64,000 bases of DNA from an uncultured Nitrospirota bacterium (GTDB taxonomy: Bacteria > Nitrospirota > Nitrospiria > Nitrospirales > UBA8639), in NCBI GenBank assembly GCA_937139405.1, contig CAKZPV010000004.1, positions 310,001 through 374,000 on the forward strand. Reading direction: 5' to 3'. The position numbers were made by a program, and so were the translations under genes. How positions within the stretch are numbered: the stretch's first letter is position 1; each line of letters begins with the position of its first letter. Shown one piece after another: positions 1 through 64,000 of this stretch. Under the pieces are notes generated by a model. The model searched no databases and had not been told where the DNA came from. It saw only the letters and a program-made list of their open reading frames with translations.

Positions 1-198
1 AAGACCAAGTTGCCAGTAGGCCTTAAGCGCCCAGACCCTTGTCCTTGAGCCAAAAAACTAATAATAGGGCTCCAGAAGGTCCGACAGTCCCTTGGGTTGA
101 AAACTTTCAATTAGAACTCTCTAACTCCTTTGGCGTTCCTTAATCATAATTTAAAACAAATTCATTAATGCCGTTGAAATTTCAGAATAGGATGCATT

Positions 199-1053
199 AT
201 GCAGCGCTATAAAATTCTTCATCGCACCTATTATAATTTTTCGGGTGCAGTGACGCTCGGACCACACTACTTGCGCCTGCGCCCGAGGGAAGACTATGAC
301 CTGCACATTGAGTCTTCAACTCTGACCATCACCCCACCCGCGACGCTGCTGTGGCACCGTGACGTGGAAGGCAATTCGGTGGCCACCGCAACGTTTGATG
401 TGCCCGCCACTCAGCTTGCCATTGAGAGCGAAGTGGTCATTCAACAATTTAATGAGGCTCCACTCGACTTTCTGGTCGCCGACTACGCGGTCGCCTACCC
501 GTTTCCCTATCAACCCGATGACCGGATCATGTTGTTACCCCATATGGCTTTCCCCGAAGAAGAGACCAAAGCCCAACTGACTGAATGGATAAGGGGTTTA
601 TGGCAATCAGGCGAACCCATTCAAACCTACACCCTCCTGCAACGCCTGGCCTCCCACATCAACCAGACGTTGTCATATAAAATACGGGAAGAACCTGGCG
701 TACAAACTGTGAAACAAACATTGGAATATGGCACCGGCTCATGCCGTGACTTTGCGTTGCTCTTTATGGAAACCGCTCGGTGCTTAGGGCTTGCCTCGCG
801 CTTTGTGAGCGGGTATCTTCATGCCCCGCCATCAGCAACCGACTACGGTGCCACTCATGCCTGGGCCGAAGTGTACCTGCCAGGCGCAGGTTGGAAGGGG
901 TTCGATCCCACGGTCGGCGCCATTGCCGGGCCTGATCATTTTGCGGTGGCAGTAGCTAGATTGCCAGAATCCGTCCCGCCGGTAGAGGGCTCCTTCGTCG
1001 GCCCTCCAGGATCGACTCTTCATGTCGGCGTCTGGGTCACCGAATGTGAGTGA
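199..1053 (+). CDS. Transglutaminase-like family protein
   Basis: A 284-residue protein with the bacterial transglutaminase-like N-terminal domain (about residues 1-85, beginning MQRYKILHRTYY) followed by a transglutaminase core. The catalytic triad can be read directly: Cys182 in GTGSCRDFA, His220 in THAWAEV and Asp236 in GFDPTVG. There is no signal peptide, so it is probably cytoplasmic. Family members act as cysteine proteases or amidases, and the substrate here is unknown. The ATG is preceded by an AGGATG-like ribosome site. In many genomes this family sits beside alpha-E and circularly permuted ATP-grasp genes, but none is present downstream, so this copy stands alone in the window. Confidence 0.9.
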   Translation: MQRYKILHRTYYNFSGAVTLGPHYLRLRPREDYDLHIESSTLTITPPATLLWHRDVEGNSVATATFDVPATQLAIESEVVIQQFNEAPLDFLVADYAVAYPFPYQPDDRIMLLPHMAFPEEETKAQLTEWIRGLWQSGEPIQTYTLLQRLASHINQTLSYKIREEPGVQTVKQTLEYGTGSCRDFALLFMETARCLGLASRFVSGYLHAPPSATDYGATHAWAEVYLPGAGWKGFDPTVGAIAGPDHFAVAVARLPESVPPVEGSFVGPPGSTLHVGVWVTECE

Positions 1054-1164
1054 AGGAATTACTCCAAAGCGGGAAATACGATCACACCTCTTTTTATTTT
1101 TTTCGATCTGAAGCCGTGTTAGAAATTCCTTAAAAAAGCTCACGAAGCTTCACAAAGGGTTAGA

Positions 1165-1632
1165 ATGTCCATTTGGGTTGATGCTGATGCCTGTCCCAAG
1201 GTGATTAAGGAAATTTTGTTTCGTGCGGCGGAACGGACGACTGTACAGGTCACGCTTGTCGCAAATCGCCTGCTCTACACCCCATCTTCACCCTACATTT
1301 CTGCCATCCAAGTCGCCGATGGCTTCGATGTCGCTGATTCTGAAATCGTAAAAAGAGTAGAAGTCGGGGACTTGGTGATCACCGCTGATATTCCGCTTGC
1401 CGCAGAGGTCATCACGAAGGGCGGGCATGCGCTTGATCCACGCGGTGAAATGCATTCCTCCGACACCATTCAAGCCAAGCTGACCATGCGAGATTTCATG
1501 GAAACCCTCCGCGCCAGTGGCGTTGAGACCGGTGGACCTTCTGCGTTGAGCCAACGGGATCGCCAACTATTTGCCAAACACCTCGATCACTATCTCACAC
1601 ACCTCGCCAAACCAAAGAATAAAACAGATTAA
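1165..1632 (+). CDS. YaiI/YqxD family protein (DUF188)
   Basis: A 155-residue protein, full length for the UPF0178/DUF188 family. It starts with the family signature [20 protein letters not shown] and carries the acidic ITADIPLA and LDPRGEM motifs typical of this PIN-like fold. Function is unestablished in the family; the conserved acidic residues suggest a nuclease-like metal site, which is an inference. It is a single gene between a transglutaminase-like gene and a YchJ homologue. Confidence 0.9.
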
Positions 1633-1716
1633 AACTGGATAGAGGAGTTTTGACTTTGTTGTCACAGACACAGTACAAGAACACGACCATATCCGAATTA
1701 CCTTAAAGGAGTATGT

Positions 1717-2202
1717 ATGCAATGCCCGTGTGAAAGTGGAAAAACCTTCAAGAAATGTTGTGAGCCATTCATTACCGGCGCGAAAGAAGCTGAGACAGCG
1801 GAGCTACTCATGCGCGCCCGATACACGGCCTATACGCAAGTGGAGATGGATTATATCGAGAGGACACACGATCCCAAGACACGCGACCAAACCGATATGG
1901 AGGCCAATCAAAAATGGGCTGAGTCGACAAAGTGGACGGGCTTAGAAATCCTTGAAACTCAACAAGGTGGCGTGGACGACGAGGTTGGCACGGTTGCCTT
2001 TAAAGCGAAGTTTGAAACCGAAGAAGGTATTCAAGATCACCACGAGCTGAGTCTCTTTCGAAAGCACGAAGGAAAATGGTACTTCATTGACGCAAGTGAT
2101 CCGACTAAGCAGCCTGTGGTTCGCAGCGAACCCAAAGTTGGTCGAAATGATCCCTGTCCCTGTGGAAGCAGCAAGAAATATAAAAAATGCTGTGGCAGCT
2201 AA
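1717..2202 (+). CDS. YchJ-like protein with two SEC-C zinc motifs
   Basis: A 161-residue protein with SEC-C motifs at both ends: [13 protein letters not shown] at residues 3-15 and [16 protein letters not shown] at the C-terminus. Each supplies a Cys cluster that binds zinc in the SecA C-terminal motif. The middle (about residues 30-140) is the NTF2-like YchJ domain. This matches the UPF0225/YchJ family in length and architecture. The ATG is preceded by AAGGAG at a proper distance. The role is unknown; SEC-C motifs usually contact ribosome- or SecB-linked partners. Confidence 0.9.
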
Positions 2203-2301
2203 ACCAACATAGGATCACTATATTCTGTCAGTATTTTCCTGCCTCTACAAAACAGGAATAACACTCTCCAACTACTCTTCCTAAAAAACTACTCTGCCTT
2301 T

Positions 2302-2330
2302 TTGACACAATTTGGTTTCCTTCATATCCT
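2302..2330 (+). promoter_or_regulatory. Putative sigma-70 promoter of the metallophosphoesterase gene
   Basis: A perfect TTGACA (2302-2307) is followed after 17 bases by TATCCT (2325-2330). Transcription would begin near 2337. This places the TTG codon at 2352 very close to the RNA start and leaves the AAGGA at 2336-2340 barely inside the transcript, so the ATG at 2391 is the preferred start. Confidence 0.45.
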
Positions 2331-2390
2331 GATTAAAGGAATGCCCTCTCATTGGCTATTCCTTTAGCAAACCTAAAGCACCACAATTCT

Positions 2391-3233
2391 ATGACCTTCA
2401 GACGTGCCCTGATCATCCTGTCAATTCCAGTTTTGGCCTTAGGCCTTTGGGCGTTTTGGTGGGAACCGAGCAGTCTGCATAACGAAACTCACGAATTAGT
2501 TATTCCATCTTGGCCTTCTACTTGTGAAGGCTTAAAAGTCGCGGTGCTTTCAGATCTGCATGTGGGCTCGCCTTTTAATCACCTTGACCACTTGAACACA
2601 AGCATTGATCTGACGCTCAAGGCTGAGCCTGACCTCATCTTGTTGGCAGGCGACTATGTGGTTCATGGCGTTCCTGGGGGAGAGTTTGTTTCCCCACAAG
2701 AATCAGCCTCACATTTAGCTCGATTGACTGCGCCATTAGGGGTGTTTGCCGTTTTAGGTAATCATGACTGGTGGTATGACGGACCAGGCACCATGAATGC
2801 CTTCCAACAGGTCGGCATTCAAGTGCTAGAAGATGCCTCTATTCCAATCACGTCAGATGCCTGTGAATTTTGGCTAGCAGGAATCAGTGATTTTATGGAA
2901 GGGGCTCATGATGTTCCCTTGGCTCTCTCTCAGATTCCTGGGGATGGCACTATATTAGCCTTTACCCATAATCCCGATATTTTTCCAGAAGTGCCTTCTC
3001 GCGTCGCCTTAACCGTCGCTGGACATACACATGGGGGACAAGTACATATTCCTTTCATCGGACGACCAGTCGTCCCGTCTCAATACGGCGAACGATTTGC
3101 CATAGGACATATCATTGAAAATGAACGCCATTTATTTGTCACACCTGGCATTGGCACAAGTATCTTCCCCGTTCGATTTCTTGTGCCTCCCGAGGTCTCT
3201 ATCCTTATCCTCCATTCTTCCCCTTCCACCTAA
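2391..3233 (+). CDS. YkuE-like membrane-anchored metallophosphoesterase
   Basis: About 280 residues. An N-terminal membrane anchor (RRALIILSIPVLALGLWAFWW) is followed by a calcineurin-like phosphoesterase domain. The five metal-binding blocks are visible: SDLHVGS, AGDYVVHG, GNHDWWYDG, FTHNPDIF and GHTHGGQVH. The order and spacing match the YkuE-type family, which in Bacillus is a Tat-exported phosphodiesterase; this protein lacks a twin-arginine motif. An upstream in-frame TTG at 2352 would add 13 residues and has AAGGA in front, but the ATG fits the family start and the predicted promoter better. It probably acts at the periplasmic membrane face; the substrate is unknown. Confidence 0.88.
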   Translation: MTFRRALIILSIPVLALGLWAFWWEPSSLHNETHELVIPSWPSTCEGLKVAVLSDLHVGSPFNHLDHLNTSIDLTLKAEPDLILLAGDYVVHGVPGGEFVSPQESASHLARLTAPLGVFAVLGNHDWWYDGPGTMNAFQQVGIQVLEDASIPITSDACEFWLAGISDFMEGAHDVPLALSQIPGDGTILAFTHNPDIFPEVPSRVALTVAGHTHGGQVHIPFIGRPVVPSQYGERFAIGHIIENERHLFVTPGIGTSIFPVRFLVPPEVSILILHSSPST

Positions 3234-3243
3234 AAAATCCCCT

Positions 3244-3795
3244 ATGCAATTTTTCAAAGGCGTGATGATTTCTGAACTCTTGGCCTGATGGGTGGAATTT
3301 TTCTACAAGTTTGGCGTGAAATATTTTCCTAAAGGCTTTTTCATCGCTATTCCCCTCTACTTTCTCTATCTATGTGTACTACATCGAATCTTTGGAAGGT
3401 TCAAGGCAAACCGATTTCTTTGGCGCATCGGGATTGCGATTGGAGGGATCGCGGGACTCCTTCTGGAATGGTTTCTAGTGGGGAATTCTCCCTGAAACAA
3501 ACCCGCGGTGTTTCAATCTGGCCAATTGGTGTTTCATGGGGTCTACCCTATTCTCGGATATCTTTTAGCTCATACGGTTGTGCCAGAGTCCTTACGAAAT
3601 CGTTTGTTTACCTATATGGTGCTCGCATCCGGCATCACCTCCATCGGGTTTGTCCTTGGCGACCCCAATCTGCGAAAACTCTGGCTTCTGTTTCTTCCAC
3701 TAATGACATTCGTCGGCCTCTACCATTTTATTTATCGCTTAAGAAGATTACAGTCTCATCCTGTTCAAACAACCAACTTCGCCAGACTTCTGTAA
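3244..3795 (+). pseudogene. Small integral membrane protein gene interrupted by in-frame TGA codons
   Basis: Two open stretches (3292-3495 and 3508-3795) lie in the same frame and are separated by a TGA at 3493-3495. The translation reads naturally across it: EWFLVGNSP, stop, NKPAVFQSGQLVFHG. A second in-frame TGA at 3286-3288 separates an ATG at 3244 from the rest. Both halves are strongly hydrophobic with about two membrane segments each, so together they look like one protein of roughly 180 residues with 4-5 helices. A TGG to TGA change is the simplest explanation. It could instead be two small genes starting with GTG. No family is recognised. Confidence 0.55.
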
Positions 3796-3804
3796 ACCGG
3801 CACC

Positions 3805-4197
3805 CTACTTCTTCTTAGCCTCGCCCTGCCAGAGCATTTCATATCCCAACTCCATTGCGTCAGTGCACATTGCGGTGACAGCTGCAAATGTCTTCTTAAA
3901 AACTTCGTCAGCATGAGATTTTTCATGCTCCTCGAAAGACTTCCAATACGTCACAATCACATAATGTTCATCAGCCGTCTGAGCATGATTGAGAGACCCT
4001 TTTTCTGACACGAACCCCGAGAACCGAAACACCTGTCCAGCAATAAATCCGCCTTGATCTCCTCCATAGGTTTCTTTTACGACCATGCACATTTCACCGA
4101 CAGCCATTTCCAACTGATCAAAATTCACTCCAGGTTTAAGTTTCACGGTATTCAAAAGCATTTTCGCCCCGAAGGGGATGGTAATGGGACCAAACAT
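3805..4197 (-). CDS. Antibiotic-biosynthesis-monooxygenase-like (dimeric alpha-beta barrel) protein
   Basis: A 130-residue soluble protein. The N-terminal half (LNTVKLKPGVNFDQLE) and the later YVIVTYWKSFEEHEKSH segment give the beta-alpha-beta pattern and the W-S-x-E-x-x-x-x-H motif seen in dimeric alpha-beta barrel proteins of the ABM/EthD type. Those families oxidise or bind small aromatic or haem-like ligands; the ligand here is unknown. A GAGG ribosome site precedes the ATG. It converges with the broken membrane gene. Confidence 0.6.
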   Translation of the reverse strand: MFGPITIPFGAKMLLNTVKLKPGVNFDQLEMAVGEMCMVVKETYGGDQGGFIAGQVFRFSGFVSEKGSLNHAQTADEHYVIVTYWKSFEEHEKSHADEVFKKTFAAVTAMCTDAMELGYEMLWQGEAKKK

Positions 4198-4484
4198 AGC
4201 AACCTCCTCGGTCAGATACCCTGCTTACACGGCAGGGCAGTTGAGAAATATTTCCAACCAGTTCTCTGGTTAAAATAGGCTAGCATAGACCAGTGACCTT
4301 TCACTTCATCCTTTGCATTGACCCTATTTTTCTCTTCCGTTATGATTTTTCGCATTCTTAAAACCCACACCCAAGCGCATGATCATACTCAACACAGATT
4401 ACACCAAACCCAATCATCATTCATAATTATCCGTACCGCTCGTTCACTTATCCCTTACCTTCACCACCTAGGAATCGGTTCATT

Positions 4485-5303
4485 ATGAGCTCTTCCCCCT
4501 CTGACCTCGATGCGCTAAAAACAAAACTCAAGGCTACCTGGATGGCTGGTGATTTTGGCCTGATAGCGAAGTCCTATGAAGCGGGAGCCGCCGATTTTGT
4601 CCATCGTCTCCAGTTAACACCCGGGAGCCATGTGCTTGACGTGGCCTGTGGAACTGGCAATCTGTCCATTCCCGCTGCCAAAGGTGGAGTCAAGGTGACC
4701 GGAGTGGATATTGCCACCAACCTTATTGAGCAAGCTCGAACCCGTGCGCAAGCCGAAAACGTTAGGGCAACATTCGATGTCGGAGATGCCGAGCAATTAC
4801 CCTATGGCGATTCCAGCTTCGATACCGTCATGACGATGTTCGGAGTGATGTTTGCTCCACGGCCAGAATTAGCTGCTACCGAATTGCTCCGGGTGTGCCA
4901 ACCAGGAGGCACCATCGCTATGGCCAATTGGACGCCAACCGGATTTGTCGGTCAAACGTTTAACATCATGTCAGAATATGTGCCCTCCCCTCATATGCCC
5001 TCACCCATCAAATGGGGAGATGAAGAGACGGTCCGCAAGCGACTCGGTAATCTTGAAAATCTCCAGTTCACCAAACGACTCATCTCTTTAACCTTCTCCT
5101 TCTCACCCCAAGAAGTCGTTGAGTATTTTCGCTTGTATTTTGGACCCTTATACAAAGCCTTTGATGCGCTCGAAGCCGATGCTGATAAACAAGCATCCCT
5201 CCGGAGTGACCTGATTCAACTGTGGACAGACCACAATCAACGCTCTGATGGAACCACGTTTGTGGAATCAGAATATTTGGAAGTTCATGCCACCAAACCC
5301 TGA
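4485..5303 (+). CDS. Class I SAM-dependent methyltransferase
   Basis: A 272-residue protein with a Methyltransf_11/25-type Rossmann domain. Motif I is VLDVACGTGNLS near residue 50, motif II is the acidic GVDIATN, and DVGDAEQLPYGDSSFD gives the next block. The C-terminal third (after about residue 165) is a lid region with no recognised specificity. Related proteins are often annotated as UbiE-like, but the substrate cannot be read from sequence. It is a single-gene unit with a long AT-rich leader. Confidence 0.88.
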   Translation: MSSSPSDLDALKTKLKATWMAGDFGLIAKSYEAGAADFVHRLQLTPGSHVLDVACGTGNLSIPAAKGGVKVTGVDIATNLIEQARTRAQAENVRATFDVGDAEQLPYGDSSFDTVMTMFGVMFAPRPELAATELLRVCQPGGTIAMANWTPTGFVGQTFNIMSEYVPSPHMPSPIKWGDEETVRKRLGNLENLQFTKRLISLTFSFSPQEVVEYFRLYFGPLYKAFDALEADADKQASLRSDLIQLWTDHNQRSDGTTFVESEYLEVHATKP

Positions 5304-5465
5304 TCCCTTTCTTTAGGCCTTATCCAGCACACCATTCCTCTAGTCTCGTCAAGTGTTATCCGATATATGTCGTTATAGGGAAACATTTCACAGGGAATTG
5401 GTATACTTCACTCAAAGCATACCCTGACCTTTTCTGAAGTATCGCTCACGACGTAAGGAGAAGCT

Positions 5466-5780
5466 ATGTTCGTCAGTAACATTGAAGAGATTCCTGGCAA
5501 AACAATCACCACCTGCTATGGCATCGTTTCTGGAAGCACTGTCCGAGCCAAACATGTTGGACGTGATATTTTCGCCAGCATTAAAAATATTTTTGGCGGA
5601 GAATTGAAAGGGTATACGGAACTATTAGGTGAATCACGAGATGAAGCTCTGGATCGGATGAAATCCCAAGCTCAACAACTAGGCGCCAACGCCATTGTGA
5701 ATGTACGCTTTTCTACCTCCTCTGTCGCCGCAGGGGCGGCAGAAATTTATGTATACGGCACTGCCGTGACTGTGGAATAA
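5466..5780 (+). CDS. YbjQ family protein (heavy-metal-binding domain)
   Basis: A 104-residue, full-length UPF0145/YbjQ protein. Typical elements are YGIVSGSTVRAKHVGRDI, the FGGELKGYTELL segment and GANAIVNVRF, ending with YGTAVTV. Members form pentamers; a metal-binding role was proposed from the fold but is not proven. The gene is first in a tight operon with a membrane-anchored paralogue (6 bp gap) and an M48 peptidase (4 bp overlap). An AAGGAG site precedes the ATG. Confidence 0.92.
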   Translation: MFVSNIEEIPGKTITTCYGIVSGSTVRAKHVGRDIFASIKNIFGGELKGYTELLGESRDEALDRMKSQAQQLGANAIVNVRFSTSSVAAGAAEIYVYGTAVTVE

Positions 5781-5786
5781 GGCACG

Positions 5787-6260
5787 ATGGAGAGCTTAAC
5801 AGTCTTTCTCATTTTACTCGTCCTCGGTTATGTCTTCGGAAAACTGGCTGAAGGCAGACATTACCGTTCCATTCAAGCCAGAGAAGAAATGTTGGTACGG
5901 CTTCCCACAACATCCTGCAAAAAACCAATGGGGAAAAGCACACCAATCAGTCATGCCGAATTGGTACATGGCCATGTCGTCATCTCAATCGATTACTTCA
6001 AGCAACTCCTTGCCGGCCTACGAAATTTTTTTGGCGGAACCGTTCAATCGTACGAGACGCTTCTTGATCGAGCCAGACGCGAAGCGATATTGCGCTTGAA
6101 AGAAAGTTGCCCCACAGCCAACGAAATCCTCAATCTCCGCATTGAAACCTCATCCATTTCCAAAGGCGGCAATAGTGAGAGAGTGGGATCGGTCGAAGTC
6201 TTAGCCTATGGCACCGCCATATACTATAGTCAAGCCTCCACTCAGCATTCTCCCTTGTGA
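5787..6260 (+). CDS. Membrane-anchored divergent YbjQ-like protein
   Basis: A 157-residue protein with one N-terminal membrane helix (LTVFLILLVLGYVFG). It then has a YbjQ-like domain recognisable from NFFGGTVQSYETLLDRARREA and VLAYGTAIYY, which align by eye with the preceding gene. The domain is diverged at its start. It probably places a YbjQ fold at the membrane next to the M48 peptidase encoded immediately downstream, whose GTG start overlaps this stop. Confidence 0.75.
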   Translation: MESLTVFLILLVLGYVFGKLAEGRHYRSIQAREEMLVRLPTTSCKKPMGKSTPISHAELVHGHVVISIDYFKQLLAGLRNFFGGTVQSYETLLDRARREAILRLKESCPTANEILNLRIETSSISKGGNSERVGSVEVLAYGTAIYYSQASTQHSPL

Positions 6261-7072
6261 ACTACGAACCCTCCCTTCCTGAACACAATGACAATGTGTC
6301 GCTTCAACACCCAGTGCGAGAATTTTTCGTACTCGTGACCGGGGTACTAGTTTTCGTGTTAATCGGGTATTGGGCTCTCGGCTTCGTTGTCGATGTGGCA
6401 GTCGATTATCTCTCCTCTGAACAAGAAAGCAAACTTCTTTCCAAGCTCGATATCAATTGGGGTTTTGGTGAAGAGTCGATGCCCGAAGAGCAAGCCAAGC
6501 TGCAAGATCTTGTTGATGCCTTCAAACCCTGCCTCTCTCTGCCCTACCCTATTACGGTCAGCCTCGTGAAATCGAAGATGGTCAATGCCATGGCAGTTCC
6601 CGGCGGGAAAATGGTGGTCTTTTCAGGACTGTTAGATTCTCTTTCCTCAACGAACGGTCTCATGTTTATTCTGGCTCATGAGCTCGGCCACTTCAAAAAT
6701 CGCGATCACCTGCGATTGATGGGCAGAGGCATTGTCTTGAGCATCCTAGCCATGTTGGCGTTCGGTGGAGATTCAGGCATTTCCGATATCTTGGCCTCAA
6801 CCATTAACCTGCGAACAGCCAAATATTCCCAAAGTCGCGAAAGCCAAGCCGACCGGACCGCCCTGCATGCACTCCAATGCCATTTTGGACATGTCGGCGG
6901 CGCCACGGAACTCTTTGAAACCCTCCAGGCTGAGGAAGAAGGCATCGATTTAGAATTTCTCCATTACTTTTCCACCCACCCCGAACTCCAGCAACGTATC
7001 GACGACCTATACCGTCTATCTCAAGAACTGGGTTATCCTACAAAAGGAACACAAAAACTCATGAAACACTAA
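6257..7072 (+). CDS. M48 family membrane metallopeptidase
   Basis: A 271-residue zinc protease. A membrane helix lies near residues 22-50, followed by the catalytic HELGH at residues 141-145 and the third zinc ligand Glu195 in SRESQAD, as in the M48 (HtpX/Oma1/BepA) clan. A second hydrophobic segment (GIVLSILAMLAF) follows the active site. It starts with GTG overlapping the previous stop by four bases, indicating translational coupling. It likely degrades or trims membrane or envelope proteins. The linked YbjQ-type proteins may be partners; that link is inference from the operon. Confidence 0.88.
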   Translation: MNYEPSLPEHNDNVSLQHPVREFFVLVTGVLVFVLIGYWALGFVVDVAVDYLSSEQESKLLSKLDINWGFGEESMPEEQAKLQDLVDAFKPCLSLPYPITVSLVKSKMVNAMAVPGGKMVVFSGLLDSLSSTNGLMFILAHELGHFKNRDHLRLMGRGIVLSILAMLAFGGDSGISDILASTINLRTAKYSQSRESQADRTALHALQCHFGHVGGATELFETLQAEEEGIDLEFLHYFSTHPELQQRIDDLYRLSQELGYPTKGTQKLMKH

Positions 7073-7169
7073 GAAAAGGTTTGCGGGCTTACCTAATGAA
7101 AGCGCGATTTCCCAGATAAAAGCAAAGCGTTTGATCACCTCCCATCACGCTCGACTTGAAAGACAAAAC

Positions 7170-7889
7170 ATGCCCACATCCTGGAACAAGATCATCAATG
7201 ATGTAAACGCCCAATTGGCGCAGCTCACGTTCAATGCTCCAGTAAAGAATATTTATAATCCGCTAGAGTATGCGCGTCGCGCTCACGATCAATTCATCCG
7301 GCTATATGGTACTGGCACGAAAGAAGCGATTTTTTTGGGCATGAATCCTGGCCCCTATGGGATGGCCCAAACCGGTGTGCCATTTGGCGAAATTACTCAT
7401 GTCCGAGATTGGCTTGGGATCACAGGTCCGATCGATCGCCCTCTGGTGGAACATCCCAAGCGCCCCATTCAAGGGTTTGACTGCCCTCGGAGCGAAGTCA
7501 GCGGACAGCGTTTATGGGGGTTTTTCAAAGAAACATTTGGTGAACCTGAGAACTTCTTCAAACGTTTCTTCGTGGTCAATTATTGTCCCTTAGTGTTCAT
7601 GGAAGAGAGCGGTAAGAACCGAACACCGGATAAACTTCCCGCAGACGAGCGTGAGGCTCTCTTTGCGATCTGTGATCAGACCCTGGCGCGCATCGTGGAT
7701 CGCCTTCAACCTACACTCATCATTGGCGTGGGCCGCTTCGCTACCGACCGTGCAAAGGCCGCCCTTGGGAAGCAGGGCACATCGGTTGGGAGCATCTTAC
7801 ATCCAAGCCCTGCCAGTCCCGCGGCCAATCGTGGATGGGCGAAAGTAGCAAAGACACAACTCAATGCCCTGGGACTCACTCTTCCCTAG
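7170..7889 (+). CDS. SMUG1-type single-strand-selective uracil-DNA glycosylase
   Basis: About 239 residues. The active-site block GMNPGPYGMAQTGVPFGE is nearly identical to that of vertebrate and bacterial SMUG1, and the minor-groove loop HPSPASPAANRGW is present near the C-terminus. SMUG1 removes uracil and oxidised pyrimidines such as hydroxymethyluracil in base-excision repair. An in-frame TTG at 7131 would add 13 residues, but the ATG is preferred. The gene is monocistronic. Bacterial SMUG1 is scattered phylogenetically, consistent with horizontal spread. Confidence 0.92.
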   Translation: MPTSWNKIINDVNAQLAQLTFNAPVKNIYNPLEYARRAHDQFIRLYGTGTKEAIFLGMNPGPYGMAQTGVPFGEITHVRDWLGITGPIDRPLVEHPKRPIQGFDCPRSEVSGQRLWGFFKETFGEPENFFKRFFVVNYCPLVFMEESGKNRTPDKLPADEREALFAICDQTLARIVDRLQPTLIIGVGRFATDRAKAALGKQGTSVGSILHPSPASPAANRGWAKVAKTQLNALGLTLP

Positions 7890-8046
7890 CACCCTTTAGC
7901 TATATCGATTCCCATATTCAGGAAATAGAACTAGATCTCGCTAAACGGTACGGTCAGAAATCTCTTGATCACGCTCAGCAGTGCGCATGATTCCCAATTT
8001 ACATTTTATTTGACATGAGAAACCTTACAAATCCCAAGGCTCGGGA

Positions 8047-8075
8047 TTGACAGGTTCATTTTATGTGTATATGCT
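8047..8075 (+). promoter_or_regulatory. marR promoter with overlapping operator half
   Basis: A perfect -35 TTGACA (8047-8052) is followed by a 17-base spacer and -10 TATGCT (8070-8075). The 10-mer GTGTATATGC (8065-8074) overlaps the -10 and recurs inverted between marR and the next gene, so it is a likely MarR binding sequence. Transcription would start around 8082, only about three bases before the ATG at 8085, giving a nearly leaderless message. Confidence 0.6.
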
Positions 8076-8084
8076 CCTATTATT

Positions 8085-8546
8085 ATGAACAATAAATCTT
8101 CGCATCTTAGAAAATATCTTGAACCAGCCCAGGGATGTGTCTGCTTTACTATCCGAAAATCAGCCAGGGCCATTACGCAACTCTATGAAGAGGCCCTACG
8201 ACCCACAGGGCTTCGAGCCACCCAATTCACTCTTTTGGTGGCAACGAGAGTAATGGGAACAGTGACGATTAGCAATTTGGCCAAAGGCTTGGTCATGGAC
8301 CGCACGACCCTTACGAGAAACATGAAACCACTAGAAAAAAAAGGCTTCATTAGAATATTACCTGGCCGAGAAGATCGGCGAGAGCGGGAAGTGACCTTAA
8401 CACTGGCAGGGCAAAAAATTCTTTCCGCCGCTCTTCCCCTATGGAAAACTGTTCAGCAGTCTGTAGTCGAATCCCTTGGACAGAATCGTGTCACTCGGCT
8501 CATGAAAGATTTGTCGGTCACTATTCAGTTAGCGGAGGCCGAGTAA
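8085..8546 (+). CDS. MarR family transcriptional regulator
   Basis: A 153-residue winged-helix regulator. The HTH is VTISNLAKGLVMDRTTLTRNM, the wing contains GREDRREREVTLT, and the dimerisation helices are at both ends. It precedes by 49 bp an iron-sulfur/SCP2 fusion protein. A 10-base sequence is shared, in inverted orientation, between its own promoter and the intergenic gap, suggesting it represses both genes. CxxxxF and FTIRKSARAI near the N-terminus resemble the MarR branch that keeps one Cys in the first helix, so redox or electrophile sensing is possible but not shown. Confidence 0.88.
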   Translation: MNNKSSHLRKYLEPAQGCVCFTIRKSARAITQLYEEALRPTGLRATQFTLLVATRVMGTVTISNLAKGLVMDRTTLTRNMKPLEKKGFIRILPGREDRREREVTLTLAGQKILSAALPLWKTVQQSVVESLGQNRVTRLMKDLSVTIQLAEAE

Positions 8547-8563
8547 CTTTTTTTCGCATATTA

Positions 8564-8578
8564 AGTGCATATACACTT
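8564..8578. promoter_or_regulatory. Candidate MarR operator upstream of the Fe-S/SCP2 gene
   Basis: An imperfect inverted repeat AAGTG-N5-CACTT with core GCATATACAC (8567-8576), the exact reverse complement of the 10-mer overlapping the marR -10 box. It lies 20 bases before the next ATG, well placed to control that gene. Confidence 0.5.
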
Positions 8579-8595
8579 TAACTTGGAGATCTCAC

Positions 8596-9954
8596 ATGTC
8601 ATTACTTACTGAACTTCCCATGGTCACCGCAACGCCAGCGCCTCCATTCCAGCCATCTTCAGCATCTGCCTCTTCTCACAAGATTGAAGGAAAAATTGAT
8701 CAGGATTGGCTTCGGCAGTTGGCTCTAGAAGCTGGGGCCGACGACGTAGGATTGGTCGAAATTGATCGACCGGATCTTGAGAAAGACCGTCCAGACATTC
8801 TCAACGCCTTTCCACACACACAAACCCTACTTAGCTTTGTGGTTCGAACGAATCGGGAGCCGATCAGAAGCCCTGCTCGCTCCATAGCCAACCTCGAGTT
8901 TCATCATACTGGGGATCAGGTCAATGAGGTCGCTCGAACTATCGTCAAGCAACTCGGAGCACACGACATTCGAGCACTCAATCCTGCAATGGGCTTTCCT
9001 ATGGAAATGGATCACTTCCCTGGAAAAGTTTGGGTGGTTTCTCATAAGACTGTGGCCATAGCCGCAGGATTAGGCCAAATGGGAATCCATCGCAATGTTA
9101 TCCACCCAAAGTTTGGTAACTTTATTTTACTGGGAACTGTTTTAATAGATACCGAAGTAACAAAGATCAACATGCCCATAGACTATAACCCTTGCTTAGA
9201 ATGCAAACTCTGCGTGGCCGCCTGTCCCGTCGGTGCAATTGGTGCTGATGGATATTTCAATTTTTCTGCCTGCTACACCCACAATTACCGTGAATTTATG
9301 GGCGGCTTCACGGACTGGGTGGGAAACATTGCTGACAGTCGCTCCGCCAAACAGTATCGTCAGAAAGTGACGGATGCCGAATCCTCATCAATGTGGCAAA
9401 GTCTCTCTTTTGGCACAAATTACAAGGCTGCCTACTGCATGGCCGTTTGCCCGGCGGGAGAGGATGTCATAGAGCCCTTCACCGCCAACCGCAAGGAATT
9501 TGTACAGGACGTCGTTAAACCACTGCAATGGAAGGAAGAACCTATTTATGTCGTCCCTGGAACAGATGCGGAAACCTATGTTGCCAAACGTTTCCCGCAC
9601 AAGACACTCAAACATGTAGGCAACAGCCTATGTCCGCGTTCCATTCAAGGTTTTTTGGATGGATTACCGCTGGTTTTTCAACCCCAAAAGTCCAAAGGAT
9701 TGCAGGCCACCTATCACTTCACTTTTACGGGCCAAGAACCAGAACAAGCCACGGTCATCATTCGAGATCAAATACTGGAAGTCTTAAAAGGCCACCATGA
9801 AGACGCGATTTTTTTTCTGACCGCCGATAGCCAAACCTGGTTAGGGTTTCTAGCCAAAGAACGCAATTTGTTCTGGGCCCTACTCACACGGAACATTCGC
9901 ATCAAAGGTTCCTTGAAATTTCTCAGATCCTTTGCACGCTGTTTTCCAAACTAA
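8596..9954 (+). CDS. 4Fe-4S ferredoxin-domain protein fused to a C-terminal SCP2-like domain
   Basis: A 452-residue protein. Residues about 30-190 resemble the N-terminal region of epoxyqueuosine reductase-like proteins (VGLVEIDRP, ALNPAMGFPM, AAGLGQMGIHRN). A CxxCxxCxxxCP cluster starts near residue 200 (CLECKLCVAACPVGAI), and CMAVCP near residue 280 may bind a second cluster. The last 100 residues look like a sterol-carrier SCP2 domain (TYHFTFTGQEPEQA, IRIKGSLKFLRSF). The queuosine role is unlikely because of the fusion and the MarR linkage; a redox enzyme acting on a lipid or hydrophobic substrate is an inference. Confidence 0.8.
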   Translation: MSLLTELPMVTATPAPPFQPSSASASSHKIEGKIDQDWLRQLALEAGADDVGLVEIDRPDLEKDRPDILNAFPHTQTLLSFVVRTNREPIRSPARSIANLEFHHTGDQVNEVARTIVKQLGAHDIRALNPAMGFPMEMDHFPGKVWVVSHKTVAIAAGLGQMGIHRNVIHPKFGNFILLGTVLIDTEVTKINMPIDYNPCLECKLCVAACPVGAIGADGYFNFSACYTHNYREFMGGFTDWVGNIADSRSAKQYRQKVTDAESSSMWQSLSFGTNYKAAYCMAVCPAGEDVIEPFTANRKEFVQDVVKPLQWKEEPIYVVPGTDAETYVAKRFPHKTLKHVGNSLCPRSIQGFLDGLPLVFQPQKSKGLQATYHFTFTGQEPEQATVIIRDQILEVLKGHHEDAIFFLTADSQTWLGFLAKERNLFWALLTRNIRIKGSLKFLRSFARCFPN

Positions 9955-10166
9955 AAAGGTTCTGATAGGTAACTGGCAAAAGAAATGTATTGGAAATAGG
10001 GAAATCTTTCAGGGTGACTGGAATTGGCCCACCCTTATCAGATTTGTCATCATATAGAAGGCATTGACAAATATTTATAAAGCTTCGAAAATCTACATAT
10101 CAACTCTGCTTTGTTTGTCGCCATCCAGAAAAGATAAAGAGTTTACCTTTTTGAAATACGCACATC

Positions 10167-10520
10167 ATGGGAAATTTCTATCAGGGTCGGCCTAAACTTC
10201 GAAGACTCCAAAAACCCGCGGTTGACAAACCTCTTAACGAGGTTCTCAAAGAATTGCGAACGAGAGCAACCTCTAACAGCAATAGCACCTACAGAGAACA
10301 ATCACTAAAAATTCACGGGCTCATCTGCGCCAAATGCGCACGTGAATTCGACGATAAGACCAGACACTTGCTCACAGTTCACCACAAAGATGGCAATCAC
10401 ACCAATAATCCCCCTGACGGATCCAATTGGGAAAACCTGTGCTCGTATTGCCATGATGATGAACACAGCCGGGGAATTCTTGGTGATTATTTTCGCAAAG
10501 CAAAAGAAGACAAAGCTTAG
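10167..10520 (+). CDS. yajD: YajD-like HNH nuclease
   Basis: A 117-residue protein matching YajD in length. It has the zinc-binding pairs CAKC and CSYCH and the HNH core TVHHKDGNHTNN followed by NWENLC. YajD is a conserved HNH protein of unknown physiological substrate. It has its own short upstream region and no operon partner. Confidence 0.88.
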   Translation: MGNFYQGRPKLRRLQKPAVDKPLNEVLKELRTRATSNSNSTYREQSLKIHGLICAKCAREFDDKTRHLLTVHHKDGNHTNNPPDGSNWENLCSYCHDDEHSRGILGDYFRKAKEDKA

Positions 10521-10599
10521 GGAATCTGTCTACAATCCTTCAACGGAAGAGTGCACATAATTTGAGCTCGAATGCATTACGTGGAGGATTAATGATTCT

Positions 10600-11016
10600 A
10601 TGTTGAGAAAAAAATCACTCATAGGAATGCATGGCATTTATGTGGTCGTTGAAGATTTGGGTCCTGAACTGAAGGGAGTGATGACCCGTGTCGAGTTACG
10701 AAAACGAGTGGAGATGCAACTTCTGACTGCTGGAATTCGCCTCGTCAAGAAACTTGAGGCGGCTAAATTACCGGGTGAACCTTATCTATATGTCAATTTG
10801 GCGGCTCTTCCGTTAAGTCCCAAACGCTTTGCCTGTCGAATCGACCTAGAAGTCCACCAACTCGTCGCTCTGGTTCACCATTCCGCCAGCGGACATGCCA
10901 GCACTTGGGAGCAAGGCGTCGTAACGACCGGTGGCGTCAAAACTATTTATGACAATGTTGACGAACTCGTCTTCGATTTTATTTGTGATTACCTGGCGAT
11001 GAATCCCAAGGGGTAA
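10600..11016 (+). CDS. Conserved hypothetical protein
   Basis: A 138-residue soluble protein of unknown family. It has the repeated hydrophobic/charged pattern of an alpha-beta fold (IYVVVEDLGPELKG, YLYVNLAALPL, IDLEVHQLVALVH) and no signal peptide. A GGAGGA site lies 11 bases upstream of the ATG; an ATG eight bases earlier opens only a five-codon frame. Its function cannot be inferred from neighbours. Confidence 0.7.
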   Translation: MLRKKSLIGMHGIYVVVEDLGPELKGVMTRVELRKRVEMQLLTAGIRLVKKLEAAKLPGEPYLYVNLAALPLSPKRFACRIDLEVHQLVALVHHSASGHASTWEQGVVTTGGVKTIYDNVDELVFDFICDYLAMNPKG

Positions 11017-11299
11017 TCTGTCGCCTTTCTCATAACTGTTCAGGATTTTCTTATGACAGTATATTTTTATTCGTGTCCACCTTAATACCTCAGGCTTCCT
11101 CTAGCTTTCTCCACCTACCATTAATCGGTCGTTCAACAACGCGGCTCTGATACGTGAGATAACCAGCCTCTTCACAAATCTTTTCTGGATTTGGATTCCC
11201 ACTCGCCTTCTATATGATCCTGATCGAAATTTGACGTGAATGCGCCAATCGTGGGAAAAAGACGTTTGTTCATACATTCAGCCCAAAAGGAGAACACTC

Positions 11300-11581
11300 A
11301 TGGCGAAAGCTCGAGCACGTCACATTTTGGTTTCAACAGAAGAAGCCTGTAACAACCTGAAAACTCAAATTGAAGGCGGTGGGGATTTTGTCGCGCTCGC
11401 TAAGGAACATTCGACTTGTCCTTCAGGCAAACAGGGTGGAGACTTAGGCGAATTTGGTCCTGGTCAAATGGTGAAAGAATTTGATGCAGTCGTGTTTAGC
11501 GGCGACCTGAATACGGTCCATGGTCCGGTCAAAACCCAGTTTGGCTATCATCTTCTTGAAATCACTAGCCGTACTCCATAA
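11300..11581 (+). CDS. ppiC: Parvulin-type peptidyl-prolyl isomerase (PpiC-like)
   Basis: A 93-residue single-domain parvulin. Visible motifs are ARHILVSTEE, FVALAKEHSTCPS, GGDLGEFGPGQMV, and GPVKTQFGYHLLEI. The ORF is open from 11240, but AAGGAGA at 11287-11293 and the family start MAKARARHI fix the ATG at 11300. It has no signal peptide, so it is cytoplasmic. It catalyses cis-trans isomerisation of prolyl bonds. A strong hairpin follows at 11597. Confidence 0.94.
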   Translation: MAKARARHILVSTEEACNNLKTQIEGGGDFVALAKEHSTCPSGKQGGDLGEFGPGQMVKEFDAVVFSGDLNTVHGPVKTQFGYHLLEITSRTP

Positions 11582-11596
11582 CCCCATTGGTTTTTG

Positions 11597-11634
11597 AAGG
11601 CAAGGCCGTCACTTCATAGTGACGCCCTTGCCTT
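11597..11634. terminator. Long hairpin after ppiC
   Basis: Arms AAGGCAAGGCCGTCACT (11597-11613) and AGTGACGCCCTTGCCTT (11618-11634) pair with one mismatch around a TCAT loop. It lies 15 bases after the ppiC stop. There is no long T-run, so it may be a bidirectional terminator or an mRNA-stabilising hairpin. Confidence 0.6.
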
Positions 11635-11761
11635 GTAAATTTCCTCTCACATTCACCCTCCTTCCTCCAAAATTATTCCATTTGGTGCAAGAGTTTTGCA
11701 CTCGGAATCACCTTGGTGTAGACTTAGTTTTCTCATCACGTTCACGCTTTTAGAGGTACCC

Positions 11762-13396
11762 ATGAGCATCACTCCCACACCACATAAAGCCTCTCAATTT
11801 AAAAAACTTCTTCTATCTCCTCAACTTGAGTTTATTTGTGAAGCCCACAATGGCCTGAGTGCCAAAATTGTAGAAGAGGCTAGGTTTGCCGGCATTTGGG
11901 CAAGTGGCCTCTCCATTTCTGCACAATTTGGCGTACGCGATAACAACGAAGCTAGCTGGACACAAGTATTAGATAATTTGGAATTTATGTCTGATGCCAC
12001 ACAAGTTCCAATTTTGCTAGACGGTGACACAGGCTATGGCAATTTCAACAATATGCAACGTCTCATCCGGAAGTTGGAACAACGACACATTGCCGCTGTT
12101 TGCATTGAAGACAAGTTATTTCCTAAAACTAATAGTTTTCTCAAAGGAGAGGCTCAGCCTCTCGCTGATATGGATGAATTTTGCGGGAAAATTAAAGCGG
12201 GGAAAGATGCACAGTTAGATCCTGATTTCTGCATCATTGCACGAGTGGAAGCCTTTATTTGTGGATGGGGCCTGGCGGAAGCATTGCGTCGAGCGGAAGC
12301 ATATCACCAAGCCGGCGCAGATGGAATCCTGATGCACAGTGCGTTAGCGGTTCCTGATGAGATCTTAGCCTTCAAACAAGAATGGGGTGATCGTTGCCCC
12401 GTAGTAATTGTTCCGACAAAATACTATTCCACCCCTACCGATGTATTTCGTCAACATGGCATTTCAATGGTGATTTGGGCCAATCATATGCTCCGCTCCG
12501 CCATTGCCACAATGCAAACAACCGCTCACACCTTGAAAGAAGAAGAAAACCTCCTGTCCATCGAAGACAAGATCGTTTCCGTATCCGAAGTGTTTCGCCT
12601 GCAAGGTGCAGCAGATCTTCAAGAAGCCGAAAAACGCTATCTTCCAAAAAGTTCCGAGCGCGCATCAGCCATTGTTTTGGCGGCATCACGCGGAGATGAA
12701 CTGGGCGAATTGACAGAAGACAAACCCAAAACCATGGTGCCGATTCGAGGCGTGCCAATTCTTGCGCATATCATGGATGCCTATAATACAGTCGGCATCA
12801 AAGATATCAGCGTCGTTCGTGGCTACAAAAAAGAAGCTGTGAATTTACCTCATTTGACCTATGTGGATAATGACAACTTTGCTGCAACGGGTGAATTATA
12901 TTCCCTATTAAAGGCACTCCAAGCCAAAAACCACCACGATCAAGACATCATTATTTCCTATGGGGATGTCTTATTCAACTCTTACATTCCACAGGCACTG
13001 CTACAGGAAAAAGATGACTTTGTTATGTTTGTAGACAGTGATTGGCAAGAAAAAACTGGCTACACCCGTCTGGGGGGATTTGCACAATGTACGACACCAA
13101 ATTCACGGAAATCATTTAATACTGACATTTATCTCAAGCAATTGGGAACAGATGTCCACCGAGACCAAATCCACGGCGTATGGATGGGATTCCTCAAAGT
13201 TTCGGCGGCAGGAGTCAGCCAACTGCAAAAACTATTGCCTAAACTCCTTTCAGGTCAGGACCATCAAAAAGCTGGAATGGCAACTCTGTTCCAAGAGTTA
13301 TTGAAACAAGACCAGCCAATTCGTGTACTTTACACAGTCGGTCATTGGCTCGACATCAACAACATAGATGATGTCGTCCAAGCTGGTAGTTTCTGA
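11762..13396 (+). CDS. Phosphoenolpyruvate mutase fused to an NTP (cytidylyl)transferase
   Basis: A 544-residue two-domain enzyme. Residues 10-290 are an isocitrate-lyase-superfamily PEP mutase: the diagnostic [10 protein letters not shown] (116-125) fits the EDKxxxxxNS signature of true PEP mutases, with [12 protein letters not shown] as the metal-binding block. Residues about 308-540 are a sugar-nucleotidyltransferase fold ([21 protein letters not shown]). PEP mutase makes phosphonopyruvate from PEP; fused cytidylyltransferases in other bacteria activate 2-aminoethylphosphonate as CMP-AEP for glycoconjugates. The decarboxylase and transaminase normally required are not nearby. The ORF extends to 11696 but AGAGG and the family start favour 11762. 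Confidence 0.92.
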
Positions 13397-13561
13397 CCGT
13401 TACGACCTCATGTTTTCCTCCACAATTTCATCGTCCTTTGCTCCTAAGAAAAAAGGGCACTATCACAATTCTGGTCATCACCCAAAAAATAGCGTCTCAG
13501 GATATAACAACCCCTAGATTCACATGTTCACGGGAATGACCAATCTAGAGGAATATTTATA

Positions 13562-13765
13562 ATGAACCTTGCAAATTTATCTCAAGAACACTTCACTCAA
13601 CTCGTAACCGCACTTGTCGATGATCGTCTCTGTGAACTGTTAGGTGATCCCGATTTAGGATTGCCGTTGGATGAAGCCGTTCGTGCACGACTCAAAGAAT
13701 CCTTGGCCTCATCACAACGTATGACCGGGGATGAGATCGCTGAGCAACTCGGCCTTCGCTGGTAA
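13562..13765 (+). CDS. Small antitoxin-like protein
   Basis: A 67-residue acidic protein located seven bases before a RelE/ParE-type toxin gene and in the same direction. A C-terminal helix pair (MTGDEIAEQLGLRW) looks like a short DNA-binding or toxin-neutralising tail. It is assigned as antitoxin by position and size; no named antitoxin family is recognised. Confidence 0.6.
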   Translation: MNLANLSQEHFTQLVTALVDDRLCELLGDPDLGLPLDEAVRARLKESLASSQRMTGDEIAEQLGLRW

Positions 13766-13771
13766 TTTACT

Positions 13772-14056
13772 ATGCCCTGGTACCGCATCACCTATCTCCC
13801 TGCCGTGCTCAATGACCTCCATGCCACGGAACTGCCCATGGCGCAACGTCTCTTGGATAAAACCAAATGGTTGGCATCTAATGCCATCAACCTTCGACAC
13901 AACCCCATGCACCCCGACTTACCAGGTCTGATTCAATATGCCGTGGCTGACTGGCGCATACTCTATTCCATAGACCGAGAAGATCATGTCGTCGCCATTC
14001 ATCGAATATGTCCCCGTCGCGAGTTATATCGACGTAATACCATACAAACAGACTGA
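13772..14056 (+). CDS. RelE/ParE-superfamily toxin
   Basis: A 94-residue basic protein with the RelE/ParE pattern: N-terminal YRITYLPAVLNDL, a central helical pair, then ADWRILYSIDREDHVVAIHRI and the terminal RRELYR. The conserved Arg in DWRILY and the C-terminal basic residues match ribosome-dependent mRNA interferases of this superfamily. It is coupled to the antitoxin-like gene upstream and overlaps the next gene by one base (TGATG). Confidence 0.8.
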   Translation: MPWYRITYLPAVLNDLHATELPMAQRLLDKTKWLASNAINLRHNPMHPDLPGLIQYAVADWRILYSIDREDHVVAIHRICPRRELYRRNTIQTD

Positions 14057-14385
14057 TGCATTGGCACAAACAGATCGAACAAGAACTGACAAAAGCCGCT
14101 GAGGGACTCCAAAGTGGGAATGATGGAATGGCTCGTGTCTGTGCTCGACGAGCTATTGCCATTGCATCACAACATTGGGCTGAGGAACGCAACCTACCAG
14201 CTTGGCGGGGAGATGCGATGCATCAACTTCGTCAGATTCAAGGAGAAACCACATTTCCCTTGGCTGTTAGAGAAGCCGCGCAACGACTCCTGACAAAAGT
14301 TGCTGATCAAGCAAAGGCACCCATGACAGAAGAGCCAATCACCGATGCACGCATCGTTCTTAACTATCTGACTTCACAGATCTGA
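14056..14385 (+). CDS. HEPN-like third gene of the toxin-antitoxin operon
   Basis: A 109-residue helical protein that starts on the stop codon of the RelE-like gene, so its translation is coupled. The segment GNDGMARVCARRAIAIAS resembles a helix common in small HEPN-like proteins, but a clear RxxxxH nuclease motif is not seen. It may be a chaperone, a second antitoxin or an unrelated accessory. The family call is tentative. Confidence 0.6.
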   Translation: MHWHKQIEQELTKAAEGLQSGNDGMARVCARRAIAIASQHWAEERNLPAWRGDAMHQLRQIQGETTFPLAVREAAQRLLTKVADQAKAPMTEEPITDARIVLNYLTSQI

Positions 14386-14409
14386 ATCCAAGCCTTCGGA
14401 AATCCTTCT

Positions 14410-15390
14410 GTGTTTTTCAATTTTTGCATGAAAGTGAACCTTCAGTTCCCACTCATGAGTTTGCCCATCATGCACCCAAAAATTTCCAAGCTCAATTGTC
14501 TGATTGGGAAGGTTGGACTTCAGATTATTTTCATGACGATCATGTTGATGGCCATTCACCCCAGGCAAGTCATAGGTATCGTCTCCCTGCAATTTATCAT
14601 TGAAGCTCCAGAATCTTTGCAACCATTAGCTGCCAGGTTAAAAGAAATTAATCCCACCTCACTTCAACGCATCATGGATCTGATGGGTCTTGAACATCTT
14701 GGTTCACCAATCCAAGTGATATTGGCACCAGACGAATCTCCAGCGGCACAGGATGCACCCGAATGGATGTCGGGTTATGCACTGAGTGATGCCTCCACCA
14801 TTGTCCTTCTCACCGATCGAACATTGACGTATCCGAACGACTCCCTGAATGATGTCTTCCTGCATGAAATCGGACACATTCTGGCTCACCGGGCAGCAGG
14901 AGGACAGCCACTCCCTCGATGGTTTGACGAAGGGCTGGCCATGATGGCTGCTCGGACATGGGACCTGGAAGATCGAGCTCGCTTAGTGTGGGCCATGGTC
15001 TCAGGCACTCAAGTCTCTCTAGATGAACTAAATGCCCTCTTCGTACAAAATGACTCCTCCGTTCGGCAAGCCTATGTCTTGGCGCATGCTTTTACCATAG
15101 ACCTCCTCGAACATACGCAGCGAGATGTCCCTAAACAAATACTGGCAAAAATTAAAGATGGGCTCTCTTTCCCTGAAGCATTTGTCCAAACCACGTTCAT
15201 GACCCTAGCGCAAGCCGAAGAAGACTTTTGGAGTCGGCAAACACTCTGGAATCGTTGGATTCCTGTGGCCACCAGCTCTGGAATGGTCTGGCTCACGATC
15301 ACCATCCTGGCCTTTTGGGTCTATTCGAAACAGCGCAGACGAGCCTCAGCAATCAAGCAACAATGGAAAGAAGATGATTGGGATATCTGA
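14410..15390 (+). CDS. Membrane-tethered peptidase-MA-like metallopeptidase
   Basis: Up to 326 residues. Zinc motif HEIGH at 152-156 is followed by PRWFDEGLAMMAA, the gluzincin arrangement HExxH...WxxEG of the M1/MA-like peptidases. A hydrophobic N-terminal segment (LQIIFMTIMLMAI) looks like a signal or anchor, and a C-terminal helix (MVWLTITILAFWVYS) ends in a basic tail, so the catalytic domain probably faces the periplasm. The GTG at 14410 is the first possible start; ATGs at 14428, 14455 or 14470 are equally plausible. Confidence 0.8.
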   Translation: MFFNFCMKVNLQFPLMSLPIMHPKISKLNCLIGKVGLQIIFMTIMLMAIHPRQVIGIVSLQFIIEAPESLQPLAARLKEINPTSLQRIMDLMGLEHLGSPIQVILAPDESPAAQDAPEWMSGYALSDASTIVLLTDRTLTYPNDSLNDVFLHEIGHILAHRAAGGQPLPRWFDEGLAMMAARTWDLEDRARLVWAMVSGTQVSLDELNALFVQNDSSVRQAYVLAHAFTIDLLEHTQRDVPKQILAKIKDGLSFPEAFVQTTFMTLAQAEEDFWSRQTLWNRWIPVATSSGMVWLTITILAFWVYSKQRRRASAIKQQWKEDDWDI

Positions 15391-15527
15391 TAGATTTTCT
15401 TATGACAACCACATGCTGCAGCGGTTCTTATTGAATGGGGTTACGCGATAGCGATACTATTCGTCATGCTTGATCTCCTAGAAGTGTCGTCTTGAAAATT
15501 TTCATTCATCTTGAAAGGACATAAGTC

Positions 15528-16280
15528 ATGTCTCAAAGACTCAAAGAAAAAGTGGCTGTCATTACCGGCGGCAATAGCGGAATTGGATTAGCCAGCGCCA
15601 AATTGTTCCAGGACGAAGGAGCAAGAGTGATAATCACGGGAAGACGAAAAGATGCCGTAGAAGCCGCCACGAAAGAAATCGGAGGAACCTGTAAGGGCAT
15701 CGTATCCGACACAGGAAATCTCAATGAGATTGTTCATCTTTATGAACAGATTCAACAGTCAGGATTTAGGATTGATGTCTTATTTCTCAACGCCGGAATT
15801 GCGATCTTTGGCCCATTTGACACAATGGATGAAACCGCATTTGATGCCATGGTCAATGTGAATTTCAAAGGGCTCTTCTTCAACGTGCAAAAAGCGGCAC
15901 CTCTTCTCAACGAAGGTGCTTCAGTTATTATCAACTCTTCCATCGCCGACCAAAAAGGATTTCCGAATACCAATATCTACGCGGCAACCAAGGCAGCTGT
16001 TCGAAGCCTAGCTAGGACGTTGTCCACAGAACTGCTCGAGAAGAATGTTCGAGTCAATTCTCTGGCACCTGGCCCAATTGACACGCCAATTTTCGGCAAA
16101 GTCGGAGTGCCCGCAGAAGCCGTCCCAGAGATGAAAGAAAGTTTTGCCGGTCAAAACCCTATGAAACGCATGGGAAGCCCAGATGAAATCGCCAAAGCAG
16201 CCCTGTTTCTCGCTTCGGATGACTCATCCTATATCACCGGAATTGATCTCACCGTTGATGGAGGAATGACGCAACTCTAA
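15528..16280 (+). CDS. SDR family oxidoreductase
   Basis: A 250-residue classical short-chain dehydrogenase. The cofactor motif is TGGNSGIG near residues 13-20, followed by NAGIAIFG, the catalytic Ser in INSSIAD, and YAATK with Tyr151 and Lys155. TGRRKD after beta-2 suggests NADPH preference. The C-terminal GIDLTVDGGMTQL is standard. The substrate is unknown. AAAGGACA precedes the ATG. Confidence 0.92.
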   Translation: MSQRLKEKVAVITGGNSGIGLASAKLFQDEGARVIITGRRKDAVEAATKEIGGTCKGIVSDTGNLNEIVHLYEQIQQSGFRIDVLFLNAGIAIFGPFDTMDETAFDAMVNVNFKGLFFNVQKAAPLLNEGASVIINSSIADQKGFPNTNIYAATKAAVRSLARTLSTELLEKNVRVNSLAPGPIDTPIFGKVGVPAEAVPEMKESFAGQNPMKRMGSPDEIAKAALFLASDDSSYITGIDLTVDGGMTQL

Positions 16281-16362
16281 GTCACAATGCCGGGCCATTG
16301 TCTCTCGGATCTTTGGAGAATGGTTTCAAAGAAGAATAAGGGAAAGAAAAGGAGAATTTATC

Positions 16363-16797
16363 ATGGGCAATAGAATATTCTATTATTCGAGACTTTTGGC
16401 ACTAATGGTTCTTCTTGGATTCATGCAGTTCCCAATACCTGCGACTGCTCTTGAGCCTGCACCACACCCTCTGGATACGTTTCTTACCAACATCCTCAAT
16501 TTTCGTGAGCCGACAGGCATCCGAGGCACGGTCCGCTACATCGACAAAGAAGAAAAAAATATCTGGTTGGATTGGGAACAACGATCAGATGATCGCCCAA
16601 TATTCGACACTAACTGGAAATTGGTGCCAGAAGGGACAACCCTATTAGTCTACCCGCAAGACTCTGTTCAGTATGAGGAGTTGAAACCCATGGCAAAAGG
16701 CACACCTATTGAAATGATTATTCAGCTAGACCCGGACGGCCATCGCCGCATTCTTTCGTATCAAGACCTTTCTCAACCTCGAAAAATCCCACTCTAA
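16363..16797 (+). CDS. Secreted hypothetical protein
   Basis: A 144-residue protein with a clear Sec signal peptide (residues 1-29, hydrophobic LLALMVLLGFMQF, cleavage near ATA-LEP). The mature part contains GIRGTVRYIDKEEKNIWLDW and GTPIEMIIQLDPDG, a small beta-rich fold. No family is recognised. A GGAG site precedes the ATG. It converges with the cupin gene. Confidence 0.7.
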   Translation: MGNRIFYYSRLLALMVLLGFMQFPIPATALEPAPHPLDTFLTNILNFREPTGIRGTVRYIDKEEKNIWLDWEQRSDDRPIFDTNWKLVPEGTTLLVYPQDSVQYEELKPMAKGTPIEMIIQLDPDGHRRILSYQDLSQPRKIPL

Positions 16798-16806
16798 GAT
16801 TATTCT

Positions 16807-17955
16807 TCAGTCTGAGAGATACAAACTCCCGTGATTTAACAAATCAAGGAGTAACGAATCATGTTCTTCTGATTGTCCACAATAATTTGAAAGTGTTCGT
16901 TCAGCGCATAACGTTTTTACCAAATCGGTCACTGATTCACCGCATGTATATTGACGTCCATCAACGAACAACCACAGATTCTTTCCATGCTCTTGAAATG
17001 CAAAACGGGATCCTTCATTTCTGATGAGCGTCCCTCCTGCCGAAAGATGTTGACGAATATTTTCTACACGATGATCTTCCTGCGTCGTTTCATCATCCTG
17101 ATATTTTGGCGACGTCATATACCGACCAAACCATTGCGCGAGACCATCCTGATCCTCAACATACTGAGTTAAGATGTTCTGAACGTTCTTCACAGCCTCA
17201 GACGAGATCTGTCCAGGATTAGCTTGTGGAGTAAGATGAGGATCAGCATAACGAACCTCTTCGCTAAGCCGTTCACAAATATACTCAGGAAAATCGAGCA
17301 AAATATCACGGTGAGATGGTGCACGAAATCCTACCGAGCACGTCATACAATCCTCCCCCACCGCAACTCCACTATGTCCGACACGAGGAGGCACATAAAG
17401 TAGATCACCCGGCTCAAGTATCCAACTCTGCTCCGGTTCCCATTCAGTCAAAATCTTCACTGGTGTGTCAGGGCGGCGAGGCGATGAATCATCGTATAGC
17501 CCACCAACTTCCCATTGACGACGCCCACTGACCTGTATCAAAAATACATCATAATTATCATAATGCGGCCCAACGCCACCCTTGTCGCCAGAATAACTGA
17601 TCATCAAATCATCAATGCGCCAACTGGGAATAAAATAAAACTGTGCAAGAAAGTCTGCCGCTGCAGGAACCCAATGATCCACGGCCTGCACCAACAAAGT
17701 CCAATGAGTTGCGGGCAAATCGGAAAAAGTCGCATCAACAAACGGCCCATGAGTGAGATCCCATTGGTCAGTCTCAGCATGGTGAATGATGAGTCTCGAT
17801 TCCACCTCCTCTTCACAGGCTAAGCCTGCTAATTCATCAGCAGCAATTGGTGGCTTGATCCTCGGCAAAGCTTGTCGAATTAACAATGGCTTCTTCTGCC
17901 AATATTCCTCCAGAAACGTTTCAAGTGAAAAATCCCCCAGAGGGATTTTCTTCAT
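16807..17955 (-). CDS. RoxA/YcfD-like cupin oxygenase (JmjC-type)
   Basis: A 382-residue protein matching the ribosomal oxygenase RoxA (YcfD), a 2-oxoglutarate/Fe(II) hydroxylase that modifies an arginine of ribosomal protein L16. Iron ligands are read as His and Asp in GPHYDNYDVF and His in PPRVGHSGVAVG. The C-terminal part contains the winged-helix region typical of the family. The start codon overlaps the stop of the GNAT gene upstream by four bases, so the two are co-translated. Confidence 0.9.
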   Translation of the reverse strand: MKKIPLGDFSLETFLEEYWQKKPLLIRQALPRIKPPIAADELAGLACEEEVESRLIIHHAETDQWDLTHGPFVDATFSDLPATHWTLLVQAVDHWVPAAADFLAQFYFIPSWRIDDLMISYSGDKGGVGPHYDNYDVFLIQVSGRRQWEVGGLYDDSSPRRPDTPVKILTEWEPEQSWILEPGDLLYVPPRVGHSGVAVGEDCMTCSVGFRAPSHRDILLDFPEYICERLSEEVRYADPHLTPQANPGQISSEAVKNVQNILTQYVEDQDGLAQWFGRYMTSPKYQDDETTQEDHRVENIRQHLSAGGTLIRNEGSRFAFQEHGKNLWLFVDGRQYTCGESVTDLVKTLCAERTLSNYCGQSEEHDSLLLDLLNHGSLYLSD

Positions 17956-18419
17956 GATGCTGATTCTTTCACCATTTCAACATGAGGGATGCCATCTTCC
18001 AGATAGACTTCGGATTGACAAACAAAGCCTGTTTGTTCATAAAATTCTTGAAGATACCCCTGCGCAGAAATTCGAAGACTAGAATTAGGCCAACAATCAG
18101 AAATTTCTCTCAACGCCGTCTGTAACAATTGATGACCAATCCCCTGTTTACGCGAACCAGCTCTCACTACAAATCGACCAAGATTGCTTTCTGCATAGCG
18201 GAGCCCTGGCGGAAGAAGACGTGCGTATGCAATCAATTGTCCAGCTTCATCATAAGCAGAAAGATGCCTGGTCTCTGAATGTCTATCGTGCTCATCCAAT
18301 TCCCGATAGGCACATTGTTGCTCAACCACGAAAACATCTATTCGCAGTTGTAGACACTCAAAAAGCTTATCAACAGACAATTGGTTAAATGATTTTACTT
18401 CCCATTGTATGTTAGGCAT
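17952..18419 (-). CDS. elaA: ElaA-like GNAT acetyltransferase
   Basis: About 155 residues from the ATG at 18419, the usual ElaA length; the ORF is open to 18482. ElaA hallmarks are LRIDVFVVEQQCAY near the N-terminus, the acetyl-CoA loop RKQGIGHQLL and the tail GIPHVEMV. It is an N-acetyltransferase of unknown substrate, overlapping the RoxA-like gene by four bases. Confidence 0.88.
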   Translation of the reverse strand: MPNIQWEVKSFNQLSVDKLFECLQLRIDVFVVEQQCAYRELDEHDRHSETRHLSAYDEAGQLIAYARLLPPGLRYAESNLGRFVVRAGSRKQGIGHQLLQTALREISDCWPNSSLRISAQGYLQEFYEQTGFVCQSEVYLEDGIPHVEMVKESAS

Positions 18420-18500
18420 TGCGCTGAAAGCATTTTGAAGATTAGAGAGGAACGCTGTTCTTTCTATTTCTCTAGAAAGCACAATAGCTTCTTGGTATCG

Positions 18501-19748
18501 TCATACATCTCGTAGCATATGGACGAAGAGACCGTCACGGAGCTTAGGTTCAAACCAGGTGCTTTTGGGAGGCATGACGCGATCGGCATCGGCAACAGCC
18601 ATCAATTCATCAACGGTTGTCGGATACAGCCAGAACGCCACGGCCCAGTCCCCACTGTCCACTAACGCCATAAGTTGTTTTGTACCACGGATGCCGCCAA
18701 CAAAATCGATTCGTGAATCTGATCGTTGGTCTTTAATTCCTAACAGCGGATCCAACACACGCTCGGTTAATTCCGACACGGCTAACGCCCGAACCGGATC
18801 CTGCTGACTGTTTAAGGACGGGTCTTGTTTCGGCGTTGCGCGATGCCATTGCCCTTCTAGATACATATCAAAACCAGCAGCCGGGGCGTCACCTGGTTGC
18901 GTGGTCACATTCAATTCGAAATGTGGAGCTAACTTTTCAAGTAGTTCCGTTGGAGTAAGACCATTCAAATCACGAACCACACGATTATAGGGAAGGATTT
19001 GCAGTTGATCATGTGGAAAGATCACGGACAGAAATCCTTCCTCATGTTTCCCGGAAGGAAGTGCGCTCGTATTGCCGCGAGAAGCGCGCACTCGGCTTGC
19101 CGCAGCTGACCTATGATGGCCATCAGCGATATATAAGGATGGAAGATTTTGAAAATCTTCGATCACCTGCTGAATAGCCGAATCCTCTCGAACACTCCAC
19201 ACCGTATGCTCAACTTTATCAGCTGCCACAAAATGTACATCTGGCTTGGTACTTGTCACGTCTTTAAGCCATTGATCAATATTGGCCGTCTGACGGAAAA
19301 AAAGAAGAACCGGACCCGATTGTGATTCATGCGTTTCAATAATCCGCACTCGATCGGCTTCCTTGACCGGCCGCGTATATTCATGTTTTTTGATTATACC
19401 TCGATCGTATTCGTCAACAGAGGCCAATGCCACGATCCCAGTCTGCTCATGCTGCCCCCACTTTTGTCGGTAGACCCCGAATAGTGGCTTCGGCTCCTGA
19501 ACAAGCACGCCTTCGTTGATGAGTTTTTGGAGATTATCTGCCCCTCGCTGATAGACTTCAGCAGCATACGGATCGACTCCATCACCCAGCTCCAGTTCTG
19601 CTCGACCAATACGAAGAAAACAATTGGAATTACCATCGGCCAATTCGCGCGCCTCGTTCAACGAGACCACGTCATAGGGGGGAGCGGCTACTTGTGCCGC
19701 CAACTCAGCTTTTGGTCTCACAGCGCGAAACGGTGCAATCGTTGCCAT
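18501..19748 (-). CDS. DUF1015 family protein
   Basis: About 415 residues. The start MATIAPFRAVRP and the APPYDVV block are diagnostic of DUF1015, as are the later YIADGHHRSAAASR and FPHDQLQILPYNRVV. Some archaeal and bacterial relatives are serine kinases (SerK-like) or linked to amino-acid metabolism; a kinase role here is inference. GGAGG lies eight bases before the ATG at 19748, which is preferred over the ATG at 19763 that would sit inside the ribosome site. Confidence 0.9.
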   Translation of the reverse strand: MATIAPFRAVRPKAELAAQVAAPPYDVVSLNEARELADGNSNCFLRIGRAELELGDGVDPYAAEVYQRGADNLQKLINEGVLVQEPKPLFGVYRQKWGQHEQTGIVALASVDEYDRGIIKKHEYTRPVKEADRVRIIETHESQSGPVLLFFRQTANIDQWLKDVTSTKPDVHFVAADKVEHTVWSVREDSAIQQVIEDFQNLPSLYIADGHHRSAAASRVRASRGNTSALPSGKHEEGFLSVIFPHDQLQILPYNRVVRDLNGLTPTELLEKLAPHFELNVTTQPGDAPAAGFDMYLEGQWHRATPKQDPSLNSQQDPVRALAVSELTERVLDPLLGIKDQRSDSRIDFVGGIRGTKQLMALVDSGDWAVAFWLYPTTVDELMAVADADRVMPPKSTWFEPKLRDGLFVHMLRDV

Positions 19749-19763
19749 TCTCATATCCTCCAT

Positions 19764-19987
19764 TTAAAAACCATATTCCATCAATACATATGACGATCAA
19801 GGTATTTTTTTTAGCACAACCCTCCTTGCCCTGGATATAAGAAAAGACGAAAGAAGACCCCTCAAAAATCATGGGATCAATATTTTTCTATGCTTAAAGC
19901 ATGCCTCTGCATTCTACATCCACGAACGACACCTACTATTCACAGCCCACCTACAAGAAAAATCAGGTGTATGTCGCCCCCTTCACA
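19764..19987. other. Divergent intergenic region without a gene
   Basis: Together with the promoter and leader that follow, about 320 bases separate DUF1015 from a lipoprotein gene. I see no coding signal here; it should hold the DUF1015 promoter on the minus strand. Confidence 0.5.
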
Positions 19988-20017
19988 TTGACAAGGTCAT
20001 AATTTATAGTATGTTAT
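19988..20017 (+). promoter_or_regulatory. Putative sigma-70 promoter of the lipoprotein pair
   Basis: TTGACA (19988-19993), an 18-base spacer and TGTTAT (20012-20017). The RNA would start near 20024, so the ATG at 20016 cannot be the translation start and the hairpin at 20029-20061 falls right at the 5' end of the message. Confidence 0.45.
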
Positions 20018-20028
20018 GTCAGTTTATG

Positions 20029-20061
20029 ACACCGTTGGGTTCTATAAGGCCCAAACGGTGT
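20029..20061 (+). other. 5' leader hairpin
   Basis: Arms ACACCGTTGGG (20029-20039) and CCCAAACGGTGT (20050-20061) pair around a 10-base loop with one bulged base. It sits between the predicted transcription start and the lipoprotein ATG at 20085. It could be an mRNA-stabilising 5' hairpin or a terminator; TTTAATTT follows. Confidence 0.55.
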
Positions 20062-20084
20062 TTAATTTGTCGAGTGATTTTTTC

Positions 20085-20426
20085 ATGCCGTTTTCATTCG
20101 CTATTTATCGAGTCATCTCCCTCTCCCTCTTATTGCCGGCCTTTTTGCTCGTAGGTTGCAGCCACAATGTCGTGGTGGAAGTTCAAGACTCGATTATCAT
20201 TAACAATCATGGGGCTCGTGCCATACATTCCCTGTTGGTGAAGCCTTGCAGTAAACCCTATGAAGAATTCAAAGAAATGGCCAAAGACATTAAGCCTGGC
20301 TCAACCACGTTTATCCGACTCTATCCCGGTTGTTTTGACGCAGATGCGTTGGATGAGAACGGAGAGCTCATCGCTACACAATACAAACTACGGCTTCCCC
20401 CCCAATTGCGTTGGGATGTGTATTAG
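20085..20426 (+). CDS. Hypothetical lipoprotein
   Basis: About 113 residues from the ATG at 20085. The signal peptide ends in the lipobox LLVGC (SLLLPAFLLVGCS), so it should be a lipoprotein. The mature part has a short beta-rich domain (VVVEVQDSIIINNHG) and two further Cys in KPCSKPYEE and LYPGCFD that could form a disulfide. No family is recognised. The next lipoprotein gene starts 18 bases downstream. Confidence 0.7.
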   Translation: MPFSFAIYRVISLSLLLPAFLLVGCSHNVVVEVQDSIIINNHGARAIHSLLVKPCSKPYEEFKEMAKDIKPGSTTFIRLYPGCFDADALDENGELIATQYKLRLPPQLRWDVY

Positions 20427-20444
20427 ACGCATTCGGAGCCTTTT

Positions 20445-21368
20445 ATGAAAATAGATACTCGACAAATCCTAAGGGTGATCTTCCTTATCAGCACCTGCAG
20501 CGTCTTTACCGCGTGTGGAGCTCCATACTATCTCGTAACGTCCGATTTCCTAGCATCAGATAATCGTGAGGCCCCTCCTGAAATTGTTGAAAGCACCACT
20601 TATCTCGCGATTGCCGAAAAAATCCAATCATTAGCGGTCAAAGCCCCAGAAGGCTGTGCCAATGAGACAGCCACGGAAAGTTCTGGAGAAGCGGCAGGAC
20701 AGGGTATCTTATTGAAAACGACCTGCGGCATCGAGATGGCCGAACTAGAACGAGCTCTGACCAAAGCCGGATTTCAAGTAATCTCTTGGAAAATTTTACA
20801 AAACAAGGTGCTGAAAGAAGAAATTACGCCACAAGCTGCATCGAAAGAACTTGGAGCAGAAGTCTTGTTCCAAATCAATTCATTAGAACGTTCTCTAGTG
20901 CACGCCGGGCAGGATGCCCGATGGGAACGTCGATTTTATACTTCCAACGAAGAGGGGCAACAACGTAATCCAGCGACTCTTCCCATTGAGGAAGGCGAGC
21001 AACTGATTAGTCAGATGAAGGAAAAAGAAGCGGCGTCCCTGATACACCAAGAACGATTAAGTGTGACCATCAATGCGAGTGCTTCACTTGTGGAAACAGG
21101 AGAAACCATTTGGTTCTTCGAATGGACGCATGCCGAAGCACGTGGAAAGGAAGCGGCCATGACCGTCCTTGCGATATGTAAAGATGGGGAATGTGAAGAA
21201 GCCTCAGTCAAAAGGAAAGAACCTGTTGAAGAAGAACGTCTCCTTTCCGGAAGCAGCGAAGCCATCTCTAAGCAAAAAAGTGCCAAAGATCAGCAAAATG
21301 CGGTCTACCATAAACTCTTGCGTGATTTGGTCACCCAGCTCGCAACCTCATTTAAACATCAATCCTAG
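20445..21368 (+). CDS. Hypothetical lipoprotein
   Basis: A 307-residue exported protein with signal peptide and lipobox FTACG near residue 24. The mature protein contains LEQALTKAGFQVISW-like helix-strand units (ELERALTKAGFQVIS, EVLFQINSLER) similar in style to outer-membrane-associated lipoproteins that assemble with TolB/CsgG-like folds; that similarity is weak. The C-terminal third is Lys/Glu-rich and probably helical. It is probably co-transcribed with the small lipoprotein gene upstream. Confidence 0.7.
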   Translation: MKIDTRQILRVIFLISTCSVFTACGAPYYLVTSDFLASDNREAPPEIVESTTYLAIAEKIQSLAVKAPEGCANETATESSGEAAGQGILLKTTCGIEMAELERALTKAGFQVISWKILQNKVLKEEITPQAASKELGAEVLFQINSLERSLVHAGQDARWERRFYTSNEEGQQRNPATLPIEEGEQLISQMKEKEAASLIHQERLSVTINASASLVETGETIWFFEWTHAEARGKEAAMTVLAICKDGECEEASVKRKEPVEEERLLSGSSEAISKQKSAKDQQNAVYHKLLRDLVTQLATSFKHQS

Positions 21369-21490
21369 AACTCGCTCATTCATGACTGGATGCATCCGCT
21401 GAAGCTACATTCATAAGATGTCCCACACAAAGCATCTCTCCTATTCAATCAGCCGAAAATCTCGGTTACCTCGGTGAGTCCCTCTTCAAT

Positions 21491-22051
21491 TTATGACGTA
21501 GCCTTATCAATCAAGGCCTTGGCTGCTCGCTTCGCTATTTTAGCAGTCTTAGGGTTTTGAGAAACCTGCGCCTTCACAGTCGCACCTTCCAATAACAGCG
21601 CCAATTCCTCCGCAAGGGCTTGTGGATCTGAAATTCCCGCTTGTTCACAAAGATCTTGCATGTAGCCTTTCACCAGCTTCTTCTATTCTTGGCATATCTG
21701 ACGAATGAGTGTGTCCTTGTCCGGATATTCCCCAATGGTGTTGATGAACAAACACCCATAAAAATTACTCTGTCAAAATCATCGTTCTGTAAAATCAAAG
21801 AAGGCTAACAATCGCGTTCTGGCTCTCTTACCCCCGCCCTCAGCTCGCCGCATAAATTCATTCCTGGCAAGTCCGTCATACTGACGCAAGACAGCGAGCA
21901 CCAATTCTTCTTTTTGAGCGGAAATGCGCATAGAGGGGGGGATCCCAGAATGCTCCACAATGGTCTCGGTGCCGGTTGCATGAATCCCGTTTTTCCGAAT
22001 AAGTCTAAAGCTGTCTTGATGAGTTGCTCGCGCTTGAAGGGTCCTGCTCAT
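21491..22051 (-). pseudogene. Decayed TetR/AcrR family regulator
   Basis: Two fragments in one frame (21779-22051 and 21491-21673) together span a TetR regulator. The N-terminal fragment has FRLIRKNGIHATGTETIVEHSG. The expected SLYAHFRSK of the recognition helix is present but in a shifted frame, bracketed by a C-run and an A-run. After FFDFTER come two TGA stops. The segment GCLFINTIGEYPDKDT is intact up to a TAG in QICQE-stop-KKLVKGYMQ. The rest encodes the normal C-terminal domain (DPQALAEELALLLEGA). At least four lesions make function unlikely unless they are sequence errors. Confidence 0.85.
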
Positions 22052-22239
22052 TTTTTGCTATAACCATCTACATTTTAGTCTACATAATTTCAACAAGAAA
22101 ATTATCTGTCAGCTAATAAATTTTTATCAAAAAAAATATTAACATTTATTAACAGTAGTTTATATAATTCTCGCTGAAAGAAAATATAAATAACTAAGGT
22201 GTAACATTACTGCACCTCGTCTGACTTAATCCATATTAA

Positions 22240-22257
22240 GTATACAGAATTGTATAC
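22240..22257. promoter_or_regulatory. Inverted repeat upstream of the YHS gene
   Basis: GTATACA (22240-22246) and TGTATAC (22251-22257) form a perfect 7-base inverted repeat with a four-base centre, 48 bases before the YHS-domain ATG. Size and spacing suit a TetR-type operator. The neighbouring tetR is broken, so the site may be an orphan operator. Confidence 0.5.
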
Positions 22258-22304
22258 ATGGAAATCTAACCCAACTACTTTCACAAAGGAGATGCATCAT
22301 AAAA

Positions 22305-22760
22305 ATGATGAAGACAGCCTTAGGTTCCTTATTCGCCGTATTCATGGCCCTAATGGCAACACCTGCTATGGCTGGAGATGTTACTCAGAGCACTCCAGGA
22401 ATTAGTGGCTATGATCCTGTGGCCTATTTCATTGACGGCAAGCCGATGAAGGGCTCCGGCTACCACGTCGCCGAGTACCAGGGCGTCGCTTATGCCTTTG
22501 CTTCCAAAGAACACATGCAATTGTTTGAAAACAATCCTGAAAAATATGTACCGGCCTATGGAGGCTATTGCGCATATGGTGTCGCAGTCGGAAAGAAATT
22601 CGTGTCAGACCCAGAAGCCTGGAAAATCGTGAACAGAACCTTGTATTTGAACCTAGACAAGGATATTCAGAGCAAATGGTCACAAGATATCCCGGGCTAT
22701 ATCAAAAAATCAGAAGCCAATTGGAAAGACATTAAAAATAAACCAGCGTCGGATTTATAA
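22305..22760 (+). CDS. Secreted YHS-domain protein
   Basis: A 151-residue protein with a Sec signal peptide (cleavage near AMA-GDV). The YHS domain is recognisable from GYDPVAYFIDGKP, YAFASKEHMQLFENNPEKYVP and GGYCAYGVAVGKKF. YHS domains are small, often metal-linked modules; exported single-domain forms are common but uncharacterised. It is divergent from a decayed tetR, with a palindromic site between them, suggesting former TetR control. Confidence 0.88.
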   Translation: MMKTALGSLFAVFMALMATPAMAGDVTQSTPGISGYDPVAYFIDGKPMKGSGYHVAEYQGVAYAFASKEHMQLFENNPEKYVPAYGGYCAYGVAVGKKFVSDPEAWKIVNRTLYLNLDKDIQSKWSQDIPGYIKKSEANWKDIKNKPASDL

Positions 22761-22845
22761 GGCAAGAGGGGGGGAGGCTCATTTCAACAAGGAAACATAT
22801 ACGGGAGGTTATTGGGTTTCAACATTCCAATACATAAATCAAACC

Positions 22846-23436
22846 ATGAAGAACGCATTGTCTCTTCTCCTTCGTGACGTGCACACATGCACAATATGCG
22901 AATCGGATCTCCCCTTGGGACCACACCCAATTTTTCAACTGCATCCTAAAGCTTCCATTCTCATTGCAGGGCAGGCGCCGGGGAAAAAAGTTCATGAATC
23001 CGGCATCCCCTTCAACGATCCGAGTGGAGACCGCCTTCGGGATTGGCTTGGGGTGAATCGAGCCACTTTTTATGATGCCCGGAAAATTGCCATTCTTCCC
23101 ATGGGCTTTTGCTATCCAGGGACGGGCAAAGCGGGAGACCGCCCACCGCGCCACGAATGCGCAGCAACCTGGCGAGCCCCGCTATTAACGCATTTGTCAA
23201 ACATTAGACTTACACTCGTCATCGGCCAATTCGCTCACGCCTATCACCTTCATGATTCTCCCTATACCACCGTCACGGAGACCGTACAAGCTTGGAAAGA
23301 GTTTTGGCCGGAACGCCTCCCGCTTCCTCATCCCAGTCCCAGAAATAATGGGTGGTTGAAACGCAATCCCTGGTTTGCTACTAGCCTCCTGCCAGCACTG
23401 AGAAAACACGTTCAAGCTGTATTAAGAACGACATAG
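22846..23436 (+). CDS. Uracil-DNA-glycosylase superfamily protein
   Basis: A 196-residue protein of the COG1573-type UDG group. The N-terminal active-site loop is AGQAPGKKVHESGIPFNDPSGDRL and the C-terminal loop LPHPSPRNNGWLK carries the catalytic/minor-groove His. CTICESDLPLGPHP at the start resembles the N-terminal Cys pair of iron-sulfur UDGs, but only two Cys are seen, so a full 4Fe-4S cluster is doubtful. It may remove uracil from DNA or bind it without cleavage. It is a second UDG-fold gene in addition to the SMUG1-type at 7.2 kb. Confidence 0.85.
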   Translation: MKNALSLLLRDVHTCTICESDLPLGPHPIFQLHPKASILIAGQAPGKKVHESGIPFNDPSGDRLRDWLGVNRATFYDARKIAILPMGFCYPGTGKAGDRPPRHECAATWRAPLLTHLSNIRLTLVIGQFAHAYHLHDSPYTTVTETVQAWKEFWPERLPLPHPSPRNNGWLKRNPWFATSLLPALRKHVQAVLRTT

Positions 23437-23631
23437 TCTGCCACGAATACCAGATGACTCAGACCACGGTTCGAAAACTTTCCTTTACCTCTCTCAAAGA
23501 AATTCGATATTGGCATCAGAATCGATGATTTGCTCAGGTCCGCGATAACGCACGCAAATGGATAGATAGGAAAGAGAGGGAGAAATCACTAATTTTCCGT
23601 CCATTTTTCATCAGCGAATTATTGAGCGTCA
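23437..23631. other. Intergenic region without a gene
   Basis: With the promoter that follows, 339 bases separate the UDG-like gene from the SH3 protein. I see no coding signal; the only structure noted is the promoter at 23632. Confidence 0.5.
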
Positions 23632-23660
23632 TTGACACCCCGCGGCTCCTTTGTTACTTA
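23632..23660 (+). promoter_or_regulatory. Possible promoter of the SH3-domain gene
   Basis: TTGACA (23632-23637) with a 17-base spacer and a weak -10 TACTTA (23655-23660). The leader would be about 110 bases. Confidence 0.3.
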
Positions 23661-23775
23661 TCGCTTGGCTCGCAAGGCGTTCATATTTCCTAATCCCCGT
23701 GGTCACAGTGTTCGACCTTTTGCACAAAGAACTCCTTAACGTAAGATACGCTAGGCAACAAGGAGGTTACACGCT

Positions 23776-24465
23776 TTGAAATTATTGCTCACTTTCGCTT
23801 TGTTAACGTTCTCCTGGCTGGCGACCACCCAAGCATTGGCTGCAGTCGGAGACGTAAATTACATCTCTGACGTGTTAAATGTACCACTGCGCAGTGGGCC
23901 CTCGACGGCACATCGCATCATTCATCGTGGAATTCCAAGTGGGACCCAACTGACGATTCTCGCAACCAATGAGGAGGCCGGGTTCACCCAAATTCGAACC
24001 GCTAATGGGACGGAAGGCTGGTTAACGTCTCAATATCTCACCGGAGAACCCATTGCCCGTGTCAAGCTGGCGACTGCCGAGCAACGCCTTAAAAATCTCA
24101 AAGCCAAAATCGACAAAGAACGCGAAGCACATACCAATATTCAGGCTAAGTACAAAGAAACCGAGGCCAACAACAGGACACTGAATTCCCAAGTGGAAGC
24201 GCTGACCAAAGAACTCGCGGAACTCAAAATAGTATCGGCCGATCCGATCAAGGAACATTCCCGCAATATCGAGCTGACTCAACAGAATACACGCTTAGTT
24301 GAGGAAGTGGACGAGCTGTCCTCTAAAGCCAAACGGTTGGAAGACAACGTGCAACTTCAATGGCTGCTGTATGGTGGGGCTCTGGTATTAATTGGCCTAT
24401 TTCTAGGGATTGCTCTAAAAGCACGGCCCCGAAAACAAGTTAGTTATTCCTCCCGCTATACGTAA
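23776..24465 (+). CDS. TIGR04211-like SH3 domain protein
   Basis: A 229-residue protein. It has a signal peptide (to about residue 22), a bacterial SH3 domain (NVPLRSGPSTAHRIIHRGIPSG to GTEGWLTSQYL, residues 35-90), a long coiled coil (about 95-185) and a C-terminal membrane helix (LLYGGALVLIGLFLGIAL) with a basic cytoplasmic tail. This order matches the YgiM/TIGR04211 family. It starts with TTG preceded by AAGGAGG. It probably binds peptidoglycan or a periplasmic partner. Confidence 0.88.
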   Translation: MKLLLTFALLTFSWLATTQALAAVGDVNYISDVLNVPLRSGPSTAHRIIHRGIPSGTQLTILATNEEAGFTQIRTANGTEGWLTSQYLTGEPIARVKLATAEQRLKNLKAKIDKEREAHTNIQAKYKETEANNRTLNSQVEALTKELAELKIVSADPIKEHSRNIELTQQNTRLVEEVDELSSKAKRLEDNVQLQWLLYGGALVLIGLFLGIALKARPRKQVSYSSRYT

Positions 24466-24509
24466 TTACCCACACCAAAATGGCATACCCGGTGCTGAAC
24501 ATGCTTCGA

Positions 24510-24944
24510 CTATTTCAAGGCCTCTAGGGAAGTGCGAAGTTCTTGAACCTCAGTCTTGAATAACGCTAAGTGTTCATCCCGTTGAGGTTGTACATCCTTA
24601 AATTTCCAAACCCGCTTAAAGATTGCCCATAGTTCCTTATTATGAGTCACCGCTAGATCGTAAGCTGGCGTAGCCCGCTTAGCTTCATCTACACAACACA
24701 ACGAATTGTCGAAGGCATGAAATTGATTGTGCAGGTCGTCCAATGGCTGATCATACCCTGTGCCTCCTTTGGAGGCTTCCGCACTAGCTTCCATCATAGC
24801 AGTGAGATTCAGGACAGTTTCTATGCTGGTATCCCCTTTGGCTTTCGCTGCATAGTCATCCGCACGGGGATAGAACACATAACTGCACCCGCTGAGTCCA
24901 GCAAGCAGGGCTGCTGTCGCCAAAATAACTGCAATCTTAAACAT
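24510..24944 (-). CDS. Hypothetical lipoprotein
   Basis: About 144 residues from the ATG at 24944, which has GGAGGG five bases upstream; the ORF is open to 24974. The signal peptide ends in LAGLSGC, a lipobox. The mature part is helical and Cys-containing (NSLCCVDEAKRA). No family is recognised. Confidence 0.65.
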   Translation of the reverse strand: MFKIAVILATAALLAGLSGCSYVFYPRADDYAAKAKGDTSIETVLNLTAMMEASAEASKGGTGYDQPLDDLHNQFHAFDNSLCCVDEAKRATPAYDLAVTHNKELWAIFKRVWKFKDVQPQRDEHLALFKTEVQELRTSLEALK

Positions 24945-25151
24945 AAATCCCTCCATGGTTAATGTGATGTTCAAGTCTTGTTGATCTGAATAATAGCCTA
25001 TCTGGTAATGTAGAGTTAGACAACCTTTAGGAAATGGAGACTAGGCATTGAATACTGGAGGACTTTTCTCAGAGGTTGCCACGGCTTAAACCCATTTAAA
25101 AAATTTGTGGCAGCTCATTCCAGGAAAAATAGAAAATAAGGAGAACGTCAC

Positions 25152-25886
25152 ATGCAATCACACCCTGTCGTATCAAAAGATGATTGGCTCATGGCACGCA
25201 TTAAACTCTTACAAAAAGAAAAGGCCTTCACACAACAGCGTGATCAATTGAGTCGGGAACGTCGTGAATTGCCGTGGGTCAAAATTGAAAAAGATTATGT
25301 CTTTGATACTCCAAATGGGAAAGAGACCTTATCTGACCTGTTTGATGGTCAAAGCCAACTTCTGGTGTATCATTTCATGTTTGGCCAGGATTGGGAGGAA
25401 GGTTGTAAAAGCTGTTCATTTTGGGCAGATAATTTTAATGGGATTGATATTCATCTCAAACATCGTGATGTCACTATGATTGCCATCTCCAAAGCTCCAC
25501 TCAAAAAACTAGAAGCCTATCAAACTCGAATGGGCTGGAATTTTTTGTGGGTGTCTTCCTTGGGCAACGACTTTAATCGTGATTATTATGTGTCATTCAC
25601 CTCAGAGGAGATACAAAAAGGGGAAATGTATTATAACTATCAGAACACCCAATATCCTAGTGAAGAACTTGCTGGTGTGAGCGTATTTTATAAGGATAAT
25701 AGCGGAACGATCTACCATACCTACTCCACATTCTCTCGTGGCCTGGATATGGTGAACGGAGCCTATCATTACCTGGACCTAGTTCCAAAGGGCCGCGATG
25801 AAGATCTATTGCCCTGGACAATGGAATGGCTGCGGCATCATGACAAATACGAAGATTCTCCTGACAAAAAAGGCTGCTGCCGCTAA
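25152..25886 (+). CDS. DUF899 family thioredoxin-fold protein
   Basis: A 244-residue DUF899 protein. Recognisable segments are ELPWVKIEKDYVFDTPNG, MFGQDWEEGCKSCSFWADNF, HLKHRDVTMIAISKAPL and GWNFLWVSSLGNDFNRD. The CKSC pair sits where peroxiredoxin/thioredoxin relatives have their active site. The protein ends DKKGCCR, a Cys pair near the C-terminus that might be a resolving or metal site. The next gene begins 15 bases later, so the two form an operon. Confidence 0.9.
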   Translation: MQSHPVVSKDDWLMARIKLLQKEKAFTQQRDQLSRERRELPWVKIEKDYVFDTPNGKETLSDLFDGQSQLLVYHFMFGQDWEEGCKSCSFWADNFNGIDIHLKHRDVTMIAISKAPLKKLEAYQTRMGWNFLWVSSLGNDFNRDYYVSFTSEEIQKGEMYYNYQNTQYPSEELAGVSVFYKDNSGTIYHTYSTFSRGLDMVNGAYHYLDLVPKGRDEDLLPWTMEWLRHHDKYEDSPDKKGCCR

Positions 25887-25901
25887 GGTAAAAGCTCATT
25901 T

Positions 25902-26768
25902 ATGGCCAACGCATCAAAGCGCTTAGATACCAATATTGAGGGGAATTTCTTTGTTGACTCCACCTGCATCGACTGCGATACCTGTCGACAATTGGCGCCA
26001 ACGACATTTATTGAAGACAGTGACTATTCTGCTGTTTTCCACCAGCCCGAATCTCCCAAAGAAGAGTTCGCCGCCTATCAAGCACTGCTTGCATGCCCAG
26101 TTGGATCCATCGGTACGATCAAGAAAAACTCTAACGTCTATTCACAAGCTCAAACCTCTTTTCCTCTACCTATTGAAGACGATGTGCACTACGTGGGGTT
26201 CAATTCAGAGAAATCTTACGGAGCTCATAGCTATTTTATTACTCATCCCAACGGGAACTGGCTGATAGATTCCCCTCGGTATCTCAAACATCTTGTGCAG
26301 GCCTTTGAAGAGCGTGGTGGCATTCGATATATATTTCTTAGCCATAAGGACGACATCGCCGAAGCCGCTCGTTATGCAAAGACTTTTAGTGCGGCACGAA
26401 TCATCCATCAGGCTGATGTCTCAGCCATGCCTGATTCGGAATGGGTAATTGACGGAGAAGAGCCCGCCCAAGTTGAAGCGGAGTTCAGATGCATCCCAGT
26501 TCCTGGACATACTGCGGGATGCATGGCTCTGCAGTACAAAAATCGTTTTTTATTCTCAGGGGATCATTTGTGGTGGGACCGGGATCTCCAACAACTTGGC
26601 ACCCCAGAAAATCTGGTATGGAATCATGCGCAATTAGAACGTTCGGTCAGAAAATTACTCAAGTATTCCTTTGAGTGGGTCTTACCAGGCCATGGGGAAC
26701 GTATCCATTTGTCTTATTCCAAAATGAAAACAGCTGTCGAACGACTCATCCGACGACGTTGGCCTTGA
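25902..26768 (+). CDS. Ferredoxin-domain MBL-fold metallohydrolase
   Basis: A 288-residue fusion. Residues 15-75 are a ferredoxin-like domain (CIDCDTCRQLAP and a distant CPVG) likely holding one Fe-S cluster. The rest is a metallo-beta-lactamase fold with SHKDDIAEA in place of the canonical HxHxDH, then PVPGHTAGCMAL, FSGDHLWW and LPGHGERIHL. The first motif lacks a metal His, as in a known branch of this family (LTHRDDVAD-like), so metal use may differ. It probably acts in redox or sulfur handling with the DUF899 partner; this is inference. Confidence 0.85.
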   Translation: MANASKRLDTNIEGNFFVDSTCIDCDTCRQLAPTTFIEDSDYSAVFHQPESPKEEFAAYQALLACPVGSIGTIKKNSNVYSQAQTSFPLPIEDDVHYVGFNSEKSYGAHSYFITHPNGNWLIDSPRYLKHLVQAFEERGGIRYIFLSHKDDIAEAARYAKTFSAARIIHQADVSAMPDSEWVIDGEEPAQVEAEFRCIPVPGHTAGCMALQYKNRFLFSGDHLWWDRDLQQLGTPENLVWNHAQLERSVRKLLKYSFEWVLPGHGERIHLSYSKMKTAVERLIRRRWP

Positions 26769-26812
26769 TGCGCTTCCTTTATGAGTAGAAATATTACCTG
26801 CCTGCTAGAATT

Positions 26813-27778
26813 TCATTCAGGCGAGGACGGCGGAGCAATAACAATCGACAGCGCATTGTGATCGCTCAAGACGGTTTCTTTAAAGTTCAGGACATGGGAA
26901 TTCTTTATCTGAAGATTTCGTACAGCAATAATGTCTGGTCCATCTTGTAGGACCAAGGTTAAATCATTATCTTTAAGAAACGTCTGCAAAATTTTCCCAT
27001 CTTGTTCTCCCCCGTCTTGTTTTGTTCTATGTGGCTTTAAGTTTGAGTCCATGCCAATGAGCAGTGGGGCAGTAGAAGGCACGTACCATTTCAGAGCGGC
27101 GGTGATTTGCCAGGCCTGTGACGCACGAGCATCACGGCTGGCCTGTCCTCGACCCGCATCCATATGACTGTTCAACACCCAGAACTCTGGGAATCTCACT
27201 AGCTGAAAACCCTTTGAGAACGATTCATCTGCTTTATCAAGCTTTGTATTGCGGCCCGCAAAGGAACGATACGGTTCTCCATAAACCCAGCCAGGCTTCT
27301 CTTGAGCGAGCATGAGCAGGCCAGGTGTCAAACAGATCTCACAGACAAGTCGAAGGGGAAATTGGTCTCCACCCCCGCCTTCCAAGAAAAAAGGGTGATC
27401 AGCCCAAGGATGTTTCGTGTACTGAGCAATTTGGACTGGACGCACAAAAGCTTCCTGAAACAGAACCATATCATACTGCGAGGCTAGATCCCCGATACAG
27501 ACAACTTCTTCTTCCGAATGACCTTTACTTGAAAAAATCGATCCGGGAAGCAGCCGATCATGAATATTCCACACCAGCACATGTAGGCCATCAGAGACAT
27601 TGGGATTGGGTACGTCAGAGGAAGAGATTCCCGCTTGCTGTTGCCAATCAATATTGCACGAAGAGGTTAAAGTAGGTTTGGTTTCCCTCTTACCCACACA
27701 AGCATTTAGCACCATCAGTGCCACGATAGACAGAAGAATCGTGCGACTCACATACTGGCGCCTTTTCGTGATGTTCAT
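26813..27778 (-). CDS. Exported endonuclease/exonuclease/phosphatase-family lipoprotein
   Basis: A 321-residue protein. The signal peptide ends at LNACVG (lipobox). The EEP fold is visible in LHVLVWNIHDR, DMVLFQEAFV, VLNSHMDAGRG, LLIGMDSNLKP and LSDHNALSIVI, which supply the Asn, Glu, His/Asp, Asp-x-Asn and Asp-His catalytic residues. Family members cleave nucleic acids, phosphoinositides or sphingomyelin; the substrate here is unknown. Confidence 0.85.
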   Translation of the reverse strand: MNITKRRQYVSRTILLSIVALMVLNACVGKRETKPTLTSSCNIDWQQQAGISSSDVPNPNVSDGLHVLVWNIHDRLLPGSIFSSKGHSEEEVVCIGDLASQYDMVLFQEAFVRPVQIAQYTKHPWADHPFFLEGGGGDQFPLRLVCEICLTPGLLMLAQEKPGWVYGEPYRSFAGRNTKLDKADESFSKGFQLVRFPEFWVLNSHMDAGRGQASRDARASQAWQITAALKWYVPSTAPLLIGMDSNLKPHRTKQDGGEQDGKILQTFLKDNDLTLVLQDGPDIIAVRNLQIKNSHVLNFKETVLSDHNALSIVIAPPSSPE

Positions 27779-28285
27779 TGAAAATGCCCTTTCGTTAAGT
27801 ATAAATTCTGAGTTAAGACTTTTCTCACTAGACCCAACTGAATGCCATCGAGTAATTCTGTGTTTGTGGACACGTTGAGATTTGCTCTACGAAAGTCTAT
27901 GCCCCAATGTCGATTATGAATATTACCATTCGTCTTACAATAAAAGCCCATCATATATGGAAGCTCTCGCTACCTAAAAGTTTATAGCCAGCAAGACATA
28001 TTACTCAACTGACGTAACAATACCGTCGACCAGAGTTTATTCAAACAGTGTCTTGCACAAGCATGAGAGTTGAGATTAGGATGAATCTGTTAGCTATCGC
28101 TTCATCGTTCATCTCCCCCCTTTGTTATTTCGTTTTGCAAATATCGATCATGGCGCGCCTCGTTTGGCGTGAAGATAGAACTCCCGCATCAACATTCATA
28201 TGCCATGGTGGATCTACCAAAATGGTCATGTTAACTGAGTTTTCATTGTTTCCCCCTTGTCTATCTTTAAAAAGGAGTCATCATT
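27779..28285. other. Intergenic region, 507 bases
   Basis: No convincing gene. Short open frames have no ribosome sites or recognisable products. It holds the divergent upstream regions of the EEP lipoprotein and the SnoaL-like gene. Confidence 0.5.
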
Positions 28286-28663
28286 ATGTCAGCTATGGAA
28301 ATTGGAAAAGAACTTGTGGCTTTATGCAAGCAAGGGAAGAATCAAGAGGCCATCGATAAGTTATATGCTTCCAACATTGTCAGTGTAGAAGCCACGGCCA
28401 TGCCAAACATGAGTCAAACCCAAACGGGCATCGAGGCGATTAAAGGAAAGAACACCTGGTGGGTAGAAAACCATGAAGTTCATGGAGGCGAGGTCAATGG
28501 ACCCTTTCCAAACGGCAACCAGTTTATTGTCCATTTTAAATTCGATGTCACCCCTAAACATACTGGCAATCGTATGACAATGGACGAGATGGGACTATAC
28601 ACCGTCCAGAATGGAAAAATCGCGAAAGAAGAGTTTTTTTACTCGATGGGCGACTGTAGCTAG
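28286..28663 (+). CDS. SnoaL-like (NTF2-fold) protein
   Basis: A 125-residue single-domain NTF2-like protein. The pattern LVALCKQGKNQEAIDKLYASNIVSVEA, FDVTPKHTGNRMTMDEMGLYTVQNGKIAKEEFFYS is typical of SnoaL_2/3 proteins. It carries AAGGAG before the ATG. Family members are cyclases, hydrolases or binding proteins, and no catalytic set can be assigned. It is related in fold to the protein encoded at 56974. Confidence 0.88.
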   Translation: MSAMEIGKELVALCKQGKNQEAIDKLYASNIVSVEATAMPNMSQTQTGIEAIKGKNTWWVENHEVHGGEVNGPFPNGNQFIVHFKFDVTPKHTGNRMTMDEMGLYTVQNGKIAKEEFFYSMGDCS

Positions 28664-28958
28664 AGGGATACACTGTCATGATTACCTATGGATAAAAAGG
28701 AGACTTGAACATTTGGTACGATAGAAAACTCCTACTATGATGCGCTCTCAGATAGCGTAGGGTCCCAAGCAGCTTCTCAATGCAATGCTGAGATGACGGT
28801 AAAGGATGGTCGTCTTAAGTCTCAAGCCTGAAGTCAATTTTGATCATCGTGTCTCATAGTTGAGAAAATTGTTGTCCACTAGAAAGAAGAAACAACTACC
28901 GCTACCAGGCTGGAAATGATCCTCTTCATTGCCAGCCATCCGTTGAAGGAGGTCCCTT

Positions 28959-29552
28959 ATGCGTTCTCTATTCATTCTTATGGGTCTGTGTTTGCTTGCG
29001 GTGGGATCTATTGCCCAAGCCACCGAAAAAGAAAGCGCTCCAGGCGATATGCAAGCCATGATGGAGATGTACCAGAAGATGGCCACGCCTGGAGAGCCGC
29101 ACAAAGTATTGGCCACCCTAGCGGGCAGCTGGACGACCACAACCAAATCATGGATGGATCCTAGCAAACCTCCGATGGAATCAACGGGTACCGCCGAAAT
29201 GAGAATGGTCTTGGGTGCGCGCTTTCTCCACCAGGAATTCACTGGTGAGATGATGGGACAACCCTTTGCCGGGATTGGGATCGATGGTTACGACAACCTT
29301 CGGCAAAAATATGTCACGGCCTGGTTTGATACCATGGGCACGAGCATTTTCATCATGGAAGGCTCAGCGAGCCCAGATGGAAAAACGATCACTTTAGAGG
29401 GTCAACATGATGAACCGGGCGGAGGAACAATGTCGCATCGCGCCGTGTGGAAGTTGGTGGATGAGAATACTCAGACGTTTGATATGTACGGAGCTCACCA
29501 TGGCGCAAAGGAAATGAAGATGATGGAGATCACGTACACCAGGAAGCCTTGA
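28959..29552 (+). CDS. Secreted DUF1579 protein
   Basis: A 197-residue protein with a signal peptide (cleavage near AQA-TEK). The mature part has DUF1579 features: a helix, then HKVLATLAGSWTTTTKSWMDPSKP, MVLGARFLHQEFTG and GIDGYDNLRQKYVTAWFDTMG. The fold is a lipocalin-like barrel. GGAGG precedes the ATG. Function is unknown. Confidence 0.88.
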   Translation: MRSLFILMGLCLLAVGSIAQATEKESAPGDMQAMMEMYQKMATPGEPHKVLATLAGSWTTTTKSWMDPSKPPMESTGTAEMRMVLGARFLHQEFTGEMMGQPFAGIGIDGYDNLRQKYVTAWFDTMGTSIFIMEGSASPDGKTITLEGQHDEPGGGTMSHRAVWKLVDENTQTFDMYGAHHGAKEMKMMEITYTRKP

Positions 29553-29747
29553 GAAAACGGAATAGCTTGAGCGAATCTAGTCGTATCCAGATGAATATCT
29601 CCTGGCTTTCGAATTATCGGTGGCCTTAGACGAATGAGGCAATTTGGCAACACCCACACCCACTCTTTTCTCACCCTTTCGCCAGAATCTTGGATTATGG
29701 ATAAGGATCCAAGGACTATCGAAGAAAGATTAGGATTGAGGCGTAGC

Positions 29748-30770
29748 CTAGGGGTTGACTAACACATCGACATAGGAAGGCAGACTGTCAGCACCGTGGA
29801 TGTCGGTTACTCGGAGTTTGAAGCGGAAGGTTCTTTCTTCGGCCACGAAAGGGGCCAAGAATTTGGCTTTAGCCGAATACGGATCAAGAAGGGGAATTTT
29901 ACTTCCTCGTACTTGCGACCAATGGTACTGGAGTGACCCTCCGTCTGGATCGTAGCTCTCTAATCCATTTAAGGTGACTTGTTCTCCTGCTAAGAGGGAT
30001 TGCGTTTTCCCAGCATCTGCCATTGGTGGTTCATTCGGCTCATCGTTGACTTCGACGACAATATCAAGGGTGGCTATTTGATCCCGATTTTTCACCGTGA
30101 GCACGGTTGAACCATTCCCCACCAGACGCAGGACTCCATCTTGATTGACCGTGATGACTGATTCATTAACTGGGATGTAGGTGGTGCCAGTAGTGCGAAG
30201 ACGAATGGTACGCGTGATGCCATCTGAGAAGAAACCCATTACCGGTAACTCAAAGATCTTTCCCAACGCATCTAACTGATCATACACTCGAACCCCTCCG
30301 GCCCGCCCGAATCGAAGCGGTTTATGCGTTTGAAAATCGATATCCATGAGCAAGGCGTTCGGCTCAATGTGGATCAAGACTTCATCGAAGATGGCCTGGA
30401 GTGCGACTTGGGACTGTCGTCCTCCTTGTTCAGCCACCGCAAGCAGCCGATAGACCCCTATGGATTCTTTCGGGATCAGAATATCCCCGCCAAAGGGAGG
30501 AGTGTGTTTGGCCGTCGAGACCAAAGCCAACTTTTCCGCGGCCAAGGCCTTCAACATATCTTCATCTTCTCCATACCAATAATAATTCACTTTAGTGACA
30601 CCGGGAAGATCCCCCAACTCCAGAGCTACGGCGATGTGTTGTCCGGCCTGCTGGGTACTGAATGCTTGGGGTTCACTGATCGAAAACGACCAGGCGATCG
30701 GGAATCCAGACATGACGGCGAGAGAGGTCAGAAATGCTAGTGTCTTGAGGGGTACAAACTGGCGAGACAT
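29748..30770 (-). CDS. Exported Ig-like/PKD-domain protein
   Basis: A 340-residue protein with a signal peptide (to about residue 28). It then has an uncharacterised beta region, a Big2-like repeat (YIPVNESVITVNQDGVLRLVGNGSTVLTVKN) and a C-terminal PKD-type domain (NEPPMADAGKTQSLLAGEQVTLNGLESYDPDGGSL...). It looks like a surface or periplasmic adhesion/structural protein. It lacks a sorting signal. Confidence 0.8.
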   Translation of the reverse strand: MSRQFVPLKTLAFLTSLAVMSGFPIAWSFSISEPQAFSTQQAGQHIAVALELGDLPGVTKVNYYWYGEDEDMLKALAAEKLALVSTAKHTPPFGGDILIPKESIGVYRLLAVAEQGGRQSQVALQAIFDEVLIHIEPNALLMDIDFQTHKPLRFGRAGGVRVYDQLDALGKIFELPVMGFFSDGITRTIRLRTTGTTYIPVNESVITVNQDGVLRLVGNGSTVLTVKNRDQIATLDIVVEVNDEPNEPPMADAGKTQSLLAGEQVTLNGLESYDPDGGSLQYHWSQVRGSKIPLLDPYSAKAKFLAPFVAEERTFRFKLRVTDIHGADSLPSYVDVLVNP

Positions 30771-31155
30771 GCATAGTCCTCTCGTTAAATAAGGATTAAT
30801 CTTGCCAGATTACCATTTTCATCATAGGTAGGGGGAGCAAGGGATTTCCTGTATTTTCTTAGTAAGCATGGCAGGAAATTTCCCAAAAAGGAGTAAGTTG
30901 ATTAGAGAGAAATTCCTGCATAAAACAGCCAGTAACTGTCGCATGGAATATACAATACTGTGAAAACCATTTCCAGCATATTCTCTTCTGCACATTCAAA
31001 CACTGAGAAGACAAGGAGCTAAAGCAAGCTACGAGGAAAAGACTCAGAAAGTAAGGTTATTCTAGTATCCAATTCCCCAACAAAACTAGCCAACAAGCCA
31101 AACAAAAATAGTTCCTGACACCTTTATATTTGCATTTGAGTATCACCAATGGACG
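30771..31155. other. Intergenic region, 385 bases
   Basis: No gene is supported. An AAGGAG at about 30890 precedes only a 21-codon frame starting with TTG. Confidence 0.5.
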
Positions 31156-31590
31156 TTAATCCCACCCTATTGGTTCGTATCCACGTTCATGCAAGCATCG
31201 ATTGACAAATTTTTTATATGTTGGGCTTGGGTCAGAACTACTGGCTCCAAACAGCCCTAGCAACAACCCTTGTGTCGCCCCAATAGCCGCACCGATGGCG
31301 GCACCAAGTCCAACATTACCCGAAATTGCACCTCCAACGGCTCCACCAGCAGCTCCAACAGTCCCTCCTAAGGCAGTTTGATTCGCCACTTTTTCTCCTG
31401 CCTCGGATTTAGTGGCATATTCTTCTGCCAATTCTTCACATTCCGCAATCTCCTCATCAGCGCGATCTTGCCCTATCTTCTGCAAATGAGCATTGGGATA
31501 CAAAACCGGCTGTGGCCCTGCACAACCGTTGAGATGGACCAGGGCAATTATCAAAAATTTTGAAAGTATTATGGTTGTTTTTCGTTTCAA
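31156..31590 (-). CDS. Glycine-zipper lipoprotein
   Basis: A 144-residue protein with a lipoprotein signal (LVHLNGCAG). The centre is a Gly/Ala-rich glycine zipper (ALGGTVGAAGGAVGGAISG and GAAIGAAIGATQGLLLGLFG), forming a membrane-interacting helical hairpin. The C-terminal tail holds CLHERGYEPIGW. It resembles YMGG-like outer-membrane lipoproteins. Confidence 0.8.
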   Translation of the reverse strand: MKRKTTIILSKFLIIALVHLNGCAGPQPVLYPNAHLQKIGQDRADEEIAECEELAEEYATKSEAGEKVANQTALGGTVGAAGGAVGGAISGNVGLGAAIGAAIGATQGLLLGLFGASSSDPSPTYKKFVNRCLHERGYEPIGWD

Positions 31591-31823
31591 TATCGTTATT
31601 CTTTCTGCACCTGTTCACGATTTTTCGTCCCATATAATAAAGATTACATGTAATCCCTTATAAATGGATAAGCTACCCACGCCTTTCCAGCCGTGGCTTC
31701 AAGTAATCAAAATAAGCTGGTCCGGTGCCCACAATGCAAGACACCGAACCATGCTTTCATGACCACCTTCCCAAAATGATCATTCACGTTATTCTCACTG
31801 CAATCGACAAAAATCCCTGTTAT

Positions 31824-32897
31824 TTATTTAAGTTCTCCACTGCCAGTATTGATCGCCATGGCCTCAGAAAACCAGGGCAGATCTATCTTGAGCGCCTGGA
31901 AGGTATCCAGGTCTAACCCTCCCCTTGGAAGGCCTTGCTTTTGTTGAAACGCGACGACGGCCCTCATCGTTGCCGCCCCAATCGTACCATCAACTGGACC
32001 AGGATTAAATCCGTTTTCCTTTAACGAATGTTGAAGTTGCTGGACAACCTGTGGTGTCGTATTCGTCTCACAGAGCACGGGCTTCCAAGCCATTTTTTCT
32101 TCCGATACTTTTACCCTTTTCGTGAACGTCTGGTATTCTTCAGGTATCGCTATTCGCTTCACAGTGGCAGGCTCAACCACTTTCAACCCTTTCTGAACCT
32201 TCGACTGCTCTGGGATCTTAATAGTCTTCGTTGTTGGTGGTGTCTTCATCAGACGCCGCTTCACAGTCTTATACTCTGCTGGCACCTCCAAAGCCCGAGT
32301 GGTTGCCGGGCTCTTCAGCACCTGCTTGGTCACGGTTTTAAAGGTCGCGGGAACTTCTTTTAAGCACACAATCTCCCCGGTCCCAAAGTCCACTTTTTCA
32401 ATCAACCCTCGCCCTTTTTCCCACACTACATGCGCTGGCTTATCGATCACCTGTTCCGACACGAATTCATACTCAGCAGGAACTGCCACTAATTTCTCAA
32501 AAGCTGGCTTTACCAGCACCTGTTCCTCAATCCATTCATAAGTTGCAGGAACAACCTCTAATTTTTCGGAAGCCTCCTGTACAACAATCGTTTCTTCAAC
32601 AGTCTCAAATGTTGCTGGGACAATCTCAAGCCTCTCGGAAGCCTCACTTTTCAACATCTGAATAGTTTCAGCCTCATACTGAGCCGGCACAAGTACCCGC
32701 GCATAACATCCCCCTGGCTTAGCGTGCGGTGGAAATAATTCCGCACCAGCCTCAGGACCTTGAGGTAAAAAACTTTTTGCTTCAGCAGCATCAGCAAGAC
32801 CCTCAGTTGTCTCCTCTGCGATAGCTATCCCCAGTCCTCCTCCCACTAATAGAACAAACACCGTACTCCAAATAGGTGCACGCATAATCGGTTTCAT
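31824..32897 (-). CDS. Exported repeat protein with C-terminal peptidoglycan-binding domain
   Basis: About 357 residues from the ATG at 32897, which is preceded by AAAGGAG; the ORF is open to 32945. It has a signal peptide (cleavage near AIA-EET). About eight imperfect repeats follow, the clearest with a 23-residue period, of the form VPAxYExVxEQVLxKPAxEKL. The C-terminal 70 residues are a PG_binding_1 domain (LQHSLKENGFNPGPVDGTIG, AVVAFQQKQGLP). The repeats may form an extended stalk anchored to peptidoglycan. Confidence 0.8.
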   Translation of the reverse strand: MKPIMRAPIWSTVFVLLVGGGLGIAIAEETTEGLADAAEAKSFLPQGPEAGAELFPPHAKPGGCYARVLVPAQYEAETIQMLKSEASERLEIVPATFETVEETIVVQEASEKLEVVPATYEWIEEQVLVKPAFEKLVAVPAEYEFVSEQVIDKPAHVVWEKGRGLIEKVDFGTGEIVCLKEVPATFKTVTKQVLKSPATTRALEVPAEYKTVKRRLMKTPPTTKTIKIPEQSKVQKGLKVVEPATVKRIAIPEEYQTFTKRVKVSEEKMAWKPVLCETNTTPQVVQQLQHSLKENGFNPGPVDGTIGAATMRAVVAFQQKQGLPRGGLDLDTFQALKIDLPWFSEAMAINTGSGELK

Positions 32898-33342
32898 GGA
32901 AAACTCCTTTTGATAGAGATGAACACAGTATCGCATTGTGGACAAAAATAATGAAAATCCGTTTTTCGGCCCTCAACGCTCTTTCATAGCTGATGAAAAA
33001 TTTAATCTAACCTCTTCTTTGCTTTTAAAATGGTACAACAGCGAATCTGCTCCACGGCTTAGACAGAACACATCATATTGCCCTTCGGTGACCCTAAGAA
33101 AAATTGATTTCTACCTGTCTCTAGTGACGGCGGCTAAGACGCCGACTGATCCACTTCAGATAAGGAGCACAAATAAGGCCTGATGAACACCGAACGGATA
33201 AAGAAGGATAAGAGGGTAAAAATAATTTGGCAGGAATGAATTCGATATCGTGAGATAATCGTTTCATAGGCGAACCCCATTGGCCTATGCTCATTTGGGT
33301 TCTTCACGTTCGCCACCTTTGTTCTGACAGAAAAAACACATC
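32898..33342. other. Intergenic region, 445 bases
   Basis: No gene is supported here; short frames lack ribosome sites. Confidence 0.5.
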
Positions 33343-33741
33343 TTACGCCATCGCTGTTAACTCATCTGGTTCAGCTTGCCCAATTGCTCGACTGACTTCC
33401 TCTAAGAGTTCGTGTAAATCATAGGGCTTAGAAATGACGGCACATGCACCAGTTTTGTGTGCTTCATAAGGCATGTCTTCCCTAGATTGACTCGACATAA
33501 GAATCGCTGGGGTGTGCTGCAGCGAAGCTAATCTCCCCATCTGATTGATGAGTTCAAGACCATTCATCCCAGGCATATGCAGATCGGTTAAGACAATGTC
33601 CACCTTGTCTGCCCTCAGCTTTGACAATGCCTCACCGCCATCCTCTGCTTCATCACATCCATATCCATTCGCCTCAAACATGTTTCGTAAAATCAATCGA
33701 TGATCGGAATCATCGTCGACAATCAATAGGCGCATCATCAT
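33343..33741 (-). CDS. Stand-alone response regulator receiver
   Basis: About 132 residues: a receiver domain only. Acidic pocket LIVDDDSD, phosphoacceptor Asp in VLTDLHMPGMNG, conserved Ser in LMSSQS and Lys in ISKPYD are all present. GAGGAAC before the ATG cluster supports the start at 33741 rather than 33777. It has no output domain, so it should act in a phosphorelay or by protein contact. It faces away from the large kinase gene at 35 kb. Confidence 0.9.
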   Translation of the reverse strand: MMMRLLIVDDDSDHRLILRNMFEANGYGCDEAEDGGEALSKLRADKVDIVLTDLHMPGMNGLELINQMGRLASLQHTPAILMSSQSREDMPYEAHKTGACAVISKPYDLHELLEEVSRAIGQAEPDELTAMA

Positions 33742-34463
33742 TTGTTCCTCGCATCTAGGTTTCCAGGTTTTGAACATATAGATACAGAAGCTTTACAAAG
33801 TCTGTGCCATAAAAGTACTTGGGATAAATTTCACTTATTTTTCAATGATCAAAGCCATATTTCACATGGAATGAGTGGAGGAATCTTATCTTTGTGCTCA
33901 AACAATCTCACAGAGTGGAACAAAAAATGTCCCAACCTGTATCAACAGAGTTTGAGGAACCTGAAACAGAAGCGCCTAGACTTCAAGATAGATTTGAAAA
34001 GATTGAATGATTGAAGCCTTCTGCTAAAGCTCTTGGTTCAGGAAACACGTAAAATTGTGACGGGCTCTCAATCATGACAATGCTTACCCCTCGCCTTTTC
34101 CTCTTAGGGCCCAATATTGTTTGTGTATCGGACCTTAGACTGAAGCTGAATCCTTCATTGAACGTGCCAACACGTTTCTCTCTTGTCCTATTTTCGTCGC
34201 TCGCAACATCCATCGTTCTAACTGATTCATCCAACCTCGACGAGATGGGGGTGCGCAAGCTTCATAGTAGTCTCGAACCACTTTCAGCAGCCGAAACTGC
34301 GGCGAGGTCCAAATGTAAAAGAACTACCATGACGCAAGATTTTGAATTTGGTTGAAACTGAATTCACAAAATGCCCAGAGTGAATAGACGCAAAAAGCTC
34401 AAGGGAATTTCCCCGAGAACTAGCCTCGACAACCACACTAGGCACAAGCCTGGCGAGGACGGT
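33742..34463. other. Long non-coding stretch
   Basis: No supported gene over about 720 bases; open frames here are short, lack ribosome sites and overlap one another on both strands. Confidence 0.45.
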
Positions 34464-34676
34464 TCAGAAATCAGAAAAACTGAAATACCCGAACAGAGGC
34501 AATGGCCCTAAAACACCACATGCCAAGAAGTTCAGCGTCCATGTCAGAGAGCTGGGAGCCCCACTAAATACCTTGAGTACATTCTCGACATTTAGTCCCA
34601 AGAGTCCGACGACCAAAAGAAACAATCCAGCACTTGTGTCACGACCACCGAACCAAAGGAAGGAACTTACGGTCAC
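34464..34676 (-). CDS. Possible small membrane protein
   Basis: A 70-residue frame starting with GTG and without a clear ribosome site. It encodes two hydrophobic helices (AGLFLLVVGLLGLNV and LNFLACGVLGPLPLFGYF). The composition looks protein-like, but nothing else supports it. Confidence 0.3.
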   Translation of the reverse strand: MTVSSFLWFGGRDTSAGLFLLVVGLLGLNVENVLKVFSGAPSSLTWTLNFLACGVLGPLPLFGYFSFSDF

Positions 34677-35029
34677 TGGGGAAGACGGACGGTGAATTCA
34701 TGTGAGCACTCCAAACAACCTAAAAAAAATTCTCTATATATTCTTTCAGCTCAGCATAGGGAATTCCTTGTTTGCTCTTTCTCCAGAACAAAAAAACACT
34801 TACCTCTCTTCTTGGCAACTTTCACATGCTCATAATGAAAGTCATTCTTCGAGTTGGCTTGCCCACCAAAGTCGATAACCCAATTTTTGACCTCATTCCT
34901 TAGCCCTATTTTCAAGAAATCATTCATTAATATTTTTTGATGGATCAACTGGCAAGTTGCCTAGAACCTACTCGGGAGTATTATGATGTCAGAAATCGGT
35001 TGAATACTAATGAGTCGGAGACCCCTACC
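34677..35029. other. Region upstream of the multi-PAS kinase
   Basis: About 350 bases without a supported gene, except that the kinase frame is open from a TTG at 34937. Confidence 0.4.
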
Positions 35030-38000
35030 ATGAATCCAACATCTATTGGCATGGATCAACTTTTCAGAACGTCGATGGTTAGTCGTCGCTTCATTATCAT
35101 TACGGTAATGTTTTTGAGTGTCCTTCTCTGTCTGTTGATATACACAGTGTCAACAATGCAGAAAGACCAATCAATGGGTTTCCTCATCGATGTAGCAGGC
35201 CACCAACGTATGTTTCTGCAAAAACACTTCAATGAAATGGTCCTGACCTCTCATGATATATCTGTTGACTACACAGCAACCAGACAACGCATACGATCTA
35301 CGCTCAACGCTCTAATGGATGGAGGCTCAGTAGCAACCAATTCAGAAACCAATCAGCGCCAAACTATTCCGAGCGCACCGACTCAAGAAATTTACGAAAA
35401 ACTCCTGGAACAACAGAATCACATCCAAGAAGTCTTCCAACTTGCAGATGATTTCCTTTTATTATCGCCCAATGACCGAGAGTTTCGACCTCAACTCGAA
35501 ACGCTTCGCACTCAGCATGAAATTGGAATTCATATTGCTGACGAGGCTGTAAAGCAGTTAGATCAATATTCTGAAGATGGCATTACCACAATGCTAAGGT
35601 GGGAAATTCTTATTACGCTCATTGTTGGATTACTGGGAATAGTTTTTGTCACTAAAAGTGTTCGGGATGGTCGTAAATTGGAAAAAGAAATCGATGAACG
35701 GAAACGTGTCGATTCGGCATTGCGAAATAATGAGATGTTCTTGAACTCCATCGTGGAGAACATTCCTCATATGATTTTTGTGAAAGATGCCAGAGACCTT
35801 CGATTTCTAAGGTGGAATAAAGCAGGGGAGGCACTCATTGGCTATCCCAACGAGGCGTTAATCGGGAAGACTGATTACGACTTTTTTCCTCAATCGGAAG
35901 CGGACTTCTATACGACAAAGGACCGAGAGGTCTTAACAGGTAAAAAGCTGATAGATATCCCGGAGGAAGTTATTCAAACCAAATCTCACGGGACAAGATA
36001 TCTCCATACTAAAAAGATTCCAATATTAGATTCCCATGGAAATCCTGAATATTTGTTGGGAATCTCAGAGGATATTACTGAATGGAAACAGACCGAGGAA
36101 CGTATACGAAAAGGCGAGAGAAAATTTCGAGCTATGTATGAACAAGCCCCCACTGGCATTGCCATCTTGGATTCACTCAGTGGGCGATTCACTCAAATCA
36201 ATCGAACGTATTGCGATATTGTCGGGTATTCAGAAGAAGAAATGCTCAATCTAACCTTCCAGGACATTACTCATCCGGACGACCTTCAAACGGACTTGGA
36301 TTGGGGGCAGCAACTCATCAGCGGCAAAATTAACAGCTTTCGAATGGAAAAACGATACTTTCATAAAAACGGTGCAGTCATTTGGGTGAATCTGATTTGC
36401 GTATCATTGTGGTTGGAACCCACCGATCTTCGTGAGCATATGGCGATGGTGGAGGATATTACCTATAGGAAGCAGGGGGAAAAATCCCTACAAGAGAGCG
36501 AGGAGCGTTTTCGTATTTTATATGAAGATAACCCCTCCATGTATTTCACCGTTTCTCAAGATGGAATCGTCTTATCCGTGAACCGGTTTGGGGCCCAACA
36601 ACTCGGCTATACAGGGGAGGAGTTGGTTGGACAGCCAGTTATTGATCTTTTCATAGAAGAAGATAAGCCCTTCGTTCAGCAACGGTTTGCACATTGCTTG
36701 AAAAACTCCCTAGTCGTACATTCTTGGGAATTCCGAAAGGTTCGGAAGGACAAGAGTATCGTCTGGGTCAAAGAAGTTGCACGAGCGGTGCGTAACAACG
36801 ATGGAGAATTTGTCGTTTTGCTCAATTGTGAAGACATATCCGAGCGTAAGAAAACAGAAAATGCTTTGCAAGAATGGCAAGCTCTGACTGAAAGTATTCT
36901 GGGACAGTTACCAAAGGGGTTTGCGTATCGTTGCCTCAATGACAAGAGCTGGCCAATTATCTATACGAGCAATGGAATCGAAGAAGTCACTGGATACCCG
37001 ATTGCAGATCTCCTAGGTGGAAAGATAACTTACAATTCCCTCATGCCTCCTGGAGAAAATGAGCGAGTCTGGCCAATTGTCCAGGAGGCGCTTGCCAAGC
37101 GCCTTCCATACGAAAATGAGCATCAAATCATCACTCGTGATGGGAAAAAGAAATGGATTCTGGCGCGCGGTCGCTTTATATTTGATGAGACAGGACGCCT
37201 TCTTTATCTTGATGGGTTAAATGTAGATATAACCGAGCACAAGGAGAACGAAGAGAAGCTTCGAGCCAGCGAGGCCCAGTTCCGAACTTTAGTAAACCAT
37301 ATTCCATTCTGTATACACGAAATCGAATTGAGTGGGAAAATGAGTTCGATGAATAAGGCTGGTCAAAAAATGTTAGAGATCGAAAACGAATCTCAAGTCA
37401 TCGGTCGTTCATACCTGGAATTGGCAGACAAACGAGACCAGAACCGAATCCGGAACTATTTTTCGCAAGCTGTCCAAGGCCAGTCTGTCGACTTCGAACT
37501 TCATGTGACAACAGATGGCATTGAAAAATTTTTCAATAGGAGTTTCATCCCTATACGAGGTGATGACGGGAACGTTTCAAAAATAGTGGGAATTTCTGAG
37601 GATATTACTGAACGAAAGCAAGCAGAAGAACATTTGCGCGAAAGCGAATCCAAACGAATGGATGCCCTCCGCCAAAGTGATGAACTCAAGTCAGCCTTGC
37701 TTGCATCCGTCTCTCATGAACTACGAACACCCCTGACTGCAATGAAAGCTTCGGCATCCAGTATTTTAGGGACAATCCCAAACGGTCTGGATGAGGTACA
37801 ACAAGAATTTCTCAAAGGTATCGATCAAGAGATCAACTACTTGAGTCGGTTGGTGGATAATCTCTTAGATATGTCTCAAATTGAGGCGGGTACGCTTGTT
37901 CCTCATCGAGAGTGGCATCCGCTTGAAGATCTCGTGGAAAGCGCTCTTCGCCATACCGAACAGATGTTCAAGCAGCAAAACATTGAAATACATCTCCCTA

Positions 38001-38398
38001 GACATCTTCCTCTCGTGTATGTGGATGCAATAGAAATTCAACAAGTCCTGAGCAACTTATTCGATAATGCCGTCAAATATTCTCCACTTGACTCTCCGAT
38101 TCAATTCCATGTTCACGAGGAAGTGCAACAGATCATGATCCAAATCTCTAATGAGGGAGGACCTATCCCAGAAGAAGATCTCGAGCAAATCTTCGACCGT
38201 TTCTATCGTCGCCGACTCCAACGTGACCAATCCATCCGTGGTACGGGCTTAGGCTTAGCCATTTGTAAAGGCATTGTTGAAGCCCATGGTGGTCAAATCT
38301 GGTGTGAGTCTACAGATTCAAGGGTCATCTTCACTTTGAGCTTGCCTGTGACTGAGTCCATGGAAAAATTTTCCCTTGAAGGACTTCACAAAGGATAA
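35030..38398 (+). CDS. Membrane histidine kinase with five PAS domains
   Basis: About 1,122 residues from the ATG at 35030, which has GGAG upstream; the frame is open from a TTG at 34937. Domains in order: TM helix (FIIITVMFLSVLLCLLIY), a periplasmic PilJ/type-IV-pili-MCP-like helical sensor, a second TM (ILITLIVGLLGIVFV), five PAS/PAC units (ending GISEDITEWKQ, VEDITYRKQ, NCEDISERKK, NVDITEHKE, GISEDITERKQ), HisKA with the phospho-His in SHELRTPLTAMKAS, and HATPase_c (NLFDNAVKYS, FDRFYRR, GTGLGLAICKGI). The catalytic part resembles KdpD. The partner regulator starts five bases after the stop. Confidence 0.93.
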   Translation: MNPTSIGMDQLFRTSMVSRRFIIITVMFLSVLLCLLIYTVSTMQKDQSMGFLIDVAGHQRMFLQKHFNEMVLTSHDISVDYTATRQRIRSTLNALMDGGSVATNSETNQRQTIPSAPTQEIYEKLLEQQNHIQEVFQLADDFLLLSPNDREFRPQLETLRTQHEIGIHIADEAVKQLDQYSEDGITTMLRWEILITLIVGLLGIVFVTKSVRDGRKLEKEIDERKRVDSALRNNEMFLNSIVENIPHMIFVKDARDLRFLRWNKAGEALIGYPNEALIGKTDYDFFPQSEADFYTTKDREVLTGKKLIDIPEEVIQTKSHGTRYLHTKKIPILDSHGNPEYLLGISEDITEWKQTEERIRKGERKFRAMYEQAPTGIAILDSLSGRFTQINRTYCDIVGYSEEEMLNLTFQDITHPDDLQTDLDWGQQLISGKINSFRMEKRYFHKNGAVIWVNLICVSLWLEPTDLREHMAMVEDITYRKQGEKSLQESEERFRILYEDNPSMYFTVSQDGIVLSVNRFGAQQLGYTGEELVGQPVIDLFIEEDKPFVQQRFAHCLKNSLVVHSWEFRKVRKDKSIVWVKEVARAVRNNDGEFVVLLNCEDISERKKTENALQEWQALTESILGQLPKGFAYRCLNDKSWPIIYTSNGIEEVTGYPIADLLGGKITYNSLMPPGENERVWPIVQEALAKRLPYENEHQIITRDGKKKWILARGRFIFDETGRLLYLDGLNVDITEHKENEEKLRASEAQFRTLVNHIPFCIHEIELSGKMSSMNKAGQKMLEIENESQVIGRSYLELADKRDQNRIRNYFSQAVQGQSVDFELHVTTDGIEKFFNRSFIPIRGDDGNVSKIVGISEDITERKQAEEHLRESESKRMDALRQSDELKSALLASVSHELRTPLTAMKASASSILGTIPNGLDEVQQEFLKGIDQEINYLSRLVDNLLDMSQIEAGTLVPHREWHPLEDLVESALRHTEQMFKQQNIEIHLPRHLPLVYVDAIEIQQVLSNLFDNAVKYSPLDSPIQFHVHEEVQQIMIQISNEGGPIPEEDLEQIFDRFYRRRLQRDQSIRGTGLGLAICKGIVEAHGGQIWCESTDSRVIFTLSLPVTESMEKFSLEGLHKG

Positions 38399-38403
38399 CG
38401 AGA

Positions 38404-39114
38404 ATGATACATCAGGGCGCACGCATCCTCGTGGTGGATGACGAACCTCAAATTCGCCGTTCCTTACAAGTGAATCTAGAGACTAAAAATTATGCCGTGG
38501 AAGTGGCAGTTTCAGGGGAGGAAGCGTTACAAACCATAGCCCGGTGGAAGCCGGATCTCGTAATTGTCGATCTTCTGCTGCCTTCCATGAATGGCATCGA
38601 ACTCACCAGCAAAATTCGCGAGCAATCGATCATTCCCATCATCGTTCTTTCGGCCGTGGGAGACGAACGCAAAAAAGTGAAGGCTCTTGAATGCGGCGCT
38701 GATGATTATGTCACAAAACCCTTCAGTATGGAGGAAGTATTAGCTAGGGTTCGATCAGCTCTACGAAGAACAGTCATGTTATCTGGAACAGAACCAGTAT
38801 TCAAAAATGGCGCGCTCTCCGTCAACTTTGAACGACGCGAAGTGCGACTGCAGAATAAACTCGTCAAGCTCACTCCGACTGAATATGATCTCTTAAAATA
38901 TATGATTCAGTATGCTGGAAAAGTTCTCACACACCGAACCCTCTTAACCGCTATTTGGGGTGAGGCCTATGCCGATCAAGCCCAATATCTTCGTGTATTC
39001 ATTGGTCAATTGAGGAAAAAGATTGAACGGAATACGGCACGTCCGACCTATATTCTAACCGATCCCGGCGTTGGCTATCGCTTCGAACCCGCTTTACCAG
39101 AAGAGAACTCTTAG
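38404..39114 (+). CDS. OmpR/PhoB family response regulator (KdpE-like)
   Basis: A 236-residue regulator. Receiver domain: LVVDDEPQIRRS, phosphoacceptor Asp in VIVDLLLPSMNG, Lys in VTKPFS. Winged-helix output domain: VKLTPTEYDLLKYMIQYAGKV, HRTLLTAIWG, YLRVFIGQLRKKIE and GVGYRFE. It resembles KdpE, but no kdpFABC genes are in the window, so a potassium role is not supported. It is transcribed with the five-PAS kinase. Confidence 0.94.
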   Translation: MIHQGARILVVDDEPQIRRSLQVNLETKNYAVEVAVSGEEALQTIARWKPDLVIVDLLLPSMNGIELTSKIREQSIIPIIVLSAVGDERKKVKALECGADDYVTKPFSMEEVLARVRSALRRTVMLSGTEPVFKNGALSVNFERREVRLQNKLVKLTPTEYDLLKYMIQYAGKVLTHRTLLTAIWGEAYADQAQYLRVFIGQLRKKIERNTARPTYILTDPGVGYRFEPALPEENS

Positions 39115-39408
39115 ATTTCTTCCCTCAGCGGAACCGTCTGCGTGTCTTACGCATCGATTCCTAGACATTTCTGTTTTTCCATTCGCCCTCCTACGACATA
39201 TTCATTCAGTTCGTCATCAATCCCGAAACGATGGTCTTCGACTGGCTACCAGCCCTAATGGGCTTTGATTCATAAGATGTTTTCAAACATAACCCCATAT
39301 CCAGAACAAATCTTTACGAAATCTTTATGTCGTGGAACATAAGTATGAATAGTCCCCTTATACCTAAAAAGAGTACTTTAGAGAGAATCAATAGGGTGTT
39401 TTATTAAG

Positions 39409-39819
39409 TTGAGCAAGGTTTCAATCATGTCACTATCCCTCTTGGTAGTCGAAAAAGACCGAGATATCGGGCTTATGTTGCAAGATCGTTTAAATTTTTT
39501 AGGGTTTTATGTGACCTTAGCTCGGAACGGTAATGAAGGAATGGCCATGCTTGAGATAACGGCCGTCGATGGGATTCTCCTGGATATCGAAATGCCGATC
39601 ATGGATGGATTGACCATGCTGAAACACATTCGTAAACGGATTCCAAATATGCCCGTGATTGTCATGAGTGCCGAACTCAACAATGACAAATTGGTCAAGG
39701 CGATCGAGCAGGGGGCGAATGACTATTTGCTGAAACCAATTGATGTGGATCTCTTGTCTAAGAAATGTTCACTGATATTTTCATCGAATGTCAGTCAACG
39801 AGAATTGAAACCATCTTGA
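39409..39819 (+). CDS. Stand-alone response regulator receiver
   Basis: A 136-residue receiver-only protein. Phosphoacceptor Asp in GILLDIEMPIMDG, Ser in VMSAELN and Lys in LLKPID are present. The first acidic pair is altered to LVVEKDRD. TTG at 39409 is the first start; an ATG at 39427 (MSLSLLVV) is a good alternative. It lies between the kinase-regulator pair and another receiver gene. Confidence 0.88.
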   Translation: MSKVSIMSLSLLVVEKDRDIGLMLQDRLNFLGFYVTLARNGNEGMAMLEITAVDGILLDIEMPIMDGLTMLKHIRKRIPNMPVIVMSAELNNDKLVKAIEQGANDYLLKPIDVDLLSKKCSLIFSSNVSQRELKPS

Positions 39820-39856
39820 TGACCAGCCTACTGATCGATCACTGACGATCACAGGG

Positions 39857-40231
39857 ATGAGCATGAAACGAATTCTTATTGTCGATGATTTTGAACCAGG
39901 GAGGCTCGTCCTGCGAAAAAGTCTCGAGAAGCAGGGATATGTCTGTCAAGAAGCTGAAAATGGGTTAGAAGCCCTGCAGACCTTACGGGCGACATACTTT
40001 GATTTGGTGATTACAGACAACACAATGCCTGTCATGACGGGGCTAGAATTCATTCAATTTCTTGCTCAACAGCCTCCCGCTCAACAGCCTCCCGTGATTC
40101 TCCTGACTGGCACTCCATCACGCTATCTCTATGATGAAGCTCGACTAGCTGGAGCACAGGGTATTTTCAACAAGCCCTATGATGCTCAGATTCTCTTCTC
40201 GGAAATCTCAAGCATCCTGCAATCTCGATAG
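39857..40231 (+). CDS. Stand-alone response regulator receiver with a duplicated AQQPP segment
   Basis: A 124-residue receiver. Features: ILIVDDFEPG, Asp in LVITDNTMPVMTG, Thr in LLTGTPS and Lys in FNKPYD. Before beta-4 the protein carries AQQPPAQQPP, the product of an exact 15-base tandem duplication. An ATG six bases later (39863) is also possible. It resembles the receiver at 33343 in its FNKPYD/ISKPYD ending. Confidence 0.9.
   Translation: MSMKRILIVDDFEPGRLVLRKSLEKQGYVCQEAENGLEALQTLRATYFDLVITDNTMPVMTGLEFIQFLAQQPPAQQPPVILLTGTPSRYLYDEARLAGAQGIFNKPYDAQILFSEISSILQSR
40064..40093 (+). repeat. Exact 15-bp tandem duplication
   Basis: GCTCAACAGCCTCCC occurs twice in tandem (40064-40078 and 40079-40093), inside the receiver gene. 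It keeps the reading frame and inserts five residues before beta-4. Confidence 0.95.
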
Positions 40232-40367
40232 ACACCCTCCCCTCACTACGACGGCATGATTGAGGACATCTAACGACAAAAAATAACCAGGAATTCTTGA
40301 TGCGGAAACAATTAGAGAGACACCAATTCAAGAAGAAAGAAGGATGCACTGTCTTTAGCAGAGAGTC

Positions 40368-41357
40368 TTAGACTGCAATCTTTTCGGAGTCGGCATCCTC
40401 TTTCATTTGGTTTGTAGCTGATTGATTTAACACCGATGCAGGGACAGGGCGAATATCCCAGATGATGCCGCAAAATTGAAGTCCTCGCAACAAGTAATAT
40501 GTGATATCCACCTCCCACCATCGAAAGCCTTGTCTGGCAGAGCTAGAATACTGATGATGATTATTATGCCACCCTTCTCCAAGCGTAAGGAGTGCAAGTA
40601 GCAAATTATTCCGACTGTCATCAGAAGTGGCATAGCGTCGACTGCCGAAACGGTGTGCGAGGGAATTAATTGTAAATGTCCCATGCCACAGCGCGACGGT
40701 GGAAACCACAAAGCCCCATACCAACATTTGCCACCCATTCGTTCCAAGATTCGGATAGACTTTCCCCAGCCACGCACCAAACAGAAACAAACTGATTGCC
40801 AACACCAACGGCACGAGAGCATCAAACCGATCGAGAAATCGCAATTCTGGATACCGTGCAAAATCTTTGATACGTTTCAGATTTGTTGAAAGCTGGTTAT
40901 ATGCCAAGAACCACCCCATATGGCTCCACCACAAACCATGCTGAACCGGAGAATGCACATCAGCTGGTTTGTCAGAATGGGCATGATGAACTCGATGATT
41001 GGCCGCCCACCACAAAGGACCTCGTTGCCCAGAACTCGCCCCGAGCAACCCAAACATGAACTGCATGCCTCTGGAGGTTCGAAATGCTCGATGAGAAAAA
41101 TAGCGATGATAGAAACCCGTAATGGCAAACATGCGGCCGAAATACAGCGCAACCGCCATCCCCACAGCAATGGGACTCCAGCCAACAAAAAACACTGTCA
41201 AAACAGCAATATGTAAGCCAATAAAGGGAATTGTTCGCACCCGATCCATCTGCCTGCCATCGACACCAGAAACCGGTTGCGTTTCCTCATGACTATCAAA
41301 CCAGCGCATCAACAATCGCCACGGACTTAACATCGCTCCCTTTTTTCCTGACATCAT
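40368..41357 (-). CDS. Acyl-lipid/acyl-CoA delta-9-type fatty acid desaturase
   Basis: A 329-residue membrane di-iron desaturase. The three histidine boxes are visible: HRYFSHRAF, HRVHHAHSD and HNNHHQYSS. Membrane helices flank the first box (FIGLHIAVLTVFFVGW) and lie in the middle (LVLAISLFLFGAW). It introduces double bonds into saturated acyl chains and so tunes membrane fluidity. Monocistronic with a long AT-rich upstream region. Confidence 0.93.
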   Translation of the reverse strand: MMSGKKGAMLSPWRLLMRWFDSHEETQPVSGVDGRQMDRVRTIPFIGLHIAVLTVFFVGWSPIAVGMAVALYFGRMFAITGFYHRYFSHRAFRTSRGMQFMFGLLGASSGQRGPLWWAANHRVHHAHSDKPADVHSPVQHGLWWSHMGWFLAYNQLSTNLKRIKDFARYPELRFLDRFDALVPLVLAISLFLFGAWLGKVYPNLGTNGWQMLVWGFVVSTVALWHGTFTINSLAHRFGSRRYATSDDSRNNLLLALLTLGEGWHNNHHQYSSSARQGFRWWEVDITYYLLRGLQFCGIIWDIRPVPASVLNQSATNQMKEDADSEKIAV

Positions 41358-41617
41358 TCAAAATTCCTTTTTTCTGCTCAAAAAATCCCAGGCTCTCAAC
41401 ATGAATCGAGACAAAACAATCTTTTCATTATTTTTAATTCGGGAAATTTTCTTGCTCTCTTAAGCCAGAAGGGAAAAATTCAAACTCGAAAACATAAACC
41501 AGAATGCGACCTTCTGGCAAATAAATTCTCCCGGTCTAGACAAGAAATTCTCATATTCATTGAAAACAAGGAAATATCAGGCAGCAAGAGGATGGGGAAT
41601 TATCATGTTTTGGTGAG

Positions 41618-43321
41618 TCAGGAGATATCACGGGTGCCGCAGGGAGAGCGGATGTCTTCGATCATATTCTGAACATCTAGCGGTGGAGGTGGAGTGAAAC
41701 GGCTGACGGTAATGGCCACGATAAAGTTAAGCACCATGCCGATGGTCCCAATTCCTTCGGGGCTGATCCTGAATAGCCACTGATCAGCCGTAGCTGTTGG
41801 ATCGATAAAACGAAACCATATGATGTAGGACGCGGTAAAGCCGATTCCTAAAAGCATGCCTGCGATCGCTCCTTCCTTGGTCGTGCGTTTGTCAAAAATT
41901 CCAAGCAGCAAGATCGGAAAAAAACTAGCGGCAGCCAACCCAAAGGCAAAGGCCACAACTTGAGCCACAAAGCCTGGTGGATAAATACCAAGAACCCCAG
42001 CCACAACGACGGCAAAGGCAGCAGCGATGCGCGCCATACGTAATTCGACATGTTGAGGCATACTTTCCCACATGACCGACTTCAACAGATCATGGGAGAC
42101 CGAAGCAGAAATCACGAGCAACAAACCTGCTGCCGTCGAAAGGGCTGCCGCTAAACCGCCAGCAGCCACAAGTGCTACCACCCACGCTGGAAGTCTAGCA
42201 ATCTCGGGATTGGCGAGGACCATGATATCACGATCAACGTTGAGTTCATTCGTATCGACATTGCCACTGTACTGAATCAGACCGTCACCATTGCGGTCTT
42301 TAAAAACAATGAGCCCCGTTCTCTCCCAACTTTTAAACCATTCAGGTGCGTTCATATAAGGTTGTTCATTCAGTGTCTCAATCATGTTCACGCGAGCAAA
42401 AGCACTCACTGCCGGCGCCGTGGTATACAAAAGACCAATGAAAATCAATGCCCACATGGCGCTCCACCGGGCAGCACGAGCATTGGGCACGGTATAGAAA
42501 CGGATCAGAACATGCGGAAGCCCAGCCGTGCCAACCATCAAGGCCATGGTAATGGACAAAACATCAATCATACTTTTCTTACCATTTACCCATGCCCCAG
42601 TATATTCAGGAAGACCAAGATCACGATGGATTGCATCGAGAGTTTCAAGAAGAGCCATACCAGCGTACTGCCCTTCAAGCATCGTCCCGCCAAAACCAAT
42701 CTGTGGAATGGCCCAGCCCGTCATCTTCCATGAAATCGCCACAGCAGGAATCAAGTACGCCACAATCAGCACACAAAATTGGGCAACCTGCGTATAGGTG
42801 ATGCCGCGCATCCCACCGATGACGGCATAGAAGAACACGATTGCCACCCCTATAATGACTCCGATTGTCACATCGACTTCTAAGAAGCGCGAGAAAACAA
42901 CACCCACACCACGCATCTGTCCGGCAACATAGGTAAAGGACACAAAAATGGCACAGAAAACGGCAATCACTCGAGCGGTTTGAGAATAGTAACGATCACC
43001 AACAAATTCGGGGATCGTATAACGCCCGTATTTACGCAAATAGGGGGCAAGGAGGAGAGCCAGAAGAACATAGCCCCCGGTCCACCCCATGAGATAGATC
43101 GTACCGGTGTACCCCATGAACGAGATGAGTCCCGCCATGGAAATAAATGAGGCCGCACTCATCCAGTCGGCCGCGGTGGCCATACCATTCGCAAGTGGAG
43201 GAACCCCTCTGCCCGCGACGTAGAACCCAGAGGTCGTGCCTACGCGACTCCAGATGGCAATACAGATGTAAACGGTGAACGTGATGCCGACGAGGAGATA
43301 CGTCCAACCTTGAATGGTCAT
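41618..43321 (-). CDS. Sodium/solute symporter (VC_2705/ActP-like)
   Basis: A 567-residue transporter with about 13 membrane helices. SSS-family features: FYVAGRGVPPLANGMATAADWMSAASFI near the N-terminus, the GGMRGITYTQ block and LAAALSTAAGLLLVISASVSHDLLK. The long extracytoplasmic loop contains DRNGDGLIQYSG, an EF-hand-like Ca-binding motif. It forms a pair with the DUF4212 small subunit upstream (4-base overlap), the VC_2705 arrangement. The likely substrate is acetate or another short monocarboxylate. Confidence 0.92.
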   Translation of the reverse strand: MTIQGWTYLLVGITFTVYICIAIWSRVGTTSGFYVAGRGVPPLANGMATAADWMSAASFISMAGLISFMGYTGTIYLMGWTGGYVLLALLLAPYLRKYGRYTIPEFVGDRYYSQTARVIAVFCAIFVSFTYVAGQMRGVGVVFSRFLEVDVTIGVIIGVAIVFFYAVIGGMRGITYTQVAQFCVLIVAYLIPAVAISWKMTGWAIPQIGFGGTMLEGQYAGMALLETLDAIHRDLGLPEYTGAWVNGKKSMIDVLSITMALMVGTAGLPHVLIRFYTVPNARAARWSAMWALIFIGLLYTTAPAVSAFARVNMIETLNEQPYMNAPEWFKSWERTGLIVFKDRNGDGLIQYSGNVDTNELNVDRDIMVLANPEIARLPAWVVALVAAGGLAAALSTAAGLLLVISASVSHDLLKSVMWESMPQHVELRMARIAAAFAVVVAGVLGIYPPGFVAQVVAFAFGLAAASFFPILLLGIFDKRTTKEGAIAGMLLGIGFTASYIIWFRFIDPTATADQWLFRISPEGIGTIGMVLNFIVAITVSRFTPPPPLDVQNMIEDIRSPCGTRDIS

Positions 43322-43656
43322 TCAGACGTCTCCGAGAAATCCTTAGGAGAGGCTGAAGACGGAGTATTGTCCACACCATGCCGTCGGTCGATGCGATCCA
43401 TCGCAAACCCGTACACAAACGTCAAAATGATGAAAACATAGATTGCCCCTTGCTGAGCAAACCAAAAGCCCAGAGGAAACCCGCCGAGGTGGAATTGGTT
43501 GAGCGGCTCAACAAAGACGATGCCAAGGAGATAGGAAACCACAAACCAAATGGAAAGAAGCACAACCATCAAACGAAGATTCTCATTCCAATAAGCATGA
43601 GAGGATCGATTGGGGCGCGCTTCTGGTGAGTTATCTGCTGGAGATGGGTTCTTCAA
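43318..43656 (-). CDS. DUF4212 symporter small subunit
   Basis: A 112-residue protein with two membrane helices. YWNENLRLMVVLLSIWF and FWFAQQGAIYVFIILTFVYGFAMDRID are typical of DUF4212/TIGR03647. The stop overlaps the start of the large symporter gene by four bases. It is probably required for assembly or activity of the symporter. Confidence 0.93.
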   Translation of the reverse strand: MKNPSPADNSPEARPNRSSHAYWNENLRLMVVLLSIWFVVSYLLGIVFVEPLNQFHLGGFPLGFWFAQQGAIYVFIILTFVYGFAMDRIDRRHGVDNTPSSASPKDFSETSE

Positions 43657-43916
43657 TCAATTCTTTCCAGGCTTGGCTGCGTTCCATACATTCTCACGTA
43701 CATTGCATGACAGGACAAATTTGGAATCGGATAAAAGAAAAAAAACGCTCGCGGTGGTGGAGAAGATGCCGACTCGTCACAGAAAATGTAACAATTCAAT
43801 TTTATACATAGTTGAGTAGGATGTAGTTTCATTTTATTCGGATCGTATCAAAACAAAAAAATGAATTGGTCAATCACCTACTTCCGCATCAGCGAAAAAC
43901 ATCCATTGATAGCTCG

Positions 43917-44978
43917 ATGACGATAAAAAGACTCTTTAAAAAAAGTAAACGGATGACGATGCAAGGGATTGTAGTATTATCTATAGCCTTTGTTCTAGGA
44001 GAAATAGCATTAAGAACGTATCAATATTTCAATCCAACGTTTATTTTTCATGCGAGCTCTCACAATCGTTTTCGCGGGAAGCCGTTTTCGGATGATTGGA
44101 ATTTTAAGCTGAATTCCAAAGGGTTTAAAGACAAAGAGTTTTCGGAGAAAGAGACGGGCACCTATCGAATTATTGGAATCGGAGATTCTTTTGCTTTCGG
44201 AGTTGTGCCTTATGAATACAATTATTTGACTGTATTGGAGTCTAAGCTGAAAGCAGCGGCTATTGATGCTGAGGTTTTGAATCTGGGCATTCCAGGTATT
44301 GGCCCGAAAGACTATCTCACGTTATTTATTCAAGAAGGGTTGCCATTAAATCCTGATATGCTTTTATTGTCTTTTTTCATTGGGAACGACTTTAGTGAAA
44401 TACAAGAAAGGAAATTAACATCGTACTCGTATGTCGCTTCCTTACTTTCTTATATCTCCACATTAACAACTACATACAAGGGGCAAATAATACATGGTCA
44501 AGGCAACTATTGTGACGCCTGCCCTAATTTTGATGAAGAAACTTTTCTTAAGATAGAAAAAGATAGAAGTTTTATGTATCTTGAGGGGAATCAGAGGTTT
44601 CCTGGATTGCAAAAAAAGGCGATGTATTATCTGAATCAGATTAGCGTTATATGTCAAGAGAAAGGAGTTGATCTCGTCATTGTGCTTATCCCTGATGAGC
44701 TGCAAGTGAACCCTCAGCTTCAAAAAAATGTCAGAGAGAAATTTTATGCTGATGTGGAAGAGAGCACATGGAACATGAGGTTGCCCAACGATAGACTAAT
44801 AGCTGAATTTGACAAGCGGAAAATTGACTATATTGATCTCTACGAGTACTTCACGGAAAGACCAACAGAACAACTGTATAGGCCAAGAGATACTCATTGG
44901 AACATCGCAGGTAATAATCTGGCAGCCAACGTCATGCACGACTATTTATTGAATCAATATGTAGATCGCATGAATTAG
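43917..44978 (+). CDS. Membrane-anchored SGNH/GDSL-type hydrolase
   Basis: About 353 residues. One N-terminal membrane anchor (MQGIVVLSIAFVLGEIAL) precedes an SGNH domain: GIGDSFAFGV (block I with nucleophile Ser), NLGIPGIGPKDY (Gly block), FIGNDFSE (Asn block) and PRDTHWNIAGNN (Asp and His). AlgX/DltD-like relatives acetylate polysaccharides or remove acetyl groups at the outer face. The frame is open from TTG at 43866, and ATGs at 43917 or 43953 are possible. The gene is visibly AT-richer than its neighbours, which suggests transfer. Confidence 0.85.
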   Translation: MTIKRLFKKSKRMTMQGIVVLSIAFVLGEIALRTYQYFNPTFIFHASSHNRFRGKPFSDDWNFKLNSKGFKDKEFSEKETGTYRIIGIGDSFAFGVVPYEYNYLTVLESKLKAAAIDAEVLNLGIPGIGPKDYLTLFIQEGLPLNPDMLLLSFFIGNDFSEIQERKLTSYSYVASLLSYISTLTTTYKGQIIHGQGNYCDACPNFDEETFLKIEKDRSFMYLEGNQRFPGLQKKAMYYLNQISVICQEKGVDLVIVLIPDELQVNPQLQKNVREKFYADVEESTWNMRLPNDRLIAEFDKRKIDYIDLYEYFTERPTEQLYRPRDTHWNIAGNNLAANVMHDYLLNQYVDRMN

Positions 44979-45095
44979 AATCATATTATGCTATCAGAGT
45001 ACCCGAGAAGAAAGAGAAAAATAAAACGGATCCATTAAACTCAAAGATACGATCAAGACGCTTACCATCATCGTCTGGGCCTTAACTCCCCTTAA

Positions 45096-45237
45096 TCATT
45101 CCATTTTTTTAATACGGCAGAAGAGATTGGTAGCTTTGAGGTTGAAGAATTCGGCAGCGTCGCCCGTGCCATAGTTTTTCCAGTCGGTGGATTGTAAGGC
45201 TTTTTCAATATCGATCTTTTCTCGTAGGCACATATCT
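45096..45237 (-). pseudogene. Remnant of the Fis-type C-terminus of a sigma-54 activator
   Basis: The minus strand encodes DMCLREKIDIEKALQSTDWK, then NYGTGDAAEFFNLKATNL and FCRIKKME before a TGA. It aligns residue for residue with the last 47 or so residues of the intact regulator at 54510 (DMRLREKSNIETALQQTDWK, IYGTGGAAELLGLKPTTLLS). No AAA+ domain is upstream. It is a decayed or partial copy lying just downstream of htpG. Confidence 0.85.
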
Positions 45238-45286
45238 ACACTGAAAGCGGAGATGTGCAGATCTGGTTCGCTCATTAGCTTCGTAT

Positions 45287-47221
45287 CTACAACGTTCGGG
45301 TCATCAGATCAGCTAAGACCTGATTATAACGAACTGGATCGGGAATCGGAGATCCTTCGGCTAATAAACCGTAGCCTAGGAGCAATTCCGCGTAATCGGA
45401 TAACAAGGTGTCCGTCGGATCCTTCTCGAAACGTTCTTTGAGCTTCGTTACGATCGCATGCTCCGGATTCAGCTCCATGATCCGTTTTTGCTTAGGGGCG
45501 CCACCTTTTTGGAGCAATCGCTCGAGCTGGGGGCTGTAATCATTTTCGGCTCCCACCAAACACACCGGGGAGGAAGTGAGGCGGTTGGTTAAACGAACTT
45601 CTTTGATGTGATCGTCCAGCTTTTCCTTCAGCAGTGCGAACACATCTTTGTATTGTTCTTGAAGTGTGTGTAATTTTTCCGTGGTCTCCTTCTGCTCGCT
45701 CTCGTCACCAAGATCAACAGCCCCTTTTCCGACCGACTTGAGTCGTTTTTCTTGGAACTCGAATACATATTGCACCAGAAACTCGTCTACGGGAGATACC
45801 AGATACAGCACTTCGTACTCTTTGGCTTTGAAGGCTTCAAGATGAGGTGAATGTTCCACCACGCTTCGAGATTCCCCGGTGATGTAAAAGATCTCTTTTT
45901 GATCGGGCTTCATTCGTCCCACATAGTCGGCAAGCGTGGTCAATGTTTCAGGATCGTGCGACGAGGCAAACATCAACAAGCCAAGAATTTTGTCTTTGTA
46001 GTCAGTATCAGCAACGCCTTCTTTCAAAGCGTTGCCAAACGGTTCCCAAAACTTGAGATACTGCTCGGCATCATCACGTTGCATTTTTTCGAGCGTCTCG
46101 AGAACTTTTCGGGTAATCCATTTACGGATTTGGTTGATATAGCGATCCTCCTGCAGACGCTGCCTGGAAATATTCAGGGGTAAATCAGCGGAATCCACAA
46201 TGCCCTTCATGAATCGAAGATACCGTGGGAGGAGTTCCTCACAGCGTTCCATGATCATCACCCGTCGCACATAGAGTTGTAGGCCAAACTCTGAGGCGTT
46301 GTAGTGCAGATCACTCTGGGCCTGCGAGGGGATAAACAAGAGAGTTTGGTATTCAATCTGACCTTCGGCGTGAAAACGCAAGGTTTTCATCGGTTCGGAC
46401 CAATCATGCGAGACGTGCTTGTAAAACTCGGCGTATTCTTCATCCGTCACGTCGCTGCGCGTCCAAATCGGTTTCATAGAATTCAGCGTGTTGTCTTCTA
46501 CGACAGTTGAGGTTTTCCCGTCGGGTATCGGCTGCCCTTGGTCATCTTTTTCAACTTCTTCCCGGACAACCTTGAGAATGATCGGAAACGTCACAAAGTC
46601 GGAATAACGCTTCACGGTCCGTGAGAGCACCCATTGCTCAGTAAAATCTTCAATGCCCCCTTCGCTATCGACGGGCAACAACTCCAGGGTCACCGTGGTG
46701 CCAGGAGTGTCGCGGTGCGCGTCTTCAATCGTATATTCGCCTTCCCCCGTCGATTCCCAGCGGGTCGCAGTGTCTTCGCCGGCTCGGCGAGAGATTACCG
46801 TGACCTTACTGGCCACCATGAAGGCGGAATAAAAGCCGACTCCAAATTGCCCGATCAGCTCGTTTGCCGATTCACCGTCTGCATTGTCTTTGAGCTTCTC
46901 CATCAATTCACGTGTGCCGGATTTGGCGATCGTGCCGATATGCGACACAACCTCTTCTCGGCTCATTCCAATCCCGTTGTCGTGGATGCTCAGCGTGCGC
47001 GCTTCCGGATCGGTATCGATTCGAATTTCGAGAGTTTCCCCACCTTTGAGTAATTCCGGCTGCCTGAGGGCTTCGATACGCATTTTATCTAGCGCATCAG
47101 ATGCATTGGATATGAGCTCTCGTAAAAAAATTTCCTTATCGGTGTACAGCGAATGAACCATTAAGTGTAAAAGTCTCTTGGTATCTGCTTGAAAAGTATG
47201 CGTTTGAGCGTCAACTGTCAT
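45287..47221 (-). CDS. htpG: Molecular chaperone HtpG (Hsp90)
   Basis: A full-length 644-residue bacterial Hsp90. N-terminal GHKL ATPase motifs: ELISNASDALDKMR, DNGIGMSREE, GQFGVGFYSAFMVA, GTTVTLEL. The middle domain includes PLNISRQRLQEDRYI, and the C-terminal dimerisation domain is present. ATP-driven cytosolic chaperone for late folding and stress. AAAGGAG precedes the ATG. Just downstream lies a sigma-54-regulator remnant. Confidence 0.97.
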   Translation of the reverse strand: MTVDAQTHTFQADTKRLLHLMVHSLYTDKEIFLRELISNASDALDKMRIEALRQPELLKGGETLEIRIDTDPEARTLSIHDNGIGMSREEVVSHIGTIAKSGTRELMEKLKDNADGESANELIGQFGVGFYSAFMVASKVTVISRRAGEDTATRWESTGEGEYTIEDAHRDTPGTTVTLELLPVDSEGGIEDFTEQWVLSRTVKRYSDFVTFPIILKVVREEVEKDDQGQPIPDGKTSTVVEDNTLNSMKPIWTRSDVTDEEYAEFYKHVSHDWSEPMKTLRFHAEGQIEYQTLLFIPSQAQSDLHYNASEFGLQLYVRRVMIMERCEELLPRYLRFMKGIVDSADLPLNISRQRLQEDRYINQIRKWITRKVLETLEKMQRDDAEQYLKFWEPFGNALKEGVADTDYKDKILGLLMFASSHDPETLTTLADYVGRMKPDQKEIFYITGESRSVVEHSPHLEAFKAKEYEVLYLVSPVDEFLVQYVFEFQEKRLKSVGKGAVDLGDESEQKETTEKLHTLQEQYKDVFALLKEKLDDHIKEVRLTNRLTSSPVCLVGAENDYSPQLERLLQKGGAPKQKRIMELNPEHAIVTKLKERFEKDPTDTLLSDYAELLLGYGLLAEGSPIPDPVRYNQVLADLMTRTL

Positions 47222-47544
47222 GTCGTCCGATCTCCTTTTTGTGATCCTTAAAACTCGGGCTACAGCGAAATAATATCGCGATGACCACCTATTGCGTGAA
47301 TGGTGTAAGAGCCTTTCAGGGCGTAAGGCATATGGCCCGTCTTGGCGCTAACCATAGGTATTTTACCGAGAGATGTTTGCGAGTCAAGACCGCTCCGACT
47401 CGATCAGCTATGGCCTGAGGGAAAAAGGACGCCTAAATTTTTCTGGAAGATAAAAAAGGCAGTGAAAATTAATGGGATGGCCGTCCTAAGGTCACGAGAA
47501 ACTGTTACTCAACTCAAAGGATAAGCAAAAAGGAGGGTACGTTT
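47222..47544. other. Divergent intergenic region between htpG and a membrane-protein gene
   Basis: About 320 bases with no gene. It should contain both promoters. I could not find a CIRCE-type inverted repeat or a clear heat-shock promoter. Confidence 0.45.
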
Positions 47545-47943
47545 ATGACTGCCGCCGTCAGTAAACTTGCAAGTACAAGAAAATTGGTGGCTTTAGACGG
47601 CGTTACGTCTCCTTTAGGGTTCAGGAGAGGAGTTTGCATGAAATGTTTCTTCAATAAGTCTGGTGACTGGTGGATGGGTTTTGGCACTGGTTTGTTTTGC
47701 GCGTTGATCGGGCTTATCAGTGGTAAATTGTGGCGGGGTGAGGCCACAGCATTAGAGTTGATCACTGGGGTGAGTTGGGGGCTAGTCATCGCCATTGGTT
47801 TCTTCGTTGGTCTCTATTTAATCAATAAACCGCGCTTAGATCGTGAAGCAGAAGAGCGCCGAAGAATATCCAAGAAATACGAACGGTGGGTAAATGGAGA
47901 GTATACGATTGAGGAACTACAAGACATGAAGACGGAGGAGTAA
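47545..47943 (+). CDS. Hypothetical membrane protein
   Basis: A 132-residue protein. Residues 1-35 are polar, followed by two membrane helices (WWMGFGTGLFCALIGLISG and ELITGVSWGLVIAIGFFVGLYLI) and a charged C-terminal helix (RLDREAEERRRISKKYERWVNGEYTIEEL). ATG at 47545 has AGGAGG upstream; ATG at 47638 also has AGGAGAGG and starts MKCFFNKSGDWW, close to the first helix, so either could be used. No family is recognised. Confidence 0.65.
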   Translation: MTAAVSKLASTRKLVALDGVTSPLGFRRGVCMKCFFNKSGDWWMGFGTGLFCALIGLISGKLWRGEATALELITGVSWGLVIAIGFFVGLYLINKPRLDREAEERRRISKKYERWVNGEYTIEELQDMKTEE

Positions 47944-48284
47944 TGGCTCGAATTCAAGCCGCCCGCTACGTGCAGCCTTGGTTTTTGGTCATGGTCCTAG
48001 GTGAATTATCTGAATGGATTAAAGCAATAACTCAGGCCTGGCCCTACTACACGTGTCATTTTTGGTGATGAACTTGGAGCATCTCCTCACCCGAGCGGTT
48101 TTTCTTGGCTGCGGTCTTGGGGGCAGGCTTGGCGCAGTACATGGAACGGCCTGCTGGGTGCCTGGGGGCTCCAGTGGCAGCCAACTTTCCGTCAGGATCA
48201 TGTGTCTGGCCTCGAGGCCAGAGAGGTACTATTCCTCGCGGGAGTTTGAGTCAATCAGGAAAAATATTTTTTCAGCAAGCCCTA
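47944..48284. other. Intergenic region, no supported gene
   Basis: A short frame begins on the previous stop (ATG at 47943) and ends after 41 codons at tandem TGA codons; the frame then stays open but resembles nothing. The region contains an 18-bp palindrome (48205-48222) and ends at a direct repeat. Confidence 0.4.
48205..48222. repeat. Perfect 18-bp palindrome
   Basis: TCTGGCCTCGAGGCCAGA is its own reverse complement. It sits about 60 bases left of the direct repeat that bounds the helicase island. Confidence 0.9.
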
Positions 48285-48312
48285 AATACGTTTCAATATT
48301 GTTATGAGTTAT
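48285..48312 (+). repeat. Left imperfect direct repeat of the helicase island
   Basis: AATACGTTTCAATA followed by TTGTTATGAGTTAT. The last 14 bases (48299-48312) are identical to 54363-54376, and AATACG plus CAATAT/CAAATAT also match the right copy. It overlaps the helicase stop codon. Confidence 0.7.
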
Positions 48313-51300
48313 TCTATGGTTGATTTTTCCGCAACATCGTCAATCCAATCCTTGAATTGTTCAAGAGTTTTATCGTGACGACGCTTTAATTTGAATACAT
48401 TGCAAATATAATCAACTGGATCTCGTGGGGATTTCTCTAAAGCCAAACGAGCTAAACCTTTTGCCTCAGGGTGCGGAATCTCTGCCCATTCACGCTCATC
48501 ACCCCAAGGGTCTAAACCTCGCCATTGCATTTCATCAACAACCTCGGTGGGTGATAGCCAAACTACTGGTTTATGTATGGCGTCGCGCTTAATGCCTGCC
48601 CAAGGCTTAATTAAATCCAGTATATGTTTGAGCTGCTTCTTACTTGTTCTTGATAACCCATGGAGGTTGGCGATATCCAGTGCCAACTCATGAAGGGTTA
48701 TCCCGTTTTTATCGTTTAATATGGATTTGGCAATATCGACAAGAGTTGCCTTGTAGTCATTATCAAAATAGCGGGTATGATCATATGTGGCTATTTCTGT
48801 ATCTTCCTGGATGCTAGCATCTAGATGAGAAACCACTTCTATGACGGTTTCTTCTGGAGAAGCTTTTATCTGTTCGTCTAGCGCAGAGCTTCTTCTGTCT
48901 TCTTCTATTATCTCATTTAGGCGACGATCAATTTTTCCAATAGCTTCTTCCGGATCTTGGAAGTAGTCAGTGGACCATAGGCGTACCAAGCGCCATCCAA
49001 GATTTTCCAGGATTGCATGGCGTACACGGTCTCGATCTCTAGCTGACGGAGAGCCATGGTATGTAGCTCCATCGCATTCAACACCGGCAAGATATACACC
49101 TGGGTGATCTGGATGAATTATTCCTAAATCGACCCTTAACTTGCTGACACCAATTTGAGTTTGAACTTTCCACCCCTTGTCCCTTAGAGCCCATGCAACA
49201 GCTTGCTCAAAATCACTATCAAATTGATCAACACCATAATTTGCCGTCGCTTGCTCAGCTAAAGCAATTGGGCCTTTTTCAGCAAACTCTAAATAGTGCT
49301 TAAGGTGCTCTACGGCCAAGGCTGATGTGCGACTTAGGTCAATCATAGATGAGTCGAAACTTGAAAACACCAGAACTTCGCTTGTTGCTCTGGTTATAGC
49401 TACATTCAGTCTTCGTTCGCCACCTGATTTATTAAGAGGACCAAAGTTCATACTCATGGTGTGCCCGCCAGCCTCTGTGGGACCGTAACCTAGACTCAAA
49501 ATGATGATATCTCGTTCATCACCTTGAACAGATTCTAGGTTTTTAACAAAGACTCCGTCATAGGTATCTGTTGATTGAAAATATGGTTCTATTTCGGGGT
49601 GCTTTCTTCGAGCATCATCTAGCAAATCTTCTATTGTCCTTTGTTGTTCCGTATTTAATGTCACAACACCTATAGTTTTCGAAGAGTTCGCAGGATTCGT
49701 TAGGCACTTAACAATCTCATCAACAACGGCAGCTGCTTCAATTGGATTGTTGCGTCCTTTACCTTTCGAGTAAACGCCATTCACGCTATGTAGCGTAACA
49801 GCAGATTCTTTAGTATCTGAAGATGGGTAAGTAACAAGCGCGTTCTCGTAATACTTACTGTTAGAGAAGGCTATTAATGTTTCATGCCTGCTTCTATAGT
49901 GTCCTTTTAGCCTTAAATGGGGTAATCGAGCGGCTAATGCCTGGTCCAAAATTGATTCCAGATCTTCTTCATCTGGATCATCCACATCTACCGCACCACT
50001 AAAGAAACTGGTTGGAGGCATCTGCTTGGGGTCGCCTACAACAATGACATTTTTACCCCTTGCTATTGCTCCTACAGAATCCCAGGTAGTCATCTGGGAC
50101 GCTTCATCAAAAACTACTAAATCGAAGCCACTAAAGGCTGATGGCAAGAACTGTGCAACAGATAGTGGTGACATCATCATGCAAGGGCATAAGTCGAGTA
50201 ACCGGCCTCCCATTTCTTTAAATAGGGATCTGATAGGCTTGTGGCGAGTCTTCTTTTGAAGCTCCCTGGTTAATAGCCCAAATTCTTTAGGGCTATCTTT
50301 GGCAAAGGGATCAGGAATGGTTTCAGCTGCGATTGCAGCAACATAGTCACTGGTAGTTTCAGAGACTTCTGCATCAAGCGTTCTAAAATCCTCAATTAAT
50401 TGTTCGTGCGTAGATGCCTTGAATTGTCGTAATTCATCACTTTCATCAATTAATTGTGGTGCTACCCATCGGCAAAATGCTGTTAGAGCCTGGTCTTCTG
50501 CATCATCCGGTAAAACGATTCTTGCTTCTAGACTGTTGGTCAGGTTGTGTAGCTGGTAACCTTCTATAACTTCCTTGGCAGATAACCATTCACTCCATGA
50601 TTTGAATTTAGCTGCATTTGCAATTAGTTGATCAATGGCCGGGTTAATGCTCTCCAAGGACGCATTTTCGTCGAAATCTAACTCTAATTTTTGAGCTTCC
50701 TCGGCTACACACAGATAAGCCTCCCAAAGTCGTTTGAATTCATTTTTCTGGTTAACGATTTTCGAGTTGTCGAGAAAATCACGACCGTCGATAAGCTTGG
50801 ATTTTATAGCTGTGAGCAAAACAGCAGGGTCGTCAGTCAAACCTATCGCTTCAGTTAATGATTTATGAGCTGATTTAGCTCTTGAGGCGGCTTTGTATAA
50901 ATTATCAGGCTTTGTGTCCCATCCTTGCCATATTTTATCTTCTTCAAATTTATCCTTGAGGAAATTAATGTCTTCTTGCAGCTTTGCCGCTTTCTCTATA
51001 TCAAGCAAAATTTCAAGGTCTTTGAATTTTTCGTAGCCTAACTTCTTTGCGGCACCATTAATCTTGAGTTTGGCAAAGAAGCGTTTGAACCAGCTGTCTT
51101 CAGCTTCTCTATAAATACTAATCCAGTCAGAGGTAGGGCTTTTGGCGAGAATTTTTGCATTTACTTGGTGGCCGATTGTTCCTAGGCACTGATCAAATTC
51201 TTGTTTTGTTTCACCTAGCGTACTCAAATCAACCAATAAGTCTTTAATCCCCTTTTTGACGATGTAGCTAATAGGATTAGCTTCGGCAGATTCGATTAAG

Positions 51301-54113
51301 TTTGCCAATTGATCAACACGATTCAGATTACTAGTCGTATTATTTTGTAGCTTGAGGTTAAAGCTAGATGCCAGAATTGCTGCTGAAGGGTAAAGGGCAT
51401 TGATGGCTGATTTGTAACGTGACAAACAATCTACTACCTGGCTTTGCCAGGCATTTGACCAGTTTTTTGCTTTTAGTATTCGAAACTGTGTGGGATCAAG
51501 GCGCGAAATATCGTTGTATGCCAGTGCCGATTTTTTTACGGCATCAAGCATTTGATCTAATTTTTCAGAATTGCTGACTGGCGAAGCATCAAAACCGAGA
51601 GGCCATGTAATATTGAGGGTGTGTTTACCCTTATAAAGTACATCTCTGGCGATGGCATCACGTGCTGAAATACCGTATATAGACTTCTTGTGTAGTGCTT
51701 GCACAAAGCTATTCAGTTTATCCCGTTTTGCTTTTAGCATTTTGACAGAATCAACCCAGCCATCACTTTGGGCATCTTCACGTCTATCTGTAGCAACTCT
51801 AAGTTGCTCAAGAACAGCCTTCTTGTTCGCTTTGTTACTATGTAATTCCAAACACAAGTGGTCTAGTCCCACTTTTTCCATGCGTCTATAAACGACATTA
51901 AGAGCAGCCATTTTCTCGGCGACAAATAATACTTTTCTACCAAGCGCCAGATTGTGGCAAATGATGTTGGCGATTGTCTCTGACTTTCCTGTTCCAGGAG
52001 GCCCTTCTAGAACAAAGTCTTGAGGCCTGCCTGAGGCTTCTACGGCAACTAGCTGGGAGCTATCACAATTTAGTGGTGTGAATACTTTTTCAGGGTCGAC
52101 CTTTTCATCTACTTCATCACGCAGTATGAAACTGGCGTCTTGAACATAGGCATCTTGAGGGTGATCAACAAGGTGTTTAACGAATGGGTTGTCCTTTAGG
52201 TCATCAATCCTATCTTTTAAATCTTTCCACATTAGGTATTTTGCAAAAGAGAAAGATGCCAAGACTAATTCTTCTGCTACCTCAAAGCCTGGCTGCTCAG
52301 CGATTGCTGCTCTAACAGTGTTCCAGACCAGATTTACATCAACGCCAGATTCATCTTCAGGTAATGAATCTCTAAATTGGTTGAGGTCTATGCTGTGCTC
52401 AGCATAAAGGAACTCAATTAATGTCATGTTAAAAATAGGACTTTCATCAGGTAACTGACGTACTTTAATGGGTGCTCTTGCGCTACTTCTTGTCAGTTCT
52501 GCTGGAATAAGAATCAAAGGGGTTCGGTATGATCGACCATCTTCCGGATTTTCTTTCCAGCGAAGCATGCCAAGCACTAAATACAGGGTGTTAGAGCCAC
52601 CTTCCTCTAAATCATTTTTGGCTTTTCTTAATAGGTTTACGGCATTCTGTTCGAGTTTTTTCCTCGACATATTCGCAAGAAGAACATTTTTATTAAGCTG
52701 CTCTAGGGCGTAGTCTCTATGAATATCAGAGCCGACTTGTAGCCTAAAGGTTTCTTCACTACGTTCTTTGTCATTTAAAGGACTTTCTTCTGAAGATAAA
52801 AACCGGAATGAAATACCATCAGCTAAATTATCTTCCATGGAATCGATGTCAGGGCAATATAATTTAATAGCTACAGCTCGATCCTTTAGTGACAACAATG
52901 AATTTCGCTTAGTAAGATCTAAAAGTTTTCTTTGCCACGCATCTATTCGGGTATCTGGCGTTTCAGTAATAACTTGCTCATCTGCTCTCACGGGTGGTAG
53001 AGGAGGAATTACGGGTAAACTTAATTCTGTATCTGACTCAGAAGTTTTCTCGTCAGGCTTTTCTTCAACCGTAAAAATAGGTTTGATTTTTCTAGACCGA
53101 GCCTGCTTGATATCAATTAAGTAAACAAAGTCTTCTTCTTTATCTTCGTTAATTAAGTCTCTAGCATGCGCTTTAGATTGCTCAAAAGTAACTGGGGTGT
53201 CATTGGTAACTAATGTACTTTCAAATAATACTAAATCACGTGCATCAACTCGTTTACGAAGATCCATTGGATCATCGTTGGTTAATATCGGAAAGTTTTC
53301 ATCAATAAGCCAGACGCCAACAAATGCATGATCTTTACCAATAGCAACAACTGGGTTTAATCCCATCAACTCAAGGCAGCTAGCGAATAAAAGAGACGTA
53401 TCAAGGCAGGCGGCTATTTGGGAAGAGCTGATATCAGATGCTAATCGTATGCGCTGTCCTTGTCGTGCAAAACCTTGGGGCGGAGTGACATAAGCTATTC
53501 GTTGAGAAAATATTACATTCCAAAGTGCCGCGGCCATCAAATATGGCTTTTCTCTGGTGTTTGATTGATAGCCATCCACACTTCTACCGTGACCGCCTTT
53601 CTCCAGAACTTCTGCTACCTGTCTTACCAATGACTCAACATATACACCATTTGGTTTTACAAATGCTGCTAGCAAGTCAGGTTGGCGGCTTTCTCCACCC
53701 CAAAAGTTGGCTGGAAGTACATCAATTGAAACTTCTTCAGTTGTTAAGTGTTCTTCTGGGTTATCAGTCGATGAAACTGAAAGCGTGATTGAAACTTTAA
53801 GTTCTTCAGTTAAGTTAAATAGAAAGTCATGCGGAACATTTAGTGGGCGTTTTTGTAATGAAATCGCTTGTCCAGGCCGTATTTCATCAACAGGCCATTC
53901 TTCTGGTGTAAAAATTTCTGGTTGCGATGAAAGTTTGACTACAAGGTTTTTTAAGGGGGCTTGGGTATCTGATAAATCGCCATGTAAAACTGGGTAGTGC
54001 AAGCTTATTGCACGAAACAAAGGATAAGCATTTTGCTGCGCAGCTAAAGAGAAAATTGATAGATGATCAACTGTTAACTGCACCAGAGGTTCAGATTCGT
54101 TACGAGCGTCCAT
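48309..54113 (-). CDS. DUF4011-SF1 helicase-nuclease-DUF3320 protein with N-terminal transglutaminase-like domain
   Basis: A 1,934-residue protein. Order: beta-rich N-terminus (1-150); transglutaminase-like domain with Cys236 (AACLDTSLLFASCLELMG), His262 (KDHAFVGVW) and Asp271; DUF4011 from about 391 (WQRKLLDLTKRNSLLSL); SF1 helicase with Walker A GPPGTGKS (704-711), DEASQ near 1335, GDPKQMPP, HYRSRHE and NVAITRA; a PD-(D/E)XK/Vsr-like nuclease near 1630-1720 (VDLGIIHP, VECDGATYH, RDRDRVRHAILENLGWRLVRLW); and DUF3320 near 1780-1860. Large proteins with this helicase-nuclease order occur in defence islands, so anti-phage or anti-plasmid action is likely. The gene is AT-richer than its neighbours and bounded by direct repeats. 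Confidence 0.92.
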   Translation of the reverse strand: MDARNESEPLVQLTVDHLSIFSLAAQQNAYPLFRAISLHYPVLHGDLSDTQAPLKNLVVKLSSQPEIFTPEEWPVDEIRPGQAISLQKRPLNVPHDFLFNLTEELKVSITLSVSSTDNPEEHLTTEEVSIDVLPANFWGGESRQPDLLAAFVKPNGVYVESLVRQVAEVLEKGGHGRSVDGYQSNTREKPYLMAAALWNVIFSQRIAYVTPPQGFARQGQRIRLASDISSSQIAACLDTSLLFASCLELMGLNPVVAIGKDHAFVGVWLIDENFPILTNDDPMDLRKRVDARDLVLFESTLVTNDTPVTFEQSKAHARDLINEDKEEDFVYLIDIKQARSRKIKPIFTVEEKPDEKTSESDTELSLPVIPPLPPVRADEQVITETPDTRIDAWQRKLLDLTKRNSLLSLKDRAVAIKLYCPDIDSMEDNLADGISFRFLSSEESPLNDKERSEETFRLQVGSDIHRDYALEQLNKNVLLANMSRKKLEQNAVNLLRKAKNDLEEGGSNTLYLVLGMLRWKENPEDGRSYRTPLILIPAELTRSSARAPIKVRQLPDESPIFNMTLIEFLYAEHSIDLNQFRDSLPEDESGVDVNLVWNTVRAAIAEQPGFEVAEELVLASFSFAKYLMWKDLKDRIDDLKDNPFVKHLVDHPQDAYVQDASFILRDEVDEKVDPEKVFTPLNCDSSQLVAVEASGRPQDFVLEGPPGTGKSETIANIICHNLALGRKVLFVAEKMAALNVVYRRMEKVGLDHLCLELHSNKANKKAVLEQLRVATDRREDAQSDGWVDSVKMLKAKRDKLNSFVQALHKKSIYGISARDAIARDVLYKGKHTLNITWPLGFDASPVSNSEKLDQMLDAVKKSALAYNDISRLDPTQFRILKAKNWSNAWQSQVVDCLSRYKSAINALYPSAAILASSFNLKLQNNTTSNLNRVDQLANLIESAEANPISYIVKKGIKDLLVDLSTLGETKQEFDQCLGTIGHQVNAKILAKSPTSDWISIYREAEDSWFKRFFAKLKINGAAKKLGYEKFKDLEILLDIEKAAKLQEDINFLKDKFEEDKIWQGWDTKPDNLYKAASRAKSAHKSLTEAIGLTDDPAVLLTAIKSKLIDGRDFLDNSKIVNQKNEFKRLWEAYLCVAEEAQKLELDFDENASLESINPAIDQLIANAAKFKSWSEWLSAKEVIEGYQLHNLTNSLEARIVLPDDAEDQALTAFCRWVAPQLIDESDELRQFKASTHEQLIEDFRTLDAEVSETTSDYVAAIAAETIPDPFAKDSPKEFGLLTRELQKKTRHKPIRSLFKEMGGRLLDLCPCMMMSPLSVAQFLPSAFSGFDLVVFDEASQMTTWDSVGAIARGKNVIVVGDPKQMPPTSFFSGAVDVDDPDEEDLESILDQALAARLPHLRLKGHYRSRHETLIAFSNSKYYENALVTYPSSDTKESAVTLHSVNGVYSKGKGRNNPIEAAAVVDEIVKCLTNPANSSKTIGVVTLNTEQQRTIEDLLDDARRKHPEIEPYFQSTDTYDGVFVKNLESVQGDERDIIILSLGYGPTEAGGHTMSMNFGPLNKSGGERRLNVAITRATSEVLVFSSFDSSMIDLSRTSALAVEHLKHYLEFAEKGPIALAEQATANYGVDQFDSDFEQAVAWALRDKGWKVQTQIGVSKLRVDLGIIHPDHPGVYLAGVECDGATYHGSPSARDRDRVRHAILENLGWRLVRLWSTDYFQDPEEAIGKIDRRLNEIIEEDRRSSALDEQIKASPEETVIEVVSHLDASIQEDTEIATYDHTRYFDNDYKATLVDIAKSILNDKNGITLHELALDIANLHGLSRTSKKQLKHILDLIKPWAGIKRDAIHKPVVWLSPTEVVDEMQWRGLDPWGDEREWAEIPHPEAKGLARLALEKSPRDPVDYICNVFKLKRRHDKTLEQFKDWIDDVAEKSTIE

Positions 54114-54227
54114 ACCCCTTCATCCCTTTCTATAAATTTATTGTTTATTAGAAGTGATAGGGTCAGGCCTGCGTAAATGCAATAATGCTCTTACGCAAAT
54201 CTGGCATAACCCTCCCCCAAATCCTCA
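54114..54227. promoter_or_regulatory. Upstream region of the helicase gene with an inverted repeat
   Basis: TGCGTAA (54170-54176) and TTACGCA (54191-54197) form a 7-base inverted repeat about 60-85 bases before the start codon, preceded by AGGGTCAGGCCT. It may be a regulator site or the edge of a REP-like element. Confidence 0.35.
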
Positions 54228-54297
54228 CAATGCCATAGATTTTCCAGTCGATTTACTTTAGGGCCATTTCAATATTAGCTTTTTCTCGAAGGCGCAT
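54228..54297 (-). pseudogene. Second remnant of the Fis-type tail of a sigma-54 activator
   Basis: The minus strand reads MRLREKANIEMALK, stop, IDWKIYGIV, aligning with MRLREKSNIETALQQTDWKIYGTG of the intact regulator 280 bases away. One in-frame stop and loss of the rest make it a relic. It lies inside the interval bounded by the direct repeats. Confidence 0.8.
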
Positions 54298-54345
54298 GGA
54301 CGGCTTTAGGAGGAAACCAACGAATGTTCTCAAAGCGTTTCTATG

Positions 54346-54376
54346 AATACGCGTCAAATATCTTGTTATGAGTTAT
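54346..54376 (+). repeat. Right imperfect direct repeat of the helicase island
   Basis: AATACGCGTCAAATATC followed by TTGTTATGAGTTAT. It matches the left copy at 48285-48312, with 14 identical bases at its end. It lies 134 bases beyond the regulator stop. Confidence 0.7.
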
Positions 54377-54509
54377 GACTAAAAGGTTCCGCGTAGAATG
54401 TCTGAGTTCTTGGATTCGTTGAATAGGTAAATTATATATCAACAGACATGCCCTACTGGCGGAGAAGGATGTTGCACTCACGACTTGCATTCAAGGAAGT
54501 GCCACAAAT

Positions 54510-56156
54510 CTAATAGGCCTTTACAATTCCCATTTTTTTGATGCGGGAGAGGAGCGTGGTGGGTTTGAGACCGAGGAGTTCCGCGGCTCCACCGGTGCCG
54601 TAGATTTTCCAATCGGTTTGCTGTAAGGCAGTTTCAATATTGGATTTTTCGCGTAGACGCATATCTTCGTCGGTGAGCACATTGGTAGTGCTGTCGCCAT
54701 TTTTCTTGATGGGCGTTTTGGTTGAGGCTCCACTGGCTTGCGGAACTGGTAGATCGAATTTCACTGAGCCGCAGCGAGACGAGATGACCGCACGTTCAAT
54801 GATATTTTGCAATTCTCGCACGTTACCCGGCCAATGATAGTTCTGCAATTTTAAGACTTCGGCCTGGGTCAATTCTCTTCCTGTGCAATGAAGTTTCTTC
54901 CGAACCAAAGCCATGAATTTGGCAGCAAGCAAGGGGATATCCTCTATTCGATTTCGGAGTGGAGCCACTTCAATGGGAAACACATTCAACCGGTAATAGA
55001 GGTCTTGTCGAAACCGTTTGGCCTCCACTTCTTGCACAAGCTTCCGGTTCGTGGCCGCAATGATGCGGACATTCACTTTCCGCGTCGCTTCCTCCCCTAC
55101 CCGCTCATATTCGCCTTCTTGTAAGACGCGTAATAACTTGCTTTGCATCTCTAAGGGAATTTCTCCAACTTCATCCAGAAACAGGGTCCCGCCATCGGCG
55201 GCTTGAAAGCGCCCGGCCCGATCTTTCATTGCCCCGGTGAAGGCACCCTTGGCATGGCCAAAGAATTCACTTTCATAGAGTTCTCTTGGAATGGATGCAC
55301 AGTTGACGCGTACGAGCGGATGATCTTTTCGTTGACTGCGGCGATGAATTTCTCGCGCAACCAATTCTTTGCCGGTGCCTGATTCGCCGGAGATAAGTGC
55401 TGTGGCATCCGTAGGAGCCACGAGTTCGATTTGTTCCACCAGATTGGCAATGGCAGGACTCTGGCCGACAATCTCACCAAAGTTCTGTGCTTCTAAGACT
55501 TCTTCTTTGAGGAAAGTGTTTTCCAGTTCCAATTGGGCTTTCAGCTGTTCGATTTCTTCGAACGCTCGCGCGTTCGCGATGGCGACGCCCACATGATCGG
55601 CAATCATACGAAACCAGAGCGTGGCTTCATGCGTGACCAATTCTCGATCAAACACGGCCAGCGTGCCCAAGACTTCTCCATTGTAGATAATAGGTTGACC
55701 GTGAAATCCGCGAATGCCTTCTTGCTTGGCCCATTCAGGTTTCGCAATCCATTCCAGATTATTTTCCAACTCATTGATCACGAGCTGTTCGCCAGTCTTT
55801 CCGATACGCCCCACCTTACAGGCGCCTATAGGGAATCGAGCAAAATACCCATTGGTGTTTGACCATTCTGTTTTGTCCGGCCCACGGGACTGACCGGCAC
55901 TCGCAACCAAATGAAGACACCGCGTCTGATCCGGACAGTCTTCTTGAAACCGGCAGGTCGCACAGATATCGCCGGGGCGAATCAGCCAAATCCTTGCGAG
56001 GACGACCGTGGGTCTGTCTGCGAGTCGCCGCACAATGAGCCACAACAGATCATTCAGCGATCGTTGCTGTGCAATATCCAACACCAAGCATTTGAGGGAA
56101 TCTAACGTCGTCGGTGTTGAACACTCCGGCGTCTGTGAATCAACAGTGGTAGTCAT
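54510..56156 (-). CDS. Sigma-54-dependent activator with GAF sensor
   Basis: About 548 residues from the ATG at 56156. Domains: GAF-type sensor (about 20-205) containing the cysteine cluster CATCRFQEDCPDQTRCLHL; a linker coiled coil; AAA+ domain with Walker A GESGTGKE, GAFTGA (sigma-54 contact), Walker B GTLFLDEVGEIP and arginine finger region; and a Fis-type HTH (DWKIYGTGGAAELLGLKPTTLLSRI). This is the FhlA/NorR-like architecture. The frame extends to a GTG at 56210, but that codon lies within an operator palindrome, so the later ATG is preferred. It is divergent from the oxidoreductase operon that it most likely activates. Confidence 0.93.
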   Translation of the reverse strand: MTTTVDSQTPECSTPTTLDSLKCLVLDIAQQRSLNDLLWLIVRRLADRPTVVLARIWLIRPGDICATCRFQEDCPDQTRCLHLVASAGQSRGPDKTEWSNTNGYFARFPIGACKVGRIGKTGEQLVINELENNLEWIAKPEWAKQEGIRGFHGQPIIYNGEVLGTLAVFDRELVTHEATLWFRMIADHVGVAIANARAFEEIEQLKAQLELENTFLKEEVLEAQNFGEIVGQSPAIANLVEQIELVAPTDATALISGESGTGKELVAREIHRRSQRKDHPLVRVNCASIPRELYESEFFGHAKGAFTGAMKDRAGRFQAADGGTLFLDEVGEIPLEMQSKLLRVLQEGEYERVGEEATRKVNVRIIAATNRKLVQEVEAKRFRQDLYYRLNVFPIEVAPLRNRIEDIPLLAAKFMALVRKKLHCTGRELTQAEVLKLQNYHWPGNVRELQNIIERAVISSRCGSVKFDLPVPQASGASTKTPIKKNGDSTTNVLTDEDMRLREKSNIETALQQTDWKIYGTGGAAELLGLKPTTLLSRIKKMGIVKAY

Positions 56157-56170
56157 ACTTGAAACGATAA

Positions 56171-56222
56171 ACGAAATTTCGTGTATGTGCAATTTATTTT
56201 CGTGTAACACGAAATTTCGTGT
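56171..56222. promoter_or_regulatory. Palindromic upstream activator sites
   Basis: ACGAAATTTCGT occurs at 56171-56182 and, extended to a perfect 16-base palindrome ACACGAAATTTCGTGT, at 56207-56222. Between them TTTCGTGT adds a further half-site that pairs with the next ACACGAAA around a single base. Centres lie about 138 and 100 bases upstream of the predicted sigma-54 start, the usual distance for enhancer-binding proteins, and immediately upstream of the activator's own start. Confidence 0.75.
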
Positions 56223-56287
56223 AATTTCCTATCAGTTAAAATTTTAATATTACTATTAAAAACAACAACTTATGAATTATCGTTGTT

Positions 56288-56302
56288 TGGCACATTCATT
56301 GT
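56288..56302 (+). promoter_or_regulatory. Putative sigma-54 (-24/-12) promoter of the oxidoreductase operon
   Basis: TGGCAC at 56288-56293 and TTGT at 56299-56302 give GG-N10-GT, one base from the GG-N10-GC consensus. Transcription would begin near 56314, about 49 bases before the first ATG. Confidence 0.65.
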
Positions 56303-56362
56303 AATACGACGAAAATATGCATTCGAAATTTATCACGCTGAACGAATTGAAAGGATCACACC

Positions 56363-56911
56363 ATGTCACGAATACCAGCCGTCAACCCAGCCAACGCGAC
56401 AGGCCAGACCAAGAAATTACTCCAAGGCGTAGAGTCCTCATTGGGATTTGCCCCCAACATTATGCGGACCATGGCAAACTCACCAGCCGTTCTCCAGGGG
56501 TATCTTGATTTTTCCCGTGCTCTTTCCAAGGGCAACCTTTCCCCAAAGGTTCGAGAGCAAATCGCCTTGGCCGTCTCTGAAGCCAATAATTGCCAATATT
56601 GCCTGTCCGCTCACTCTGCCATCGGTCGATCAGTTGGGCTGAGCGAGGAGGCGATTGAGGATAGTCGAAAGGCGGAGTCAACAGATCCGAAAGAAGCGAC
56701 CGTCTTAGCTTTTGCCCGTAAGGTTATTGCAAACCGGGGATGGGTCAACGATGAAGACGTGGCCAAACTCCGGAAGGTTGGTTTCTCGCACAGCGACATT
56801 GTCGAACTCCTCGCCAATATTTCCATAGTCTTGTTCACCAATTATTTCAATCACCTGGCGGAGACAGAGATCGACTTTCCGCCCGTCGCTGCGTTGGAAG
56901 CTCTCGCTTAA
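56363..56911 (+). CDS. AhpD/carboxymuconolactone-decarboxylase-like protein
   Basis: A 182-residue protein of the peroxidase-related AhpD-like family. The catalytic signature is EANNCQYCLSAHSAIG: Glu, CxxC and His. AhpD enzymes use this CxxC to reduce peroxiredoxins or act directly on hydroperoxides. It is the first gene after the sigma-54 promoter and is preceded by AAAGGA. Confidence 0.9.
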   Translation: MSRIPAVNPANATGQTKKLLQGVESSLGFAPNIMRTMANSPAVLQGYLDFSRALSKGNLSPKVREQIALAVSEANNCQYCLSAHSAIGRSVGLSEEAIEDSRKAESTDPKEATVLAFARKVIANRGWVNDEDVAKLRKVGFSHSDIVELLANISIVLFTNYFNHLAETEIDFPPVAALEALA

Positions 56912-56973
56912 AGTGAGGCCATCAAATCATCCCATTCACTCTGTCACGATTTTTTAAACAAAGGAGAATCCTC

Positions 56974-57342
56974 ATGAAGACGTCAACCACCCTTCACATT
57001 CAAGATCGATTGGAAGATTTGCTTTCTTACATTCAAGAAGGCCGCATTCTCGATGCGATGAATGAATTTTATGCGGAAGATGCCGCGATGCAAGAAAATA
57101 ATTTACCGCCTACTGTGGGACGGAAAGCCAATTATGAACGGGAGAAACAATTTCTTTCCACAGTAAAAGAATGGCAACGCTTCGATGTCACGGCCAAAGG
57201 AGGCGGCGAGAATGTGACCTTTTATGAAACGGTCATAGATTGGGTGACCACCGATGATACTCCGGTTCATGTCGAACAAGTTGTTGTCGCGAAATGGCAA
57301 GACGGCAAGATCACGCACGAACGGTATTACCACAATTCTTAA
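56974..57342 (+). CDS. SnoaL-like (NTF2-fold) protein
   Basis: A 122-residue NTF2-like domain: LEDLLSYIQEGRILDAMNEFYAEDAAM, then VEQVVVAKWQDGKITHERYYHNS. AAAGGAG precedes the ATG. Related proteins bind or isomerise small molecules; no catalytic residues can be assigned. Second gene of the operon. Confidence 0.88.
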   Translation: MKTSTTLHIQDRLEDLLSYIQEGRILDAMNEFYAEDAAMQENNLPPTVGRKANYEREKQFLSTVKEWQRFDVTAKGGGENVTFYETVIDWVTTDDTPVHVEQVVVAKWQDGKITHERYYHNS

Positions 57343-57385
57343 TAGTTCCAGCAGTACCACACGCAATTTTTAAAGGAGAACTATC

Positions 57386-58486
57386 ATGAGCACCGCTACT
57401 TTTCAAGAATCAACCAAGGAACAGATCAAACCGGTTCAAGTAACAACAACAATGAAGGCTGCCGTGCTAAGGCAGTTCGGCGGACCGGACGTTCTACAAT
57501 ATGAGGAACTTGATACGCCTCAACCGAAACCCGGTCATATTTTGATCAAGGTTTTGGCTGCAGGGTTAAACCGCCTTGATCATTACATGCTCAATGGCAC
57601 AGTGGTGCCCAATCTTCCTTTTCCACATATCCTAGGGGTCGATGCTGTCGGAGAAGTGGTTCAGTTAGGCAAAGATGTGACAAATGTGAAAATTGGTGAT
57701 CGCGTGATTCCAGCGGCAGGGTTTACGCTGAACGAAACAGATGACAACAATCGGCCCTTAGCTAACTCCGCCAGCTTTGTCGTTCCTGGTGTCCATCTCT
57801 GGGGGGCCTACGCGCAGTACATGGAAGTGCCGGCTCGGTGGGCGGTTAAAGATGAAACTGAACTCCCTGCTGAAGAAGTCGCCACACTTCCTGTTGTCCT
57901 TGGCACCTCCGTGCGCGCGCTCAAACAAGTCGGGGAAGTGAAAGCTGGGGACAAAGTATTAGTCACTGCTGGGGCATCTGGTTCAGGGAGTATGCATATT
58001 CAGGTAGCGAAAGCGTTAGGCGCTCAAGTTGCCGCCACGGTTAGAGACGATGTGAAAGGCGAGTATGTGAAATCCCTGGGTGCCGACCTCGTGATCAATA
58101 TTCGCAAGGAAGACATTGTCGAAAAGGTCAAGGCCTGGTCGGGTGGCCAAGGGGCGAACGTGGCCATCGACAATGTGGGCGGCGATGATTTCTCCCAGGT
58201 GGTGAACGCCGTTCGCCCCTTCGGCATCATTGTCGCCTACGGGTTTACCGCCGGGGCGGACGTCACACTGAATATTAAAGATTTCTTTTTCACCCAAAAA
58301 CAACTTCGCGGAACCATCTTCGCTGATCCTGAAGACCTCCAATGGGGTTTAGATCAGGTTCGTGCCGGTAAAATCAAGGCAGCACTCGATCGCACCTTCC
58401 CACTCAGTCAAGCTGCCGAAGCCCATCGACTTCTGGCTGACAATCAAGTGAAAGGCAATTTTGTCTTGTTGCCGTGGGAGAACTAA
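57386..58486 (+). CDS. Quinone-oxidoreductase-type MDR dehydrogenase
   Basis: A 366-residue medium-chain dehydrogenase/reductase. The GroES-like domain begins [20 protein letters not shown] and the Rossmann motif is [22 protein letters not shown]. No cysteine lobe for structural zinc is seen, which favours the NADPH:quinone/enone reductase branch over zinc alcohol dehydrogenases. About 24 extra N-terminal residues precede the fold. AAAGGAG precedes the ATG. Paralogous to the protein at 62116. Confidence 0.9.
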
Positions 58487-58524
58487 ACATTAGCCAATCC
58501 ACCAATACGAAGGAGAACCAGACC

Positions 58525-59616
58525 ATGAACCGCTTCAATAAATTATTCACACGATTCTTGACAATTTTGGCTGTTGCCCCTATCGGCCTTATGGGTGCTC
58601 TCGGAGTGAGTTTTCTGAGTTCCACTCCTACAGAAGTTGAAGCCACAGTACAACAACACACGGCAAGTTCGACTCCTTACCCGACCCTTCATAAAACGGT
58701 CCAAATCGATGGGCTCGAAATTTTTTATCGCGAAGCAGGACCCAAGGATGCGCCCACCATCCTCTTGCTGCATGGATTTCCCACGTCCTCTCACATGTTT
58801 CGTAATCTGATTCCGCAGTTGTCGGATCGGTTTCATGTTGTCGCGCCAGACTACCCAGGTTATGGGAACAGTTCTATGCCCACGGTTGAGAACTTCGACT
58901 ATACGTTCGACAACCTCGCGAACGTGATGGAACAGTTTGTTCAAAAGTTGGGCTTACAGACGTTTAGCCTGTATCTCATGGATTACGGGGCCCCCGTCGG
59001 ATTTCGGTTGGCAGTGAAACATCCAGAGCGTATTGATGGTTTCATTATCCAGAATGGGAACGCCTACATCGAAGGCATCGACAATAATTTCTGGGAACCG
59101 ATTAAAGAATATTGGGACGATCGGGAAGCTACAAACAAGGGGCTCGACAACGCATTTTGGAAGAACGTCAAGGCTGCGTACAAGCAGCCAAACATGTCAA
59201 ATGAGGACGCACTTCGCTTCCTTGTGACTTTGGGCGCGACACAATGGCAGTACACCAACGGCGTACGCAACAAAGAAAAAATCAGTCCTGACAACTGGCA
59301 TGTCACCCAGCGACTGTTAGATCGGCCAGGTAACGAAGCGATTCAACTTCAGCTCTTCTATAGCTACGGCTCAAATCCACCATTATATCCCAAATGGCAA
59401 GCGTATCTACGGGAATATCAACCACCCACGTTAATTGTATGGGGCAAGAAGGATGAGATCTTTCCAGCTGAAGGCGCACATCCGTACAAACGTGATTTGA
59501 AAAACCTTGAGTTTCATTTACTCGACACAGGGCACTTTGCGCTGGAAGAAGATGGAGAAGTGATTGCCGATCATATTCGCCGTTTCTTCGATAAGAAGAT
59601 AGTGGCCCAGCGCTGA
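58525..59616 (+). CDS. Exported alpha/beta hydrolase with nucleophile Asp (dehalogenase/epoxide-hydrolase-like)
   Basis: About 363 residues. Signal peptide or anchor in residues 1-40 ([21 protein letters not shown]). The fold motifs are [12 protein letters not shown] (oxyanion loop), [11 protein letters not shown], the nucleophile elbow LMDYGAPVG with Asp in place of Ser, acid in GKKDEIFP and His in DTGHFALEE. Asp nucleophiles are typical of haloalkane dehalogenases and epoxide hydrolases. AAGGAGA at 58510 fixes the start at 58525. Confidence 0.9.
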
Positions 59617-59679
59617 ACAACCAGCATCGATAAGGAATCAGATTCACGTGTTATTTATTTCATTATAAGGATCCACATC

Positions 59680-60792
59680 ATGACAAAACTTTTTGAGCCA
59701 CTCACAATCGGTTCCCTGACGTTGCCCAACCGTATCATCATGGCACCGTTAACTCGGATGCGTGCCAAGCAACCCGGAAATGTTCCACACGAGCTTAATG
59801 CAGAATATTATGCACAGAGAGCTTCGGCCGGGTTAATTATCTCTGAAGCGACGCAAGTCTCCCAACAGGGACAGGGTTACCCGGGAACTCCTGGCATACA
59901 TTCTCCAGAGCAAGTCCAGGGCTGGAAACTTGTGACCGATGCTGTGCATCAAAAGGGAGGACGCATCTTTCTTCAGCTATGGCATGTTGGACGTATCTCG
60001 CATACCTCTCATCAACCGAATGGTGCGTTGCCTGTCGCTCCCTCTGCCATAGCTGCGGAAAACAGTGGAACATATACGGCTGATTGGCAGGAAACGCCTA
60101 TTTTAGTTCCTCGAGCACTTGAAACAGAAGAAATATCAGGAATTGTCGCTGATTTTAAAGCGGGTGCGGAAAATGCCAAAGCTGCAGGGTTTGATGGCGT
60201 GGAAGTGCATGGCGCGAATGGCTATCTCCTCGATCAGTTCTTGCAGGATGGCTCCAACGCACGCACCGACCGCTATGGTGGATCCATTGAGAATCGCGCC
60301 CGCCTGTTGTTGGAGGTCGTCGATTCCGTCATCGAAGTCTGGGGAAACGATCGCGTCGGGGTGCGTGTCTCTCCCTATAACGCGTTTAACGGCATGAGGG
60401 ATAGTGATCCCATCAAATTGTTTACCTATGTCCTTGGTGAACTGGATACACGAGGCGTGGCATTTGTTCATTTAATTGAACCACGTTCATCATTCGCGGG
60501 CATGCAAGACGAGAGTCTTGAAGACACCCCACAGGCCACCTCATTGTTTCGTCATACCTTGAAGACTGTGCTGATTTCGGCTGGAGGACATACTCCCGAT
60601 TCAGCCTATGACTATACAGAAAATAATTTAGCGGATGCAGTTGCATTTGGGAGGCACTTTATTTCCAACCCAGATCTCCCAGAACGAATCCGGAATTTGC
60701 TCCCTCTCAATTCCTATGATCGTGCCACATTTTATGGTGGTGATACCAAAGGATATACTGACTATGTATCTCTGAAGGAACAAGTAGCATAA
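59680..60792 (+). CDS. Old Yellow Enzyme family ene-reductase (NemA-like)
   Basis: A 370-residue FMN enzyme. LFEPLTIGSLTLPNRIIMAPLTRMRA is the FMN-binding start. GVEVHGANGYLLDQFLQDGSN and RTDRYGGSIENR follow, and AFGRHFISNPDLPERI closes the barrel. OYE enzymes reduce activated C=C bonds, nitro groups or nitrate esters with NAD(P)H. It overlaps by one base an upstream ATG of the PPOX gene. Confidence 0.93.
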   Translation: MTKLFEPLTIGSLTLPNRIIMAPLTRMRAKQPGNVPHELNAEYYAQRASAGLIISEATQVSQQGQGYPGTPGIHSPEQVQGWKLVTDAVHQKGGRIFLQLWHVGRISHTSHQPNGALPVAPSAIAAENSGTYTADWQETPILVPRALETEEISGIVADFKAGAENAKAAGFDGVEVHGANGYLLDQFLQDGSNARTDRYGGSIENRARLLLEVVDSVIEVWGNDRVGVRVSPYNAFNGMRDSDPIKLFTYVLGELDTRGVAFVHLIEPRSSFAGMQDESLEDTPQATSLFRHTLKTVLISAGGHTPDSAYDYTENNLADAVAFGRHFISNPDLPERIRNLLPLNSYDRATFYGGDTKGYTDYVSLKEQVA

Positions 60793-60824
60793 TGCCTCTC
60801 AGTTCAAGAGAAGGAGAATCCATC

Positions 60825-61445
60825 ATGACACAACCAACAAGTGATATCGCTTTTACCGCATCTGTGAAAGCCGTGCAGGAACGAATGGGATCACGACCAC
60901 AATATGCTCGATTGGAAGAGGGCGCCGGATGGTCTAACACGATCACACCAGAACTTACTGATTTTTTGAAAGAAGTCGACTCGCTCTATTTGGCGACGGC
61001 CAATGCCGATGGCAGACCCTATATCCAACATCGGGGAGGCCCTAAAGGTTTCCTCAAGGTCTTGAACGACTATACGCTGGCTTTTGCTGACTTTGCGGGC
61101 AACCGCCAATACATTTCATTGGGGAATTTAGCGGAAAATAATCAAGCCTTTTTGTTTCTGATGGATTATGCGACTCAAACCCGAATCAAGATGTGGGGAA
61201 GAGCAGAAGTGGTTGAGAATGATCCAGACTTACTTGCACAGCTCGCGGATACCCAGTACAAGGGAAAACCTGAGCGAATAATTCGGTTTCATGTAGAGGC
61301 GTGGGATGCCAATTGCCGACAACATATTCCGGTGAAATACTCTCAAACAGAAGTAGACGCCATCGTCCGACCGCTTCTTGAGCGCCTTGAGCAACTTGAG
61401 ACCGAAAATGCGCAACTGAAAAATCCGTTGCCCATGACCGTGTAA
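60825..61445 (+). CDS. Pyridoxamine-5'-phosphate-oxidase-like flavoprotein
   Basis: About 206 residues from the ATG at 60825; AAGGAG precedes it. The split-barrel FMN fold is seen in FLKEVDSLYLATANADGRPYIQHRGGP, FADFAGNRQYISLGNL and RIKMWGRAEVVE. A C-terminal helix (LLERLEQLETENAQL) is coiled-coil-like. Family members use FMN to reduce small molecules. It follows the OYE gene closely. Confidence 0.9.
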   Translation: MTQPTSDIAFTASVKAVQERMGSRPQYARLEEGAGWSNTITPELTDFLKEVDSLYLATANADGRPYIQHRGGPKGFLKVLNDYTLAFADFAGNRQYISLGNLAENNQAFLFLMDYATQTRIKMWGRAEVVENDPDLLAQLADTQYKGKPERIIRFHVEAWDANCRQHIPVKYSQTEVDAIVRPLLERLEQLETENAQLKNPLPMTV

Positions 61446-61497
61446 ACCATTACCAGGGGAAAATATAGAAATTCAATACGAAATAGGAGACAAGGAA

Positions 61498-62085
61498 ATG
61501 ACAACCACCGTACAATTGAAAAATACTCACGAATCTCTTAGAGGAAACCGAATCATGCATGATCAATCAGAAGATTGGGTCGAAGAATTCCGAACTCTCT
61601 TTGATAAGAAGAGCACTATCTATAAAAGCGGGATTCAAAATGCTGCGGCTATGTTTTCAAAAGAGGAAGCAGATTTTCTCCGTTCGATAGGGGCCACACC
61701 TCAAGAAATTTTTGACTTTGTGGAAGATTGGTGCGACGACGGAGTCCCTGATCCGGAAACAGTTCTCGCCATCACCAAGATTCGAAGAGACTATTTCCTC
61801 CACAAACATCAAGGGAAATTTCCGAACAAAACAATGATTGAAAGTGAGTTCCCTGCACGCGGTGACACTCTAGCAGGACTAGAATGGTTTCCTCGGATTA
61901 TTGAAAAAGCCAGAGCAAAGCTTCAAGGAAAACTGCCACCAGATCTGATGTATAGCTGTGGAGGCGACAGAAGATTTTTAAACAAGGTCAACATTTCTCC
62001 CGTTGAATTTCTTGAAACCGTTCGTGAAGCCGGAGACAATGTTGAGCACATCGTGAAATTTGTGACTGCTCGGATAAAAACATAA
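61498..62085 (+). CDS. DUF5069 protein with extra N-terminal domain
   Basis: A 195-residue protein. The C-terminal half is DUF5069 (PARGDTLAGLEWFPRIIEKARAKLQGKL, DRRFLNKVNISPVEFLE). The N-terminal half (about 20-105) has SIGATPQEIFDFVEDWCDDGVPD, which resembles another DUF5069-type helical half with a conserved D-D-G-x-P-D segment. Function is unknown. Seventh gene of the operon. Confidence 0.85.
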   Translation: MTTTVQLKNTHESLRGNRIMHDQSEDWVEEFRTLFDKKSTIYKSGIQNAAAMFSKEEADFLRSIGATPQEIFDFVEDWCDDGVPDPETVLAITKIRRDYFLHKHQGKFPNKTMIESEFPARGDTLAGLEWFPRIIEKARAKLQGKLPPDLMYSCGGDRRFLNKVNISPVEFLETVREAGDNVEHIVKFVTARIKT

Positions 62086-62115
62086 TGTGTCATCATTTTT
62101 CTGGGGGTTTTACTG

Positions 62116-63105
62116 ATGCCGAAAATCGTACGTTTTCATGAAACTGGCGGGGCCGAAGTTCTCAAGCTTGAAGATTTACCGTTAGCGGAACCCGGCACAG
62201 GAGAAATCCGACTCAAGGTGAAAGCCCTGGGGCTCAACCGTGCTGAAATCATGTTTCGAAAAGGACAATATCTTGAGACACCTCAATTACCGTCCCGCTT
62301 AGGGTATGAAGCTGCAGGTATCATCGACGCCGTCGGGCCAGAGGTTACTGATTTTCAGATAGGCGACCGTGTCAGTACGATTCCTTCTTTTCCCATGGGG
62401 GAATATGGGGTCTACGGTGAAAGCGCCATCGTCCCCGCTTCCGCTACTGCGAAATATCCTGCCTCGTTGTCAGCCAACGAAGGGGCCGCTATTTGGATGC
62501 AATATATGACGGCCTTCGGAGCACTCATAGAATATGGGAAACTGAAAAAGGGCGATGCGGTCATAATTACCGCGGCGAGCAGTAGCGTGGGCATCGCTGC
62601 TATCCAAATGGTCAAAGCGACCGAAGGTATAGCTATTGCGACAACTCGAGGTGCTGATAAGAAATCCTTCCTCACCGATGCTGGAGCAGATCACGTGATC
62701 GTGACGGATGAAGAAGATCTTGTGGAAAAAGTGATGGCTCTTACGAATGGGAATGGAGCACGAATCGTGTTCGACCCGGTTGCCGGTCCTTTCCTGGAAC
62801 AACTGGCAACAGCCACTGCATCTGGAGGAATCATTTTTGAATATGGCGCACTAGCCCCACATCCAACACCATTTCCCTTATTCCCCGCTCTTGCGAAAGG
62901 GCTAACCATACGAGGCTATACGCTGTTCGAAATTGTCAAAAACCCAGACATGCTCAAACGAGGGAAAGAATATATTTACAAAGGGTTGGAAGCCGGTTCA
63001 CTCAAACCCATTATCGATCGAACCTTTCCTTTAGCAGATATCGCCGAAGCCCATCGCTATATGGCATCCAATCAACAAAAAGGCAAAATCGTTGTAACCG
63101 TATAA
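62116..63105 (+). CDS. Quinone-oxidoreductase-type MDR dehydrogenase
   Basis: A 329-residue MDR enzyme. Motifs: VRFHETGGAEVLKLEDLPL start, GLNRAEIMFRKGQY, ITAASSSVGIAAIQMVKATEG Rossmann segment and the C-terminal DIAEAHRYMASNQQKGKIVV. No zinc-lobe cysteines. Likely NADPH-dependent reduction of enones or quinones. It is separated from the previous gene by 30 bases and is the last clear member of the operon. Confidence 0.9.
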   Translation: MPKIVRFHETGGAEVLKLEDLPLAEPGTGEIRLKVKALGLNRAEIMFRKGQYLETPQLPSRLGYEAAGIIDAVGPEVTDFQIGDRVSTIPSFPMGEYGVYGESAIVPASATAKYPASLSANEGAAIWMQYMTAFGALIEYGKLKKGDAVIITAASSSVGIAAIQMVKATEGIAIATTRGADKKSFLTDAGADHVIVTDEEDLVEKVMALTNGNGARIVFDPVAGPFLEQLATATASGGIIFEYGALAPHPTPFPLFPALAKGLTIRGYTLFEIVKNPDMLKRGKEYIYKGLEAGSLKPIIDRTFPLADIAEAHRYMASNQQKGKIVVTV

Positions 63106-63203
63106 AGTGGCCAAACATGCTTCATTGCACCTTTTTGATGGTCGTTCTATAATTGTCGAGCAGATAAAGAAACTCAACGTTTTTTTTACGCTTTGTTGCG
63201 GGT

Positions 63204-63599
63204 TTGCGAATGGCAACTATCGAGAAAATCATGACACGTGAGTTGAGAGTGATTAGCAAAACCACGACGATTCAGGAGGCTGCCGGTCAGATGCATAATC
63301 AGCTCATCGGATCGTTATTCGTCAAAGAGGGAGAGAATTATTCAGGGATCATAACCGAAACTGACATTGTGCGGGCAGTGGCTCAGCAGATGAATGTCGC
63401 CAACGTGTTGGTAGAGGAAGTGATGTCGAGTCCAATAATGACGGTCGAGAAAAACCTCTCTCCCCACTATGCTCGCGACATTATGGGTGGCAAGCGCATC
63501 CGACATTTAGCCGTAACGGATGCAGGAACGATCATTGGTGTGGTTTCTGCCCGTGACCTTCTGGCCTACTTTAAAACGGTCTCCAAAGAAGTCGAATAA
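63204..63599 (+). CDS. Two-CBS-domain protein
   Basis: A 131-residue protein made of two CBS motifs: IMTREL...TTTIQEAAGQMHNQLIGSLFV...GIITETDIVRAV and VMSSPIMTVEKNLS...IRHLAVTDAGTIIGVVSARDLLAYF. Such pairs bind adenosyl ligands and sense energy state. GTTGCGGGTTT precedes the ATG without a strong ribosome site. It is followed at once by an inverted-repeat element. Confidence 0.9.
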   Translation: MRMATIEKIMTRELRVISKTTTIQEAAGQMHNQLIGSLFVKEGENYSGIITETDIVRAVAQQMNVANVLVEEVMSSPIMTVEKNLSPHYARDIMGGKRIRHLAVTDAGTIIGVVSARDLLAYFKTVSKEVE

Positions 63600-63720
63600 G
63601 GGAATGTTGAAAAAATCCGTCAGCGGCGTTCTCGCCAATTTGCCGTGCTCACGTACTGAGAGTACGCTCCGCGCGTCAAAATGGTTGCGGCCTTGCTGGA
63701 CAATTTTTTTGAACATTCCC
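63600..63720. mobile_element. Miniature inverted-repeat (MITE/REP-like) element
   Basis: Terminal arms GGGAATGTTGAAAAAAT (63600-63616) and ATTTTTTTGAACATTCCC (63703-63720) are inverted repeats with one mismatch and one extra T. Inside, CGTACT-GAG-AGTACG (63652-63666) is a perfect small hairpin. Length about 121 bases, no coding capacity. From memory it resembles repeats common in Nitrospira genomes. It begins directly after the CBS stop codon. Confidence 0.75.
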
Positions 63721-63769
63721 GCCTCTTGCTGATATCAGTTTGACTGTGGACTTTTGTACAGTATCTATT

Positions 63770-64000
63770 CTAAAACTCGACTCCTACCTTTTCTAATACT
63801 GACCCCGGCGACACCAGATTTCGATGTAAGCCAAGAGACTTGGAGTCTAACCCCATGGCTAACCCAAGTAATTGTGGAAGGTGGAGAACGGGAAGGTTAA
63901 TCGTGGTGGATTGCTGATGGGCGGCTTTGGATTGCATCCCATCCAGATTCAGATGACAGAGGGGACAGGGAGTCACCATGACATCAGCTCCATGTGTTTT
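63770..64000 (-). CDS. HdrB-like CCG-domain protein, C-terminal part
   Basis: Only the last 75 or so residues are in the window; the gene continues past the right edge. GADVMVTPCPLCHLNLDGMQ is the second CCG motif's end of heterodisulfide reductase subunit B-type proteins, followed by LPVLHLPQLLGLAMG and SLGLHRNLVSP. The CCG domain binds a non-cubane Fe-S centre in HdrB. It is probably part of an Hdr-like electron-transfer complex. Confidence 0.85.
   Translation of the reverse strand, partial: KTHGADVMVTPCPLCHLNLDGMQSKAAHQQSTTINLPVLHLPQLLGLAMGLDSKSLGLHRNLVSPGSVLEKVGVEF

What the first reader, a model, noticed from the sequence alone, without database searches (positions are those of the whole stretch)
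48285..54376. Single-gene defence-like island bounded by imperfect direct repeats
The 5.8-kb helicase-nuclease gene is AT-richer than its surroundings, has no partner genes, and lies between repeats 48285-48312 and 54346-54376 that share AATACG and an exact 14-mer TTGTTATGAGTTAT. This looks like an integration event with the stop codon lying in the left repeat.
Basis: partly seen in the sequence, partly recalled or inferred. Interest (0 to 1): 0.65.

Follow-up and report, generated by a model that had tools for sequence, protein, structure and literature searches.

The report
Horizontally acquired ProA defence gene in hotspot
A bacterium has recently picked up, most likely from a marine gammaproteobacterium, a single large gene of a named anti-phage family, and it sits in a chromosomal spot where related species keep different defence genes; the short repeats first thought to frame it are not the insertion borders.

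Summary
The 1,934-aa gene (48309-54113, minus strand) is an intact single-gene defence protein. It passes the NCBIfam "anti-phage ProA" cut-off (1832.7 vs 1500 bits) and matches PADLOC candidate PDC-S37. It is a recent transfer: 92.8% DNA identity over 5.8 kb to a gammaproteobacterial genome, nested in marine Gammaproteobacteria in a tree, absent from all 20 other genus genomes searched, while the host's HSP90 is only 44-48% identical to its best matches in three such genomes. The direct repeats are real and above chance but are not borders: the left copy came with the gene, the right copy lies about 175 nt outside the right junction (54131-54155, against a native palindromic repeat). On the left, native DNA ends at 48047-48051, where four relatives also break; 230 nt of unknown origin follow. 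The setting is a defence hotspot between a sigma-54 regulator and htpG. Relatives carry OLD/TOPRIM, PDC-S31, PDC-S33, MNT/HepT or DUF2442/DUF4160 genes there, and insertions leave displaced copies of the regulator's last 45-390 nt. No integrase is on the contig. New domain call: an Ig-like domain plus a transglutaminase-like fold (invariant Cys236) precede helicase and nuclease.

The parts
48309..54113 (-). ProA-family anti-phage gene, 1934 aa: Ig-like (about 10-135), transglutaminase-like (about 139-343, C236/H262), DUF4011 (396-569), SF1 helicase (AAA_11/AAA_12, Walker A 704-711), REase_MTES_1575 nuclease (1635-1732), C-terminal region
48280..54131 (.). DNA with detectable homology to gammaproteobacterial genomes (L005 to 48280, L006 to 54131) = transferred core
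48285..48312 (+). left copy of the reported direct repeat; holds the stop codon; also present in L005 15802-15829 after the homologue's stop, so donor-derived
54346..54376 (+). right copy of the reported direct repeat; about 175 nt outside the right junction; origin unknown (not found elsewhere in the genus)
48051..48279 (.). 230-nt orphan segment (54.6% GC, contains palindrome TCTGGCCTCGAGGCCAGA) between the native left flank and the donor DNA; no relative found
48033..48049 (+). CAGGCCTGGCCCTACTA, end of native left flank; in G031, G005, G006, G007 homology to the window ends at this same point and different DNA (IS in some) follows
54155..54212 (-). native dispersed palindromic (REP/MITE-like) repeat ending CAGGCCTGACCCTATCA at the right junction; folds as hairpin, z -4.7
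54228..54298 (-). displaced and partly deleted fragment of the regulator gene's 3' end
45101..45239 (-). second, older displaced copy of the regulator's 3' end, downstream of htpG; an HSP90-downstream tail copy is also present in G008 and G001
54510..56210 (-). sigma-54-dependent (GAF-AAA+-Fis) regulator; conserved right border of the hotspot; its 3' end is what is duplicated
45287..47221 (-). HSP90/HtpG gene on the left side of the hotspot
47545..47943 (+). 132-aa ORF of unknown function conserved in relatives next to htpG (native left flank)

Best explanation
48309-54113 is a horizontally acquired, intact, single-gene anti-phage system of the ProA family (PADLOC PDC-S37). The immediate source was a gammaproteobacterium or an intermediate carrying a gammaproteobacterial allele. 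It entered a defence hotspot downstream of a sigma-54 regulator gene. Insertion was not at the reported direct repeats: the right junction is in 54131-54155 against a native palindromic repeat, and the left native flank ends at 48047-48051. In this genus the hotspot grows by one-sided recombination at the regulator's 3' end: new DNA joins homologously through the conserved HTH-coding 3' end and illegitimately on the other side, so each addition pushes an old 3' 'tail' downstream. Likely protein function (inferred): an SF1 helicase translocates on invading or replicating phage DNA, its MTES_1575 endonuclease domain cuts, and the N-terminal Ig-like/transglutaminase-like module is a sensor, regulator or cysteine-peptidase-type effector. 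SHOWN: family, domains, transfer, absence in the genus, junction positions, hotspot with varied cargo, tail duplication. INFERRED: anti-phage activity of this copy, order of biochemical events, one-sided recombination as the cause of the tails. The route of the ProA insertion itself is the least certain step.
For: NCBIfam NF058533 anti-phage ProA 1832.7 bits vs cut-off 1500, residues 23-1905; PADLOC PDC-S37 1122 bits; Pfam DUF4011, AAA_11/12, MTES_1575. DNA 92.8% identical over 48280-54077 to L005 and 80% to L006; tree places the window with L005 (SH-aLRT 99), then L006 (100), inside Gammaproteobacteria; host HSP90 only 44-48% identical to the best match in three of those gamma genomes; absent in 20 of 20 other genus genomes; Ka/Ks 0.16 vs L005. 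Junctions. Hotspot: G008 has an OLD/TOPRIM ATPase at the same place; G014/G016 PDC-S31 and MNT/HepT; G012/G016 RelA_SpoT (PDC-S33 in G016); G004 DUF2442/DUF4160. Tail displacement: in G004 and G012 the displaced tail plus downstream DNA aligns with the undisturbed regulator-rapA junction of G019. Tails contain only the last 45-393 nt and never 5' parts. Of 61 window genes only the regulator's 3' end has off-gene copies. None of 14 Phage_integrase matches in the genome lies on this contig. In L005 ProA follows a type I R-M set and in L006 it lies near a tyrosine integrase.
Against: No experiment here shows that this copy works. No same-species empty site was found, so the ProA insertion was bounded only by comparison with other species and donors. 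The two regulator tails in the window flank older insertions; neither directly abuts the ProA junction, so the ProA event may have used another route (both junctions lie at ends of a dispersed palindromic repeat). The 230-nt orphan and the right direct-repeat copy are unexplained. The host genome is a draft of 51 contigs and read coverage over the junctions could not be checked. The host's own phylum was not named by any tool.
Confidence: 0.72

Rival explanations
1. Direct-repeat-bounded mobile element: the gene was integrated by a recombinase or transposase at a 14-30 nt target, leaving the two direct repeats as scars.
For: Repeats exceed chance; 14-mer exact only twice in the genome.
Against: Left copy is part of the donor DNA (L005 15802-15829) and L005 has no second copy upstream of its gene; right copy is outside native repeat 54155-54212 and tail 54228-54298; no recombinase gene; left native flank ends 235 nt before the left copy.
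Confidence: 0.08
2. Repeat-mediated insertion: ProA came in by recombination or transposition at the dispersed palindromic REP/MITE-like repeat, whose ends face inward at both junctions (48033-48049 and 54155-54171). This differs from the best explanation only in the route of the last step.
For: Both native flanks end in CAGGCCTGRCCCTAYYA, and this pattern has only these two exact matches in the genome; the same break point occurs in four relatives, with different DNA after it; right copy folds as a hairpin.
Against: The pattern was drawn from these two copies, so its rarity is partly circular; the exact shared inverted word is only 8 nt; the left copy does not fold as a hairpin; no RAYT or transposase gene at the locus; 230 nt orphan between left motif and donor DNA.
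Confidence: 0.35
3. Regulator tails are att-type scars of a site-specific integrase that targets the regulator's 3' end, and ProA arrived on such an element, now decayed.
For: 3' ends of genes are classical integration targets (general knowledge); tails always keep the 3' end; cargo is defence-like.
Against: Tail 5' edges vary (no fixed crossover); no integrase recognised by eye among ORFs of the sampled islands, and none on the host contig; htpG 3' and 5' ends are duplicated in the same way in G031 and G007, so the effect is not limited to one target.
Confidence: 0.15
4. Assembly chimera: gammaproteobacterial DNA wrongly joined into this contig.
For: Draft genome; foreign composition; junctions close to a repeated motif.
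Against: No motif copy was seen at the donor-like gene ends, so there is no evident shared sequence to cross over; two independent false joins inside a contig of at least 374 kb would be needed.
Confidence: 0.04

Closest known systems
NCBIfam NF058533 anti-phage protein ProA (PADLOC PDC-S37)
   Same: Full-length match (23-1905 of 1934), score above the curated cut-off, single gene, no partner
   Different: Found here in a lineage with no other close copy; the N-terminal transglutaminase-like fold is described here from a model, not from the family record
Hhe (NCBIfam NF042953, PADLOC Hhe)
   Same: DUF4011 domain-containing single-gene antiphage protein; strong partial homology
   Different: 776 bits vs cut-off 2000: below threshold, so a relative and not a member
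Core defence hotspots such as cDHS1 of Pseudomonas aeruginosa (PMC10250203)
   Same: Conserved flanking genes with varied defence cargo between them; cDHS1 is itself flanked by a DUF4011 gene
   Different: Here the border is a sigma-54 regulator whose 3' end is repeatedly duplicated; cargo mostly single genes or pairs; no mobile-element machinery seen
Nuclease-protease pairs in antiviral immunity (PMC12799240, abstract only)
   Same: Nuclease linked to a putative peptidase-type domain
   Different: There two genes with a trypsin-like protease activating a pro-nuclease; here one chain with a transglutaminase/PNGase-like fold; activity untested

Membership tests
Anti-phage ProA (NCBIfam NF058533) | Score at or above the curated cut-off (1500 bits) over nearly the whole length | tested here: met
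   1832.7 bits, 23-1905 vs model 2-1897 of 1903
Anti-phage ProA (NCBIfam NF058533) | DUF4011 + SF1 helicase + MTES_1575 nuclease with intact motifs | tested here: met
   Pfam hits over cut-off; GPPGTGKS 704-711, DEAS 1336-1339, D1662 and E1679 invariant or nearly so in 25 homologues
Anti-phage ProA (NCBIfam NF058533) | Protection against phage | not testable with these tools
   needs a plaque assay
Hhe | Score above NCBIfam cut-off 2000 | tested here: not met
   776.3 bits
Transglutaminase/PNGase-like (papain-like) fold in the N-terminus | Fold match | tested here: inconclusive
   AF2 pLDDT 86; VIA Z 9.2 to yeast PNGase 3esw over 157 residues and 8.7 to 3kd4; Foldseek best E 3e-4 to transglutaminase 2 but TM about 0.2
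Transglutaminase/PNGase-like (papain-like) fold in the N-terminus | Cys-His-acid triad | tested here: inconclusive
   C236 invariant at the start of helix 236-249; H262 in 24 of 25 just before strand 263-268 (Q in L005); acidic residues near 280-281; spatial geometry not measured
Mobile element bounded by direct repeats (target-site duplication) | Repeats at both junctions of foreign and native DNA, absent from the donor | tested here: not met
   left copy in donor-like L005; right copy outside the junction
Integrase-type genomic island | Integrase gene at one end | tested here: not met
   no PF00589 match on the contig
Defence hotspot | Conserved borders with different defence cargo in related genomes | tested here: met

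The most novel reading that the evidence does not exclude
The HTH-coding 3' end of a sigma-54 regulator gene works as a reusable docking sequence through which this genus stacks single defence genes without an integrase, each addition leaving a displaced 3' tail, so that the tails form a readable record of past acquisitions.
Probability: 0.3. Interest if true: 0.65.

Novelty: new member of a known kind. Interest (0 to 1): 0.42.

Why it matters
It shows a very recent transfer of a whole 5.8-kb defence gene from Gammaproteobacteria into a distant lineage, and locates a defence hotspot with a readable scar. The clean filled-versus-empty comparisons (G004 and G012 against G019) make it testable whether defence genes can be gathered by homology at one gene's 3' end without an integrase. 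The transglutaminase-like domain gives a concrete mutational target in a widespread antiphage family.

Tried and rejected
Direct repeats as target-site duplication: rejected. Right repeat as native genus sequence: no support, the region has no clear relative in 20 genus genomes. Tails as remnants of whole duplicated regulators: no 5' part was ever found, though G004 contig 178 keeps 131 codons. tRNA target: none in the window. Integron attC reading of TAACTCATAACAA: core sites do not fit (by eye). Tail as a folding recombination site: no stable fold, z -0.18. Origin of the 230-nt orphan: only weak hits in the own genome, none in the loci held. Literature: no held paper names PDC-S37; a link between ProA and the DefenseFinder system Prometheus is only a guess from the name. 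N-terminus by Pfam: nothing above cut-off, only a weak DUF553 hit in one homologue.

Full report
WHAT WAS CHECKED. The repeats exist as described. TTGTTATGAGTTAT is exact at 48299-48312 and 54363-54376 and nowhere else in the 4.46-Mb genome, with two more places at one mismatch. The surrounding 28/31-nt similarity exceeds 1000 mononucleotide shuffles and 620 real comparison windows, and a shared exact word of 14 nt or more is seen in 5 of 1444 comparable pairs. Gene GC is 41.6% against 46.6% for the rest of the window. The gene has no partner between 47943 and 54510.

WHAT THE GENE IS. The 1934-aa product carries DUF4011, SF1 helicase AAA_11/AAA_12 and REase_MTES_1575. It passes the NCBIfam cut-off for 'anti-phage protein ProA' (1832.7 vs 1500 bits) and falls far below that for Hhe (776 vs 2000). 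PADLOC calls it PDC-S37. Helicase and nuclease motifs are invariant or nearly so among 25 homologues. Pfam finds nothing above cut-off in the first 390 residues. An AlphaFold2 model (pLDDT 86) shows a beta-sandwich at about 10-135 and an alpha/beta domain at about 139-343. The latter aligns best with yeast PNGase (Z 9.2, 157 residues) and a putative protease (Z 8.7), and Foldseek's top hits are transglutaminases, although with low TM-scores. C236 is invariant at a helix start and H262 precedes a strand, as in transglutaminase-like enzymes. The nearest relative L005 has Q at 262, so catalysis may not be essential. This domain reading is moderately supported.

WHERE IT CAME FROM. The closest sequence is a gammaproteobacterial chromosome, 92.8% identical in DNA over 48280-54077; next is a Cellvibrionaceae MAG at 80% up to 54131. 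The tree puts the window with L005 (99) and then L006 (100) inside a marine gammaproteobacterial clade. None of 20 other genus genomes has it, and the only full-length relative in the order is 37% identical. The host's HSP90 is only 44-48% identical to the best match in three of the donor-like genomes. Ka/Ks against L005 is 0.16 at Ks 0.23, so the gene has been under selection. In L005 it follows a type I restriction set and in L006 it lies near a tyrosine integrase.

THE JUNCTIONS. Left: a native flank (132-aa ORF and about 100 nt) is conserved in four relatives, and in all four homology to the window ends at 48047-48051, just after CAGGCCTGGCCCTACTA; different sequences follow, an IS6-family (IS240-type) transposase in G031 among them. 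Donor homology starts at 48280; the 230 nt between have no known relative. Right: donor homology ends at 54131. From 54155 outward lies a native dispersed palindromic repeat (55 nt at 80% identity in G008, 50.9 bits against a shuffle maximum of 31.9; hairpin z -4.7), then a fragment of the regulator's 3' end (54228-54298), and only then the right copy of the direct repeat. The left copy is found after the stop codon of L005. The reported repeats therefore do not mark the insertion ends. Why the right copy resembles the donor's 3' flank remains unexplained; a remnant of an earlier related insertion is possible.

THE SETTING. In this genus the space between the sigma-54 regulator and the next conserved gene varies. 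G008 has an OLD/TOPRIM ATPase there, G014 and G016 PDC-S31 and MNT/HepT proteins, G012 and G016 a RelA_SpoT protein (PDC-S33 in G016), and G004 a DUF2442/DUF4160 pair. Displaced copies of the regulator's 3' end lie among these genes. In G004 and G012 the displaced tail and the DNA after it align with the undisturbed regulator-rapA junction of G019, so DNA was inserted there and the tail duplicated. Tails are 45-393 nt, always from the 3' end, with varying 5' edges. Of 61 window genes tested at both ends, only the regulator's 3' end has such copies. htpG shows the same effect at its 3' end in G031 and at its 5' end in G007. No integrase lies on the contig. One-sided homologous recombination with an illegitimate second join explains variable tails without an integrase; this is inference.

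HOW IT PROBABLY WORKS. By family and domains: DNA translocation by the helicase and cleavage by the MTES_1575 domain, with the N-terminal module sensing or controlling the response. Anti-phage activity of this copy is inferred from the family.

VERDICT. A recent cross-clade acquisition of a known single-gene defence system, in a defence hotspot for which no earlier description was found here (the literature was not searched for this hotspot specifically).

Noticed in passing
L155 8435-8626 (G031): A 192-nt copy of the htpG 3' end lies downstream of htpG, beyond an inserted pyridoxamine-oxidase-like gene: the same scar as at the regulator.
   Followed up: partly
L156 15745-16014 (G007): The htpG 5' end and upstream DNA are duplicated on the far side of an inserted rapA gene.
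   Followed up: partly
window 54155-54212 and loci L173, L181, L183, L184: A dispersed palindromic repeat (REP/MITE-like) of this genus ending CAGGCCTGACCCYATYA, 0-4 exact copies per genome; no mobilising gene identified.
   Followed up: partly
L005 protein position equivalent to 262: The closest homologue has lost the conserved histidine of the putative transglutaminase-like triad (Gln instead).
   Followed up: no
window 54070-54130 (start of the gene): The first codons differ strongly between the window and L005 while the rest is 92% identical; the window resembles L006 there, which hints at a mosaic 5' end.
   Followed up: no
window 48205-48222: Perfect 18-nt palindrome TCTGGCCTCGAGGCCAGA in the orphan segment.
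   Followed up: no
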